From the NCBI GenBank assembly GCA_016926155.1, contig JAFGPC010000087.1, positions 1-43,911 on the forward strand: 43,911 bases of DNA. Reading direction: 5' to 3'. This DNA is from Sedimentisphaerales bacterium (GTDB lineage: Bacteria > Planctomycetota > Phycisphaerae > Sedimentisphaerales > Anaerohalosphaeraceae). Each line of letters begins with the position of its first letter. Within the stretch, counting starts at the first letter, position 1. The notes under the pieces were generated by a model, which was given only the letters and a program-made list of their open reading frames with translations, had not been told where the DNA came from and ran no database searches. Of this stretch, positions 1-43,911 are shown one piece after another. Made by a program: the position numbers and the translations under genes.

Positions 1-451
1 ATTCCTTCAGCGATTCCTGTTGGGCAAACGAGTACCGAAAAGCGATCCCTTCATCATAGGCGCGGATCGTCAACTGCATCCGTCGCTGCTTGGATCCCCG
101 TTCCAGCAGATCGACCGTCATCTCATGATACACATCCGGCACAACGGACCGTTTTCCATAGACCGGCTTCCACCGGCTTGAATGGCTTCGATAGGCAACT
201 CCCGTGACATACCAATACTGCAGCTCGTCGTTGTCCTTCAGGGCAAACCCGACGATCGATTCGTTGAGTACCATGTGACCATTACGTTCAATATGCCAGA
301 CAAAGAGCCCCGGTTCGATGATCGTGGATACGTACTTGATCTGTCCATCGGGCGAAGCGACCTGGGCTGCACCTGCCATGGAACAGCAGAATAATGCTCC
401 AATAAGCAGGGCGTAAACAGAAGTCCTTGTGGTTATTATGTCATGAATCAT
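1..451 (-). CDS. GH97-family glycoside hydrolase, N-terminal part (runs off window)
   Basis: The first 150 codons are visible; the 3' end lies outside the window. The product begins with a Sec-type signal peptide (hydrophobic stretch YALLIGALFCCSMAGA, then AAQVASPDGQ) and continues with the beta-sandwich typical of the GH97 N-terminal domain: SPDGQIKYVS, later YHEMTVDLLE, RRMQLTIRAYDEGIAFRY. GH97 enzymes (SusB-like alpha-glucosidases, alpha-galactosidases and relatives) act on exported oligosaccharides; the catalytic barrel is not visible, so the substrate cannot be told. The start ATG overlaps the stop of the rhamnulokinase gene (ATGA), which implies translational coupling and shared transcription. 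An alternative ATG seven bases downstream hits a stop after two codons, which fixes this start. The family call is good, the specificity unknown. Confidence 0.8.
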   Translation of the reverse strand, partial: MIHDIITTRTSVYALLIGALFCCSMAGAAQVASPDGQIKYVSTIIEPGLFVWHIERNGHMVLNESIVGFALKDNDELQYWYVTGVAYRSHSSRWKPVYGKRSVVPDVYHEMTVDLLERGSKQRRMQLTIRAYDEGIAFRYSFAQQESLKE

Positions 452-1914
452 CGTGTCCCCTGCGATTGCATCCGGGTATATTGCTCCAATTTTGCCGTCC
501 ATGCCTTAAAGTCCCGCGGTTGATACGTAACCAGCTCAAAGCTATTCCGCATGACCTTTCGCACATCCTCGGGTCCGTCCAGATCCCCCATCGCTACAGC
601 CACCGTCAGTGCGTTGCCCAGCGAGGTACACTGATCGGCCCCGGCGTGAACCGCAATCCCGCACGCATCCGCGGTCAACTGGCACAGCAGGGTGTTTTTA
701 ATCCCGCCGCCGATCATATATATCGTTTCGCTCTTTTGCCCGGTCAGTTCGGTAATCAGATTCAGCCGATACGCATATTCCAGCGACAGGCTCTCCAGCA
801 CGCACCGCACCAGCTCGCCCCGCGAGGCCGGCTTGGACTGGCCTGTCTCCTTCAAAATGCCGTACAGCGTCTCTTCCATATCCGCCGGGGCCATCAGCCG
901 CTGGTCGTTCACGGAAAACATCCCCGTGCTCCGGGCCGACCGCGCCTCGTCCGTGATCCGCGTATAATCCCACGCATCCGTGCTCGTATCCCACTTGCGT
1001 TTCAGTTCCTGTACCAGCCACAGGCCCAGTATATTACGGCAGACAAACCAGCTTGCCAAAGTGTATTCATTGCAGAATCCCTGCTCGAATGCCTGCTTGC
1101 TCGTTACGGGCCTGTCCTGCAGTTTGCCCAGGATGCTCCACGTCCCGCAGCTTAAGAACGCCCAATTTTTCCCTTCCGCCGGCACAGCCGCGGCGACGGC
1201 GCTGGTATCGTGTCCGCAGGTGGCCACGACGGGAACAGGCCCCATCCCCGTCTGCCGCTGGATCTCTTCCGTGATCGGCCCCAGCGTGGTCCCCGGCTCC
1301 ACCAGATCATGAAACATATCCGGCAGTTTGAACCGTCGTATCACCTCCTGCGACCAGCGGCCGTCACAATCCATCAGATTTGCCGTGCTGACGATGGTCT
1401 TTTCCGATGCCTTAACACCTGTCAAAAAGTAATTGATCAGATCCGGCACATTTAAAAAATCCCGGGCCATCTCCAGAACCGGACAGGCGTTCTTCTTCAT
1501 CGACAGAAGCTGAAACAGCGAACTGATTGCCCACGGCTCGGCGGCGGTCGCCTCGAAGACTTCCTGTGTCGTCATGATCGGATTGGAATACTCATGGATC
1601 CCGTCCGTTCGTGCATCACGGTAATGAACGGGATTGCCCAGAAGCTGCCCATTGGGCCCCAGCAGCCCGAAATCCACACCCCAGGTATCCACGCCGATGG
1701 CAGTGACCTTGACGCCCTTTTCCACGCACAGCCGAAGGGCAACCAGAATCTCCGCAAATAAAAACGGGAAATCCCAGAACAGCGTTCCTCCCAGTCGGAC
1801 CGGCCGATTGGCAAATCGGTGAATCTCTTCCATCTCCACCTTGCCGCTTTTGAGACGGACCAGCACGCCCCGACCGCTCTCAGCCCCCAGATCAATCGCC
1901 AAATACGTCTTCAT
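448..1914 (-). CDS. rhaB: Rhamnulokinase (FGGY family)
   Basis: This 488-aa cytoplasmic sugar kinase phosphorylates L-rhamnulose to L-rhamnulose 1-phosphate. The N-terminal phosphate-binding loop AIDLGAESGR (residues 6-15) carries the AESGR variant characteristic of rhamnulokinases rather than xylulo- or glycerol kinases. Other family marks are GVDTWGVDFGLL, the central CGHDTSAVAAAVPA, FLSCGTWSILG and a C-terminal GGGIKN motif. The length fits the family. An AGGAG Shine-Dalgarno lies about 10 bases before the ATG. The gene sits upstream of, and overlaps by four bases, the GH97 gene, so deoxyhexose release and phosphorylation appear co-expressed. No isomerase (RhaA) or aldolase (RhaD) is in the window. 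Confidence 0.9.
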   Translation of the reverse strand: MKTYLAIDLGAESGRGVLVRLKSGKVEMEEIHRFANRPVRLGGTLFWDFPFLFAEILVALRLCVEKGVKVTAIGVDTWGVDFGLLGPNGQLLGNPVHYRDARTDGIHEYSNPIMTTQEVFEATAAEPWAISSLFQLLSMKKNACPVLEMARDFLNVPDLINYFLTGVKASEKTIVSTANLMDCDGRWSQEVIRRFKLPDMFHDLVEPGTTLGPITEEIQRQTGMGPVPVVATCGHDTSAVAAAVPAEGKNWAFLSCGTWSILGKLQDRPVTSKQAFEQGFCNEYTLASWFVCRNILGLWLVQELKRKWDTSTDAWDYTRITDEARSARSTGMFSVNDQRLMAPADMEETLYGILKETGQSKPASRGELVRCVLESLSLEYAYRLNLITELTGQKSETIYMIGGGIKNTLLCQLTADACGIAVHAGADQCTSLGNALTVAVAMGDLDGPEDVRKVMRNSFELVTYQPRDFKAWTAKLEQYTRMQSQGTR

Positions 1915-1947
1915 TCAAACATCTCCTAAATCCGTGATTTCCGCCCT

Positions 1948-1976
1948 TTTATCGCATACAATTGGACCCAAATCAA
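1948..1976 (-). promoter_or_regulatory. Possible sigma-70 promoter of rhaB-GH97
   Basis: On the minus strand TTGATT is followed after 17 bases by GATAAA. Each hexamer matches the consensus at four of six positions and the position relative to the rhaB start is reasonable (about 34 bases upstream). It is a weak match and only a suggestion. Confidence 0.3.
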
Positions 1977-1981
1977 GACTT

Positions 1982-2005
1982 TTGACCCGGACAATCCGCT
2001 TGACC
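1982..2005. promoter_or_regulatory. Candidate operator: TTGACC direct repeat around a CGGA-CAA-TCCG palindrome
   Basis: Two identical TTGACC hexamers lie 12 bases apart and enclose CGGACAATCCGC, whose CGGA/TCCG arms are inverted around CAA. The element sits between the divergent rhaB and nucleoside hydrolase genes, and its second hexamer is also the -35 box of the promoter next to it. That placement suits a regulator controlling both directions; no regulator gene is in the window. Confidence 0.35.
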
Positions 2006-2028
2006 AAAAGAGTGGGGCAATCTACACT
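2000..2028 (+). promoter_or_regulatory. Promoter TTGACC-N17-TACACT upstream of the nucleoside hydrolase
   Basis: TTGACC (five of six to the -35 consensus) and TACACT (four of six to the -10) are separated by 17 bases. The spacer ends in CAATC and the -10 is followed by G...CATAGAAA. The same arrangement occurs before the esterase gene at 3219-3247, which makes both more credible than either alone. A start near 2035 would leave a leader of about 160 bases. Confidence 0.55.
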
Positions 2029-2193
2029 GATTGCATAGAAAAAAATAATAGACTACGGGAAGAAAAAGGCTCTATCATTCATGAAAGTCTCCTATATCTC
2101 TGTTTTGAACCGGTGTATATTTTTTTCTCGGAAAGTATTAATGTACTGGGATAAAGCGATGAATTTCATTGGGTAAAGTAAGGGAAGTGCATT

Positions 2194-3207
2194 ATGACTG
2201 TCGGATATATAGATTTACGATTGATTATGAGTCTGTCTGTTATTGGTCTGGTTGGGCTGTCTTTAACTGGTTGTCAGTGCTGCGAGCATTCGGATTCTAG
2301 TCAAGCTGTTTCGATTATTTTTGATACGGATATTGGTACGGATGTGGATGATGCCGGAGCCCTTGCGATACTCCATATCATGGCTGACCGGGGCGAAGCG
2401 AAGATCCTGGCAACGATGAGTGCAAACCAAAATCGCTGGTGCGCACCGGCCATTGACGTGATCAACACTTATTACGGCCGACCGGATTTGCCAATCGGTT
2501 CGTCCAAGACAGGTCCCGATCCGGAAGAATGGTATCATGACAGCGTTTCTGACTTTCCCCATGATCTAACGAGCGGAGAAAACGCTCCGGATGCTGTTAC
2601 ACTGTATCGAAAAATTCTAGCAGCCCAACCCGACAAGAGTGTGATCATCGTGGTCGTGGGCTGGTTAACGAATATGGCTGACTTGCTTGACAGCGAACCG
2701 GATCAATACAGTCGATTTAATGGCAAAGAACTGGTTGAGGCCAAGGTCAAAGAACTGGTTTCGATGGGCGGCAAATGGCCCAACTCTCCCAAAGTCGAGG
2801 GTGAATATAATTTTACGATGGACGGAGCGGCCGCTCATAAGGTGATTCGTGACTGGCCGGGTAAGATCATGTTTACCGGATTGGGAAAAGATGTGATGAC
2901 CGGTTCCCGGTTGGTAGCCCAGGCCCCGAAAGAGAATCCGGTCCCGGCGTTTTATCGAAATTTCTTTGAGAGGTATAAGGTATCTGAAAGATCCAGCTGG
3001 GATCTGATCGCCGTATTGTATGCAGTCCGTGGTCTGTCAGATTATTTCGATGAGATCTCGTCGGGTAAATGTGTGGCTAAGGAAGATGGAAGCAATCAAT
3101 GGATTTCCGGCTCCCCTTCTAACCATGTTTATCTTGTCTATAAAATGCCGCCGACGGAATTAGCCGCCGTGATAGAAGATTTTCTTGTAACTCCACCCCG
3201 CCGGTAA
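2194..3207 (+). CDS. Lipoprotein nucleoside hydrolase (IunH-like)
   Basis: This 337-aa exported protein of the inosine-uridine nucleoside hydrolase superfamily would cleave N-glycosidic or related bonds of ribosides outside the cytoplasm. The lipobox LTGC places the lipidated Cys at residue 27. The calcium-binding signature FDTDIGTDVDD (residues 43-53) is complete, a GEYNFTMD segment matches the ENxxxD motif, and SWDLIAV matches the last active-site segment except that the usual His before Asp is Trp. The first ATG is preferred because it adds Arg9 to the signal peptide (the next ATG would give an uncharged one) and has AAGGGA upstream. Why a nucleoside hydrolase sits in a sugar locus is unclear; planctomycetes often encode exported members of unknown substrate. 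Confidence 0.8.
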   Translation: MTVGYIDLRLIMSLSVIGLVGLSLTGCQCCEHSDSSQAVSIIFDTDIGTDVDDAGALAILHIMADRGEAKILATMSANQNRWCAPAIDVINTYYGRPDLPIGSSKTGPDPEEWYHDSVSDFPHDLTSGENAPDAVTLYRKILAAQPDKSVIIVVVGWLTNMADLLDSEPDQYSRFNGKELVEAKVKELVSMGGKWPNSPKVEGEYNFTMDGAAAHKVIRDWPGKIMFTGLGKDVMTGSRLVAQAPKENPVPAFYRNFFERYKVSERSSWDLIAVLYAVRGLSDYFDEISSGKCVAKEDGSNQWISGSPSNHVYLVYKMPPTELAAVIEDFLVTPPRR

Positions 3208-3218
3208 ACGTTAACCTC

Positions 3219-3247
3219 TTGACGGAAAGAAGGATACAATCTACACT
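3219..3247 (+). promoter_or_regulatory. Promoter TTGACG-N17-TACACT upstream of the esterase-MFS pair
   Basis: TTGACG and TACACT are 17 bases apart. The block CAATCTACACTG and a following CATAGAAA are shared with the promoter at 2000-2028, whereas the surrounding sequence differs. A transcript from here would have a leader of about 35 bases before the ATG at 3289. Confidence 0.55.
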
Positions 3248-3288
3248 GTCATAGAAAGCAATGAAGTATAAGTACGGAGGTCGGATTT

Positions 3289-4470
3289 ATGAAGTGTACC
3301 TGTCGATATATCTTTAGCTTGTTATCTATCGCGTTTCTTTTTTCCATTGCCGTTACCACCCTTAATCATGCCGAAGAGCCGCAGCTTTGCGTGGGCAATT
3401 ATCAGAGCGAAGCCGAAGCCGTTCAACAGCTTGAGCGGTTTGCCCAGACCTACCACACCCTGGACGAATGGAAAGGCCGCGCTGCCAATATCCGCCGGTG
3501 CATTCTGCGAGGCGCCGGGTTGGATCCCATGCCCCCTAAGACACCGCTGAATCCGATTATCCGCAAGAAGAGAACCTATGACGGCTACACGGTCGAAAAT
3601 GTCGCCTTCGAGTCGGCCCCTGGTATCTTTGTCACCGGTTCGCTGTATCGCCCGACGAACGGTAAAGGTCCATTTCCCGCGATTCTCTGTCCACACGGAC
3701 ACTGGTCCAGCGAAAGCGATTACGGTCGGTTCCGACCCGACATGCAGAAACGCTGTGCCGCGTTTGCCCGAATTGGTGCCATCGCCTTTTCTTACGATAT
3801 GGTCGGCTACGGCGAAATGCGGAAGATCGGTTGGGAACATCGCAGACCTGGCGTGTTGCGACAGCAGCTTCTCAACAGTATTCGCGGGATTGATTTTCTG
3901 CAATCGCTTAAAGATGTCGATCCTAAACGGATTGCGATCACCGGCGCTTCCGGCGGGGGCACGCAGACCTTCCTCCTGACTGCTGTCGATGACCGCATTG
4001 CCGTGTCGGCCCCGGTTGTCATGGTCTCGGCCCATTTCTTTGGCGGATGTGTTTGCGAAAGCGGCATGCCGGTCCACAAAAGTTCTCACCATGAAACCAA
4101 CAATACCGAAATCGCCGCCCTGGCCGCTCCTCGACCTCTGCTGGTCGTCTCTGATGGGCAGGATTGGACCAAGAATGTCCCGCAAGTTGAATTTCCCTAC
4201 ATCCAGAATGTATACGTTCTCTATAATGCCCGTGACAAAACCGAAAGTGTCCATCTGCCTACTGAAGGCCACGATTACGGCATCAATAAACGCATTGGAG
4301 TTTATCGTTTTTTCGCCAAACATCTCGGCCTGGACCTGAGTAAAATCACCGATGCCAAAGGCAACATTGACGAGTCATTTGTTACGATTGAAAAATATGA
4401 GGATATGCTTGTCTTCGATGAGGATCGCCCCATTCCCGATCATGCCGTCAAACCGGAATACGCCCAATAA
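3289..4470 (+). CDS. Secreted alpha/beta-hydrolase, carbohydrate esterase-like
   Basis: The 393-aa product has a signal peptide (hydrophobic LLSIAFLFSIAVTT, likely cleavage after NHA) and one alpha/beta-hydrolase domain. GPFPAILCPHGH forms the oxyanion-hole region, GAS221GGG is the nucleophile elbow, Asp289 or Asp292 in SDGQDW is the likely acid, and His328 in EGHDYG completes the triad. The family is usually annotated as acetyl xylan esterase or dienelactone-hydrolase-like; its position between a GH97/rhamnulokinase pair and a transporter favours removal of acyl groups from a polysaccharide. It is followed after only 11 bases by the MFS gene, so the two are very probably one operon. The exact substrate cannot be read from sequence. 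Confidence 0.75.
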   Translation: MKCTCRYIFSLLSIAFLFSIAVTTLNHAEEPQLCVGNYQSEAEAVQQLERFAQTYHTLDEWKGRAANIRRCILRGAGLDPMPPKTPLNPIIRKKRTYDGYTVENVAFESAPGIFVTGSLYRPTNGKGPFPAILCPHGHWSSESDYGRFRPDMQKRCAAFARIGAIAFSYDMVGYGEMRKIGWEHRRPGVLRQQLLNSIRGIDFLQSLKDVDPKRIAITGASGGGTQTFLLTAVDDRIAVSAPVVMVSAHFFGGCVCESGMPVHKSSHHETNNTEIAALAAPRPLLVVSDGQDWTKNVPQVEFPYIQNVYVLYNARDKTESVHLPTEGHDYGINKRIGVYRFFAKHLGLDLSKITDAKGNIDESFVTIEKYEDMLVFDEDRPIPDHAVKPEYAQ

Positions 4471-4481
4471 ACCGATTCTGC

Positions 4482-5834
4482 ATGGATACATCTCTCAATA
4501 ATCCCGACAATGCGGAACACCTGGACGAAACAAGCGTCCGGAAGATGTTGTCTTATCGGTGGTTCATTTTTATCATCCTGGCTGTGGCGTATCTGTTTGT
4601 TTATTTCCATCGGCTTTCCATGTCTGTCGTCGCCGAGGATGTTGCCGAGGATTTTAAAGTCACGGGTGGTATTCTGGGCCTTCTTGGTTCGATCTATTTC
4701 TATTGCTACGCTGCGATGCAGTTTCCCGCGGGTCTGCTTTCCGATTCGGTCGGGCCGCGAAAATCCGTTACGATTTTCCTGCTGCTGGCGGCGGTCGGCA
4801 GTTTTCTTTTCGGGCTGGCTGGCGGAATCAAAATCGCTTTCCTGTCCCGGATCATGGTTGGCCTGGGCGTCTCGATGGTCTTTATCCCCACCATGAAAAT
4901 CCTGGCCCAATGGTTCCGCGCGGGTGAATTTGCCCTGATGGCGGGCATCCTCAACGCCATGGGCGGGGCGGGCGTCTTGGCGGGAACCTGGCTGCTGGGC
5001 CTGATGGCGTCCCGGTTTGGATGGAGGCTCTCGTTTGAGTTGATCGGCGGCTGCACGGTTCTGCTCATCCTGCTGGTCTGGCTGATTGTTCGCGATAACC
5101 CTTCCGACAAGGGCTGGCCTTTCATTGCCCAAATCGATCATCAAGCACAGACGACGGCTCAACAAACAAAGATTGGCCTCTGGGAAGGAGCACGACGGGT
5201 TGTATCTGAACGATATTTTTGGCCTGTTGCTGTCTGGTTTTTCTTCGACTGCGGCATTTTTTTCGGCTTTGGGGGCTTGTGGGGCGGTCCGTATCTGATG
5301 CATACCTACGGCATGACGAAACCGCAAGCCGGAGCCGTCCTGAGTATGATTGCATGGGGCATGATCATCGGCAGCCCAATCCTGGGCCTGCTTTCGGAAA
5401 AGGTATTGAAAAGCCGGAAAAAAACCATTCTCCTGTGTACCTCCACATTGGCGGCTCTTCTTCTGTTTCTCTGTATTTTTCCCTCTGATATGCCGGAACC
5501 TGTTCTTTATGCGTGGTTCTTCCTGTTTTCGGTCAGCTCGTCGGCGGTTGTGATCATGGGTTTCACTGCCACGAAAGAGCTTTTCCCTGTTGAGATCGCG
5601 GGTACCTGTGTCGGTGCGGTCAATCTGTTTCCCTTCTTCGGCGGCGCTGTCTTCATGCCTCTCCTGGGCAAGATCCTTGATCTGTATGGGAAAACCGAAA
5701 CCGATCAATATCCCCTTGTCGCCTATCGAACGGTATTCTTCCTCCTGTTTGCATCCGCTGTCATTTCCCTGGTTTGTACCTTCCTCATGAAAGAAACGCA
5801 TCATTCTCAACAGGGCAATTCTAATCAAAAGTAA
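4482..5834 (+). CDS. MFS permease, probable sugar or sugar-acid importer
   Basis: This 450-aa inner-membrane protein has about twelve hydrophobic segments. The first is WFIFIILAVAYLFVYFHRL; a long hydrophilic loop with a poly-Gln/Thr stretch (residues about 205-240) separates the two six-helix halves. SDSVGPRKS after helix 2 matches the MFS loop 2-3 signature (DxxGRR/K). It resembles the anion:cation symporter/OPA branch of the superfamily. Its placement directly behind the esterase and opposite rhamnulokinase suggests uptake of the released sugar or uronate, which is an inference. The start lies 11 bases after the previous stop. Confidence 0.75.
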   Translation: MDTSLNNPDNAEHLDETSVRKMLSYRWFIFIILAVAYLFVYFHRLSMSVVAEDVAEDFKVTGGILGLLGSIYFYCYAAMQFPAGLLSDSVGPRKSVTIFLLLAAVGSFLFGLAGGIKIAFLSRIMVGLGVSMVFIPTMKILAQWFRAGEFALMAGILNAMGGAGVLAGTWLLGLMASRFGWRLSFELIGGCTVLLILLVWLIVRDNPSDKGWPFIAQIDHQAQTTAQQTKIGLWEGARRVVSERYFWPVAVWFFFDCGIFFGFGGLWGGPYLMHTYGMTKPQAGAVLSMIAWGMIIGSPILGLLSEKVLKSRKKTILLCTSTLAALLLFLCIFPSDMPEPVLYAWFFLFSVSSSAVVIMGFTATKELFPVEIAGTCVGAVNLFPFFGGAVFMPLLGKILDLYGKTETDQYPLVAYRTVFFLLFASAVISLVCTFLMKETHHSQQGNSNQK

Positions 5835-5867
5835 TGCCCGATTATCCCTTCCGGAACAACCGGGCAT
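5834..5867 (-). terminator. Stem-loop between the convergent MFS and dockerin-protein genes
   Basis: ATGCCCG and CGGGCAT form a seven-base perfect stem around a 20-base loop. Read on the minus strand the stem is followed by TTACTTTTG, a weak T tract, which suits a terminator for the gene at 5917-7323. On the plus strand no T run follows. Confidence 0.4.
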
Positions 5868-5916
5868 CAAAAAATGTCTTATCGTTGTTATTCAGTTCAT
5901 ATTGTCTCGTGCCAAC

Positions 5917-7323
5917 TTATGGACAAAGCAGACTGTTGCATTCGAGCCAGTGCAATGCCAGTTCGGCCAAGTCGTTTAAGGATACAATACAGTCATTGTC
6001 AAAATCGCCCAGGATCGGCTCATATCCGGGCATGGCCTGTGCGGCAAGACAGGGCGTTTCGGCCACGATAATCTCGATAGTATCTGCACCAATTTGGTCG
6101 GTATCATCGGCCGTCAATTGGAATTGATACGTGCCTGTCTCAGGAAGCACCAAAGTGATATCTTCCACATCGGCAGGATCGATTGTGACCTCCGGACCAC
6201 TGGTCTGTGACCAGAGAACAGATAATGCCCCGCTCGGTAGCCCGTCATCGGTCACAGTGGCGTCAATCTGGATTGTTGCCGTGGCCGGATCGCCTGCATT
6301 GTTCAGCCAGACGTATTGGTCTTCTCCTGCATCTACGGAAGGAGTGTCGTTGTTGGTGTTAAAGCTCCAGAGTACACCGGCAAGAAACTCCTCGCCTTCT
6401 CCCAGACTTGGATCATAACAATCCACTACCCAGTAATACGTTTCAAACTGTTCAAGGACAATCGGGATATCGATACATGTTTCTATAATGCCTTCTTCTG
6501 CCGTAATTCGCTCAAGCCCGAAGCCCGGTAACGACTCATTTGGGTCTTTCGTGCCGAAATAAACATCACTGGTAAGAATCGTTCCGGGAATATTCGGATC
6601 CGGGAGAGTCCAGCAAAGCTGAGTCAAATCTACAGAGACTGTACTGCCTTTTCCCGGCTGAGGATCGAAAGCCGCTCGAGCCGGTCCCGTTTCTCCTTCC
6701 AATAGGGTACCTCCTGCGGAGTGTTCACTGGAACGAATAATGGCTTGATTTCCATCCACTGTTATTGCAAACAGGAAAATAACCGTACCATCTGTATCAC
6801 TATTAAGGAAATCCGCCACGGCATCACTAATATCCGTCGAAGCCCGTTCTCCCTGAGCGGGTGGGATAAAGGTCATCAAAGGGCCTTCTAAATCAGCCAG
6901 ATCCAGGGCTACGGGATCATTGAGAGGTGGCGTCGGATTATTTTGGACACCAGGGGCTGTGTTCCAGGTTAGATTTTCTACGGTAGTACCGGGAGTAAGA
7001 TCATCCTGGCTTTCGATCACACCGTATACATCGATCGGATCGTCCTGATCATGACCAAAATTGCTGAAACTGATATTAGTAAAGACCTCACCGGGGAATA
7101 TCACCTGAGAAAGATTATATTGAAGGAGAATGACTCGCCGTCTGTCCGGTATATTCCGTGCTCCCAGGCCTGATCCTTCCGAAGAAGCATCCGGAGACAG
7201 GGATGGATCATTGCCAATTTCGATGTCAGCAACTGCACCCATGCTGAATGGTTCTGCTTGAAGACTACTATGTAGTAGTGAAACCAGAGATAGAACAACC
7301 CAATAAGATATTCTCTTGGACAT
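5917..7323 (-). CDS. Secreted multi-domain protein with dockerin-like C-terminus
   Basis: The 468-aa exported protein has a signal peptide ending near LQA. Residues about 25-215 form a jelly-roll-like region resembling the DNRLRE/CBM96-type domains (RRVILLQYNLS, later DISDAVADFLN). A fibronectin-like domain follows (SVDLTQLCWTLPD ... YYWVVDCYD), then a PKD/cadherin-like domain (VDAGEDQYVWLNNAG ... YQFQLTADD), and last a single dockerin-like calcium loop, GDFDNDCIVSLNDLAELALH. In planctomycetes this C-terminal half repeat is common on exported proteins and need not mean a cellulosome. A perfect AGGAGG lies 9 bases before the ATG. No enzyme domain is visible; it is probably a surface or binding protein. 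It is divergent from the giant gene. Confidence 0.75.
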   Translation of the reverse strand: MSKRISYWVVLSLVSLLHSSLQAEPFSMGAVADIEIGNDPSLSPDASSEGSGLGARNIPDRRRVILLQYNLSQVIFPGEVFTNISFSNFGHDQDDPIDVYGVIESQDDLTPGTTVENLTWNTAPGVQNNPTPPLNDPVALDLADLEGPLMTFIPPAQGERASTDISDAVADFLNSDTDGTVIFLFAITVDGNQAIIRSSEHSAGGTLLEGETGPARAAFDPQPGKGSTVSVDLTQLCWTLPDPNIPGTILTSDVYFGTKDPNESLPGFGLERITAEEGIIETCIDIPIVLEQFETYYWVVDCYDPSLGEGEEFLAGVLWSFNTNNDTPSVDAGEDQYVWLNNAGDPATATIQIDATVTDDGLPSGALSVLWSQTSGPEVTIDPADVEDITLVLPETGTYQFQLTADDTDQIGADTIEIIVAETPCLAAQAMPGYEPILGDFDNDCIVSLNDLAELALHWLECNSLLCP

Positions 7324-7875
7324 GTCAATAACCTCCTCTGAATTGTGTAAAATGTCTATATATTCCTTTTCATCTACCCGGCGGGATACATTGCCACAGA
7401 ATCACCTCCCTTCTTGTCCGCGGGGCAATCTGTATTATAAGCATTTTTCCTTTGGGTCAATTTGATGAAACTCCTGAGCTGCATGTTCTACAATACCTGA
7501 AATTCTTGCAATGTCAAATGCCCCATTTGAACGATTTGGATCCTTCGTTAAAAAAGGCACTCAGGACGAATTTCAACTTGGGGAACTGGAAAAGTCTTGA
7601 TTTTTCATATTTTTTTGGGTATTTTGTATATCACAGTTATGGAGGAGATAGTACCGGAGGTGGGGCCTTCAATACGTTTTTAGGCCCGGGAACCCGTATG
7701 TAAACATAAAGAGGCGGTTTTTGGTCCACATATTTCTATTGAAATCTTGTAACATCGACCCTATTGAACCGTCTAAAAAAATGGCTGAGCCTAATGTATG
7801 TGAGAGTATAGGTCTGCCAATCGTTTAATAGGTGATGATTTAAGTCCTTAATCCCCAAGGCAAGGAGGGACACCA
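7324..7875. other. Divergent intergenic region without a convincing gene
   Basis: About 550 bases separate the dockerin protein from the giant gene. The minus-side leader contains an ATTGCC/GGCAAT inverted pair (about 7391-7430) enclosing a strong GGGAGGTGAT ribosome-binding-like sequence that has no proper gene behind it. The plus side shows T-rich stretches and, around 7764-7777, a TTGAACCGTCTAAA block that recurs before the kinase gene at 29169. No convincing sigma-70 promoter for the giant gene was found; a TTGAAA-N17-TATTGA arrangement near 7740-7768 is weak. Confidence 0.5.
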
Positions 7876-10800
7876 ATGGTATCGGTTGCACGTAAAACGG
7901 TTTTTGGATTATCCTGTGTTTTTTTATTCGCTTCTGTGGGATTGGGAGCAATCCTTCGAGTGCCTTCCGGAGAATACCCCACTTTGGATGAAGCGCTGTC
8001 TGCATCAACTGCCGGAGATGAGGTGTGGGTTACCCAGGGAATTTATCTTCCTGATACGAGTGGCCTGACGGATCCCCGTCAGGCTGTTTTTGAAGTGCCT
8101 GATGGCGTGGCGGTTTATGGAGGATTTGCCGCATCCGATTCCGATTGGTTCCAGAGGAATCCTTTGCTCTATCCGACTATTCTAAGCGGCGATCTGCTCG
8201 GCAATGACGATAAAAAGGTCGATATCGACGATCCGACCCGATCCGACAACTGTTATCATGTTGTTGACGTAAGCAATACCGGTCCTTCCACTGTACTTGA
8301 CGGATTTACCCTGATGGGTGGTTATGCTATTGCGACGGTGGACTGGCCTGACAATTGTGGCGGAGGTGTACTCAGCCTTACCTCGGAGGCGCAAATAAGA
8401 AACTGCCGGATCGAGAAAAACTTTGCTAACCAGGGCGGGGGCTTTTACACCGTTGACAGCAATGTAACCGTTCAACAATGTATTGTTCTTGACAATGTAG
8501 CCGCCGAGGCCGGCGGAGCAGCTTATATGACCGGTGAAGCGGATGTTTCAAATCTAATCGGATGCTTGATTGTAGGAAATAACGCCAATGCCGGAGGGGC
8601 AATCGGCTTGGACCGCAGCAACGCGATCCTGGTGAACAATGTCATTATTTACAATACCTCGATGCAGGGAGGAGGACTTTTCAATTTTCGTGGCAAACCT
8701 ATCCTGGTTGGTTGCACAATGAGCGGCAACAATGCCATCGGGGTCGGCGGTGGTATTCTGGCAACCGGGAGAGGCAGCAGTATAACGGTTACCAATAGTA
8801 TTCTCTGGGACAATACCCATGGGAGCGGAGGCGGGCAAATAGCTCAACTGGCCGGTGGAGCTTATCTGGTAACTTATAGTTGTATACAAGGCTGGGACGG
8901 CTCACTGGGAGGTGCCGGCAATATTGCAGCCGATCCCCAATTTACCGATCCGGACGGCGCCGATGATATTGTTGGAACCGAGGATGATCTATTTGTTCTT
9001 ATCAGTGGTTCACCCTGTATTGATGCCGGGGATAATACGGCGGTACCCGAAGGTATCTTACTGGATATCTCAGGAGCACCCCGTTTTCAAGACGATCCGC
9101 TGACATCCGATACAGGTAATGGAACGGCGCCGATTGTAGATATGGGGGCCTATGAAGGAACGGTTCAATTGATTCTTGTCAGTACAGAAGAATTGCACGT
9201 TCCGGAAGGAGAAACCGCAGACTTTACTGTGGCGCTGGAAGCGGATCCGGGGGGAACGATTGAAGTGAATGTTTCCATTATGGGTGACGCCGACCTGAAC
9301 CTTTTGACCGGTTCGACGTTGTTCTTTGATTCCACCAATTATTCTCAGGGACAGACGGTTCGTATTACAGCCGCTGAGGATTCGGACTGGGCTAACGGTC
9401 AGGGCACAATCTCCCTTTCGGCGACGGGATATGTAACAACAACCGTTCTGGCAAGAGAAGTCGATAATGATATGCCAACCGAACTTTATGTGGACGCTTC
9501 CGCTGCCGGATCGGGCCAGGGTACAAGCTGGTCCAATGCGTTTGTTCGCCTGGAGGATGCCTTTGCCGAAGTGGCTCAGTTGCCGACTTTGCAGGCGATT
9601 TATGTGGCCGAAGGAACCTATACACCTGCCGGATCAAACGGAACACGGGATGCGACATTTGCTTTACGTAATGGTCTGGCGGTTTATGGCGGATTTCCCA
9701 GCGGTGGAGCGGCAATACAGGAGCGAGACCCGATTTCCTATCCGACAATTTTAAGCGGAGATCTGAACAGCAATGACACAGGAGATATAAGTGATTTAAG
9801 TCGTTCAGAAAACGTTTTCCATGTTGTGACGGCTGAAGTGGTGGATTCTTCGGCAGTTCTGGATGGATTTATCGTTATTGGAGGACATGGACAAGGGCCG
9901 GATGGGACCTATCGTAATGGAAGCGGTTTGTATAATGTCGGCGGCAGCCCGACTATCGTTAATTGTACCTTCCGACTCAATGGAGGGCAGGATTGCTACG
10001 GTGGCGCTGTTTACAACGGATCCGGTTCGCCGACGTTTGTAAGCTGTCGATTTGAGAACAACAGTGCCGGGGAAAATGGAGCGGGAGGGGCAATGTACAA
10101 TGCATCCAGTGATGCCACTCTTCTTCATTGTGTTTTTCTTGGCAATACAGCATATGGCGGCGGGGGGATCTGCAATGATGATTCCGATGGAGTTATAAAG
10201 AATTGCAGATTTGAAGAAAATACAGCTATTGGACAGGGAGGAGCACTTTACAATCGTAATGACAGTAATCCCATGATCCAACTGTCTCGTTTTATGAATA
10301 ACATAGCCGATACGGGAGGCGCTATTCGTAATGATAACTTGAGTAATCCAATCATTCAGAGTGCTTTATTCATGAACAATAGTGCGGAGCGGGGTGGAGC
10401 GATTTACAATTTCGATGCCAGCGAAGCTATATTGGTCAATTGCACCCTGATAGATAATGTTGCATCGAATAAAACAGGTGGTATTTATAACCAGATGAGT
10501 AATCCGGTCTTGACCAATTGTATCTTGTGGGGCAATGTAGGGCCGGATACCTCATTTGATAATCAGTTGTCCGGTGGAGTTCCTGTCGTCAATTATTGCT
10601 GTATCGAAGGTCTGAGTGATGATCTGGACGGTCAGGGCAATATCGGGGATGATCCGCAATTAGCCTTTTTAACGGATCCGCGCCCCGTAGTCGGTTCACC
10701 CTGTGTTGATACGGGAACCAATACTCCGACGGGAGATATATCCGAAACCGATTTAGATGGGGCGATTCGTATTTTGGATGGTAACGGGAGCGGCCAGGCT

Positions 10801-13800
10801 ATTGTGGATATGGGAGTTTATGAGTTTGACCGAACAACACCAAGGCTGGCTGTTACGCCGTCTTCTTTTACATTTGATGCCATACAGAATCGGCCCAATC
10901 CGGCCGATCAGCAACTACAGATTTGCAATGCAGGGGGAGGACAACTGGAATGGCAAATTACAAAAGAATGTTCTTGGTTAACCTTGAGCAAGGAAGTGGG
11001 CAGTTCTGTCGGTTCCATTGAATCCGTGAATCTCAGTGTAGACATCTCCGCTTTGGATCCTGGAGACTATGAATGTCAATTGGTGATTGCCGCAACCGAT
11101 GCTGCCGGCAGTCCAAGAATAATACCGATTCGTCTGGGAGTGCAATCCGAACCAATCGAAGGAATAATCCGTGTTCCAGTGGATGTAACCACGATTCAGG
11201 AGGCCATTGATGTGGCCCAACCCGATGATCATATCGTTATTTCTCCGGGAATCTATACGGAGAACATCCAATTCAAAGGTAAACAGATTGTTGTTCGATC
11301 AACGGATCCGGAAAATCAGCAGGTTGTAGCTCAAACAGTAATCCACAGTGCCGGTGACGGTTCCGTTGTAACATTTTTAGGAAACGAACAGGAACAAACC
11401 CAGTTACTGGGTTTGACTATCACCGGAGCTGATAGTACGGGACCGGGTGCAGGTATTTTTGGGAATCAGACCCAAGCGACGATTAGCCGATGTGTTATTC
11501 GTAATAATCAAGCGAATGGTGCAGGTGGTGGCATTGTTGGATGTCAAGGTCGAATTATTCATTGTATGATTGTCAATAATAGTTCCGGTCTTTGGGGGGG
11601 TGGTTTGGCCGGCTGTGCAGGCCAAATCCATGATTGCTTGATTGTTGGAAACTCAGCTCCTTATGGCGCAGGATTGAACAATTGCGATGGCAATATCGTC
11701 AACTGCACCATTAGTAACAATACGGCTTCTAATGCAGGCGGAGGTCTGAGATTCTGCGACGGCAGTATTATTAATTGTATCATTTGGGGTAACAGCCCCG
11801 ATCAGATTTCCGAAGGCTCCAAACCGGTCTTCAGTTGTATACCTGAAGAATATCCCGGTCTGGGTAATCTCCATATCAATCCTGGTTTTGTGCAAACTCC
11901 GGGCAATTATCAGCTCGTGCCGGATTCGCCTTGTATTGATACGGGATCCAATCATCCGGAAGAACTCTGGGGTGGTGGTGAAGAGGAATATTTTACCGAA
12001 CTTTTCCAAAGCGGTTCTGATGATTCGTTTGATTTGTCCAATAAGGCTGTGACGTTTACTCCCGGCGGATTGAACGGATATTGGACAGGTTTGGAAGATG
12101 CTACGACCTTTTTTACCAGTCCTTCGGGTGGTCAGAACCTGAGCTTGAGCGACGACCATTATCTGCAGGTTGTGGTTGGACAGGGGAAAACGATTCCATT
12201 TTTTGATCAGCAATATGATCGTTTCTATGTAGGCAGCAATGGGTATGTTACCTTTGAACAGGGGGACAACAATCTTTCCGGAACCCTTTCCTCTCATTTC
12301 AATCTTAAACGAATTTCCGGTATGATGTGTGATCTGTATCCACCAGGAAACGGACAAGTAAGCTGGAAACAGGAAAGTGACCGAGTTGCCGTAACATTTG
12401 AAAATATTCCGGAATGCTGTGACAATACACCGAAAACCTCGTTCCAGATCGAAATGTTCTTTGACGGACGGATTCGAATCACGTGGTTAACGGTTCTTGT
12501 GCAGCGATCTCTGGTCGTAGGACTTTCTCAGGGTGGCGGATTTCCCGCAGGATATAACAACGCGAATTTTCCACAAAGTGATATGAGCCAATACAGCCGC
12601 AGTTCTGTCAAACCGTTTGCACCCGAACCGCTGGCCCAGAACGATTTGACCGGCGAGTCCAGACTGTTGGATGGTGATAACGATGGTAATGCTGTCGTCG
12701 ATATGGGCGCCTATGAAGCTTTTGTCGAAGTACCCGTCTTTGATGTATATCCGCAGGGGATCCATTTTTGGATTTATAATGACGCTTCGAATCTGTCGGA
12801 TCAGATGCTTCATGTGCGAAATCGGGGTGGTTCCATATTGGAATGGGAGATTGTTAACAATTGTCCATGGTTAAGTCTTTCCGCACAGTCCGGGGATAGT
12901 ACTGACGAAATTGATGATATTACGCTGAGCGTAGATATTACCAATCTTTCTCTGGGCGTGCATACATGCGAGTTGGTTGTACAGAGTGAAGATGCCTATA
13001 ATACTCCCCAGATCGTCCAGATTCTGTTGCATATCTATGACGGCCATATTTATGTACCGCAGGATACGGATACGGTTCAACAGGCCATCGATTTCGCAAG
13101 CGAGGGAGATATCATTGTTGTAGCGCCCGGGATTTATCATGAACATATCGATTTCCACGGTAAAAGTATTACGGTAACCGGTTCAGATCCCGACAACTGG
13201 GAAATGGTCTCGCAGACGATTCTGGACGGTCAGGGCCTGGATGGGAGTGTTATTACGTTTGCCAATGGCGAGGGGCCGGAAACTCGGTTAGCAGGCTTGA
13301 CGATTCAGGGAGGTGTGGGAACGAGTGACAATTCGAGTAGTTGGGCAACCTACTATCGAGGTGGAGGAATTTACTGTGACCAGGCTTCGCCGACGATCGA
13401 ACGCAATATCATTCAAGATAACATTTGTCCCAGCGGTGACTATTTATATGGATATGGAGCGGGAGTGTATTGTCGTTATTCTGATGCGGTGATCAGGCGA
13501 AATATTATACAGAGCAATATCGCCTACTATGGTGGTGGAATCTGCAGCGAATCGAGCCAGTCTGTCATCGCTTGTAATTTGATCGTTTCAAATGAGAGTG
13601 GTTATGCCGGTGGTGGAGTCTATATCGGATCAGGCAGTTTTCTGATCAACAATACCATTAGTGACAACACAGCCTATGTTGGAGGCAATCTGTATGTCTC
13701 CGGCCAGGCGCTGGTAGCCAATAACATAGTTACCTTTGCTCAAAATGGCAGTGGAGTTTACTGGTCGGGCTGGCACCGACTGGAGATGGGGGATCGGTTT

Positions 13801-16800
13801 GTTTATAATAACGTCTGGAATAACATGCCGATGAACTATGCTGAAAGCGGGGATATGTCCGATGCAACCGGGTATAACGGCAATATTTCCATATCCCCAC
13901 GTTTTGTGGATCGGTCGGATGGAAACTACCGACTCCAGACAGATTCCCCCTCTGTCAATGCATGTCCTCTCGATTGGGCGGATCGGATCGGTCTGTTGGA
14001 CCTGGATGGCGATGAACGTGTTTTTGCCAATCGTCTGGACATGGGCGCATTTGAAATTCCAGGTTACTATGCTCCTATGGCCGAGGCCGGACCTGATCTG
14101 CATATTCTGCAGACGGGACAGGCGGTCACACTGGATGGATCATCCAGTTATTTTGACGCCGCCGCCAGCCGGCAGGAATTTTCCTGGGTACAGCTTTCCG
14201 GTCCCGCCGTGAACCTGACGAGCCCTGCTTCGCCAATAACCACATTTGTACCTGACATGCCGGAAACATATCGTTTTGAGCTGGTGGTTTTTGATGGACA
14301 AAACTACAGTGAGCCTGACCAGGTGATCATTGTCGTGGGGAATCATCCACCGGTGGCCGTGACAGACAATTACGTTCTTTATACGGCGCCAGTGAGCGGG
14401 GGAGACTGGAATGTCTATCTGGATGGTAGTGACAGTTATGATCCGGATCCGGGTGATACACTGACATATACCTGGCAACAACTGAGTGGTCCGCAAGTCC
14501 AGCTTATCAATGCAAACCAGGCAAGAGCCTCTTTTCGATATCAGCAGCAGGGAATATACGAGTTTGAACTGATCGTCAGCGACGGTTTCGAAACCGGAGT
14601 ACCGGCCGTTGTCCGAGTGGTTACGGCCTTGCCGGAGAGTACGTATCAGGATCAGGGATATTTATATATTGAGGCGGAGGGAATTGGCTTTAATGACTTG
14701 AGATTCCCTGATCTATTCGGTTCAAATATAGCAGTCAGTGGATATTACTACGACAATGGATATCACTGGGATATTTTGGTCAAGGATCTGGAAGATGAAA
14801 CCGCTGCTGTAACGCGTTTCACAGGTAACAACGGATTAAATATAAATCCAAGTATTAACGGAGACCTCGTTGCCTGGTCGGGAACCGCTGCCGGAATAAG
14901 TCCCTACGGCTCAGAACCAGTGAATACGTCTGTTTTTGTGGGTAAAATTTCTACAGGAATACAAAAAGCTCTGCGATTGGGGACCTCCACTTCCTCCTAC
15001 GGTATGCCTGTCATTTCAGGCAATTTGGTTGTTTGGCTGGAACATGAAGGATTGGACTTGAATGATGTGGAAAACAAATGGTTCAATACTCCCTTCAGTA
15101 TTCGAGGGGCTGACGTATCGGATTGGAACAATCCGATCTTCTTTACGATCGCCTCAAATGTAGGGCGATGTGATCCATTCCCCTCCCAGGAAATTGGCAA
15201 TATTTATACGGTCCCGAGTAAGCTGGATATAGACGGGCACCTCCTCGTTTTTGAAGCAGATGGGAATATTTATGGCGCTGATTTGTCGGACCTGGATGAC
15301 ATTCAAGTCTTTGGAATCTGTCTGGAACCTGGCCGTCAATACGATCCGGTTATCTCCGGAAACACGGTATTGTGGACCGATCAGCAAAATGATCAAGGCG
15401 ATATTTATGCTGCGGATATTTCCAACCACCAAGTTGGTCAGCCTTTTGGATTGTGCGTACAAAGCGGCCGGCAGGAATATCCCGCTATTGACGGCCATAC
15501 CGTTGTGTTAAACGAATCAGGATATTTACGATTTTATTCCATCAGCCGCAACGGAGATTTAGTATCGATTCCTGCAGGTAGTCAATATGGGATCGGTCCG
15601 GTGATCAGTGGACGTTGGGTGGTCTGGTCATATTATGGCAATGTGCGTATGATGACGCTGGATTATGGTTATACGATTGCAGATGGGCCGGTTGAGAATA
15701 TATCTTCCATGCAGCGGTATGATGCTATTCAGCAGGCTATCCAGGCGGCCGCTGTGAATGATACAATCGTTGTTCAACCGGGACGATATCGTGAAAACAT
15801 TCATTTTGGCGGTAAAGATCTTAAGGTCAGTTCCTTGGATCCGGCAGATGATTCGATTGTGCGAAGCACCATTATCGAAGGAAACGGGACAACCAGCACG
15901 ATATTGTTTGAAGGAACAGAAACCAATTCATGTGAACTGACAGGTTTTACAATAACAGGAGGTTACAGTTCTGAATCGGGTGGAGGAATCAGAGGATTTT
16001 ATACCAGTGCAACAATTCGTCGATGTGTTGTTATCGGAAATTCAGCGCCCAATGGAGCAGGTGGGGGTATCCAAAGCCTGGCCGGCTGGATTGATTCCTG
16101 TATTATACAAGGAAATACAGCCTATTTGGGAGGTGGCCTGGCAGGATGTTCCGGGCGGATCAGTAACTGCATTATCGCCGATAACCAGGCGAACGTTGGT
16201 GCAGCCTTAAATAACTGTGATGGAACCATTCTCAATTGTACGATTGTAGGTAATTCGGCGCCGGACGAGGGTGTAATTCGTGATTGCGACGGAACGATTG
16301 TAAATTGCATCATTTGGGGCAATACGCCGGAGGTTGTGATACATAATTCTGTTGAGCCTCTCCATAGCTGCTATCCGGGAGGTGGAGGAAATGGAAATAT
16401 TGACCTTGATCCGCTTTTTGCGCTGGAAAAAGATTATCATATTATGCCGATGTCTCCGTGTATTGATGGAGGGACTAGTGAGATTACGGACGGTTTAGAT
16501 GAAACGGACCTGGAAGGCCTTATGAGAGAAATGGATGGCGATTCCGACTCTATTTCTATTGTGGATATGGGAGTGTATGAGTTCAGTCCGACAGGTTCAC
16601 GAATTGCAGTTTCTACCAAAAAGATTGTTCTTGAAGGATTGGAAGGGCAGGAGTGGACAGGAGAAGCAACGATATCTATTCGCAACTGTGGAGCGGAGGT
16701 TTTAAACTGGCAGGCACAATCCAGTCGAAATTGGTTGGATGTTACACCCGAACTGGGACAGATAACAGATGAAGTAATGCAACTGGAAATTCGGGCGCAT

Positions 16801-19800
16801 GCCGCTCTTTTGTCCGCCGGTGTATATGAAGGCCTTATCATGATCGTCGATGAAAACGCATTGAACAGTCCACAAACCATTCAAGTTACTCTGGTTCTTC
16901 ACAAGCATATTTACCATGTTCCGGAAGAGTACGGTACAATCCAGTCGGCTATTCTGGCGGCGGGAGATGGTGATACGATCCTCGTGGCGGATGGAATCTA
17001 TCGTGAGAACATAGACTTTCTCGGCAAGAACATCACGCTTCGCTCTATCGATCCGGAAAATTGGCACACTGTCACAGATACTATTATCGATGCCGGTGGC
17101 TCAGGTGTTGTCGTCATGTTCTCCGGTACGGAAAACGCCGCCTGTCGGCTGGAGGGTTTTACTCTTAGAGGAGGATATAACACGACTTCGTGCGGTGCGG
17201 GAATCATTGGAAACGGTGCTGAATCCACAATCCGAAGATGTATCATTGAAGGCAATGAATCAATTTTTTGCGGTGCAGGAGTCACAACATGTAACGGAAG
17301 GATTGAAGAATGTATTATTCGAAACAATACGGCCAATGCCGGTGGTGCCCTTTCGGGTTGCCAGGGCACGATCACAAACTGTCTGATTACCGGTAATGTC
17401 GGTGACCGAGCCGGCGGGTTGAATGCTTGTAATGCACAGATCGAACATTGTACGATTGTGAATAATGTCGGGGCTAACACCGGTGGAGACGGCTGTGGTG
17501 CCTTGAGGATGTGTAACGGAATGATCAGAAACTGTATCATCTGGGGCAATAGCTGGCCCGTTTCTTACGAGAGCAATCCAACGATTACATTTAGCAATGT
17601 GCAGGGTGACTGGACCGGTGAAGGAAATATCAATCTGGAACCGCAATTTATCTCGGATCAGGATTTCCGGCTGTCTCCTCTTTCCCCCTGTATCGATGCC
17701 GGGATGGATACGGGTGTAACGGTCGATCTGGAAGGCGCATACAGACCTTATGATGTTCCGGAGATCGATAACAATGGCGATTTGCCTGACTTTGACATGG
17801 GTGCTTATGAATATGATCCCCGACCTTCTATTCTTATCAGTCCACAGTCATTGACGTTTGAAATGAATCTAGATCAGGAGGATCCTGAACCGCGTATGCT
17901 GACGCTTCGTAATGGACGAATGGGGGTTTTAAACTGGACGATTAGTGAAGACTGCGAATGGTTGTCGCTGGATGTCACTTCGGGACAAGTGGAAGCAGAC
18001 GCCGTCTCTCAAGTGATGGTTTCTGTGCAGGCAAATGATCTCGAATCCGGCCAATATGCCTGTGATCTGGTTATCAGTGATCCGCAGGCGGTAAATAATC
18101 CTCAACATGTATCGGTTACTTTGGTCATCCATGGACCAGCCTTGGATGTTTCCCCTGAAGCATTTGATTTTACCGCCGACCGCGATGGGGCCAATCCGTC
18201 GGATCAGTATTTGAATATCACCAATACAGGAGGTGGACAGTTGCATTGGGCCATCGCATACGATTGTGCGTGGTTAAGCGTGGATCACCTTTCCGGTGAG
18301 ACAACCGATAGTGATTCTATAGCCCTTTCCGTGGATGCCGCCGGCCTGGACTGGGGCACTTACAATTGTGAAGTGATTGTATATGATGCAACCGATCCAG
18401 AGGGACAGATTAATGGAGAACGCATTCCCGTTAGACTGACAATTACGGGTCCGGTGATTCGTCTTTCGACAGACCATGTGGCCTTTAACGCACGCCCAGG
18501 CACAACAGCGGCCGATCAAACAATTACAATTGAAAATGTGGGAAGCGGTAGATTGGTTTGGACCATTATCGAAGATTGCCCATGGTTGGAGATCAATCCT
18601 ACAAGTGGCAGCACCTCATCAACTGCGCTGGAAATTGTGCTTCATCCAGTCGGCTTGGCGAGCATGGAGCTGGGATACTATTCCTGTGATCTGGTAGTTT
18701 CCGATGAACAGGCTGTCAACAGCCCATTGGCAATACAAGTAGATCTGCATATTCGCTCTTCTCTCCAGGTCCCTGCCGATTATGATACAATCCAGGCCGC
18801 GATCAATGCTGCAATGGAAGGTGAAGTGATTGTAGTGGTCGAAGGTACTTATCAAGAACATATCAATTTCCTTGGCAAGAATATTGTCGTGACAAGTGTC
18901 GATCCGGAAAATCCGGCCGTTGTTGCCAATACAATCATTGACGGACAAGGAACCGGCAGTGTTGTAACCTTTACTAACGGTGAAGGCCCCGAGACCGTCT
19001 TGACCGGTTTTACGATTACCGGTGGCGGCGGTGGTACGCAATACAATGCGCAAGGTGAATCGGCATTCTGGGGGGCGGGAATCTTTTGTGCTTCGGCTTC
19101 GCCGACGATCTGCTGCAACCGTATTGTGGCCAATGGAACAATGCAGGGATCAGAACTCTATGGAGGAGGTATTGCATGTATAGAGTCTTCTGCTCATGTA
19201 GATCGAAATACTATTACCTTGAATGTTGCTGATGCATGTGCAGGTGTAATAGTCTGGATGGGAAATCCGCTTATTTCCAACAATTTGATTTATGCGAATA
19301 CCGCTGATGAAGTAGCCGGCGGTATGGCTCTTGTTTATGGCGGACGGGCATTTAATAACACCATCGATCGTAATTCGGCTGATGAAGCGGGAGGCAATCT
19401 GTATTCCTATAATGCCATAGTGAAAAACAATCTGATTACAAACGCATCCAGTGGAGGGGGTGTGTTGTTGATCATTGAGGGGCAAAACCCGGATTTAAGT
19501 AGTTTTGCTTACAACTGTGTCTGGGGTAATACGGGAGGGAACTACATGTTTGAGGGGGGGCAGGGGATTAATGATTTGACAGGGCAAAACGGCAATATTT
19601 CGGAAAATCCTCTTTTTGCCGGTCAGGACGATTACCAACTAACGGAAGGATCCCCCTGCTTTAATGCAGGATATCCGAACGATGGCTATGAAGGCTGGCT
19701 GGATTATGCTGGACTACCGCGTGTACTGGGTGGTCGAGTGGATATCGGAGCTTATGAATTTGCGGTTGACCTGCTACCGGTGGCCGACGCCGGTCAGGAT

Positions 19801-20394
19801 CAAATATTCTTTGCCGGATCGAATGGAACGGCAGCAATCACATTGGATGGTTCCGGCTCACAGGATCCGACCGGCTTGGAACTCAGTTATTTCTGGTATC
19901 TGGGAGAGGATTTGATATCCACGGAAGTCCAGCCTGAGTTGAATGCGGAACCGGGGCAATATACCTTCCAACTGATCGTTAGCAACGGAATGGATCAATC
20001 ACAGCCAAGTCAGGTGACTATGACTGTAATGGAGGCCATCGAGTTGTCAATGGTCTGTACTCCTCGTCGAATCGAGGCAGGCACCCTGGATCGATGGCTG
20101 AAGGCTTATTTCCGTTTGACAGACATTCCGATTGATCAGGTGGATCTCAAAATGCCAATGAAATTGGAAACCATAGGCCAGGAATCGACCATGGTTATGA
20201 CGAACATGACCGATGACGGTGTGATCGGATTACAGGCGGCATTCGACCTGCATGTGTTTTCTAATGGTATTACCCCCTCGGAAATGCCTATTGTACTTAC
20301 GATCACAGGTCGACTGCGAAGCGGACAAATCTTTTACGGAACAACAGAAATCGAATATGTGGAAGATCCACTTCCAATTGATCGACGGCGATAA
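7876..20394 (+). CDS. Giant secreted modular beta-helix protein (4172 aa)
   Basis: One uninterrupted frame. A signal peptide (residues 1-24) is followed by, with approximate residue limits: beta-helix 1 (26-432); Calx-beta-like sandwich (433-535); beta-helix 2 (536-988); BACON-like 1 (989-1093); beta-helix 3 (1094-1619), which holds an inserted domain at about 1362-1589; BACON-like 2 (1620-1723); beta-helix 4 (1724-2063); two PKD-like domains (2064-2255); a WD/TolB-like propeller (2256-2608); beta-helix 5 (2609-2908); BACON-like 3 (2909-3010); beta-helix 6 (3011-3315); BACON-like 4, 5 and 6 (3316-3630); beta-helix 7 (3631-3964); PKD-like 3 (3965-4055); a final beta domain (4056-4172). Helix modules mostly open with VPxDYxTIQxAI and close with DMGAYEF-like caps. 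No catalytic motif, dockerin, sorting signal or C-terminal membrane helix was recognised. AAGGAGGG stands before the ATG. A role in surface architecture or glycan binding is a guess. Confidence 0.85.
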   Translation: MVSVARKTVFGLSCVFLFASVGLGAILRVPSGEYPTLDEALSASTAGDEVWVTQGIYLPDTSGLTDPRQAVFEVPDGVAVYGGFAASDSDWFQRNPLLYPTILSGDLLGNDDKKVDIDDPTRSDNCYHVVDVSNTGPSTVLDGFTLMGGYAIATVDWPDNCGGGVLSLTSEAQIRNCRIEKNFANQGGGFYTVDSNVTVQQCIVLDNVAAEAGGAAYMTGEADVSNLIGCLIVGNNANAGGAIGLDRSNAILVNNVIIYNTSMQGGGLFNFRGKPILVGCTMSGNNAIGVGGGILATGRGSSITVTNSILWDNTHGSGGGQIAQLAGGAYLVTYSCIQGWDGSLGGAGNIAADPQFTDPDGADDIVGTEDDLFVLISGSPCIDAGDNTAVPEGILLDISGAPRFQDDPLTSDTGNGTAPIVDMGAYEGTVQLILVSTEELHVPEGETADFTVALEADPGGTIEVNVSIMGDADLNLLTGSTLFFDSTNYSQGQTVRITAAEDSDWANGQGTISLSATGYVTTTVLAREVDNDMPTELYVDASAAGSGQGTSWSNAFVRLEDAFAEVAQLPTLQAIYVAEGTYTPAGSNGTRDATFALRNGLAVYGGFPSGGAAIQERDPISYPTILSGDLNSNDTGDISDLSRSENVFHVVTAEVVDSSAVLDGFIVIGGHGQGPDGTYRNGSGLYNVGGSPTIVNCTFRLNGGQDCYGGAVYNGSGSPTFVSCRFENNSAGENGAGGAMYNASSDATLLHCVFLGNTAYGGGGICNDDSDGVIKNCRFEENTAIGQGGALYNRNDSNPMIQLSRFMNNIADTGGAIRNDNLSNPIIQSALFMNNSAERGGAIYNFDASEAILVNCTLIDNVASNKTGGIYNQMSNPVLTNCILWGNVGPDTSFDNQLSGGVPVVNYCCIEGLSDDLDGQGNIGDDPQLAFLTDPRPVVGSPCVDTGTNTPTGDISETDLDGAIRILDGNGSGQAIVDMGVYEFDRTTPRLAVTPSSFTFDAIQNRPNPADQQLQICNAGGGQLEWQITKECSWLTLSKEVGSSVGSIESVNLSVDISALDPGDYECQLVIAATDAAGSPRIIPIRLGVQSEPIEGIIRVPVDVTTIQEAIDVAQPDDHIVISPGIYTENIQFKGKQIVVRSTDPENQQVVAQTVIHSAGDGSVVTFLGNEQEQTQLLGLTITGADSTGPGAGIFGNQTQATISRCVIRNNQANGAGGGIVGCQGRIIHCMIVNNSSGLWGGGLAGCAGQIHDCLIVGNSAPYGAGLNNCDGNIVNCTISNNTASNAGGGLRFCDGSIINCIIWGNSPDQISEGSKPVFSCIPEEYPGLGNLHINPGFVQTPGNYQLVPDSPCIDTGSNHPEELWGGGEEEYFTELFQSGSDDSFDLSNKAVTFTPGGLNGYWTGLEDATTFFTSPSGGQNLSLSDDHYLQVVVGQGKTIPFFDQQYDRFYVGSNGYVTFEQGDNNLSGTLSSHFNLKRISGMMCDLYPPGNGQVSWKQESDRVAVTFENIPECCDNTPKTSFQIEMFFDGRIRITWLTVLVQRSLVVGLSQGGGFPAGYNNANFPQSDMSQYSRSSVKPFAPEPLAQNDLTGESRLLDGDNDGNAVVDMGAYEAFVEVPVFDVYPQGIHFWIYNDASNLSDQMLHVRNRGGSILEWEIVNNCPWLSLSAQSGDSTDEIDDITLSVDITNLSLGVHTCELVVQSEDAYNTPQIVQILLHIYDGHIYVPQDTDTVQQAIDFASEGDIIVVAPGIYHEHIDFHGKSITVTGSDPDNWEMVSQTILDGQGLDGSVITFANGEGPETRLAGLTIQGGVGTSDNSSSWATYYRGGGIYCDQASPTIERNIIQDNICPSGDYLYGYGAGVYCRYSDAVIRRNIIQSNIAYYGGGICSESSQSVIACNLIVSNESGYAGGGVYIGSGSFLINNTISDNTAYVGGNLYVSGQALVANNIVTFAQNGSGVYWSGWHRLEMGDRFVYNNVWNNMPMNYAESGDMSDATGYNGNISISPRFVDRSDGNYRLQTDSPSVNACPLDWADRIGLLDLDGDERVFANRLDMGAFEIPGYYAPMAEAGPDLHILQTGQAVTLDGSSSYFDAAASRQEFSWVQLSGPAVNLTSPASPITTFVPDMPETYRFELVVFDGQNYSEPDQVIIVVGNHPPVAVTDNYVLYTAPVSGGDWNVYLDGSDSYDPDPGDTLTYTWQQLSGPQVQLINANQARASFRYQQQGIYEFELIVSDGFETGVPAVVRVVTALPESTYQDQGYLYIEAEGIGFNDLRFPDLFGSNIAVSGYYYDNGYHWDILVKDLEDETAAVTRFTGNNGLNINPSINGDLVAWSGTAAGISPYGSEPVNTSVFVGKISTGIQKALRLGTSTSSYGMPVISGNLVVWLEHEGLDLNDVENKWFNTPFSIRGADVSDWNNPIFFTIASNVGRCDPFPSQEIGNIYTVPSKLDIDGHLLVFEADGNIYGADLSDLDDIQVFGICLEPGRQYDPVISGNTVLWTDQQNDQGDIYAADISNHQVGQPFGLCVQSGRQEYPAIDGHTVVLNESGYLRFYSISRNGDLVSIPAGSQYGIGPVISGRWVVWSYYGNVRMMTLDYGYTIADGPVENISSMQRYDAIQQAIQAAAVNDTIVVQPGRYRENIHFGGKDLKVSSLDPADDSIVRSTIIEGNGTTSTILFEGTETNSCELTGFTITGGYSSESGGGIRGFYTSATIRRCVVIGNSAPNGAGGGIQSLAGWIDSCIIQGNTAYLGGGLAGCSGRISNCIIADNQANVGAALNNCDGTILNCTIVGNSAPDEGVIRDCDGTIVNCIIWGNTPEVVIHNSVEPLHSCYPGGGGNGNIDLDPLFALEKDYHIMPMSPCIDGGTSEITDGLDETDLEGLMREMDGDSDSISIVDMGVYEFSPTGSRIAVSTKKIVLEGLEGQEWTGEATISIRNCGAEVLNWQAQSSRNWLDVTPELGQITDEVMQLEIRAHAALLSAGVYEGLIMIVDENALNSPQTIQVTLVLHKHIYHVPEEYGTIQSAILAAGDGDTILVADGIYRENIDFLGKNITLRSIDPENWHTVTDTIIDAGGSGVVVMFSGTENAACRLEGFTLRGGYNTTSCGAGIIGNGAESTIRRCIIEGNESIFCGAGVTTCNGRIEECIIRNNTANAGGALSGCQGTITNCLITGNVGDRAGGLNACNAQIEHCTIVNNVGANTGGDGCGALRMCNGMIRNCIIWGNSWPVSYESNPTITFSNVQGDWTGEGNINLEPQFISDQDFRLSPLSPCIDAGMDTGVTVDLEGAYRPYDVPEIDNNGDLPDFDMGAYEYDPRPSILISPQSLTFEMNLDQEDPEPRMLTLRNGRMGVLNWTISEDCEWLSLDVTSGQVEADAVSQVMVSVQANDLESGQYACDLVISDPQAVNNPQHVSVTLVIHGPALDVSPEAFDFTADRDGANPSDQYLNITNTGGGQLHWAIAYDCAWLSVDHLSGETTDSDSIALSVDAAGLDWGTYNCEVIVYDATDPEGQINGERIPVRLTITGPVIRLSTDHVAFNARPGTTAADQTITIENVGSGRLVWTIIEDCPWLEINPTSGSTSSTALEIVLHPVGLASMELGYYSCDLVVSDEQAVNSPLAIQVDLHIRSSLQVPADYDTIQAAINAAMEGEVIVVVEGTYQEHINFLGKNIVVTSVDPENPAVVANTIIDGQGTGSVVTFTNGEGPETVLTGFTITGGGGGTQYNAQGESAFWGAGIFCASASPTICCNRIVANGTMQGSELYGGGIACIESSAHVDRNTITLNVADACAGVIVWMGNPLISNNLIYANTADEVAGGMALVYGGRAFNNTIDRNSADEAGGNLYSYNAIVKNNLITNASSGGGVLLIIEGQNPDLSSFAYNCVWGNTGGNYMFEGGQGINDLTGQNGNISENPLFAGQDDYQLTEGSPCFNAGYPNDGYEGWLDYAGLPRVLGGRVDIGAYEFAVDLLPVADAGQDQIFFAGSNGTAAITLDGSGSQDPTGLELSYFWYLGEDLISTEVQPELNAEPGQYTFQLIVSNGMDQSQPSQVTMTVMEAIELSMVCTPRRIEAGTLDRWLKAYFRLTDIPIDQVDLKMPMKLETIGQESTMVMTNMTDDGVIGLQAAFDLHVFSNGITPSEMPIVLTITGRLRSGQIFYGTTEIEYVEDPLPIDRRR
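11960..12641 (+). other. Domain inserted in the end cap of beta-helix module 3
   Basis: In the other helix modules SPCIDTG runs directly into DLDG..R..DG...VDMG. In module 3 about 225 residues are placed between SPCIDTGSN and DLTGESRLLDGD. The insert begins EEYFTELFQSG and contains YDRFYVGSNGYVTF, VSWKQESDRVAVTFENIPE and FQIEMFFDGRIRITWL. A domain of this look occurs in other planctomycete secreted proteins, including some proteases (from memory); its function is not known to me. Confidence 0.6.
14640..15700 (+). other. Beta-propeller segment inside the giant protein
   Basis: About 350 residues contain repeated blades of the type DILVKDL, INGDLVAWSG, ISGNLVVWLE, IDGHLLVFEADGNIYGADL, ISGNTVLWTDQQ.DIYAADI and ISGRWVVWSYYG. 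The (I)xGxxVxW...G(D)IYxADL pattern is that of TolB/DPP-like propeller blades. It lies between the second PKD-like domain and beta-helix module 5, and is the only propeller in the protein. Confidence 0.65.
17821..18765 (+). repeat. Three tandem BACON-like domains (repeats 4-6)
   Basis: Three adjacent units of about 105 residues, each starting with a SPxxxxF-type strand, carrying CxWLxx in the middle and YxCxLVI near the end. Elsewhere in the protein such units occur singly between helix modules. The tandem run suggests recent local duplication of the spacer domain. Confidence 0.65.
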
Positions 20395-20474
20395 TCGGGA
20401 GATACAAAATGAAATGTCGAGGAAATTCGAGTCCGAAAAACAATTGATTTTACTTCTATGGGTCTGGATGCATC

Positions 20475-21164
20475 CTATGCTCGGACACGACAATCACAGC
20501 TTGATTTTCCACGGCACATATCGCAATCACAGGCCCCGACCATATGAAGATGGCTTGCCCCCAGAGCGGTCTTTGTGTCGATCATATTGGCCCCTTTGGC
20601 TTCCATTTGCCGTAGAGCAATATCGGCCGTCTCTTTATCGCAATATCCGACAGCATCCGTGATAACGGTCACATTCCGTCTGCGAGCCAGTAATCCCAAC
20701 ACTGTTGCTTTAACCGAACATTCGGTTAAGACGCCGAATACGATGAATTCGGTTACCTTCAATTCACTCAGGATTCGATCGGCCCTGGGTTCATCGAAGG
20801 GGTCATCGCATCGTTTGGATACGATAATCTGGTCATACCGTCGCAGGATATCTCTCGGTAAATCGGTACACCCATCCGCAGCGAATGAGATATGTCGATT
20901 GCGAATCGTATAGGGCACTTTTTCCTGCCCCGGGGTTCCCTCTACACAGAAATCCAGACGAGAATGATCCTTGGGATTGATCCGAGCAGTTGAAATCATA
21001 CGAATGTTCTTCAGACGAGCCCAGGCCGTGAGACGACGGATATTCGCTAAAACAACCGGGTGATTTCTAGTGCACATCTTACCATTTGCGACGAGGAAAT
21101 CACGTTGGGTGTCAATATCCACTATGATGCGTACGCGTCGTAAAGTAATGATAGGTCGTATCAT
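20475..21164 (-). CDS. Isochorismatase-fold cysteine hydrolase with Cys-rich tail
   Basis: The 229-aa product keeps the Asp-Lys-Cys triad of the isochorismatase/nicotinamidase family: the Asp of DTQRDF near the N-terminus, the Lys of VSKRCDDPF, and the Cys of GVLTECSVKATVLGLLAR. Family members hydrolyse nicotinamide, isochorismate, ureas or biuret; which applies here is not clear. The start 13 codons inside the longest frame is chosen because GAAAGG stands 12 bases upstream and the conserved domain begins directly after it. The last 25 residues contain CDCDMCRGKSSCDC, six cysteines in 14 residues, unusual for this family and reminiscent of a metal site. It is convergent with the giant gene. 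Confidence 0.75.
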   Translation of the reverse strand: MIRPIITLRRVRIIVDIDTQRDFLVANGKMCTRNHPVVLANIRRLTAWARLKNIRMISTARINPKDHSRLDFCVEGTPGQEKVPYTIRNRHISFAADGCTDLPRDILRRYDQIIVSKRCDDPFDEPRADRILSELKVTEFIVFGVLTECSVKATVLGLLARRRNVTVITDAVGYCDKETADIALRQMEAKGANMIDTKTALGASHLHMVGACDCDMCRGKSSCDCRVRA

Positions 21165-21267
21165 TTTATCGGACCTTTCGTTATGTCGGCCATTCCCATC
21201 CATAGCCCGTACTTCTACGATGGGATAGTGACGGAGTTCTAGTATTTCCTGTCGGATACCATAGGGC

Positions 21268-21296
21268 TTGACTTTAGCCGGAAATTATGGCAGAAT
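21268..21296 (+). promoter_or_regulatory. Probable sigma-70 promoter of trmB
   Basis: TTGACT (five of six) and CAGAAT (four of six) are 17 bases apart in the divergent gap between the isochorismatase-like gene and trmB. The leader to the trmB start would be about 85 bases. Confidence 0.45.
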
Positions 21297-21388
21297 AAGA
21301 TGTTGTATAGGGTTGGTTATTTTTTCCGAACCATTGGGGCGTCCATTGGCATTCCACAGGCGTCGGGGCCTGGATGGAGTCTTTTTTT

Positions 21389-22027
21389 ATGTTGGTACAC
21401 ATGAAAAAACGTGTTTTACGGGATTATGGAGGTGTTTCAGTCCACTTGGAGGTTCCAGGTGAACCGATTGATTTTGAGGCCATGTTTGGACGGATTGCCC
21501 CAATCCAAATAGAAATCGGTTCGGGCAAGGGCACATTCCTGCTTGCCCAAGCCAGGAATCATCCCCAGATGGACTTTCTTGGTATTGAATGGGCCAATAA
21601 ATACTATCGCTATACAGTGGACAGGATTGGACGGTGGGGATTGAATAATGTCCGGATGGTCCGGATCGATGCGGCTACTTTTGTAAGAGAGTACCTCTCG
21701 GAGGCCTCCGTTGACGTTTTTCATATCTATTTCCCCGATCCCTGGCCCAAAAAAAGGCATCATAAACGGCGTTTTTTCCAGGGATCAAACATTTCTGAGC
21801 TGCAGCGAGTTCTCAAGCCCGGAGGGGTAATTCAGTTTGTCACGGACCATTCTGATTATTTCGAACAAATCCGTCAGGAGCTTGCAAGTGGGTACTGGCG
21901 ACTGAAACCGACCCGGTTTGTCCCGACGGCAGCAGCTCGGGATGGAGAATGGGTAGGGACTAATTATGAGCGAAAATATCTTCGGCAAAAAAAGCCGATT
22001 TATAAACTGGCGTTTTATAAAGCTTGA
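21389..22027 (+). CDS. trmB: tRNA (guanine-N7-)-methyltransferase
   Basis: This cytoplasmic enzyme makes m7G46 in the variable loop of tRNAs using S-adenosylmethionine. EIGSGKGTFLLAQA is the SAM-binding loop, IEW the ribose-contact acidic residue, and YFPDPWPKKRHHKRR the family's signature with the catalytic Asp and the tRNA-binding basic run. VTDHSDYFEQI, GTNYERKY and the C-terminus also match. Three in-frame ATGs lie at 21374, 21389 and 21401; the middle one has GGAG about 9 bases upstream and is preferred, giving 212 residues. It stands alone, with 94 bases to the next gene. Confidence 0.92.
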   Translation: MLVHMKKRVLRDYGGVSVHLEVPGEPIDFEAMFGRIAPIQIEIGSGKGTFLLAQARNHPQMDFLGIEWANKYYRYTVDRIGRWGLNNVRMVRIDAATFVREYLSEASVDVFHIYFPDPWPKKRHHKRRFFQGSNISELQRVLKPGGVIQFVTDHSDYFEQIRQELASGYWRLKPTRFVPTAAARDGEWVGTNYERKYLRQKKPIYKLAFYKA

Positions 22028-22121
22028 TGCAGTAAAACGGCTTTTATGAGCGTCTGAAGTCCCGAACGAATGGATAAGGGGTCTGGGAGGAGAAATTGAC
22101 ACAATTGCAGGAAAAATGTGA

Positions 22122-23294
22122 ATGAGCGAAATCACGGTGTTCAAACGGGGGCGGGTGCAGGAACGGCGATTTGTATCCGGACGGGATAGTGATGAATGTT
22201 TCCTGTTTGTGGAAGGCGCTGAATCCACCCCGTTCGAACAGGCCTTACGTATCATGGAACAAGAGTACTTCGGCGCCATGGATGAACTAGGGCTGGATGG
22301 TAATTCCGCTGTTTACCGTCGATTCTTTGTCAGTGATGCCAATAATCAGGTCGAACTTCTCAAGAATTCGCCTCTCTGCGGCGATGGGGCGAGTAAGGAA
22401 AAAGTAGCTGCCTCGATTATTCAGCAACCCCCTTTAAACGGCTCGAAAATCGCCATGTTCGCCTATCATATCGCGTCCAAAACACCCTTGCAAAAAGAAG
22501 CTGTCTCCAATCAACAAATCCTCATTCAGCGTGACGGGATCAGTCAATTGTGGTTTACCAACCTGGCTGAGGTCGATGGTAATCGAAATTCCAGCCAACA
22601 AACCGAGGTCCTGTTTCAACAACTTATCAATGTTCTGGCCGGGCACGATGCCACTTTGGCTGAGAATGTTGTGCGAACATGGGTATATGTTCGGGATGTG
22701 GACCGGAATTACAAGGGGATGGTCAATGCACGACGGGATTTCTTTGCCCGTCACGGATTGACCGCTGATACGCATTTTATCGCCAGTACCGGTATTGAAG
22801 GTCATGGCTCCAATGCCCATACACTGGTTTCTCTGGATGCCCTGTCGCTATTGGGATTGCAACCGAACCAATTGTATTATTTGAAGGCGTACGATTATCT
22901 CTGCGATACGATTGACTATAACGTTACATTCGAGCGGGGCACACGGATCGCGTTCCAGGACCGTATGCATTTTCACATATCCGGAACAGCCAGTATCGAT
23001 AAGAACGGCGATGTAACACATGTCGGCGATGTGGTGAAACAAACAGCCAGGGCATTTGAAAATACGGCCGCTCTGTTGGCCGATGGAGGGGCCAAACTCA
23101 GCGATCTGATGTATGTTTTGGTCTATTTACGTGACCTGAGCGACGCCCCGGTCGTGCGGGATTACCTGAACAATGTGGTTTCGGATATTCCATGTATCCT
23201 GTTGGCTGCGCCAGTCTGCCGTCCGAAGTGGCTTGTGGAGATCGAAGGCGTCGCCATCACCGCAAACAATGATCCTGCCTTGCCGGAGTTCTGA
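22122..23294 (+). CDS. Double RidA/YjgF-domain protein
   Basis: The 390-aa product has an N-terminal region of about 100 residues (FRRFFVSDANNQVELL-like segment) followed by two regions of the Rid/YjgF fold, roughly residues 105-235 and 255-385. The second contains SIDKNGDVTHVGDVVKQTARAFENT and ending LVEIEGVAI, typical of Rid proteins, where enamine/imine deamination is the best known activity. The domain arrangement resembles chorismatase (FkbO/Hyg5-like) and the larger Rid-related proteins of Bacteroidetes. The Arg that binds carboxylate in true RidA was not identified with certainty, so the reaction is unknown. No strong Shine-Dalgarno is visible before the ATG. Confidence 0.65.
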   Translation: MSEITVFKRGRVQERRFVSGRDSDECFLFVEGAESTPFEQALRIMEQEYFGAMDELGLDGNSAVYRRFFVSDANNQVELLKNSPLCGDGASKEKVAASIIQQPPLNGSKIAMFAYHIASKTPLQKEAVSNQQILIQRDGISQLWFTNLAEVDGNRNSSQQTEVLFQQLINVLAGHDATLAENVVRTWVYVRDVDRNYKGMVNARRDFFARHGLTADTHFIASTGIEGHGSNAHTLVSLDALSLLGLQPNQLYYLKAYDYLCDTIDYNVTFERGTRIAFQDRMHFHISGTASIDKNGDVTHVGDVVKQTARAFENTAALLADGGAKLSDLMYVLVYLRDLSDAPVVRDYLNNVVSDIPCILLAAPVCRPKWLVEIEGVAITANNDPALPEF

Positions 23295-23457
23295 TTGTCA
23301 CTTCCGTTCGAATGAATTTCCAAAGCTAAATGACAGTTATATCCGTCTTGCAGGCAGTGATATTGGATATTTTGAGATGTAAAACGATACTATTGGCTGC
23401 ACAAAGCAGTATCAATATTGCATTTACCAGTCCAAATTCAAATCGTCCCAAGTCCTT

Positions 23458-24774
23458 CTACGGTTCGATGATGCCAACAACATCAAGGTCGAAAGCTGTA
23501 TAACTTGTGTAAGTCCCGCGAAGCCAAAGCAGTACGGTCGGTGTTCCGATAGGAACGATGGGGCGAAGGTTATCCACGTCGGAATCCTGAGTAATCGGTG
23601 TCCAGGTCCAGGTTGTACCACAATCCTGTGTTGTACCTCGGAGAATTTCATAATGTCGTTTTCCATCCAGGGCACTGACCAATGGCTTGCCCGTTATCGG
23701 ATCAGCATCCGTGGAGATATACAGTGCATCGGGGTTACTCGGATCCAGAGCGACCAGGCCGCTGTAGTCGGCTTCCGTTTCATACAGTCGGGTACCTGCA
23801 TAGGCCAGAAAGAAGTCGTTCCATTGCTTGCCGTCCCATCGAGCGTAACGATATCGAAGATCATCCGGATTCTCATTCTTTTGCACGGAATAAGCGATAT
23901 AAGGACTGCCATCCTTGTCCAGGTGCATATCTATCGTCCATGCAACGTTGTTCTTATCTCCTTTGAAAATGCGGGTTGCCTCATCAGGCTGGATCGGACC
24001 GCCTTCAATAGGCCGGATCAATGTACCGTCCGATCGGTATATTTTGGCATTTCGGAGATAAGCATGATAGATACTGGTGTCATAATCTCGGGGATGATGC
24101 TCGGTTGTGATAAAGTGAATTGTGTCCATATTATTGGAAGTGTATTTTACATAGGGTCTTCCGTTGAAGACAAACAGGTGACCTCCATATCTCCAGGATC
24201 GTGCGTTGTCATCCGATATGATAAAATTTGGATTCCAGTTTTCGCCCCGATAGAAGTTATAAATCCGGCCCAGGTCATGATTCTCGTCAGACAGACAAAA
24301 CAGATTGGAATAAGTGACACCGTCTTCCCGCTCTATGGTTTTCTCCGGCAGCCAGACAGATGTGTCCCCAGCTCGTTTGGTTATGCGATAACGGGCCAGT
24401 TTGTCGTTTCCATGTTTGGCATACATGCCCAGGATGTGACCGTTGGGCAAAACCAGAAACGCCGGTGTATTATGATCGTCCGCCTGAAGATGCGGATGCA
24501 GAACAAGCCGGCCCAGGAACTGTCGATTCTTTATATTATACGTGGTTACCTCGATGTTTCCATCCCGTGCCTGCCCTTCTGTGCCATCTATGTCGGCTAC
24601 TGAACCAATGATGAGCATGCCCTTATGAAGAATTACCCGCTCATCCTGAAACCAGCACCAGCCTCCATTGTCATTGAAGACAATCATGTCTTCCGGGACG
24701 ATTGCCGTTGTTGTAGTATATATTCCTGTTAAACAGACAAGCATGAGTTGTATTGTTTTCCTGATTTTTCTCAT
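23458..24774 (-). CDS. Secreted BNR_4-type propeller, candidate polysaccharide lyase
   Basis: The 438-aa protein has a signal peptide (IQLMLVCLTGIYTTTTA) and a seven-bladed propeller of the BNR_4 type: opening GGWCWFQDERVI, then DDHNTPAFLVLPNGHILGMYAKHG, TYSNLFCL, YNFYRGENWNPNF and SDDNARSWRYGG. BNR_4 propellers include the PL24/PL25 ulvan lyases and the rhamnose-glucuronate enzymes of PL42/GH145 (from memory). The two His 20 residues apart, the Tyr of TYSN and the Arg of FYRG sit where such enzymes have catalytic residues. AGGAGGT lies 7 bases before the ATG. It follows the serine hydrolase-TIM barrel gene after 30 bases, so they are co-transcribed. The fold call is good; the enzymatic call is an inference. 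Confidence 0.7.
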   Translation of the reverse strand: MRKIRKTIQLMLVCLTGIYTTTTAIVPEDMIVFNDNGGWCWFQDERVILHKGMLIIGSVADIDGTEGQARDGNIEVTTYNIKNRQFLGRLVLHPHLQADDHNTPAFLVLPNGHILGMYAKHGNDKLARYRITKRAGDTSVWLPEKTIEREDGVTYSNLFCLSDENHDLGRIYNFYRGENWNPNFIISDDNARSWRYGGHLFVFNGRPYVKYTSNNMDTIHFITTEHHPRDYDTSIYHAYLRNAKIYRSDGTLIRPIEGGPIQPDEATRIFKGDKNNVAWTIDMHLDKDGSPYIAYSVQKNENPDDLRYRYARWDGKQWNDFFLAYAGTRLYETEADYSGLVALDPSNPDALYISTDADPITGKPLVSALDGKRHYEILRGTTQDCGTTWTWTPITQDSDVDNLRPIVPIGTPTVLLWLRGTYTSYTAFDLDVVGIIEP

Positions 24775-24804
24775 ATAGCAACCTCCTGTATATGACTGAC
24801 TCCT

Positions 24805-27243
24805 TTATTCATGTTGTTTAAGATAGAGTACTATCGCCCCATCGATTGGAGACGCGAAAGCCGTTTGTCCGGAAAATGTCTCCATTTGGTCTTTCTTGAT
24901 CATCTGTTCCTTGCCGGGATCATACCACTCTACGGTGTAATACCCGGGGGCAATCTGTGCCGTGATTGGCCCATTTCCCTCCGGTCGGTAGATTAGATAT
25001 TCTCTTGCCGGGCAGGTCAGGCAATATCCCGTGGAAGAAAGATTCGGGCGAGGCTGCATCCTGGACAGGTTCATTCGATCGGCCCAGTAACGCGTGGCTC
25101 CAAGGCTTCGCCGCAATGGTTCATATTGTTCTTCGAAACGCCCCCCTAAAATCAATCCGTCATAAGGATCCATGAAGAGGGGATTGTGCCCGCGAAGGAA
25201 ACTTTTCCAGGCCCATGTCGCATTCCCCCCGATGCCCCAGAGATGGTCCGTATCGAGCAGGATAACCTTATTTCCTTCAGCCGCAGGCGGATTGTCACGA
25301 TATCCACCTTCCGGATTCGGGCTGATCCAATCAGCCGGACTGTCGAAGAGTGTCTGGTTTGATCCCCCTTTGTATTGGAATGTCATACCCACTGGATGCT
25401 GCTTGGGTTTAGATATCTCCACCTCTTTGATGAAGCGTATCATATGATACTGCCATGCGGTGGAAGGGGGATGGTTTTCATTGGAGATTTCGTATAGAAC
25501 ATTGTTCAGGTCATTCAGTGTATCAATGACCTTACGGACATAGGTTTGCTGAAGAGATAAAACTTTTTTATCCGCCAAGGTGTGGATTTCCAGACCTCTA
25601 TCATCCCCGTTGCTATCCCCGTTGATTCCATTGATATTGTTGTCTTTATGAAATGGGTGACCCTGCCATGCTCCGGGAGAAAACTGCATGGCCCAGCCTT
25701 CAAACAACATGATCGACACGTAAATCTCTCGACGATTTGCTTCGGCTACTCGCTGCCGCAAACGCCCAAAATACTCCGGATCGAATCGCGTCAAATCATA
25801 TTTTGGCTTGTCGTCCAGCGCATTTCCGGGTCCGGTTCGAAGCCATGGACTGGGGCATACATAATGGACAGCATCCCGTCGATTATTTTTAGTATTCCAT
25901 GTCCCCGGTTCCCAAGTCCAAAGCCGGATAAAGTTATGATGATAATCCTGCATCCAATCGAGATATTGGTTAAAGTTGAAAGCGGGTGGAGGATCTGTCG
26001 GTCCCATATCCAGTAGATTATTCCAGGTATGCGATCCGGTTAAATACACCGCTTTGCCGCTTCCATCGGTAAAATAACGAGGATTGGACGGATGGGTGCA
26101 CAATGGACCTGGAGCGCCGGTGATAGATTGCCCGATCATGCCCAGAAACCGGCTCCAGATTTTGTTGTCGATCGTTTTATCCGATTGATCCATGCCAAGA
26201 CGGACGATAACCATTTGCCATTCGGGAATAACAAACATCTTGTTGTTATTATACCCCGATGCGGAGAACGTTCCTGGCGGTGCTTCCGGCCACAGTCTTT
26301 CGCCATCCGGGCAAATTCCGTTGGTCCACCAGTTGTATCCATAAACACCGCGGCCGTCGATTCCGCTCTCAAAATGGCCCAAGGGCATAGACACCGGGAC
26401 ATGGTTTTGCGTAGCCTGATCGATCCAGTCGGCGCTGATTAATTGCAGGCCGTCCCAAAAACCTCGATTCAAAAACAAATGCCCGAACCGGGCCATCTGT
26501 CGGGCCGAGATTTGGATGTGTTTATTACTGTTGCCCGAACCTCCGTTGATAGCTATCCCATTGGTAATGGTAAATTCGCCCCAGCTCCACTGGGTAGGAT
26601 TCATGCCGATGGGATCAGCAATCCGACGCTTGAAAAGATCTTCGATCTTTTCTGCGGCAATCTGCGTGAGAATATTTCCAAACTGGTTCATGGCCGAATC
26701 CCAGTAGGCATATTTCTTGCCCGGTGCAAACAGGGGATCACCGGTAAGAAAAGGAGTGGAACTGGGGCCGTGTGTATATCCATTTTTGGGTTCATCGTCT
26801 TGCGCGCGATATCCACTGGTCATCGTTGTGAAGTGTTCCAAGGTGACATCGGCAAAGTGGTCTTTCATGTCAGGTACAATGTCGACTGCTTGAGTGTCCA
26901 GAGTTGCCTTGCCGTCATCAATTAGCAGACCCAGCACCGTGCTTGTGAAAGATTTGGTCATAGACCAGACGCCATGCACCTTGTCGATGTTGTCCCCCTT
27001 GTGAATAAGTACCCCATTTCGAATGATCACTAATTCGCGAACGCCGTCCCGACCGGAATTGGCAGTAAGATACTTCACTGCTTCTTGAAGAGAAGCTGTG
27101 TCAATCCCTTGCTCTTGGGGAGAACTTTGAAGCCAATCCTCCCGGGGAAAATGCATGGGAGAAGAAACAAGAACCGAACGAGAGAAGAACAAGAAACTGA
27201 AATAGAATAACAAAAAAAACGAAACATAGTTCTTTTTATGCAT
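24805..27243 (-). CDS. Secreted fusion: beta-lactamase-family serine hydrolase plus TIM-barrel glycosidase-like domain
   Basis: The 812-aa exported protein has two enzyme-like halves. Residues about 35-375 are a class C beta-lactamase/transpeptidase-type serine hydrolase: nucleophile motif S94MTK, a YWDSAMNQFG segment at the second motif, FSASGYNNN at the third. Members include carboxylesterases and peptidases. Residues about 382-720 are a (beta/alpha)8 barrel related to DUF4038/GH5-like proteins, with VLYEISNENH carrying the acid/base Glu and VILLDTDHLWGIGGN at the position of the second carboxylate, here Asp. The end (REYLIYRPEG ... YYTVEWYDP) matches the putative collagen-binding domain (PF12904) common behind such barrels. 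GAGGGG precedes the ATG. A protein that removes an ester and cleaves a glycan is an inference. Confidence 0.75.
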   Translation of the reverse strand: MHKKNYVSFFLLFYFSFLFFSRSVLVSSPMHFPREDWLQSSPQEQGIDTASLQEAVKYLTANSGRDGVRELVIIRNGVLIHKGDNIDKVHGVWSMTKSFTSTVLGLLIDDGKATLDTQAVDIVPDMKDHFADVTLEHFTTMTSGYRAQDDEPKNGYTHGPSSTPFLTGDPLFAPGKKYAYWDSAMNQFGNILTQIAAEKIEDLFKRRIADPIGMNPTQWSWGEFTITNGIAINGGSGNSNKHIQISARQMARFGHLFLNRGFWDGLQLISADWIDQATQNHVPVSMPLGHFESGIDGRGVYGYNWWTNGICPDGERLWPEAPPGTFSASGYNNNKMFVIPEWQMVIVRLGMDQSDKTIDNKIWSRFLGMIGQSITGAPGPLCTHPSNPRYFTDGSGKAVYLTGSHTWNNLLDMGPTDPPPAFNFNQYLDWMQDYHHNFIRLWTWEPGTWNTKNNRRDAVHYVCPSPWLRTGPGNALDDKPKYDLTRFDPEYFGRLRQRVAEANRREIYVSIMLFEGWAMQFSPGAWQGHPFHKDNNINGINGDSNGDDRGLEIHTLADKKVLSLQQTYVRKVIDTLNDLNNVLYEISNENHPPSTAWQYHMIRFIKEVEISKPKQHPVGMTFQYKGGSNQTLFDSPADWISPNPEGGYRDNPPAAEGNKVILLDTDHLWGIGGNATWAWKSFLRGHNPLFMDPYDGLILGGRFEEQYEPLRRSLGATRYWADRMNLSRMQPRPNLSSTGYCLTCPAREYLIYRPEGNGPITAQIAPGYYTVEWYDPGKEQMIKKDQMETFSGQTAFASPIDGAIVLYLKQHE

Positions 27244-27286
27244 GACACACCCCTCTCTCTTACATAAGGTAAAAACCTTTGATCGT

Positions 27287-27314
27287 ATTATACGATTTCA
27301 GATAACCTTTTCAA
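27287..27314 (-). promoter_or_regulatory. Strong sigma-70 promoter of the fusion enzyme operon
   Basis: Read on the minus strand TTGAAA is followed after 16 bases by a perfect TATAAT. It lies about 45 bases before the start of the serine hydrolase-TIM barrel gene. An AAGGT/ACCTT hairpin with an A/T loop follows in the leader (about 27265-27279). Confidence 0.65.
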
Positions 27315-27393
27315 GAGAACCACAGGAAATATCGGACTGCCAAAGTGTCTTATTAGAATAAAAGGACTTTAGGGTACTAAGGTTTAGACATGA

Positions 27394-28857
27394 TTAACTG
27401 TCCGGGGTGGCCGGTTTTTTCTCGGACGGTTTTTCTTTAGATTCCTCCCCGGCCTGTATTGTCAGGATTACTCGTCGATACGAGAAAAGATTCGGTTCGC
27501 CGTTATCCTGGAGTTGAAGAATGATATGGATGGTCTTGCCCGTCTCATCCTGAGGTGTTACAAGCGTTGTTGTCGGAGTATCCGGTCCCGTCAACTGAAT
27601 CGTTTTATTGCTTGTTCCCGCTTCCGGATAAGGGAACCAAAGATAGGTAATGGTGTTACTATCCGGATCCTTTGAACCTTCTGCCGAAAGAGTTACTTTC
27701 ACGCCCGGCTCAGCACTGATGTGGATCACTTCCTTGCCATCGAGACCGTTCACCACGGCAATCGGATTATGATTGGCCTGGTTTGGATCTGTCACGCACC
27801 AGTCCATCCTTGCGGCAAAATCATACTGATACGCTTGACGCCATCTCCAGATTGTGGCTTGATCGGTCGTCTCTGTGATACCATTATCTGCCGTTACCGT
27901 ATCGCGCGAGCTTCGAACATTCGTCCAGATCGGCCGGGTTTCGGCATAGGTCTGATGCAGGATGTATCGGCCCCCCCAGCCCCCATATGACGGATTGATA
28001 TGGCTGCCCAGGCCATTATCGATCAATCCCAGAAACGAAGGAGTATCTCCTTCCATAATATACTCCAACTGAGGGTACAATTGTCCGAGGGGGCCATGTC
28101 CTTTGATAATATTCTCTTCGAGCCAGGGATTGTCTACCAGAGCGAATTTATGCATGGGCCCGTTCTTATAGAATCGATCTCCACTGATCCCTGTCCATGT
28201 AGCCTTGTGATATTCGTAATGATCCACACTGCTGGGTGAGACGATGTAAAACAGCTTGGGAAAAGTCAGCCGCATCCATCGTCCGGAATCGTCCTGATCG
28301 GAAATGGAATAGACCCGTAGTTTGGAGACAAAGTTATCCACTTCGTCGGTACTGCGCGAATTTTTAACATCCCAGAGAGCCTGGGCCAGACAGTTCCCCC
28401 CACCCCAGACCGTTACCCAAACCGGTCTCTTGTCCTTTTTGTCTACCGCATTGATGATATGTCGAGAACCATCAGAGCTTTTATTGGCACCTACCCCCTT
28501 CATTCCGAATTCCGGTCGGCCAGACTTGACCACGGAGGTGAGCTGCTCCACTGTTGGATAACCCGGTGCGTGTTTTAGCAGATTCTCTCGTACCTTCCCG
28601 AAAGCCTCAATTCGCTCGAGAATCTTTTCCGGAGCCACCTTGTCCTGTAGCCAGACAGAGGTGGTTGCAATCAGCCCTTCCACCTCAAATTCATTGGAAT
28701 AGACCAGAAATCGAACCATCGATTGTTCGTCGTCGGGTTCATTGGAAATATCGGTCAGTACAATGATCCTTGTCTGGTCTCCCGAACAGACTGAAATCCA
28801 TGGAAAAACCATTATAAACGTTATACTCAGTACAAACCAACTGAGAACACGGGCCAT
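27394..28857 (-). CDS. Secreted DUF1593/Sde182-type nucleoside hydrolase-like protein
   Basis: The 487-aa product has a signal peptide (VLSWFVLSITFIMVFPWISVCSG) and a DUF1593 domain with a nucleoside hydrolase fold: VLTDISNEPDDEQS carries the Asp cluster, VWGGGNCLAQALWDV, and GGWGGRY near the end of the domain. Residues about 385-475 form the Ig-like C-terminal domain of Sde182-type proteins (EPGVKVTLSAEGSKDPDSN), followed by a Lys/Glu/Pro-rich tail. The cellulose-binding reference protein Sde_0182 gives the family name; activity is not established. The start is placed 36 codons inside the longest frame because GGAAGG stands 8 bases upstream and the signal peptide then begins properly with MARVLS. 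It has its own 150-base gap to the next gene. Confidence 0.72.
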   Translation of the reverse strand: MARVLSWFVLSITFIMVFPWISVCSGDQTRIIVLTDISNEPDDEQSMVRFLVYSNEFEVEGLIATTSVWLQDKVAPEKILERIEAFGKVRENLLKHAPGYPTVEQLTSVVKSGRPEFGMKGVGANKSSDGSRHIINAVDKKDKRPVWVTVWGGGNCLAQALWDVKNSRSTDEVDNFVSKLRVYSISDQDDSGRWMRLTFPKLFYIVSPSSVDHYEYHKATWTGISGDRFYKNGPMHKFALVDNPWLEENIIKGHGPLGQLYPQLEYIMEGDTPSFLGLIDNGLGSHINPSYGGWGGRYILHQTYAETRPIWTNVRSSRDTVTADNGITETTDQATIWRWRQAYQYDFAARMDWCVTDPNQANHNPIAVVNGLDGKEVIHISAEPGVKVTLSAEGSKDPDSNTITYLWFPYPEAGTSNKTIQLTGPDTPTTTLVTPQDETGKTIHIILQLQDNGEPNLFSYRRVILTIQAGEESKEKPSEKKPATPDS

Positions 28858-28980
28858 AACGAATGCCTTCCACAATATACATTTCACAATCACATTAAAC
28901 ATGTATTCTACCACCTCAAGTTGATTCAGGCAATGCAAATCGTAGTACTGTGTCATTTCATGCATAAGTCCATCTTATAC

Positions 28981-29007
28981 TAAAATCTGTGGTCTGAACG
29001 CCGATAA
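28981..29007 (+). promoter_or_regulatory. Sigma-28 (FliA-type) promoter of the hybrid kinase
   Basis: TAAAATCT, an 11-base spacer and GCCGATAA. The -10 element equals the sigma-28 consensus at all eight positions, the spacer has the standard length, and the -35 keeps the TAAA core. Transcription would start near 29015, about 150 bases before the kinase ATG. No sigma-28 gene lies in the window. Confidence 0.6.
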
Positions 29008-29014
29008 AGGCTCT

Positions 29015-29168
29015 TCTATAGTGCGTTTGTTGAACCGCCTAAATGATAGATAGGAATTAAGCCCGACCATCTACAAGTCGATAAATCGGGTGAAAGATTG
29101 AACACAGACTTTCTGTGTTGGGGGTTCCGGTTAGGCACTTGTGAAGATCGTTAGCGGGGATATACCGA
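29015..29168 (+). promoter_or_regulatory. Structured 5' leader of the hybrid kinase
   Basis: The leader holds a perfect eight-base hairpin (AACACAGA-CTT-TCTGTGTT, 29101-29119), a CCCGA/TCGGG pair (29062-29090), and the block TTGAACCGCCTAAA (about 29030-29043) also seen before the giant gene. It does not fit a riboswitch class I know. No T run follows the hairpin, so it is not an ordinary terminator. Confidence 0.35.
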
Positions 29169-31814
29169 ATGACCTTATCATTGCGAGTAAAAGTTCTGTT
29201 TGGCTTGATGTGTGTGCTGGGATTTTATCTGCTTCTTCAGTATGGAATTCAACGTTTGGTGATAACTCCCGGCTTTGAGCAGCTTCAACAACAGGAAGCG
29301 GTAAAGGACCTCCATCGCTGCGAAGATGCGATCCATCGTGAAATTTATCATTTAAGCACTCTGGCCAAAGACTGGTCTCAATGGGATGATACCTGTCATT
29401 TTGTAGAAGACACGAAAGGTCCATATGTTCAAGCCAACCTCCTGGATGAAACCTTTGTCGGAGCCCGATTAAACCTCATGTTTTTCTATGACACCAGGGG
29501 AAAGCCGATCTGGGGTAGAGTATATGATTTTAGGAATGAGTGCTCTATTGAAGACGAGTACATAACAGATCAATTCACCAATGATTATGATTGGCTCCTG
29601 CGGCATGACTCATTGGAAAGCAGTATTGAAGGAATCCTCCAAACCGGCATTGCCCCTATGCTTCTCTGTTCCAAACCCATAATAAACAGCAACGGCGAAG
29701 GGCTCATTCACGGCACTTTGATTATGGGACGATTTCTTGATGATGTCGAGGTTGCCGGGCTCTCGAAACAAATCCGGGTGCCTTTCGCGTTGCTTGATTT
29801 AAAGACCGGTTATAGTTCACTGGAAAAGAGGGGATTAGATCAGTTACGATCCGGTTGTAAACATCTGATACAATCCGGCCCCGATCATATGTTGCAGATC
29901 TATACGATAATGCCCGATATCCACGGCCAATCGAACTTTCTTTTGGAGGCTAAAGTGCCGGCTAGGATTCTGGCCAAAGGGCAGGTTACGATTGCATTCG
30001 CGTTCTTATCCGTCATCGGAGTCATTCTTGTTACGTTGATCGCGATTTATACGATCTTGCGATGGATTGTTCTGTCACGGATTGATAAACTGGGCTCGGA
30101 ATTGAGTCGTATCTCGTGTTCGCGTAATCTATCCGACCGTATTCAAAACATGGGAACCGATGAAGTTGGCCGACTGGGTCATGGTATCAACAGGATGTTG
30201 GATCAGTTGGAGCTGGCTCATGCGGAACTGCAGGAATCGGGACAACGATTGTCTTTGCACTTCGACCAGACTCCGCTTGGTGTAGTCGAATGGAATATGG
30301 ACTTCGAAGTCATTCGATGGAATCCCGCGGCGGAAAGAATTTTTGGATATTCCAAACCCGAAATTCTCGGGCGGTGTGGTTTGGAACTGATTGTACCGGA
30401 TCACGAATGCGAGAAGGTTTCTGCCGTATGGAGCGATCTGTTGAAAAATCATGGAGGGACGCGAAGCATTATCGAAAACAGGACAAAAAATGGCCATATA
30501 CTGGTTTGTGAATGGTATGATACACCACTTGTCGATGGGGAAGGTTGTGTGGTTGGCATAGCGTCCCTGGTGCATGACATTACACTCGAACATGAAACGA
30601 AAATGCAATTACGCCAGGCCAAAATCGCGGCGGAAGAAGCCAACCGATCCAAAAGTCTTTTCCTGGCCAATATGAGCCATGAGATACGTACCCCCATGAA
30701 CGCGATTATTGGGTTTAGCGATCTTCTGGTTGAAGAGCCATTGAATCCTTCTCAATGCGATTATGTGGAAACCATCCAATCCAGTGCACAGAATCTTTTA
30801 GGCATTATCGATGACATTTTAGATTTATCGAAAGTGGAAGCCGGTCAACTGAAGATCGAATACGAATCCTGTAATCTGTCACAGATTCTGGATACGATTG
30901 GATCCATGCTTCATCCTCGGGCACAAGAAAAATCCATTCGTTTTGCGATCCATCGTAGTTCAGCGGTGCCGGACCGAATTGTTACCGATTCGTTGAGGCT
31001 CCGACAGTGTCTGGTCAATCTTATCGGGAATGCGATTAAGTTTACCGAACAGGGACATGTATATACAGATGTGGCTTTGGAACAAATCGACAATCAGGCC
31101 TTTCTTCGGTTTGATATCGAGGATACGGGAATCGGTATTGCTCCGGAGCGTTTGGAGGCGGTTTTTGATTCCTTCACACAAGCCGATGGTAAAACCTCTC
31201 GACAATTCGGAGGAACCGGTCTGGGCCTGACGATTACACGGCGATTGGCGGAATTGATGGGAGGATCCGTTTCCGTCTCAAGCAGGCTCAATGAAGGGTC
31301 GGTTTTTACCTTTCGGATCCCTCTGGTTACTGAGGATCACGGCGATCCGTCATTAGAGCAAAACACAAAGCCGATACACTATGAAAAAAAAACAGAATCA
31401 GAATACACGCACTTTTCCGGACATGTATTGGTTGTGGAAGACGTTTCCGCCAACCAGATTCTTATCCAATCCATTCTTCGGCGTCTCGGGCTTGAAGTCG
31501 TACTTGTTGACAATGGTCAAAAAGCGTTGGAAGTGGTTCAACAAAAGTCGTTTGATTTGATCCTGATGGACATGCAAATGCCTGTAATGAGCGGCTATGA
31601 AGCGACTCGAGCTCTAAGGGAAAATGGTGATAAAACTCCGATCATTGCCTTTACGGCACATGCTCTTAAAGGAGACCGTGAGAAATGTATGAAAGCCGGT
31701 TGTGATGATTATCTGGCAAAACCGGTACGACTCGAGGAAATCATAACAATTTGCAGACGCTACTTCATATCTGATCCTTCCGCCACGAAAAACATCGGCT
31801 CCAATTCCCGGTAA
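29169..31814 (+). CDS. Hybrid sensor histidine kinase (CHASE4-HAMP-PAS-HisKA-HATPase-REC)
   Basis: The 881-aa inner-membrane sensor has helix 1 at about residues 6-28, a CHASE4-type extracytoplasmic sensor (about 30-265, LAKDWSQWDDT signature), helix 2 at 272-300, HAMP (about 301-355), PAS (about 358-480, FDQTPLGVVEWN), HisKA with phospho-acceptor His504 in NMSHEIRTPMN, a HATPase domain (605-720; NLIGNAIKFTE, DTGIGIAPE, GGTGLGL), and a C-terminal receiver (751-870) with phospho-acceptor Asp801 in LILMDMQMP and Lys in DDYLAKPV. All kinase motifs are intact. It is an orphan: no response regulator or transfer protein is adjacent, so it probably signals to a distant partner. CHASE4 ligands are unknown. 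The sigma-28-like promoter hints at a link to motility. Confidence 0.92.
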   Translation: MTLSLRVKVLFGLMCVLGFYLLLQYGIQRLVITPGFEQLQQQEAVKDLHRCEDAIHREIYHLSTLAKDWSQWDDTCHFVEDTKGPYVQANLLDETFVGARLNLMFFYDTRGKPIWGRVYDFRNECSIEDEYITDQFTNDYDWLLRHDSLESSIEGILQTGIAPMLLCSKPIINSNGEGLIHGTLIMGRFLDDVEVAGLSKQIRVPFALLDLKTGYSSLEKRGLDQLRSGCKHLIQSGPDHMLQIYTIMPDIHGQSNFLLEAKVPARILAKGQVTIAFAFLSVIGVILVTLIAIYTILRWIVLSRIDKLGSELSRISCSRNLSDRIQNMGTDEVGRLGHGINRMLDQLELAHAELQESGQRLSLHFDQTPLGVVEWNMDFEVIRWNPAAERIFGYSKPEILGRCGLELIVPDHECEKVSAVWSDLLKNHGGTRSIIENRTKNGHILVCEWYDTPLVDGEGCVVGIASLVHDITLEHETKMQLRQAKIAAEEANRSKSLFLANMSHEIRTPMNAIIGFSDLLVEEPLNPSQCDYVETIQSSAQNLLGIIDDILDLSKVEAGQLKIEYESCNLSQILDTIGSMLHPRAQEKSIRFAIHRSSAVPDRIVTDSLRLRQCLVNLIGNAIKFTEQGHVYTDVALEQIDNQAFLRFDIEDTGIGIAPERLEAVFDSFTQADGKTSRQFGGTGLGLTITRRLAELMGGSVSVSSRLNEGSVFTFRIPLVTEDHGDPSLEQNTKPIHYEKKTESEYTHFSGHVLVVEDVSANQILIQSILRRLGLEVVLVDNGQKALEVVQQKSFDLILMDMQMPVMSGYEATRALRENGDKTPIIAFTAHALKGDREKCMKAGCDDYLAKPVRLEEIITICRRYFISDPSATKNIGSNSR

Positions 31815-31914
31815 TCTTTGCTCATTGTAAGGCCAAACAGTATACTTCCTGGCTTCAAGCTGAATCATTTTCCTCCTTGTGCATTTACAGCGGAGACACG
31901 GCTTGCCGGATGAG

Positions 31915-32814
31915 TTATGCTACGGCATTGAGTTGAATAGGGCCTTCACTGGATATGGAGGTGTTTGCTGGGAAATCCCTGTAAGCGCGGAGGCGTTGAC
32001 CAGGACGGACTGTTCGAGTAGGCTTTCGTCCTTGTGCAGGTTCTGTTGTGCCGGAATCCAAGGCCTTTCTAAGCCGGGCAACTTCGCTGTCGAAGGCTTG
32101 CCGTAGCGTTTCCAGACTGGTGGGTTCGGTGTCCAGTGCAAGCTTGATCGCTTGGGCTGAATGCGCTTCGATTGAACCGCGGTCCACACCGGTTTGCATA
32201 TACCGGCTTGTTCGATCCACCGCATCCTGGAGATGATCCAGAAATGCTATCGGTCGAGTTGATCCCGATCGCGAAAACTCATCGGCGGCATGGTTGAGGG
32301 TATCGGTGATCTGATCCTGCAGTTGAGAAAGGATTTCGATCTGCTGGGCGGACAAATTTCCGAAAAGAGTCGCATCAGAAACGTGTTTATGGATTATATC
32401 GACCAGACGGTTTAATGTTTGCTCGTAAGAATCAGTTTCCGATCCGGCGTCTGACGGAGTCGTTTCCTTCTCATCAGATACCCCGTCTTGGCCTGTTTGT
32501 TGGTACGACGGCTGCCGGGTAACCCGGTCGTTGGTTTGCCGGTAAGTATGCTCAATCCGATTTTTCCTGTCTACATTATAGGAATTACTTGAGGATTCCG
32601 TCTCTACAGCATCGAGTTTCTGGAAGCGGACTGTGTTGACATAATTCGCCGCTGAAGCCAGGGCCTCCAGCCAGGCCACTTCCTGGACTGAACCCTGGTC
32701 GACCGGTTCAACAGACTTAACCGGTTCGACCGGTGTATCAGGATCGCCTTGATGCAAAAACCGCACCAATACATATCCCGGCGTCCCAATTTGTCCCACC
32801 GCACCAATCAGCAT
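31915..32814 (-). CDS. Unrecognised hydrophilic protein downstream of rnfB
   Basis: I do not recognise this 299-aa protein. It begins MLIGAVGQIGTPGYVLVRFL, then has a Pro/Val-rich stretch, a low-complexity charged region (residues about 75-140, many Ser, Thr, Gln, Asn, Asp), a helical region that looks like a coiled coil (about 145-260, NLSAQQIEILSQLQDQITDT), and ends with basic PTRTVRPGQRLR and IQLNAVA. No Cys or metal motif and no clear signal peptide. The longest frame starts 46 codons earlier, but GGGAGA stands 7 bases before this ATG and a sigma-28-like promoter lies just upstream. A structural or assembly protein, perhaps flagellar, is possible; nothing proves it. Confidence 0.55.
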   Translation of the reverse strand: MLIGAVGQIGTPGYVLVRFLHQGDPDTPVEPVKSVEPVDQGSVQEVAWLEALASAANYVNTVRFQKLDAVETESSSNSYNVDRKNRIEHTYRQTNDRVTRQPSYQQTGQDGVSDEKETTPSDAGSETDSYEQTLNRLVDIIHKHVSDATLFGNLSAQQIEILSQLQDQITDTLNHAADEFSRSGSTRPIAFLDHLQDAVDRTSRYMQTGVDRGSIEAHSAQAIKLALDTEPTSLETLRQAFDSEVARLRKALDSGTTEPAQGRKPTRTVRPGQRLRAYRDFPANTSISSEGPIQLNAVA

Positions 32815-32860
32815 TTTTGTCTCCCATACAAAGGCGCACCCCTTCCGCCCTTTATACTTT

Positions 32861-32888
32861 TCATCGTCTAAACCACGATCAAACTTAA
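32861..32888 (-). promoter_or_regulatory. Weaker sigma-28-like promoter of the unrecognised gene
   Basis: On the minus strand TTAAGTTT (seven of eight to TAAAGTTT) is followed by a 12-base spacer and GACGATGA (six of eight to GCCGATAA). The predicted start lies about 38 bases before the ATG at 32814. The spacer is one base longer than usual. Confidence 0.3.
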
Positions 32889-32982
32889 CTGTTACAGTCG
32901 GATACCGTACTTTTTCGGATTGCGGGATGGATAAAGGAGCCGAAAACAGCATTGAAAACAGTGTAGCAGTGCCGTTTCGAGA

Positions 32983-33870
32983 TTATGTTTTGGCGGTCTG
33001 CGGTTTTTCTCCGGCAGGACGGGGCTCGGGAGCATTTTTTCCACGAAAGACGATCACGCCGGTGGGGCATTTATACATGGCCGTTTCACTAGCCTGGTCC
33101 GGCTCGTAGCGGTCGTATGCCATCCGTGCGACATTATCCTGGACAGTAAACAGATCGGTCTGTTTGGCACAAAGTCCGCAGCCGATGCAGCCCACTTTGC
33201 ACATGGACCGGGTTATTTTTCCGCTTTCACGACTTCGGCAGGCGACCACCATCATGTTCTCATGCGTAAACGGGACCATCTCGATCAAGTTCCGCGGGCA
33301 AGCCTTGACACAAGCGGTGCAGCCAGTGCATTTTTCGTAATCCACTGTTGCCAGACCATCGATCATATGCAACGCGTCGAATTTACAGGCCTGTACACAA
33401 TCACCGAATCCCAAACAGCCGAACTTACAAGCCTGTACATTGGCAACGGCATTAGCGGCCGTACAGCTTGGGATGCCAGTATATGATGCATAAAATTCTT
33501 TGTCTTCGGTATGACTGCGGCAATGAACCACTGCCCGGGCCGGAACAGAACTTTGCCCCATGGAAAGACTAAGAATAGCTGCGATTTTATTGGCTACTTC
33601 CGACCCGCCCGGAGAACATCTGCCCAGCAGTTCCGGATTGGCTACTACACCCTTGGCGTAGGAGCTGCAGCCGGCAAAGCCGCATGCGCCACAGTCGATT
33701 TTCGGCAGTGCTTCGTATACTTGTTCGATCTTTGGATCTACCTGCACTTTGAGCTTAATGCTGGCGATCAGAAGAACCAGTGCAAAGGTCGCTCCCAGTC
33801 CGACCATCGTTACGGCAGCCAGACCGGCCTGCTGCCACAATTCCGTAATTTCGGCAAGTATTGTCATCAT
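32983..33870 (-). CDS. rnfB: Rnf complex ferredoxin-type subunit RnfB
   Basis: The 295-aa subunit takes electrons from ferredoxin and passes them into the membrane complex. It has an N-terminal membrane helix (about residues 17-38), the CGACGFAGC...C cluster motif that defines RnfB (about 60-85), a further cysteine set, and ferredoxin-like repeats: CLGFGDCVQACKF, CTGCTACVKACP and CKVGCIGCGLC. A short Pro/Lys-rich tail follows. It is the last rnf gene; its start lies 12 bases beyond the rnfA stop. The cluster supply suits an anaerobe coupling Fd oxidation to NAD reduction with ion export. Confidence 0.92.
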   Translation of the reverse strand: MMTILAEITELWQQAGLAAVTMVGLGATFALVLLIASIKLKVQVDPKIEQVYEALPKIDCGACGFAGCSSYAKGVVANPELLGRCSPGGSEVANKIAAILSLSMGQSSVPARAVVHCRSHTEDKEFYASYTGIPSCTAANAVANVQACKFGCLGFGDCVQACKFDALHMIDGLATVDYEKCTGCTACVKACPRNLIEMVPFTHENMMVVACRSRESGKITRSMCKVGCIGCGLCAKQTDLFTVQDNVARMAYDRYEPDQASETAMYKCPTGVIVFRGKNAPEPRPAGEKPQTAKT

Positions 33871-33882
33871 TCGTTTCGATAC

Positions 33883-34473
33883 CTATCGAATCATTCCGGC
33901 AAATCCCATAAACGCCAGTGTCAACAATCCGGCAGTGATCAGTGTGATCGGAGCCCCGCGTAGACATACAGGCACATCGGCCAGTTCCAGATTCTCACGA
34001 ATCCCGGCCATGATGCAGATTGCCATAGTAAAACCGATCCCGGCCCCAAAGCTGAGCACTACCGTCTCCAAAAGACTCTTGATGCTCCATAGATCGATAA
34101 ACAGGCATAAGCCAAGTATTGCGCAATTGGTCGTGATCAGCGGCAGGAAAATTCCAAAGCTGTCATACAGCGATGGGAAGAATTTACGTAGATACATTTC
34201 CACTAGCTGTACAGCCCCGGCAATTACCAGGATGAAACAGACATACTTCATTACTTCCAGGTGCAGGATTGCCAGGACCCAATTATTAATCATCCAGGTT
34301 AGAGTCCCTGCCAACGTTACCACAAAAGTTACGGCACAACCCATACCGAAGGCCATATCCAGACGGCCTGATACGCCCAGATATGGGCAGATCCCAAGAA
34401 ACTTGGTAAACACCAGGTTGTTCACGATCACAATCGAAACGAAGGCCAACAGCAAGACCTGCAATGTCTCCAT
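33883..34473 (-). CDS. rnfA: Rnf complex membrane subunit RnfA
   Basis: A 196-aa integral membrane subunit with six hydrophobic helices. NNLVFTKFLGICPYLG near the N-terminus and LITTNCAILG in the middle carry the Cys residues that in homologues bind an intramembrane iron-sulfur centre together with RnfE. The start follows the rnfE stop by three bases and is preceded by GGAGGTAAT, so translation is tightly linked. Confidence 0.93.
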   Translation of the reverse strand: METLQVLLLAFVSIVIVNNLVFTKFLGICPYLGVSGRLDMAFGMGCAVTFVVTLAGTLTWMINNWVLAILHLEVMKYVCFILVIAGAVQLVEMYLRKFFPSLYDSFGIFLPLITTNCAILGLCLFIDLWSIKSLLETVVLSFGAGIGFTMAICIMAGIRENLELADVPVCLRGAPITLITAGLLTLAFMGFAGMIR

Positions 34474-34476
34474 ATA

Positions 34477-35115
34477 TTACCTCCTTCCCTTTCGTGTGAT
34501 CAGGTTCACCCCGGCCAGCAGCAATCCCAGAGTAACGAACGCTCCAACCGGCATTCCCATCGCCGCCCAGGGTACAAACCAGCCGTCGGAATCCCCAGCC
34601 GTCGGCAGGACCGGAATCTCAAAGATCATTCCCGTCGCCAGCAGTTCGCGAATCGCCGCCAGCACGCAAAGGGTTAAGGTAAAACCCACTCCCATTCCGA
34701 TGGCGTCAACAATACTGATAAACAGGCCATTCTTGCTGGCACAGGCCTCGGCCCGACAGATGATGATACAGTTTACGATGATCAGAGGGATATACGGCCC
34801 CAGAGCCTCGCTCATATCCGGCTGGAACGCTTTAAGGAAAAGATCCGCAATAGTTACAAATGTGGCGATGGTCAGGGTAAACATCAGAATCCGGAGGTGG
34901 GGTTTGAGTAGGTTACGCATCAGGCTGACTACGATATTCGAACATATCAGAACAAAGATTACACTGCATCCCATTGTCAATGCAGGCTTGACTGCGGCAG
35001 TAACCGCCAGCGTCGGGCACATCCCAAGTAACAGCCGCAACACCGGATTTTCCCGCCAGAGTCCGGCCAGCAGCACATTCTGTGCCGATATTGTTTTGCC
35101 TTCGTTATTGGCCAT
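34477..35115 (-). CDS. rnfE: Rnf complex membrane subunit RnfE
   Basis: A 212-aa membrane subunit paralogous to RnfA. GLWRENPVLRLLLGMCPTLAVT and IPLIIVNCIIICRAEA are the family marks, with the two Cys facing those of RnfA. Its start overlaps the rnfG stop by 11 bases. The C-terminus is short and basic. Confidence 0.92.
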   Translation of the reverse strand: MANNEGKTISAQNVLLAGLWRENPVLRLLLGMCPTLAVTAAVKPALTMGCSVIFVLICSNIVVSLMRNLLKPHLRILMFTLTIATFVTIADLFLKAFQPDMSEALGPYIPLIIVNCIIICRAEACASKNGLFISIVDAIGMGVGFTLTLCVLAAIRELLATGMIFEIPVLPTAGDSDGWFVPWAAMGMPVGAFVTLGLLLAGVNLITRKGRR

Positions 35116-35725
35116 CGCCGATGAGTCCTTGTTTCCGCAGTCCTTCTTGTACCTGTATTAAATAGGTGTTAATGGTTTTGACGACCGCTTCACTCGAAAC
35201 TGTAGCGCCGCTGATCGCCACGATCTGGTCGTCTATCGCTTTGTCGTCGCCGATTTTGGTCAGGGTATACTCCTTAACAGGGGCGCCATGGAATTGGTTT
35301 TTGAAAAAGTCTTTTTTGATCTTATCGCCAAATCCCGGCGTTTCGTTGCTGAACAAAACGTCGTATCCCTTGAGTTTTTTGAATTTCGTATCCACGGCGA
35401 GAACCAGCCTGATCTTGTCGGCGAAACCGCTACCTTCCACGGTAAAGGCCCATCCGACCAGTTTGTCGTCGGCATCCAGAGCCTTCTTGACCTGGACCTG
35501 GGTTTTCTGGCCTTTGCCCAGATCGATGGTGATGTCCGAACCGATTGCCTCAAACGAATTAGCATCCGGCACAAGAGCCAGGGCCCGACGGTTGAATTTG
35601 GCGATTTCGTTTGCCTTAATCCTTGGCTCCCATTGGGCGTTCAAGACTGCCAGAAGGACACCAAAGAACAGGGAAGCTACAATTAATAACCAGCTTTGCC
35701 GGATAAAAAAACGGATCTTATCCAT
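35105..35725 (-). CDS. rnfG: Rnf complex flavoprotein subunit RnfG
   Basis: A 206-aa protein with one N-terminal membrane anchor and an FMN-binding domain outside the cytoplasm. SGATVSS is the flavinylation motif, whose second Thr/Ser accepts FMN through ApbE; no apbE gene is in the window. The ATG three codons inside the longest frame is preferred because GGAGGTG lies 6 bases upstream. It begins 8 bases before the rnfD stop. Confidence 0.92.
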   Translation of the reverse strand: MDKIRFFIRQSWLLIVASLFFGVLLAVLNAQWEPRIKANEIAKFNRRALALVPDANSFEAIGSDITIDLGKGQKTQVQVKKALDADDKLVGWAFTVEGSGFADKIRLVLAVDTKFKKLKGYDVLFSNETPGFGDKIKKDFFKNQFHGAPVKEYTLTKIGDDKAIDDQIVAISGATVSSEAVVKTINTYLIQVQEGLRKQGLIGDGQ

Positions 35726-36725
35726 GGGGCACACCTCCGGCCGGTTTGAGCTTGCAGAACCGGTCTATCAAAGGCGTAACCGCATTCATTAAAAAGACAG
35801 CAAACATGATTCCCTCGGGGTACTCGCCGACCATTCGGATCAGCATGGTAACCACTCCGACGCCGGCGCCGAAGATCCACATACCCTTCTGGCTCAGCGG
35901 CGCTGTAACCGGATCGGTTGCGATAAAGAAAGCGCAAATCAACATACCTCCACTGGTTAAATGCAGCAATGGAGAAACATAGGCTTCGGATTTGAGTAGG
36001 AATCCAATGGAAGCGCACACAAAGGCCGACAGCAGCACAGCCGCGGGAATATGGAACGTGATCGTTCGCTTAATCAACAGGTAAATTCCGCCCAGAAGAA
36101 GGGCGATTGTGCTGGTCTCCCCCAGGCATCCCCCGGTATTTCCAAGAAAGGAAGCGGTCAGTTGCTGATTGGCCACATGGGCCTGAGCCTTTCCTTTGAT
36201 TGCCTCTTTGCTCCAGGCTAGCGGTGTTGCCTGCGTGACGGCTTCGGTTCCCGTAGCCGAGATCGCGGACATTCCCGGATCGACTGTCGCCGGGACTGTC
36301 CAGGTCGTCATCAGAGCCCCGAAGGAAGCAGTTAAAAACAGACGGCCTGCCATGGCGGGATTAAAAATGTTCGAACCCAAGCCGCCAAAAACCATCTTGC
36401 CGATAGCGATGGCAAAGATGCTTCCGATTGACGCCGCCCAGATTGGAATCGCCGGGGGCAGGGATAAGGCCAGGATCAATCCTGTCAGGATCGCGCTGCA
36501 ATCGTCCAGCGAGTTAGGTTTTTTACGAATTGTATTGCACAGCCATTCGGTCAGGAGACAAACGAGTACACAGGTTGCAATTATTATGGCGGCCCGATAG
36601 CGGAAATAAATTACCGACGCTGCCACCGCCGGTGTCAGCGCGATGATCACGTCCAGCATGATACTTCGTGTAGAGTACGCCTTACTGATATGCGGAGCAG
36701 GACTAACTGTAATCTTACTTAGCAT
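35718..36725 (-). CDS. rnfD: Rnf complex membrane flavoprotein subunit RnfD
   Basis: A 335-aa integral membrane subunit (about nine helices) of the NqrB/RnfD family. GGLGSNIFNPAMAGR is the family signature and TQATPL the covalent FMN site. The C-terminal GEYPEGIMFAVFLMNAVTPLID is also typical. A TTG 19 codons upstream would lengthen the product; the ATG is preferred because homologues start near SPAPH, although its Shine-Dalgarno is weak. Spacing to rnfC is about 60 bases. Confidence 0.9.
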   Translation of the reverse strand: MLSKITVSPAPHISKAYSTRSIMLDVIIALTPAVAASVIYFRYRAAIIIATCVLVCLLTEWLCNTIRKKPNSLDDCSAILTGLILALSLPPAIPIWAASIGSIFAIAIGKMVFGGLGSNIFNPAMAGRLFLTASFGALMTTWTVPATVDPGMSAISATGTEAVTQATPLAWSKEAIKGKAQAHVANQQLTASFLGNTGGCLGETSTIALLLGGIYLLIKRTITFHIPAAVLLSAFVCASIGFLLKSEAYVSPLLHLTSGGMLICAFFIATDPVTAPLSQKGMWIFGAGVGVVTMLIRMVGEYPEGIMFAVFLMNAVTPLIDRFCKLKPAGGVPHG

Positions 36726-36788
36726 AAATATCTTTAATTTTAATTTATCCTCTTCGGATTCCGATCCAATTGGACCATACAATCTCTT

Positions 36789-38168
36789 TTATTCGGGTAT
36801 CTTCTTCTTGGCTCGGGCCTGTAAAATTTTGCCCGTCTTGATATATCCGGTCAGTTCAATGTTGGCCGGGCAAATAAAGCTGCAACAGCCGCATTCAATG
36901 CATGCACTCATATAATATTGCTCAGCCAGGTCAAGCCGGTTTTTTTTGACGGCATGGGCGATTTTTGTCGGATTCAGATTTTCCGGGCAAACCGTCAAAC
37001 ATCGTCCGCAACGAATACATGGCGTAACGCGGCGGTCATATTTGGCTTTGGTGATCATCTCTTGTGAAAGAAATGTCAGGGCTCCACAGGTTTTGGTGAT
37101 AGGTCTGGAAAGATCGGCGATCGCAAATCCCATCATTGGTCCGCCCAGGACTACCTTGGCGGCTCTTTCGGTAAGGCCACCGCAAAAATCAATCAAATCT
37201 GCAATCGTCGTGCCGATAGGTACATAATAATTTCCCGGCCGATCAATGGCGTTACCTGTTACGGTGACCACACGATGTGTCAGTGGAGCACCACAGACCA
37301 CCGCCTCGGCCAGAGCCGCACAAGTGGCAATATTTAATACACACACGCCGATCATCGGAGGAATTCCACCGGAGGGAACGTGTTTTCTCAACAGAGAACG
37401 GATCAGTTGCCGTTCGCCGCCCTGGGGATATTTTGTTCGAACGACAACTACTTCGATCTTGTCTGCTTGACCGCTTTCGTTGACGCTTTGTCGCATCGCT
37501 TCAATCGCATCAGGTTTGTTGTCCTCGATACCGATCTTGATCCGTTCGATCCGGGCAGCTTTAGCGGCCAGTCGAATTCCTGTCAACACCTGCCATGTCC
37601 ATTCCACCATCAATCGATAATCACAGGTAATGAATGGCTCGCATTCACAGCCGTTGATTATCAGAAGATCCTTGGGCAATCGTGGATTGGGTTCGATCTT
37701 AACTCGTGTGGGAAAACCTGCCCCCCCCATACCGATAATACCTGCCTTGCGGGTGATTTCACAGATCTGCTCAGACGAGTATTGCTGAATGTCATAATCC
37801 TTGTCAAACCGATCCGGACTTGGCGACTTGCCGGAATCGTTCTCAGGATCCGTCTCAATCAGTATCGCCAAGGCTCGGCCTAGAACCGGATGTGATTGGA
37901 GAGAAATATCTTTCACCGTGCCGGTTACCGGTGTATGTACCGGTGCTGAGACAAAGGCATCTGAATCTCCCACTATCTGACCGGCCTGGACCTTGTCTCG
38001 TTTGGCAACCGTGGGCTTACAGATCGCTCCGATGTGCTGGCCCAGTAGAACGGACACTTGTTTGGGCGAGGGCATCACTTCGATGGCGCAATTCTCGGTG
38101 ATCTCCTTATATTCCGGAGGGTGCACCCCGCCGGGAAAAGTCAGTTTGCTTTTAATTTCTATCGCCAT
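36789..38168 (-). CDS. rnfC: Rnf complex NADH-site subunit RnfC
   Basis: A 459-aa peripheral subunit that binds FMN and NAD(H). GGVHPPEYK at the N-terminus, GMGGAGFPTRVK (nucleotide/flavin site), INGCECEPFITCDYRLM, and two [4Fe-4S] motifs CIRCGRCLTVCP and CIECGCCSFICP show a complete protein. The frame is open from a GTG ten codons further up; the ATG (AGGCGGG upstream) is preferred. It overlaps the 3' end of the small membrane protein gene by 17 bases. The gene order C-D-G-E-A-B is that of acetogens and many other anaerobes. Confidence 0.92.
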   Translation of the reverse strand: MAIEIKSKLTFPGGVHPPEYKEITENCAIEVMPSPKQVSVLLGQHIGAICKPTVAKRDKVQAGQIVGDSDAFVSAPVHTPVTGTVKDISLQSHPVLGRALAILIETDPENDSGKSPSPDRFDKDYDIQQYSSEQICEITRKAGIIGMGGAGFPTRVKIEPNPRLPKDLLIINGCECEPFITCDYRLMVEWTWQVLTGIRLAAKAARIERIKIGIEDNKPDAIEAMRQSVNESGQADKIEVVVVRTKYPQGGERQLIRSLLRKHVPSGGIPPMIGVCVLNIATCAALAEAVVCGAPLTHRVVTVTGNAIDRPGNYYVPIGTTIADLIDFCGGLTERAAKVVLGGPMMGFAIADLSRPITKTCGALTFLSQEMITKAKYDRRVTPCIRCGRCLTVCPENLNPTKIAHAVKKNRLDLAEQYYMSACIECGCCSFICPANIELTGYIKTGKILQARAKKKIPE

Positions 38169-38484
38169 CCAATACCCGCCTGGATCGTTTTCCGCCACTG
38201 TTGCGGCATAGATGCCTGATTACCCAAACAATCCCAATACATAGACAACTACCCGTCAGAGCCAGTCCTGCCGCTGTCGCGGTTCGCTTCGCCTCGGAAG
38301 CAATCGTCTGAATCAGGAGTTTCTCGCTAATTGCCAGTACAATAATAAATATAACAATCGGGGCGATGAACGCCAATATTGCCGCCCCGATCACATTCGG
38401 TCCCTTCGAGCCACCCAGTCGTTTATAGACCGACTGACAGTTTTGTCGTTGAAGGCATTTCTCACATTGTTCCTGCTGGGTCAC
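38152..38484 (-). CDS. Small two-helix membrane protein with N-terminal Cys motif, RseC-like
   Basis: A 110-aa protein starting with GTG. CEKCLQRQNC at residues 7-16 looks like a metal or Fe-S ligand set; two hydrophobic helices follow (about 32-54 and 68-90), then a basic tail. The arrangement resembles RseC/SoxR-reducing proteins that accompany rnf genes, but lacks their usual N-terminal domain length, so the call is by context. It is the first gene of the rnf operon and overlaps rnfC. Confidence 0.6.
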   Translation of the reverse strand: MTQQEQCEKCLQRQNCQSVYKRLGGSKGPNVIGAAILAFIAPIVIFIIVLAISEKLLIQTIASEAKRTATAAGLALTGSCLCIGIVWVIRHLCRNSGGKRSRRVLDGDRN

Positions 38485-38526
38485 AAGGGCCCCAAACGTT
38501 TATTTTTTCCACAACATAAAATGCTA

Positions 38527-38555
38527 CGTATACCCAGACCGTCGCAATTTCGCAA
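38527..38555 (-). promoter_or_regulatory. Possible promoter of the rnf operon
   Basis: Minus-strand TTGCGA and TATACG are 17 bases apart; each matches at four of six positions. It is about 45 bases before the GTG of the first gene. Weak, but it is the best match in the gap. Confidence 0.3.
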
Positions 38556-38570
38556 GCTCCTTTTCGGTTG

Positions 38571-38600
38571 AAAAAAACTGTTATTGAGACAGTTGTTTTT
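38571..38600. promoter_or_regulatory. Palindrome between the divergent rnf and cyclophilin operons
   Basis: AACTGT and ACAGTT enclose TATTGAG, with an A run on the left and a T run on the right, so the whole 30-base element is nearly self-complementary. As the flanking genes diverge it cannot be a simple shared terminator; an operator is the better guess. Confidence 0.35.
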
Positions 38601-38704
38601 CCGAATTTCATTTGCAGCCGCCGACGAATTGGTTAGATTATTCATGGGATGTTCCGCCGGATGTGGGTTTGGTGATACCAGTTAGAAAGAAAGGATAGTC
38701 ACAA

Positions 38705-39391
38705 ATGACGCGAAATATACTGTGGATAACATTGATCATTGCTGCCGGATTATTTGGGCTTAGCGGCTGTAATGAGATAAAAGAAGCCGCTCCGGCAGGA
38801 GATAAGGTTGATCAAACCTCTCCGGCTTCACTCGAAATAATAACGGAGAAGAGCGAAGAGTCCAAATCCGTGCAGCCTGTACAGATCGAACCGAAAGGCC
38901 CTACTCGAGTCAAGCTTGAAACATCAATGGGCAATATCGTTATTCAGTTAAACGAGGAAATGGCCCCGATCACAACAGCAAATTTCCTCCGCTATGTCAA
39001 AGAGAAATTTTACAATGGCACGATTTTTCATCGTGTGATCCCTAAATTCATGATCCAGGGCGGTGGATTTGCCACAGACATGATTAAGAAAGACACACAC
39101 CCTCCGATCGTTAACGAATCGTCCAATGGCCTGAAAAACGAACGCGGGACGGTTGCAATGGCCCGAACTCCGGATCTCAACAGTGCCACCAGCCAGTTTT
39201 TCATCAACCACGTAGACAATCCCGGGCTGAATCAAGGCGGACCTTACGGGGGATATGCAGTATTTGGGAAGGTTATCTCCGGGATGGAGGTGGTCGATGC
39301 CATCGCACAGGTTTCCACCCATACGGTTGGACAATATCAGAATGTTCCGGATGAGCCGGTGATCATCCAATCGGCCTACATCTTGAAGTGA
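38705..39391 (+). CDS. Lipoprotein cyclophilin (peptidyl-prolyl cis-trans isomerase)
   Basis: A 228-aa exported PPIase. Lipobox LSGC gives the lipidated Cys at residue 22; a Ser/Glu/Lys-rich linker reaches to about residue 65, then a bacterial cyclophilin domain of about 160 residues: VKLETSMGNIVIQL, FHRVIPKFMIQGGGF (with the catalytic Arg), SATSQFFINH and YAVFGKV. It would help proteins fold outside the inner membrane. AAAGGA lies 9 bases before the ATG. It is 36 bases ahead of its cytoplasmic counterpart. Confidence 0.9.
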   Translation: MTRNILWITLIIAAGLFGLSGCNEIKEAAPAGDKVDQTSPASLEIITEKSEESKSVQPVQIEPKGPTRVKLETSMGNIVIQLNEEMAPITTANFLRYVKEKFYNGTIFHRVIPKFMIQGGGFATDMIKKDTHPPIVNESSNGLKNERGTVAMARTPDLNSATSQFFINHVDNPGLNQGGPYGGYAVFGKVISGMEVVDAIAQVSTHTVGQYQNVPDEPVIIQSAYILK

Positions 39392-39427
39392 TACAAATAA
39401 GGTAGCGAAAGTACAGGGAGGACGAAT

Positions 39428-39931
39428 ATGGCGACACAAGTCAAGCTTGAAACCAGCATGGGGGATATCATCATTAAGCTGGATTCCGAGGCGGCGCCAC
39501 AAACCTGCGAAAACTTCCTGAGCTATGTCGAAAAAGGCTTTTATGATGGAACCATTTTCCATCGTGTGATTCCTAATTTCATGATTCAGGGTGGTGGGAT
39601 GACCTGTGACATGCAGCCCAAGGCCACCGATAAGCCCATTCCCAGCGAGGCAGACAACGGCCTGACCAATCAGAGGGGAACCATCGCTATGGCCCGCACC
39701 GGCGATCCCAATAGTGCCACCAGTCAATTCTTCATCAATCAGCGGGACAATGACTTTCTCAACTTTACCGGGCCTAAGAATCCCGGTTATGCCGTCTTTG
39801 GAAATACAATCCAAGGGATGGATATTATAGATACCATTGCCGGTGTGGACACGACCCAGCGGGGACAGTACGAGGATGTACCAGTCGAACCGGTTATGAT
39901 TACCAGTATTAAAATTGTTGCGGATGTCTAA
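39428..39931 (+). CDS. Cytoplasmic cyclophilin (peptidyl-prolyl cis-trans isomerase)
   Basis: A 167-aa PPIase with no signal peptide. VKLETSMGDIIIKL, FHRVIPNFMIQGGGM, SATSQFFINQ and YAVFGNTI match the cyclophilin core. It shares long stretches with the preceding lipoprotein, which suggests a tandem duplication followed by a split in location. AGGGAGG stands 5 bases before the ATG. Confidence 0.92.
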   Translation: MATQVKLETSMGDIIIKLDSEAAPQTCENFLSYVEKGFYDGTIFHRVIPNFMIQGGGMTCDMQPKATDKPIPSEADNGLTNQRGTIAMARTGDPNSATSQFFINQRDNDFLNFTGPKNPGYAVFGNTIQGMDIIDTIAGVDTTQRGQYEDVPVEPVMITSIKIVADV

Positions 39932-40649
39932 AGGAACGACACGCTCAATAAAAACACTCTTTCAGGACCCAAACTATATGATACACCCGGCTACCGAACT
40001 GCGAATTGTCAATGAGACAATTGGCTATGGTGTTTATGCAACCGCCTGTATTCCCAAAGGCACTATCGTGTATGTCAAGGATCCCCTGGAAATTGATTTG
40101 TCTCCCGCCCGATATGATACGCTGGATCCGACCTATCGTGTGATTGCCGACAAGTACTCGTATATTGACGAAAAAGGCAGCCATATTATCAGTTGGGATA
40201 TTGCCAAGTATGTCAATCATTGCTGCCGCCCCAATACCATGAGTACCGGATACGGATTTGAGATTGCTATCGAAGACATTGCCGTTGGCCAGGAAATGAC
40301 CGATGAATATGGTATGTTTAACCTGACGACTTCAATGGCCTGTTTTTGTCAGAGTTCCTCTTGTCGGCATTACGTAGGTCCACAGGATATAGATATTTAT
40401 GGCCCCTTTTGGGATGAGCATGTCCGGGAGGCCTTGTCTTGTGTTGCGTCGGTCAACCAGCCTTTGGTCCAATACCTGGATGCCGAGACCTATACCCATT
40501 TACTTCGGTATATTAACGGCAAGGAAACCTATCGTTCCGTGACCTGTCTCAAGGCCAGTGTTCCCGTAATTTCAATTGCAACGGTTTCCACTGTCGGTCT
40601 GGCTAAGGAAATGGTGGGGAAAACAAGGGCCAGACGTCGCCGAAACTGA
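39924..40649 (+). CDS. SET-domain protein, probable lysine methyltransferase
   Basis: The 241-aa product contains a single SET domain (about residues 20-150): GYGVYATACIPKGTIVYV is the first SET strand region, KYVNHCCRPN the NHSCxPN-type SAM/substrate motif, and VGQEMTDEYG the ELxxDYG-type motif with the catalytic Tyr. A post-SET-like C.C....C cluster is partly present (ACFCQSSSCRHYVG). The C-terminal 90 residues are unassigned and end in a basic RARRRRN. The ATG overlaps the cyclophilin stop by eight bases. Targets in bacteria are mostly unknown; a ribosomal or cytoplasmic protein is possible. Confidence 0.8.
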   Translation: MSKGTTRSIKTLFQDPNYMIHPATELRIVNETIGYGVYATACIPKGTIVYVKDPLEIDLSPARYDTLDPTYRVIADKYSYIDEKGSHIISWDIAKYVNHCCRPNTMSTGYGFEIAIEDIAVGQEMTDEYGMFNLTTSMACFCQSSSCRHYVGPQDIDIYGPFWDEHVREALSCVASVNQPLVQYLDAETYTHLLRYINGKETYRSVTCLKASVPVISIATVSTVGLAKEMVGKTRARRRRN

Positions 40650-40661
40650 TTTTCGGAAAAC

Positions 40662-41162
40662 ATGATTTCTGCCGAACAAATCGTTACGATTCTGGGTATG
40701 ATGCCCCTGTCAATGGAAGGGGGTTTTTACGTCGAGACATATCGTAGTAAAGAAATTCTGCCAAAAAATGCCTTGCCCCATCGGTATCCTTCAGAGCGGA
40801 ATATTTGCACGGCCATACTGTATCTATTGACAGCGGACTCATGTTCCATGATGCATCGGCTCAGGAGTGATGAAATATTTCATTTTTATTTTGGTGATCC
40901 GGTAGAAATGCTTCTGCTGTATCCGGACGGCCATGACGAAGTTGTCGTTCTGGGTCAGGATCTGAACGCGGGACAGCGGATTCAAATGATCGTGCCTCAT
41001 GGCGTCTGGCAAGGAGCGGTTGTGATTCCCCTCGGCAAGTATGCATTGCTGGGTTCGACCGTTTCTCCGGGCTTTGAATATGAAGATTTCGAATTGGGCA
41101 AACGAGAAGAATTGACCTTAAACTATCCCCAGCAAAGGAATAGGATTATGGGCCTTACGTGA
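40662..41162 (+). CDS. Cupin_5 (DUF985) family protein
   Basis: A 166-aa single-domain beta-barrel. EGGFYVETYRS at residues 19-29, TAILYLLT, FHFYFGDPVEMLLLYPDG, VPHGVWQGAV and GSTVSPGFEYEDFELG are characteristic of the cupin_5 family (yeast YML079w-like). Function in the family is poorly defined; sugar or nucleotide binding has been proposed. It lies 12 bases after the SET gene, with GGAAAA before the ATG, so it belongs to the same operon. Confidence 0.85.
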   Translation: MISAEQIVTILGMMPLSMEGGFYVETYRSKEILPKNALPHRYPSERNICTAILYLLTADSCSMMHRLRSDEIFHFYFGDPVEMLLLYPDGHDEVVVLGQDLNAGQRIQMIVPHGVWQGAVVIPLGKYALLGSTVSPGFEYEDFELGKREELTLNYPQQRNRIMGLT

Positions 41163-41189
41163 GCCCTGAATTCCCCTCCAATTTTATGG

Positions 41190-41218
41190 TTCATTTTATT
41201 AACCTGCCAAGATATAAT
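41190..41218 (+). promoter_or_regulatory. Possible promoter of the sigma/anti-sigma pair
   Basis: A perfect TATAAT lies at 41213-41218; the -35 region 17 bases upstream is TTCATT, a poor match. ECF genes are often autoregulated, and no second copy of this -35 was found to test that. Confidence 0.35.
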
Positions 41219-41285
41219 TAACCAGATTATAGCGATAAGATGAGGCTTTTATCCCGGCTGAATACGCCGAATACAGGATGATTCA

Positions 41286-41894
41286 ATGAATCCATCGCTG
41301 GAAGAATATAGTGACGCCGAACTGCTGGATAAATACCGCCAGGGTGAAGAATCTGCATTTCGAGAGATTGTGGATCGTTATAAAAATTCCCTGTATGCAT
41401 TTTTAAGGCGTTTTCTCAATCAGCGGGACCTTGTAGAAGACGTTTTCCAGGAAACTTTTTTACAGCTCTACGCCAGCCGCGACACCTTCGATACGGAGCG
41501 GCCTCTGCGACCCTGGCTGTTCACTATCGCTGCCAACAAGGCCAAAGACGCCCTGCGTAAAGTCCAGCGGCACAGTTCCATTAGCCTGGGGGCGATCGCC
41601 GATTCCGGGGACGTCAGCGTGGACGATGTGGTCAATATCCTACAGTCCAATAAAGTCACTCCGGATGAAGAACTGGACACGGAGGAACGGTCCCGAAAGA
41701 TTGGTGAGATTATAGCGTCTATGCCCGAAAATTTGAGGGCAATTTTGATTTTGGCGTACTTTGAGCAGTTTTCATACAAACAAATGGCGGACATTTTGAG
41801 TATACCTATAGGGACAGTGAAAAGTCGATTGCACACAGCGGTCGTTCACTTTGCAAAAAAATGGAAAGCTGCCAATAAACTGGATGAATCATGA
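41286..41894 (+). CDS. ECF-type RNA polymerase sigma factor
   Basis: A 202-aa sigma factor with regions 2 and 4 only. Region 2 (about 25-95) has FREIVDRYKNSLYAFLRRFL, DLVEDVFQETFLQLY and RPWLFTIAANKAKD; region 4 (about 140-195) has MPENLRAILILAYFEQFSYKQMADIL and the helix-turn-helix IPIGTVKSRLHTAVV. The linker is longer than in most ECFs (about 45 residues with Asp/Val repeats). It overlaps the next gene by ATGA. AGGA stands 8 bases before the ATG. Confidence 0.92.
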   Translation: MNPSLEEYSDAELLDKYRQGEESAFREIVDRYKNSLYAFLRRFLNQRDLVEDVFQETFLQLYASRDTFDTERPLRPWLFTIAANKAKDALRKVQRHSSISLGAIADSGDVSVDDVVNILQSNKVTPDEELDTEERSRKIGEIIASMPENLRAILILAYFEQFSYKQMADILSIPIGTVKSRLHTAVVHFAKKWKAANKLDES

Positions 41895-42943
41895 GTGGAT
41901 TGAGTAACGAGCAGAAAGACCTGATTCTTGACTTTTATTTTCGTTGTGGCGACCAGCAAAGTATTGACCGCGGTCGCGATTTAATTGCCTCCAATTCCGA
42001 AGCCGCCCAACTGTACGCCGATCTGGAAGAAACGTTAACCGATCTGGACAGCATCAAGTATGAGCCCTGCCCTGACAATCTCGTTGAAGTGACCGTTCAG
42101 CGGCTTAAAGTGGCTGCCTCGGCAGGGCAGAGCCGTCTGGAAAAACTCCTCGAACAAGAGCAGCAAAGGACGGATACATTACCCCCTTTGGCGATCCAGT
42201 TTCGTGATCGCTGGCGAAACTTTCTCCAGGTAGCGGCGATTGCCGCAGTTTTTCTGTTGATCAGCGGAATCAGTCTGCCCGTTTTCAACAACATCCGTAA
42301 CAATGCGTGGCAGATGGCCTGTACGACCCGCATGGGCAACTTGGGCGCAGCGTTCGACTCATACGCTCAGGATTATGACAGTCGGATGCCTTATGTCCCC
42401 GTGGCGGCGGGTTCACCCTGGTGGAAGGTAGGATATCAAGGGGAACGAAATGAATCCAATACAAAACACTATTATTTGATGTTAAAACTCGGATATATCA
42501 ATCCCGATGACTTCCTCTGTCCCGGCCAAAAAGACACATTGCGCCTAATGCCTGGGACGATACAGGACAATCGCGATTTTCCTTCACGACAGTATATCAG
42601 TTACAGCTTTCTTCTTCGTTGTGAGACCAATGCCGGACAACAAATTAGAGGACGGATTTTACTCGCGTCGGATCGCAATCCTGTTTTTACAAGTATTCCA
42701 TCGGATGTTTCCTGTTTTCAGAAAGATAATTTCAGCCGAATCGTAATCAATGAAATCCTCCAAAAAATGCTCAGCCCAAATCACCGCAATCAGGGACAGA
42801 ATGTTCTCTGGTCTGACGGCTCGGTCAAGTTTCTTCGGGATCGCATTGTGGACGGGGATGACATGTTTATGATCAATGGGATCAGCGTGTATGAAGGGAC
42901 TGAGATTCCCTGTTCTCAAAATGACATCTTTGTCGTGCCCTGA
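41891..42943 (+). CDS. Anti-sigma-like membrane protein with pseudopilin-type outer domain
   Basis: The 350-aa product has an N-terminal cytoplasmic domain (residues 1-110) rich in Leu/Asp/Glu and lacking the zinc motif of ZAS anti-sigma factors, a membrane helix (about 111-135, FLQVAAIAAVFLLISGI), and an outer domain beginning CTTRMGNLGAAFDSYAQDY, which is the look of planctomycete DUF1559/H-X9-DG pseudopilin domains, ending NHRNQGQNVLWSDGSVKFL. The four-base overlap with the sigma gene points to a cognate anti-sigma role. In ordinary DUF1559 proteins the helix is at the extreme N-terminus behind a prepilin cleavage site; here it follows 110 residues. The regulatory role is inferred from context. 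Confidence 0.7.
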   Translation: MSGLSNEQKDLILDFYFRCGDQQSIDRGRDLIASNSEAAQLYADLEETLTDLDSIKYEPCPDNLVEVTVQRLKVAASAGQSRLEKLLEQEQQRTDTLPPLAIQFRDRWRNFLQVAAIAAVFLLISGISLPVFNNIRNNAWQMACTTRMGNLGAAFDSYAQDYDSRMPYVPVAAGSPWWKVGYQGERNESNTKHYYLMLKLGYINPDDFLCPGQKDTLRLMPGTIQDNRDFPSRQYISYSFLLRCETNAGQQIRGRILLASDRNPVFTSIPSDVSCFQKDNFSRIVINEILQKMLSPNHRNQGQNVLWSDGSVKFLRDRIVDGDDMFMINGISVYEGTEIPCSQNDIFVVP

Positions 42944-42995
42944 GCGGCATTACCTGCCTTTCATTATTTCGCTTCATGGCATCTGTAATAACCCC

Positions 42996-43023
42996 TTGTC
43001 AGAAAACTGTTTGCGATTATAAT
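42996..43023 (+). promoter_or_regulatory. Strong sigma-70 promoter of the glycyl-tRNA synthetase gene
   Basis: TTGTCA (five of six) and a perfect TATAAT are 16 bases apart. The leader to the ATG at 43115 would be about 85 bases; no T-box features were recognised in it. Confidence 0.7.
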
Positions 43024-43114
43024 TACACGTTCTGTATTCCCGGACAAGACAGGTCTGCAACCATGCCGGGCTGAGCGATCAATCTGTAATGACAAGACAA
43101 AGGGTTGTCAAAGA

Positions 43115-43911
43115 ATGGCCAAGTTAGCGAAACTCGACGATATCGTGTCACTGTGCAAGCGGCGGGGATTTATCTTCCAATCCAGTGAAATTTATGGCGG
43201 CTTGGCGAGTTGCTATGATTATGGCCCCCTGGGAGTGGAACTCAAACGCAATGTTCGTGAGGCCTGGTGGAAGGCTGTGGTCAAGATGCGCGACGATGTC
43301 GTCGGCCTGGACTGCTCGATCCTGATGCATCCGATGGTCTGGAAGGCTTCCGGTCATGCCGACAAATTCGCCGACCTGGTGACCGTCTGCAAAAAGTGCA
43401 ATACCCGTTCCCGCGTCGATCACCTGAAGGATGGTCCCGAGGGTCACGCTGAGGAGCATACCGAGCATGTGGATATCGAGAAGGTCGCCGGGACCGAACA
43501 CGACCTGAGCTGCAAAATTTGCCCGGGCTGCGGGGCGGTCGGGCAGTTCGGTCAGCCCATGGCGTTCAAGCTGATGTTCGAGACACAGATGGGGGCCAAC
43601 GTTGACGATACGATGACGTTGTTTCTGCGGCCCGAGACGGCCCAGGGTATCTTTGCCAACTTCCGCAACGTCATGGACACCACGCGGGTCAAAATCCCCT
43701 TCGGGATTGCCCAGATCGGCAAGAGCTTTCGCAACGAAGTAACGACCAAGGCCTTTATCTTCCGCACGCGCGAGTTCGAGCAGGCCGAGCTGGAATTCTT
43801 CTGCGCTCCGGGTACCGATGACGAATGGTACGAGCACTGGAAGGCCCAGCGGTTCCGCTGGTACACCGACCTGGGAATCCGTAAGGAAAACCTGCGCTTC
43901 CGCGAGCACGA
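43115..43911 (+). CDS. glyS: Glycyl-tRNA synthetase, class II dimeric type (3' end outside window)
   Basis: The first 265 codons are visible. The enzyme charges tRNA-Gly. MAKLAKLDDIVSLCKRRGFIFQSSEIYGG is an excellent start for the alpha2-type synthetase (bacterial/eukaryotic homodimer class), followed by GLASCYDYGPLGVELK, SGHADKFADL, a zinc-like set CKKC...CKICPGCG, LRPETAQGIF (motif 2 region) and RTREFEQAELEFF. The Cys pairs sit in an insert that many family members have. The upstream Shine-Dalgarno is weak. It has a strong promoter of its own. Confidence 0.93.
   Translation, partial: MAKLAKLDDIVSLCKRRGFIFQSSEIYGGLASCYDYGPLGVELKRNVREAWWKAVVKMRDDVVGLDCSILMHPMVWKASGHADKFADLVTVCKKCNTRSRVDHLKDGPEGHAEEHTEHVDIEKVAGTEHDLSCKICPGCGAVGQFGQPMAFKLMFETQMGANVDDTMTLFLRPETAQGIFANFRNVMDTTRVKIPFGIAQIGKSFRNEVTTKAFIFRTREFEQAELEFFCAPGTDDEWYEHWKAQRFRWYTDLGIRKENLRFREH

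Follow-up and report, generated by a model that had tools for sequence, protein, structure and literature searches.

A 4172-residue beta-helix mosaic of a Sedimentisphaerales bacterium and its recurrent C-terminal domain

The contig JAFGPC010000087.1 from the genome of a Sedimentisphaerales bacterium (GCA_016926155.1), analysed here over its whole length of 43,911 nucleotides (the window), contains one open frame of 12.5 kb. The original prediction, made from the DNA letters, described its product as a giant exported beta-helix protein of unknown purpose. The locus raises the question of whether such a protein stands alone, whether any of its parts may be an enzyme, and how it ends.

The frame was exactly as predicted, a single open frame of 4172 codons whose ATG is preceded by a Shine-Dalgarno-like sequence (Table 1). 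The five other frames of the same interval contained 71 to 280 stops. The predicted protein has 132 Arg, 307 Asp and 285 Asn residues; Lys is strongly depleted, with only 36 among the 4172 residues. The hydropathy maximum fell at about residues 8-30, consistent with a signal peptide through which the protein would be exported by the Sec pathway. Past residue 60 every 19-residue window had a hydropathy of 1.64 or less, and no transmembrane helix was found by such windows in the whole protein beyond the signal peptide.

Table 1. Features of the giant gene and its divergent neighbour (window coordinates).
Feature	Coordinates	Strand	Evidence
Divergent neighbour, exported-looking, 468 aa, PKD and dockerin-like tail	5917..7323	-	PF22352; tail by eye
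Shine-Dalgarno-like aaggaggg, just 5' of ATG	7861..7870 (position approximate)	+	Read directly
Giant ORF, 4172 aa, 443 kDa, pI 4.1	7876..20394	+	Exact ORF call; mass and pI predicted
Sec-type signal peptide, residues 1-24	7876..7947	+	Sequence and top hydropathy windows (start residues 8-14); cleavage site by eye
Beta-helix module 1 and choice-of-anchor-Q closing motif	7948..9159	+	PF13229, best stretch 160-308; NF041518 26.5 bits, cut-off 25
Spacer, beta-sandwich character	9160..9465	+	Inferred from sequence; no Pfam match
Beta-helix module 2, POMP-type repeats, sub-cut-off choice-Q	9466..10842	+	PF13229, PF02415, TIGR01376; NF041518 22.8 bits
BACON/ASH-like domain 1	10843..11160	+	PF19190
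Beta-helix module 3	11161..12738	+	Pfam/NCBIfam and seven-module alignment
Inserted domain, ~200 aa, splitting the choice-Q closing segment of module 3	11980-12630	+	Seven-module alignment
BACON/ASH-like domain 2	12739..13041	+	Weak PF13004 and alignment
Beta-helix module 4, opens conserved core	13042..14070	+	Pfam/NCBIfam and homologues; no choice-Q by profile
Two PKD domains	14071..14634	+	PF22352, PF17963, PF18911
Beta-propeller, TIGR04275-like	14635..15681	+	73.4 bits, cut-off 85; conserved in 27 aligned sequences
Beta-helix module 5, closes conserved core	15682..16599	+	Pfam/NCBIfam and homologues
BACON/ASH-like domain 3	16600..16902	+	PF19190
Beta-helix module 6 and choice-Q	16903..17829	+	PF13229; NF041518 30.8 bits; AlphaFold2 model and VIA
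Three consecutive BACON/ASH-like domains	17830..18756	+	PF19190, three stretches
Beta-helix module 7 and choice-Q, homologous to module 4	18757..19770	+	NF041518 33.1 bits; homologue matches
PKD preceding terminal domain	19771..20028	+	PF18911; model blocks pLDDT 87-96
Recurrent Ig-like C-terminal domain (CTD), residues 4052-4164	20029..20367	+	Profile searches and AlphaFold2; not in Pfam/NCBIfam
Short terminal tail PLPIDRRR	20368..20391	+	Sequence

The domain map was built from Pfam and NCBIfam profile searches with the whole protein and with pieces of it. As listed in Table 1, seven beta-helix stretches were matched by PF13229 (125.9 bits against a gathering cut-off of 25.9), and BACON_2, PKD and beta_prop_Msarc matches lay between the helices, so that the predicted architecture of helices separated by BACON-like, PKD-like and propeller domains was borne out. 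Pfam recognised five BACON_2 stretches, and six BACON-like domains, one of them weak, were placed with the help of the alignment. The three PKD domains are the two ahead of the propeller and the one ahead of the CTD; the propeller itself scored below the cut-off of TIGR04275 (beta_prop_Msarc). The choice-of-anchor Q motif exceeded its cut-off in modules 1, 3 (28.6 bits), 6 and 7 and fell below it in modules 2 and 5 (18.5 bits); no NF041518 match was found in module 4. The Rhombotarget A model TIGR04212 gave only 23.8 bits for module 2, against an equivalog cut-off of 295. No dockerin (PF00404) was matched in the whole protein or in pieces, and neither a cohesin nor a type V autotransporter was matched by Pfam. 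The C-terminus consists of PKD and Ig-like domains and not of a beta-barrel; a GlyGly-CTERM rhombosortase tail is absent, the chain ending in PLPIDRRR with no hydrophobic helix.

Much of this architecture is shared. With residues 2148-3006 as query, matches at E <= 1e-30 were obtained in 73 of 159 genomes of the order, the giant's own included, and in at least 24 other genomes the match extended from PKD across the propeller and into the following helix (query start <= 60, end >= 700). In relatives this core forms proteins of ~1250 aa with a signal peptide, a beta-helix, two PKD domains, a propeller and a second beta-helix; their ends vary, some stopping past the last helix and some carrying dockerin-like pairs. 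Within the giant the core occupies residues ~1723-2905, with three modules before it and two after. The closest relative, a 1758-aa protein from a Phycisphaerae MAG (JADHXS010000058.1), is 44% identical over 859 aa. It has the order helix-PKD-PKD-propeller-helix-BACON-helix-CTD, as in the giant, but has no counterpart of modules 1-3 or of one helix/BACON block, and a half-dockerin directly follows its CTD where the giant has a short tail ending in RRR. In many genomes, core-family proteins match module 7 and its PKD with their N-terminal halves, so that the giant looks like a mosaic formed by duplication and joining. By sequence comparison, it is a member of a large order-wide family and is not isolated.

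The length of the frame might instead be an artefact of assembly or binning in which paralogous beta-helix genes were fused. The contig is number 138 of 222 in a 5.0-Mb draft genome rich in paralogues, and core and N-terminal searches found no full-length orthologue, the longest shared stretches being ~860 aa. We nevertheless consider an artefact very improbable. Other genomes also contain the joints 4-PKD-PKD-propeller-5-BACON and 7-PKD. Within the gene, codon usage is uniform (each 700-codon block against the remainder, r = 0.87-0.94), and near-identical repeats are absent, the longest reported DNA repeat pair within the gene being 42 nt at 76% identity; these repeats appear to be old. Long related frames also occur elsewhere, and one of 3523 aa sits in a single-contig genome, which makes a pure assembly artefact less likely.

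The giant had also been rated among the largest proteins of the cell. This is a fair estimate, but the protein is not unique in size, because its genome, with 77 Beta_helix matches, also encodes beta-helix frames of 6922 and 4865 aa. The singularity that the original prediction implied is not supported, since mosaics of this kind abound in both the genome and the order. The 6922-aa frame (contig 121, 27000-52000) combines beta-helix with InlB-B-like (Flg_new_2) repeats and has a dockerin match ~400 aa ahead of its end. The 4865-aa frame (contig 47, 1-19000) shows beta-helix matches close to its start, with RHS repeats in the last 1500 aa, and is possibly a polymorphic-toxin-like giant.

Like polysaccharide lyases, esterases and hydrolases built on parallel beta-helices, one or more modules of the giant might be catalytic, which would make it a multi-domain degradative enzyme. 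The fold gives this idea some ground. An AlphaFold2 model of module 6 with its BACON domain had a mean pLDDT of 78.9 (below 60 in the closing segment). Foldseek results for it were dominated by the BACON part, and the helix was therefore judged from VIA, in which it aligned to solved beta-helices at Z 13-21, as expected for a parallel beta-helix fold. The best match was Rhombotarget A (Z 21.3, rmsd 3.3-3.5, 266 residues), followed by Pel9A (Z 20.0) and rhamnogalacturonan lyase (Z 19.3), with PL6 and pectin methylesterases at Z about 16-17. As surface proteins and lyases match nearly equally, the fold by itself leaves room for catalysis. Carbohydrate-related proteins are encoded by several of the neighbouring genes, and there is a precedent in the ~6000-aa giant of Ca. 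Menyafoubacter, in which tandem CASH beta-helices occur with a PL6-like domain (PMC12057145).

The residues speak against an enzyme, and we regard it as rather unlikely. No catalytic family was matched by Pfam or NCBIfam, and the original remark that no catalytic part is visible stands as far as it was tested. Conservation across genomes was followed for modules 4 and 5, and modules 1, 2, 3, 6 and 7 were compared through the seven-way alignment of the giant. In module 4 (24 aligned sequences) the positions kept in at least 80% were mostly Gly, Asn, Thr and hydrophobic residues in the helix body, and no Lys, Arg or His was kept at that level ahead of the closing segment. In module 5 (24 sequences) no Lys or Arg was kept in at least 80%; one His was, at position 2620 in the N-terminal cap, where the giant has Gln, and the acidic residues Asp2616, Glu2640, Asp2658 and Glu2682 are retained. 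Invariants of the seven-module alignment were mostly Gly, Asn and Pro, with Asp, Arg and Glu confined to the closing segment. The scarcity of Lys in the giant points the same way. We take this pattern of residue conservation to speak against the site of a lyase or esterase. The propeller alignment has many conserved Asp and some conserved Trp positions, which may mark a binding or other site. Elsewhere in the window, a single frame at 24805-27243 on the minus strand combines a beta-lactamase/esterase-type domain with a DUF6298/apiosidase-like one.

The divergent neighbour had been described as carrying a dockerin-like tail. Such a tail can be seen by eye, but Pfam gave no Dockerin_1 (PF00404) match to it. 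A 30-aa tail query gave 83 dockerin-like matches in the genome (many of them weak, E up to 1) and PF00404 gave 17, none of them in the giant; dockerin-like tails end 9 of the 16 beta-helix frames examined in the genome. Cohesin-dockerin complexes, or planctosomes, have been proposed for freshwater planctomycetes (PMC6461901). Together with the tailed neighbour, these counts would suit an extracellular scaffold or matrix held by cohesin-dockerin-like contacts, with the giant as backbone and dockerin-tailed neighbours as clients. We think this quite improbable, because no PF00963 cohesin was found in the genome, although the model does match in a control genome, and because no cohesin was matched within the giant. 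A divergent cohesin might have escaped this profile. Exosortase matches in the genome numbered five. In the literature collection searched, no paper on dockerin with beta-helix, or on PEP-CTERM with dockerin, in Planctomycetes was found.

The end of the giant, first described as an unassigned beta domain, proved to be a recurrent terminal domain widespread in the order. The proposed search for it in other planctomycetes, with a three-row alignment as query, found this CTD in 75 of 161 genomes of the order, with up to 19 copies per genome. At the level of the phylum, a 20-row alignment at E 1e-5 detected it in 19 genomes out of 392, and a single other family contributed most of these. It was terminal in 69 of the 70 examples from the order with readable ends: in 54 nothing followed but a tail of at most 41 residues, in 15 nothing but a half-dockerin, and in one more than 100 residues followed. 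Two tandem copies occurred at one further, truncated locus. The half-dockerins of relatives lay below Pfam cut-offs, with EF-hand or Dockerin_1 as weak matches. Since the CTD bears a half-dockerin in some relatives, the terminal module of the giant is one that can be recognised and not something unique.

The CTD is absent from Pfam and NCBIfam. Residues 4052-4172 gave no match at E 0.01 to NCBIfam (T9SS, PEP-CTERM, GlyGly-CTERM and other models), so that no known sorting domain was recognised there; with no hydrophobic helix at the C-terminus, the predicted lack of an end helix, and of a sorting motif of known type, is upheld. The CTDs of six relatives gave none in NCBIfam either, apart from a sub-cut-off match over the PKD and one chance match. 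Nothing convincing was found for the CTDs of the giant and its relatives in Pfam, and the CTD alignment had no homologue among PDB sequences at E 0.1. An AlphaFold2 model of PKD and CTD (mean pLDDT 87.9) showed two beta-sandwich domains. Foldseek and VIA matches to it included adhesion molecules, cadherins and fragments of the GhpA grappling-hook protein, with an rmsd of 6-8 A that reflects the alignment of two domains together. The claim that the giant has no anchoring part thus holds for a dockerin, a transmembrane helix and known sorting motifs, but has to be qualified, as the CTD is a widespread C-terminal module.

The short tails have a charge bias. In CTD proteins with no half-dockerin, the last ten residues had a mean net charge of +2.2 compared with +0.3 in controls, and a net charge of +2 or more was found in 61% compared with 27% (Mann-Whitney p = 2e-8); the controls were other long ORFs of the same loci chosen by length, a rough comparison in which related sequences are not independent. 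In the giant, the last ten residues (EDPLPIDRRR, with RRR at the very end) carry no net charge, and neither does the 11-residue tail. A basic tail limited to CTDs preceded by a PKD was considered and rejected, as tails after choice-Q are also basic. The genome encodes a second CTD protein (contig 95, 26300-28600) of 505 aa, with a beta-helix, choice-Q, the CTD and a Trp/Lys-rich tail, LQLDQFHWKKWFRAWKYKWFR. In another family of the phylum the CTD tails are rich in Lys and Asp (e.g., KGKKHDGEGDNGDNDNHGKKHN), compared with Arg-rich tails in the order of the giant.

The CTD and its short tail may tentatively be viewed as an uncatalogued sorting or surface-retention signal of Planctomycetota, occurring in a half-dockerin form or in a form with a usually basic tail, and having the giant as one of its cargoes; this is a possibility that we rate below an even chance. 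Alternatively, the giant is secreted and released, having once had a half-dockerin anchor after the CTD that was later lost. In a tree of 69 CTDs, that of the giant fell among mostly dockerin-bearing CTDs (modest support of 87-89; long branch of 1.62), and the closest whole-protein relative has a half-dockerin at this place. Such a loss is unlikely, however, because most CTDs of the order end in a short tail with no half-dockerin, so that its absence from the giant need not mean loss, and because no dockerin remnant was seen downstream of the stop in three frames.

On balance, we lean towards reading the giant as a Sec-exported, acidic, non-catalytic binding rod of the cell surface or extracellular space, of the adhesin or glycan-binding type, composed as a mosaic of duplicated modules. 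Its domains are of binding or structural types and its one strong hydrophobic stretch is N-terminal, both of which we count in favour of such a rod. The protein would have arisen by joining and duplicating modules of the beta-helix/PKD/propeller architecture common in the order. Its beta-helices may form a stiff ladder whose broad side faces serve for binding, with BACON/ASH-like and PKD domains as presumed spacers between helices and the propeller set within the conserved core; PKD and Ig-like CTD would close the chain. We infer from the half-dockerins of some relatives and the short, usually basic tails of most that the CTD is a retention or sorting end. For the giant itself retention is uncertain, as its CTD is divergent and its tail neutral.

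Rhombotarget A (RbtA; 9cdu, 9cdv), the solved beta-helix closest to module 6, is described as a cell-surface protein of Acinetobacter (PMC12643943), but it has 617 aa and a single helix domain where the giant has seven. The Ca. Menyafoubacter protein, proposed to be a degradative enzyme, likewise comes from the PVC group and has a signal peptide, tandem beta-helices and no transmembrane helix; the PL6-like domain, disaggregatase region and toxin-like structures reported for it (PMC12057145) were not found in the present giant. The repeated sandwich domains of GhpA, the Aureispira grappling-hook protein, align with the PKD and CTD model at Z about 10, a structural likeness over two domains for which no sequence relation was shown. 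Giant genes (>5 kb) were present in 29 of 29 planctomycete genomes examined, Fuerstia and others, and more than 90% of giant genes are stated to encode surface proteins or PKS/NRPS (PMC5177795). The passages of that report on giant genes do not describe the present domain set, and the likeness is one of description.

The giant belongs, as a new member, to an already known general kind, that of the planctomycete and PVC giants. The analysis assigns the protein to a large family spread across the order and suggests that such proteins grow by the stacking of modules around a conserved core. The uncatalogued CTD, which is open to experimental test and for which Pfam and NCBIfam have no model, is the part that deserves to be followed. 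The domain libraries searched here do not indicate which exported proteins of planctomycetes remain attached to the cell; were the CTD a sorting tag, it could help to make that distinction.
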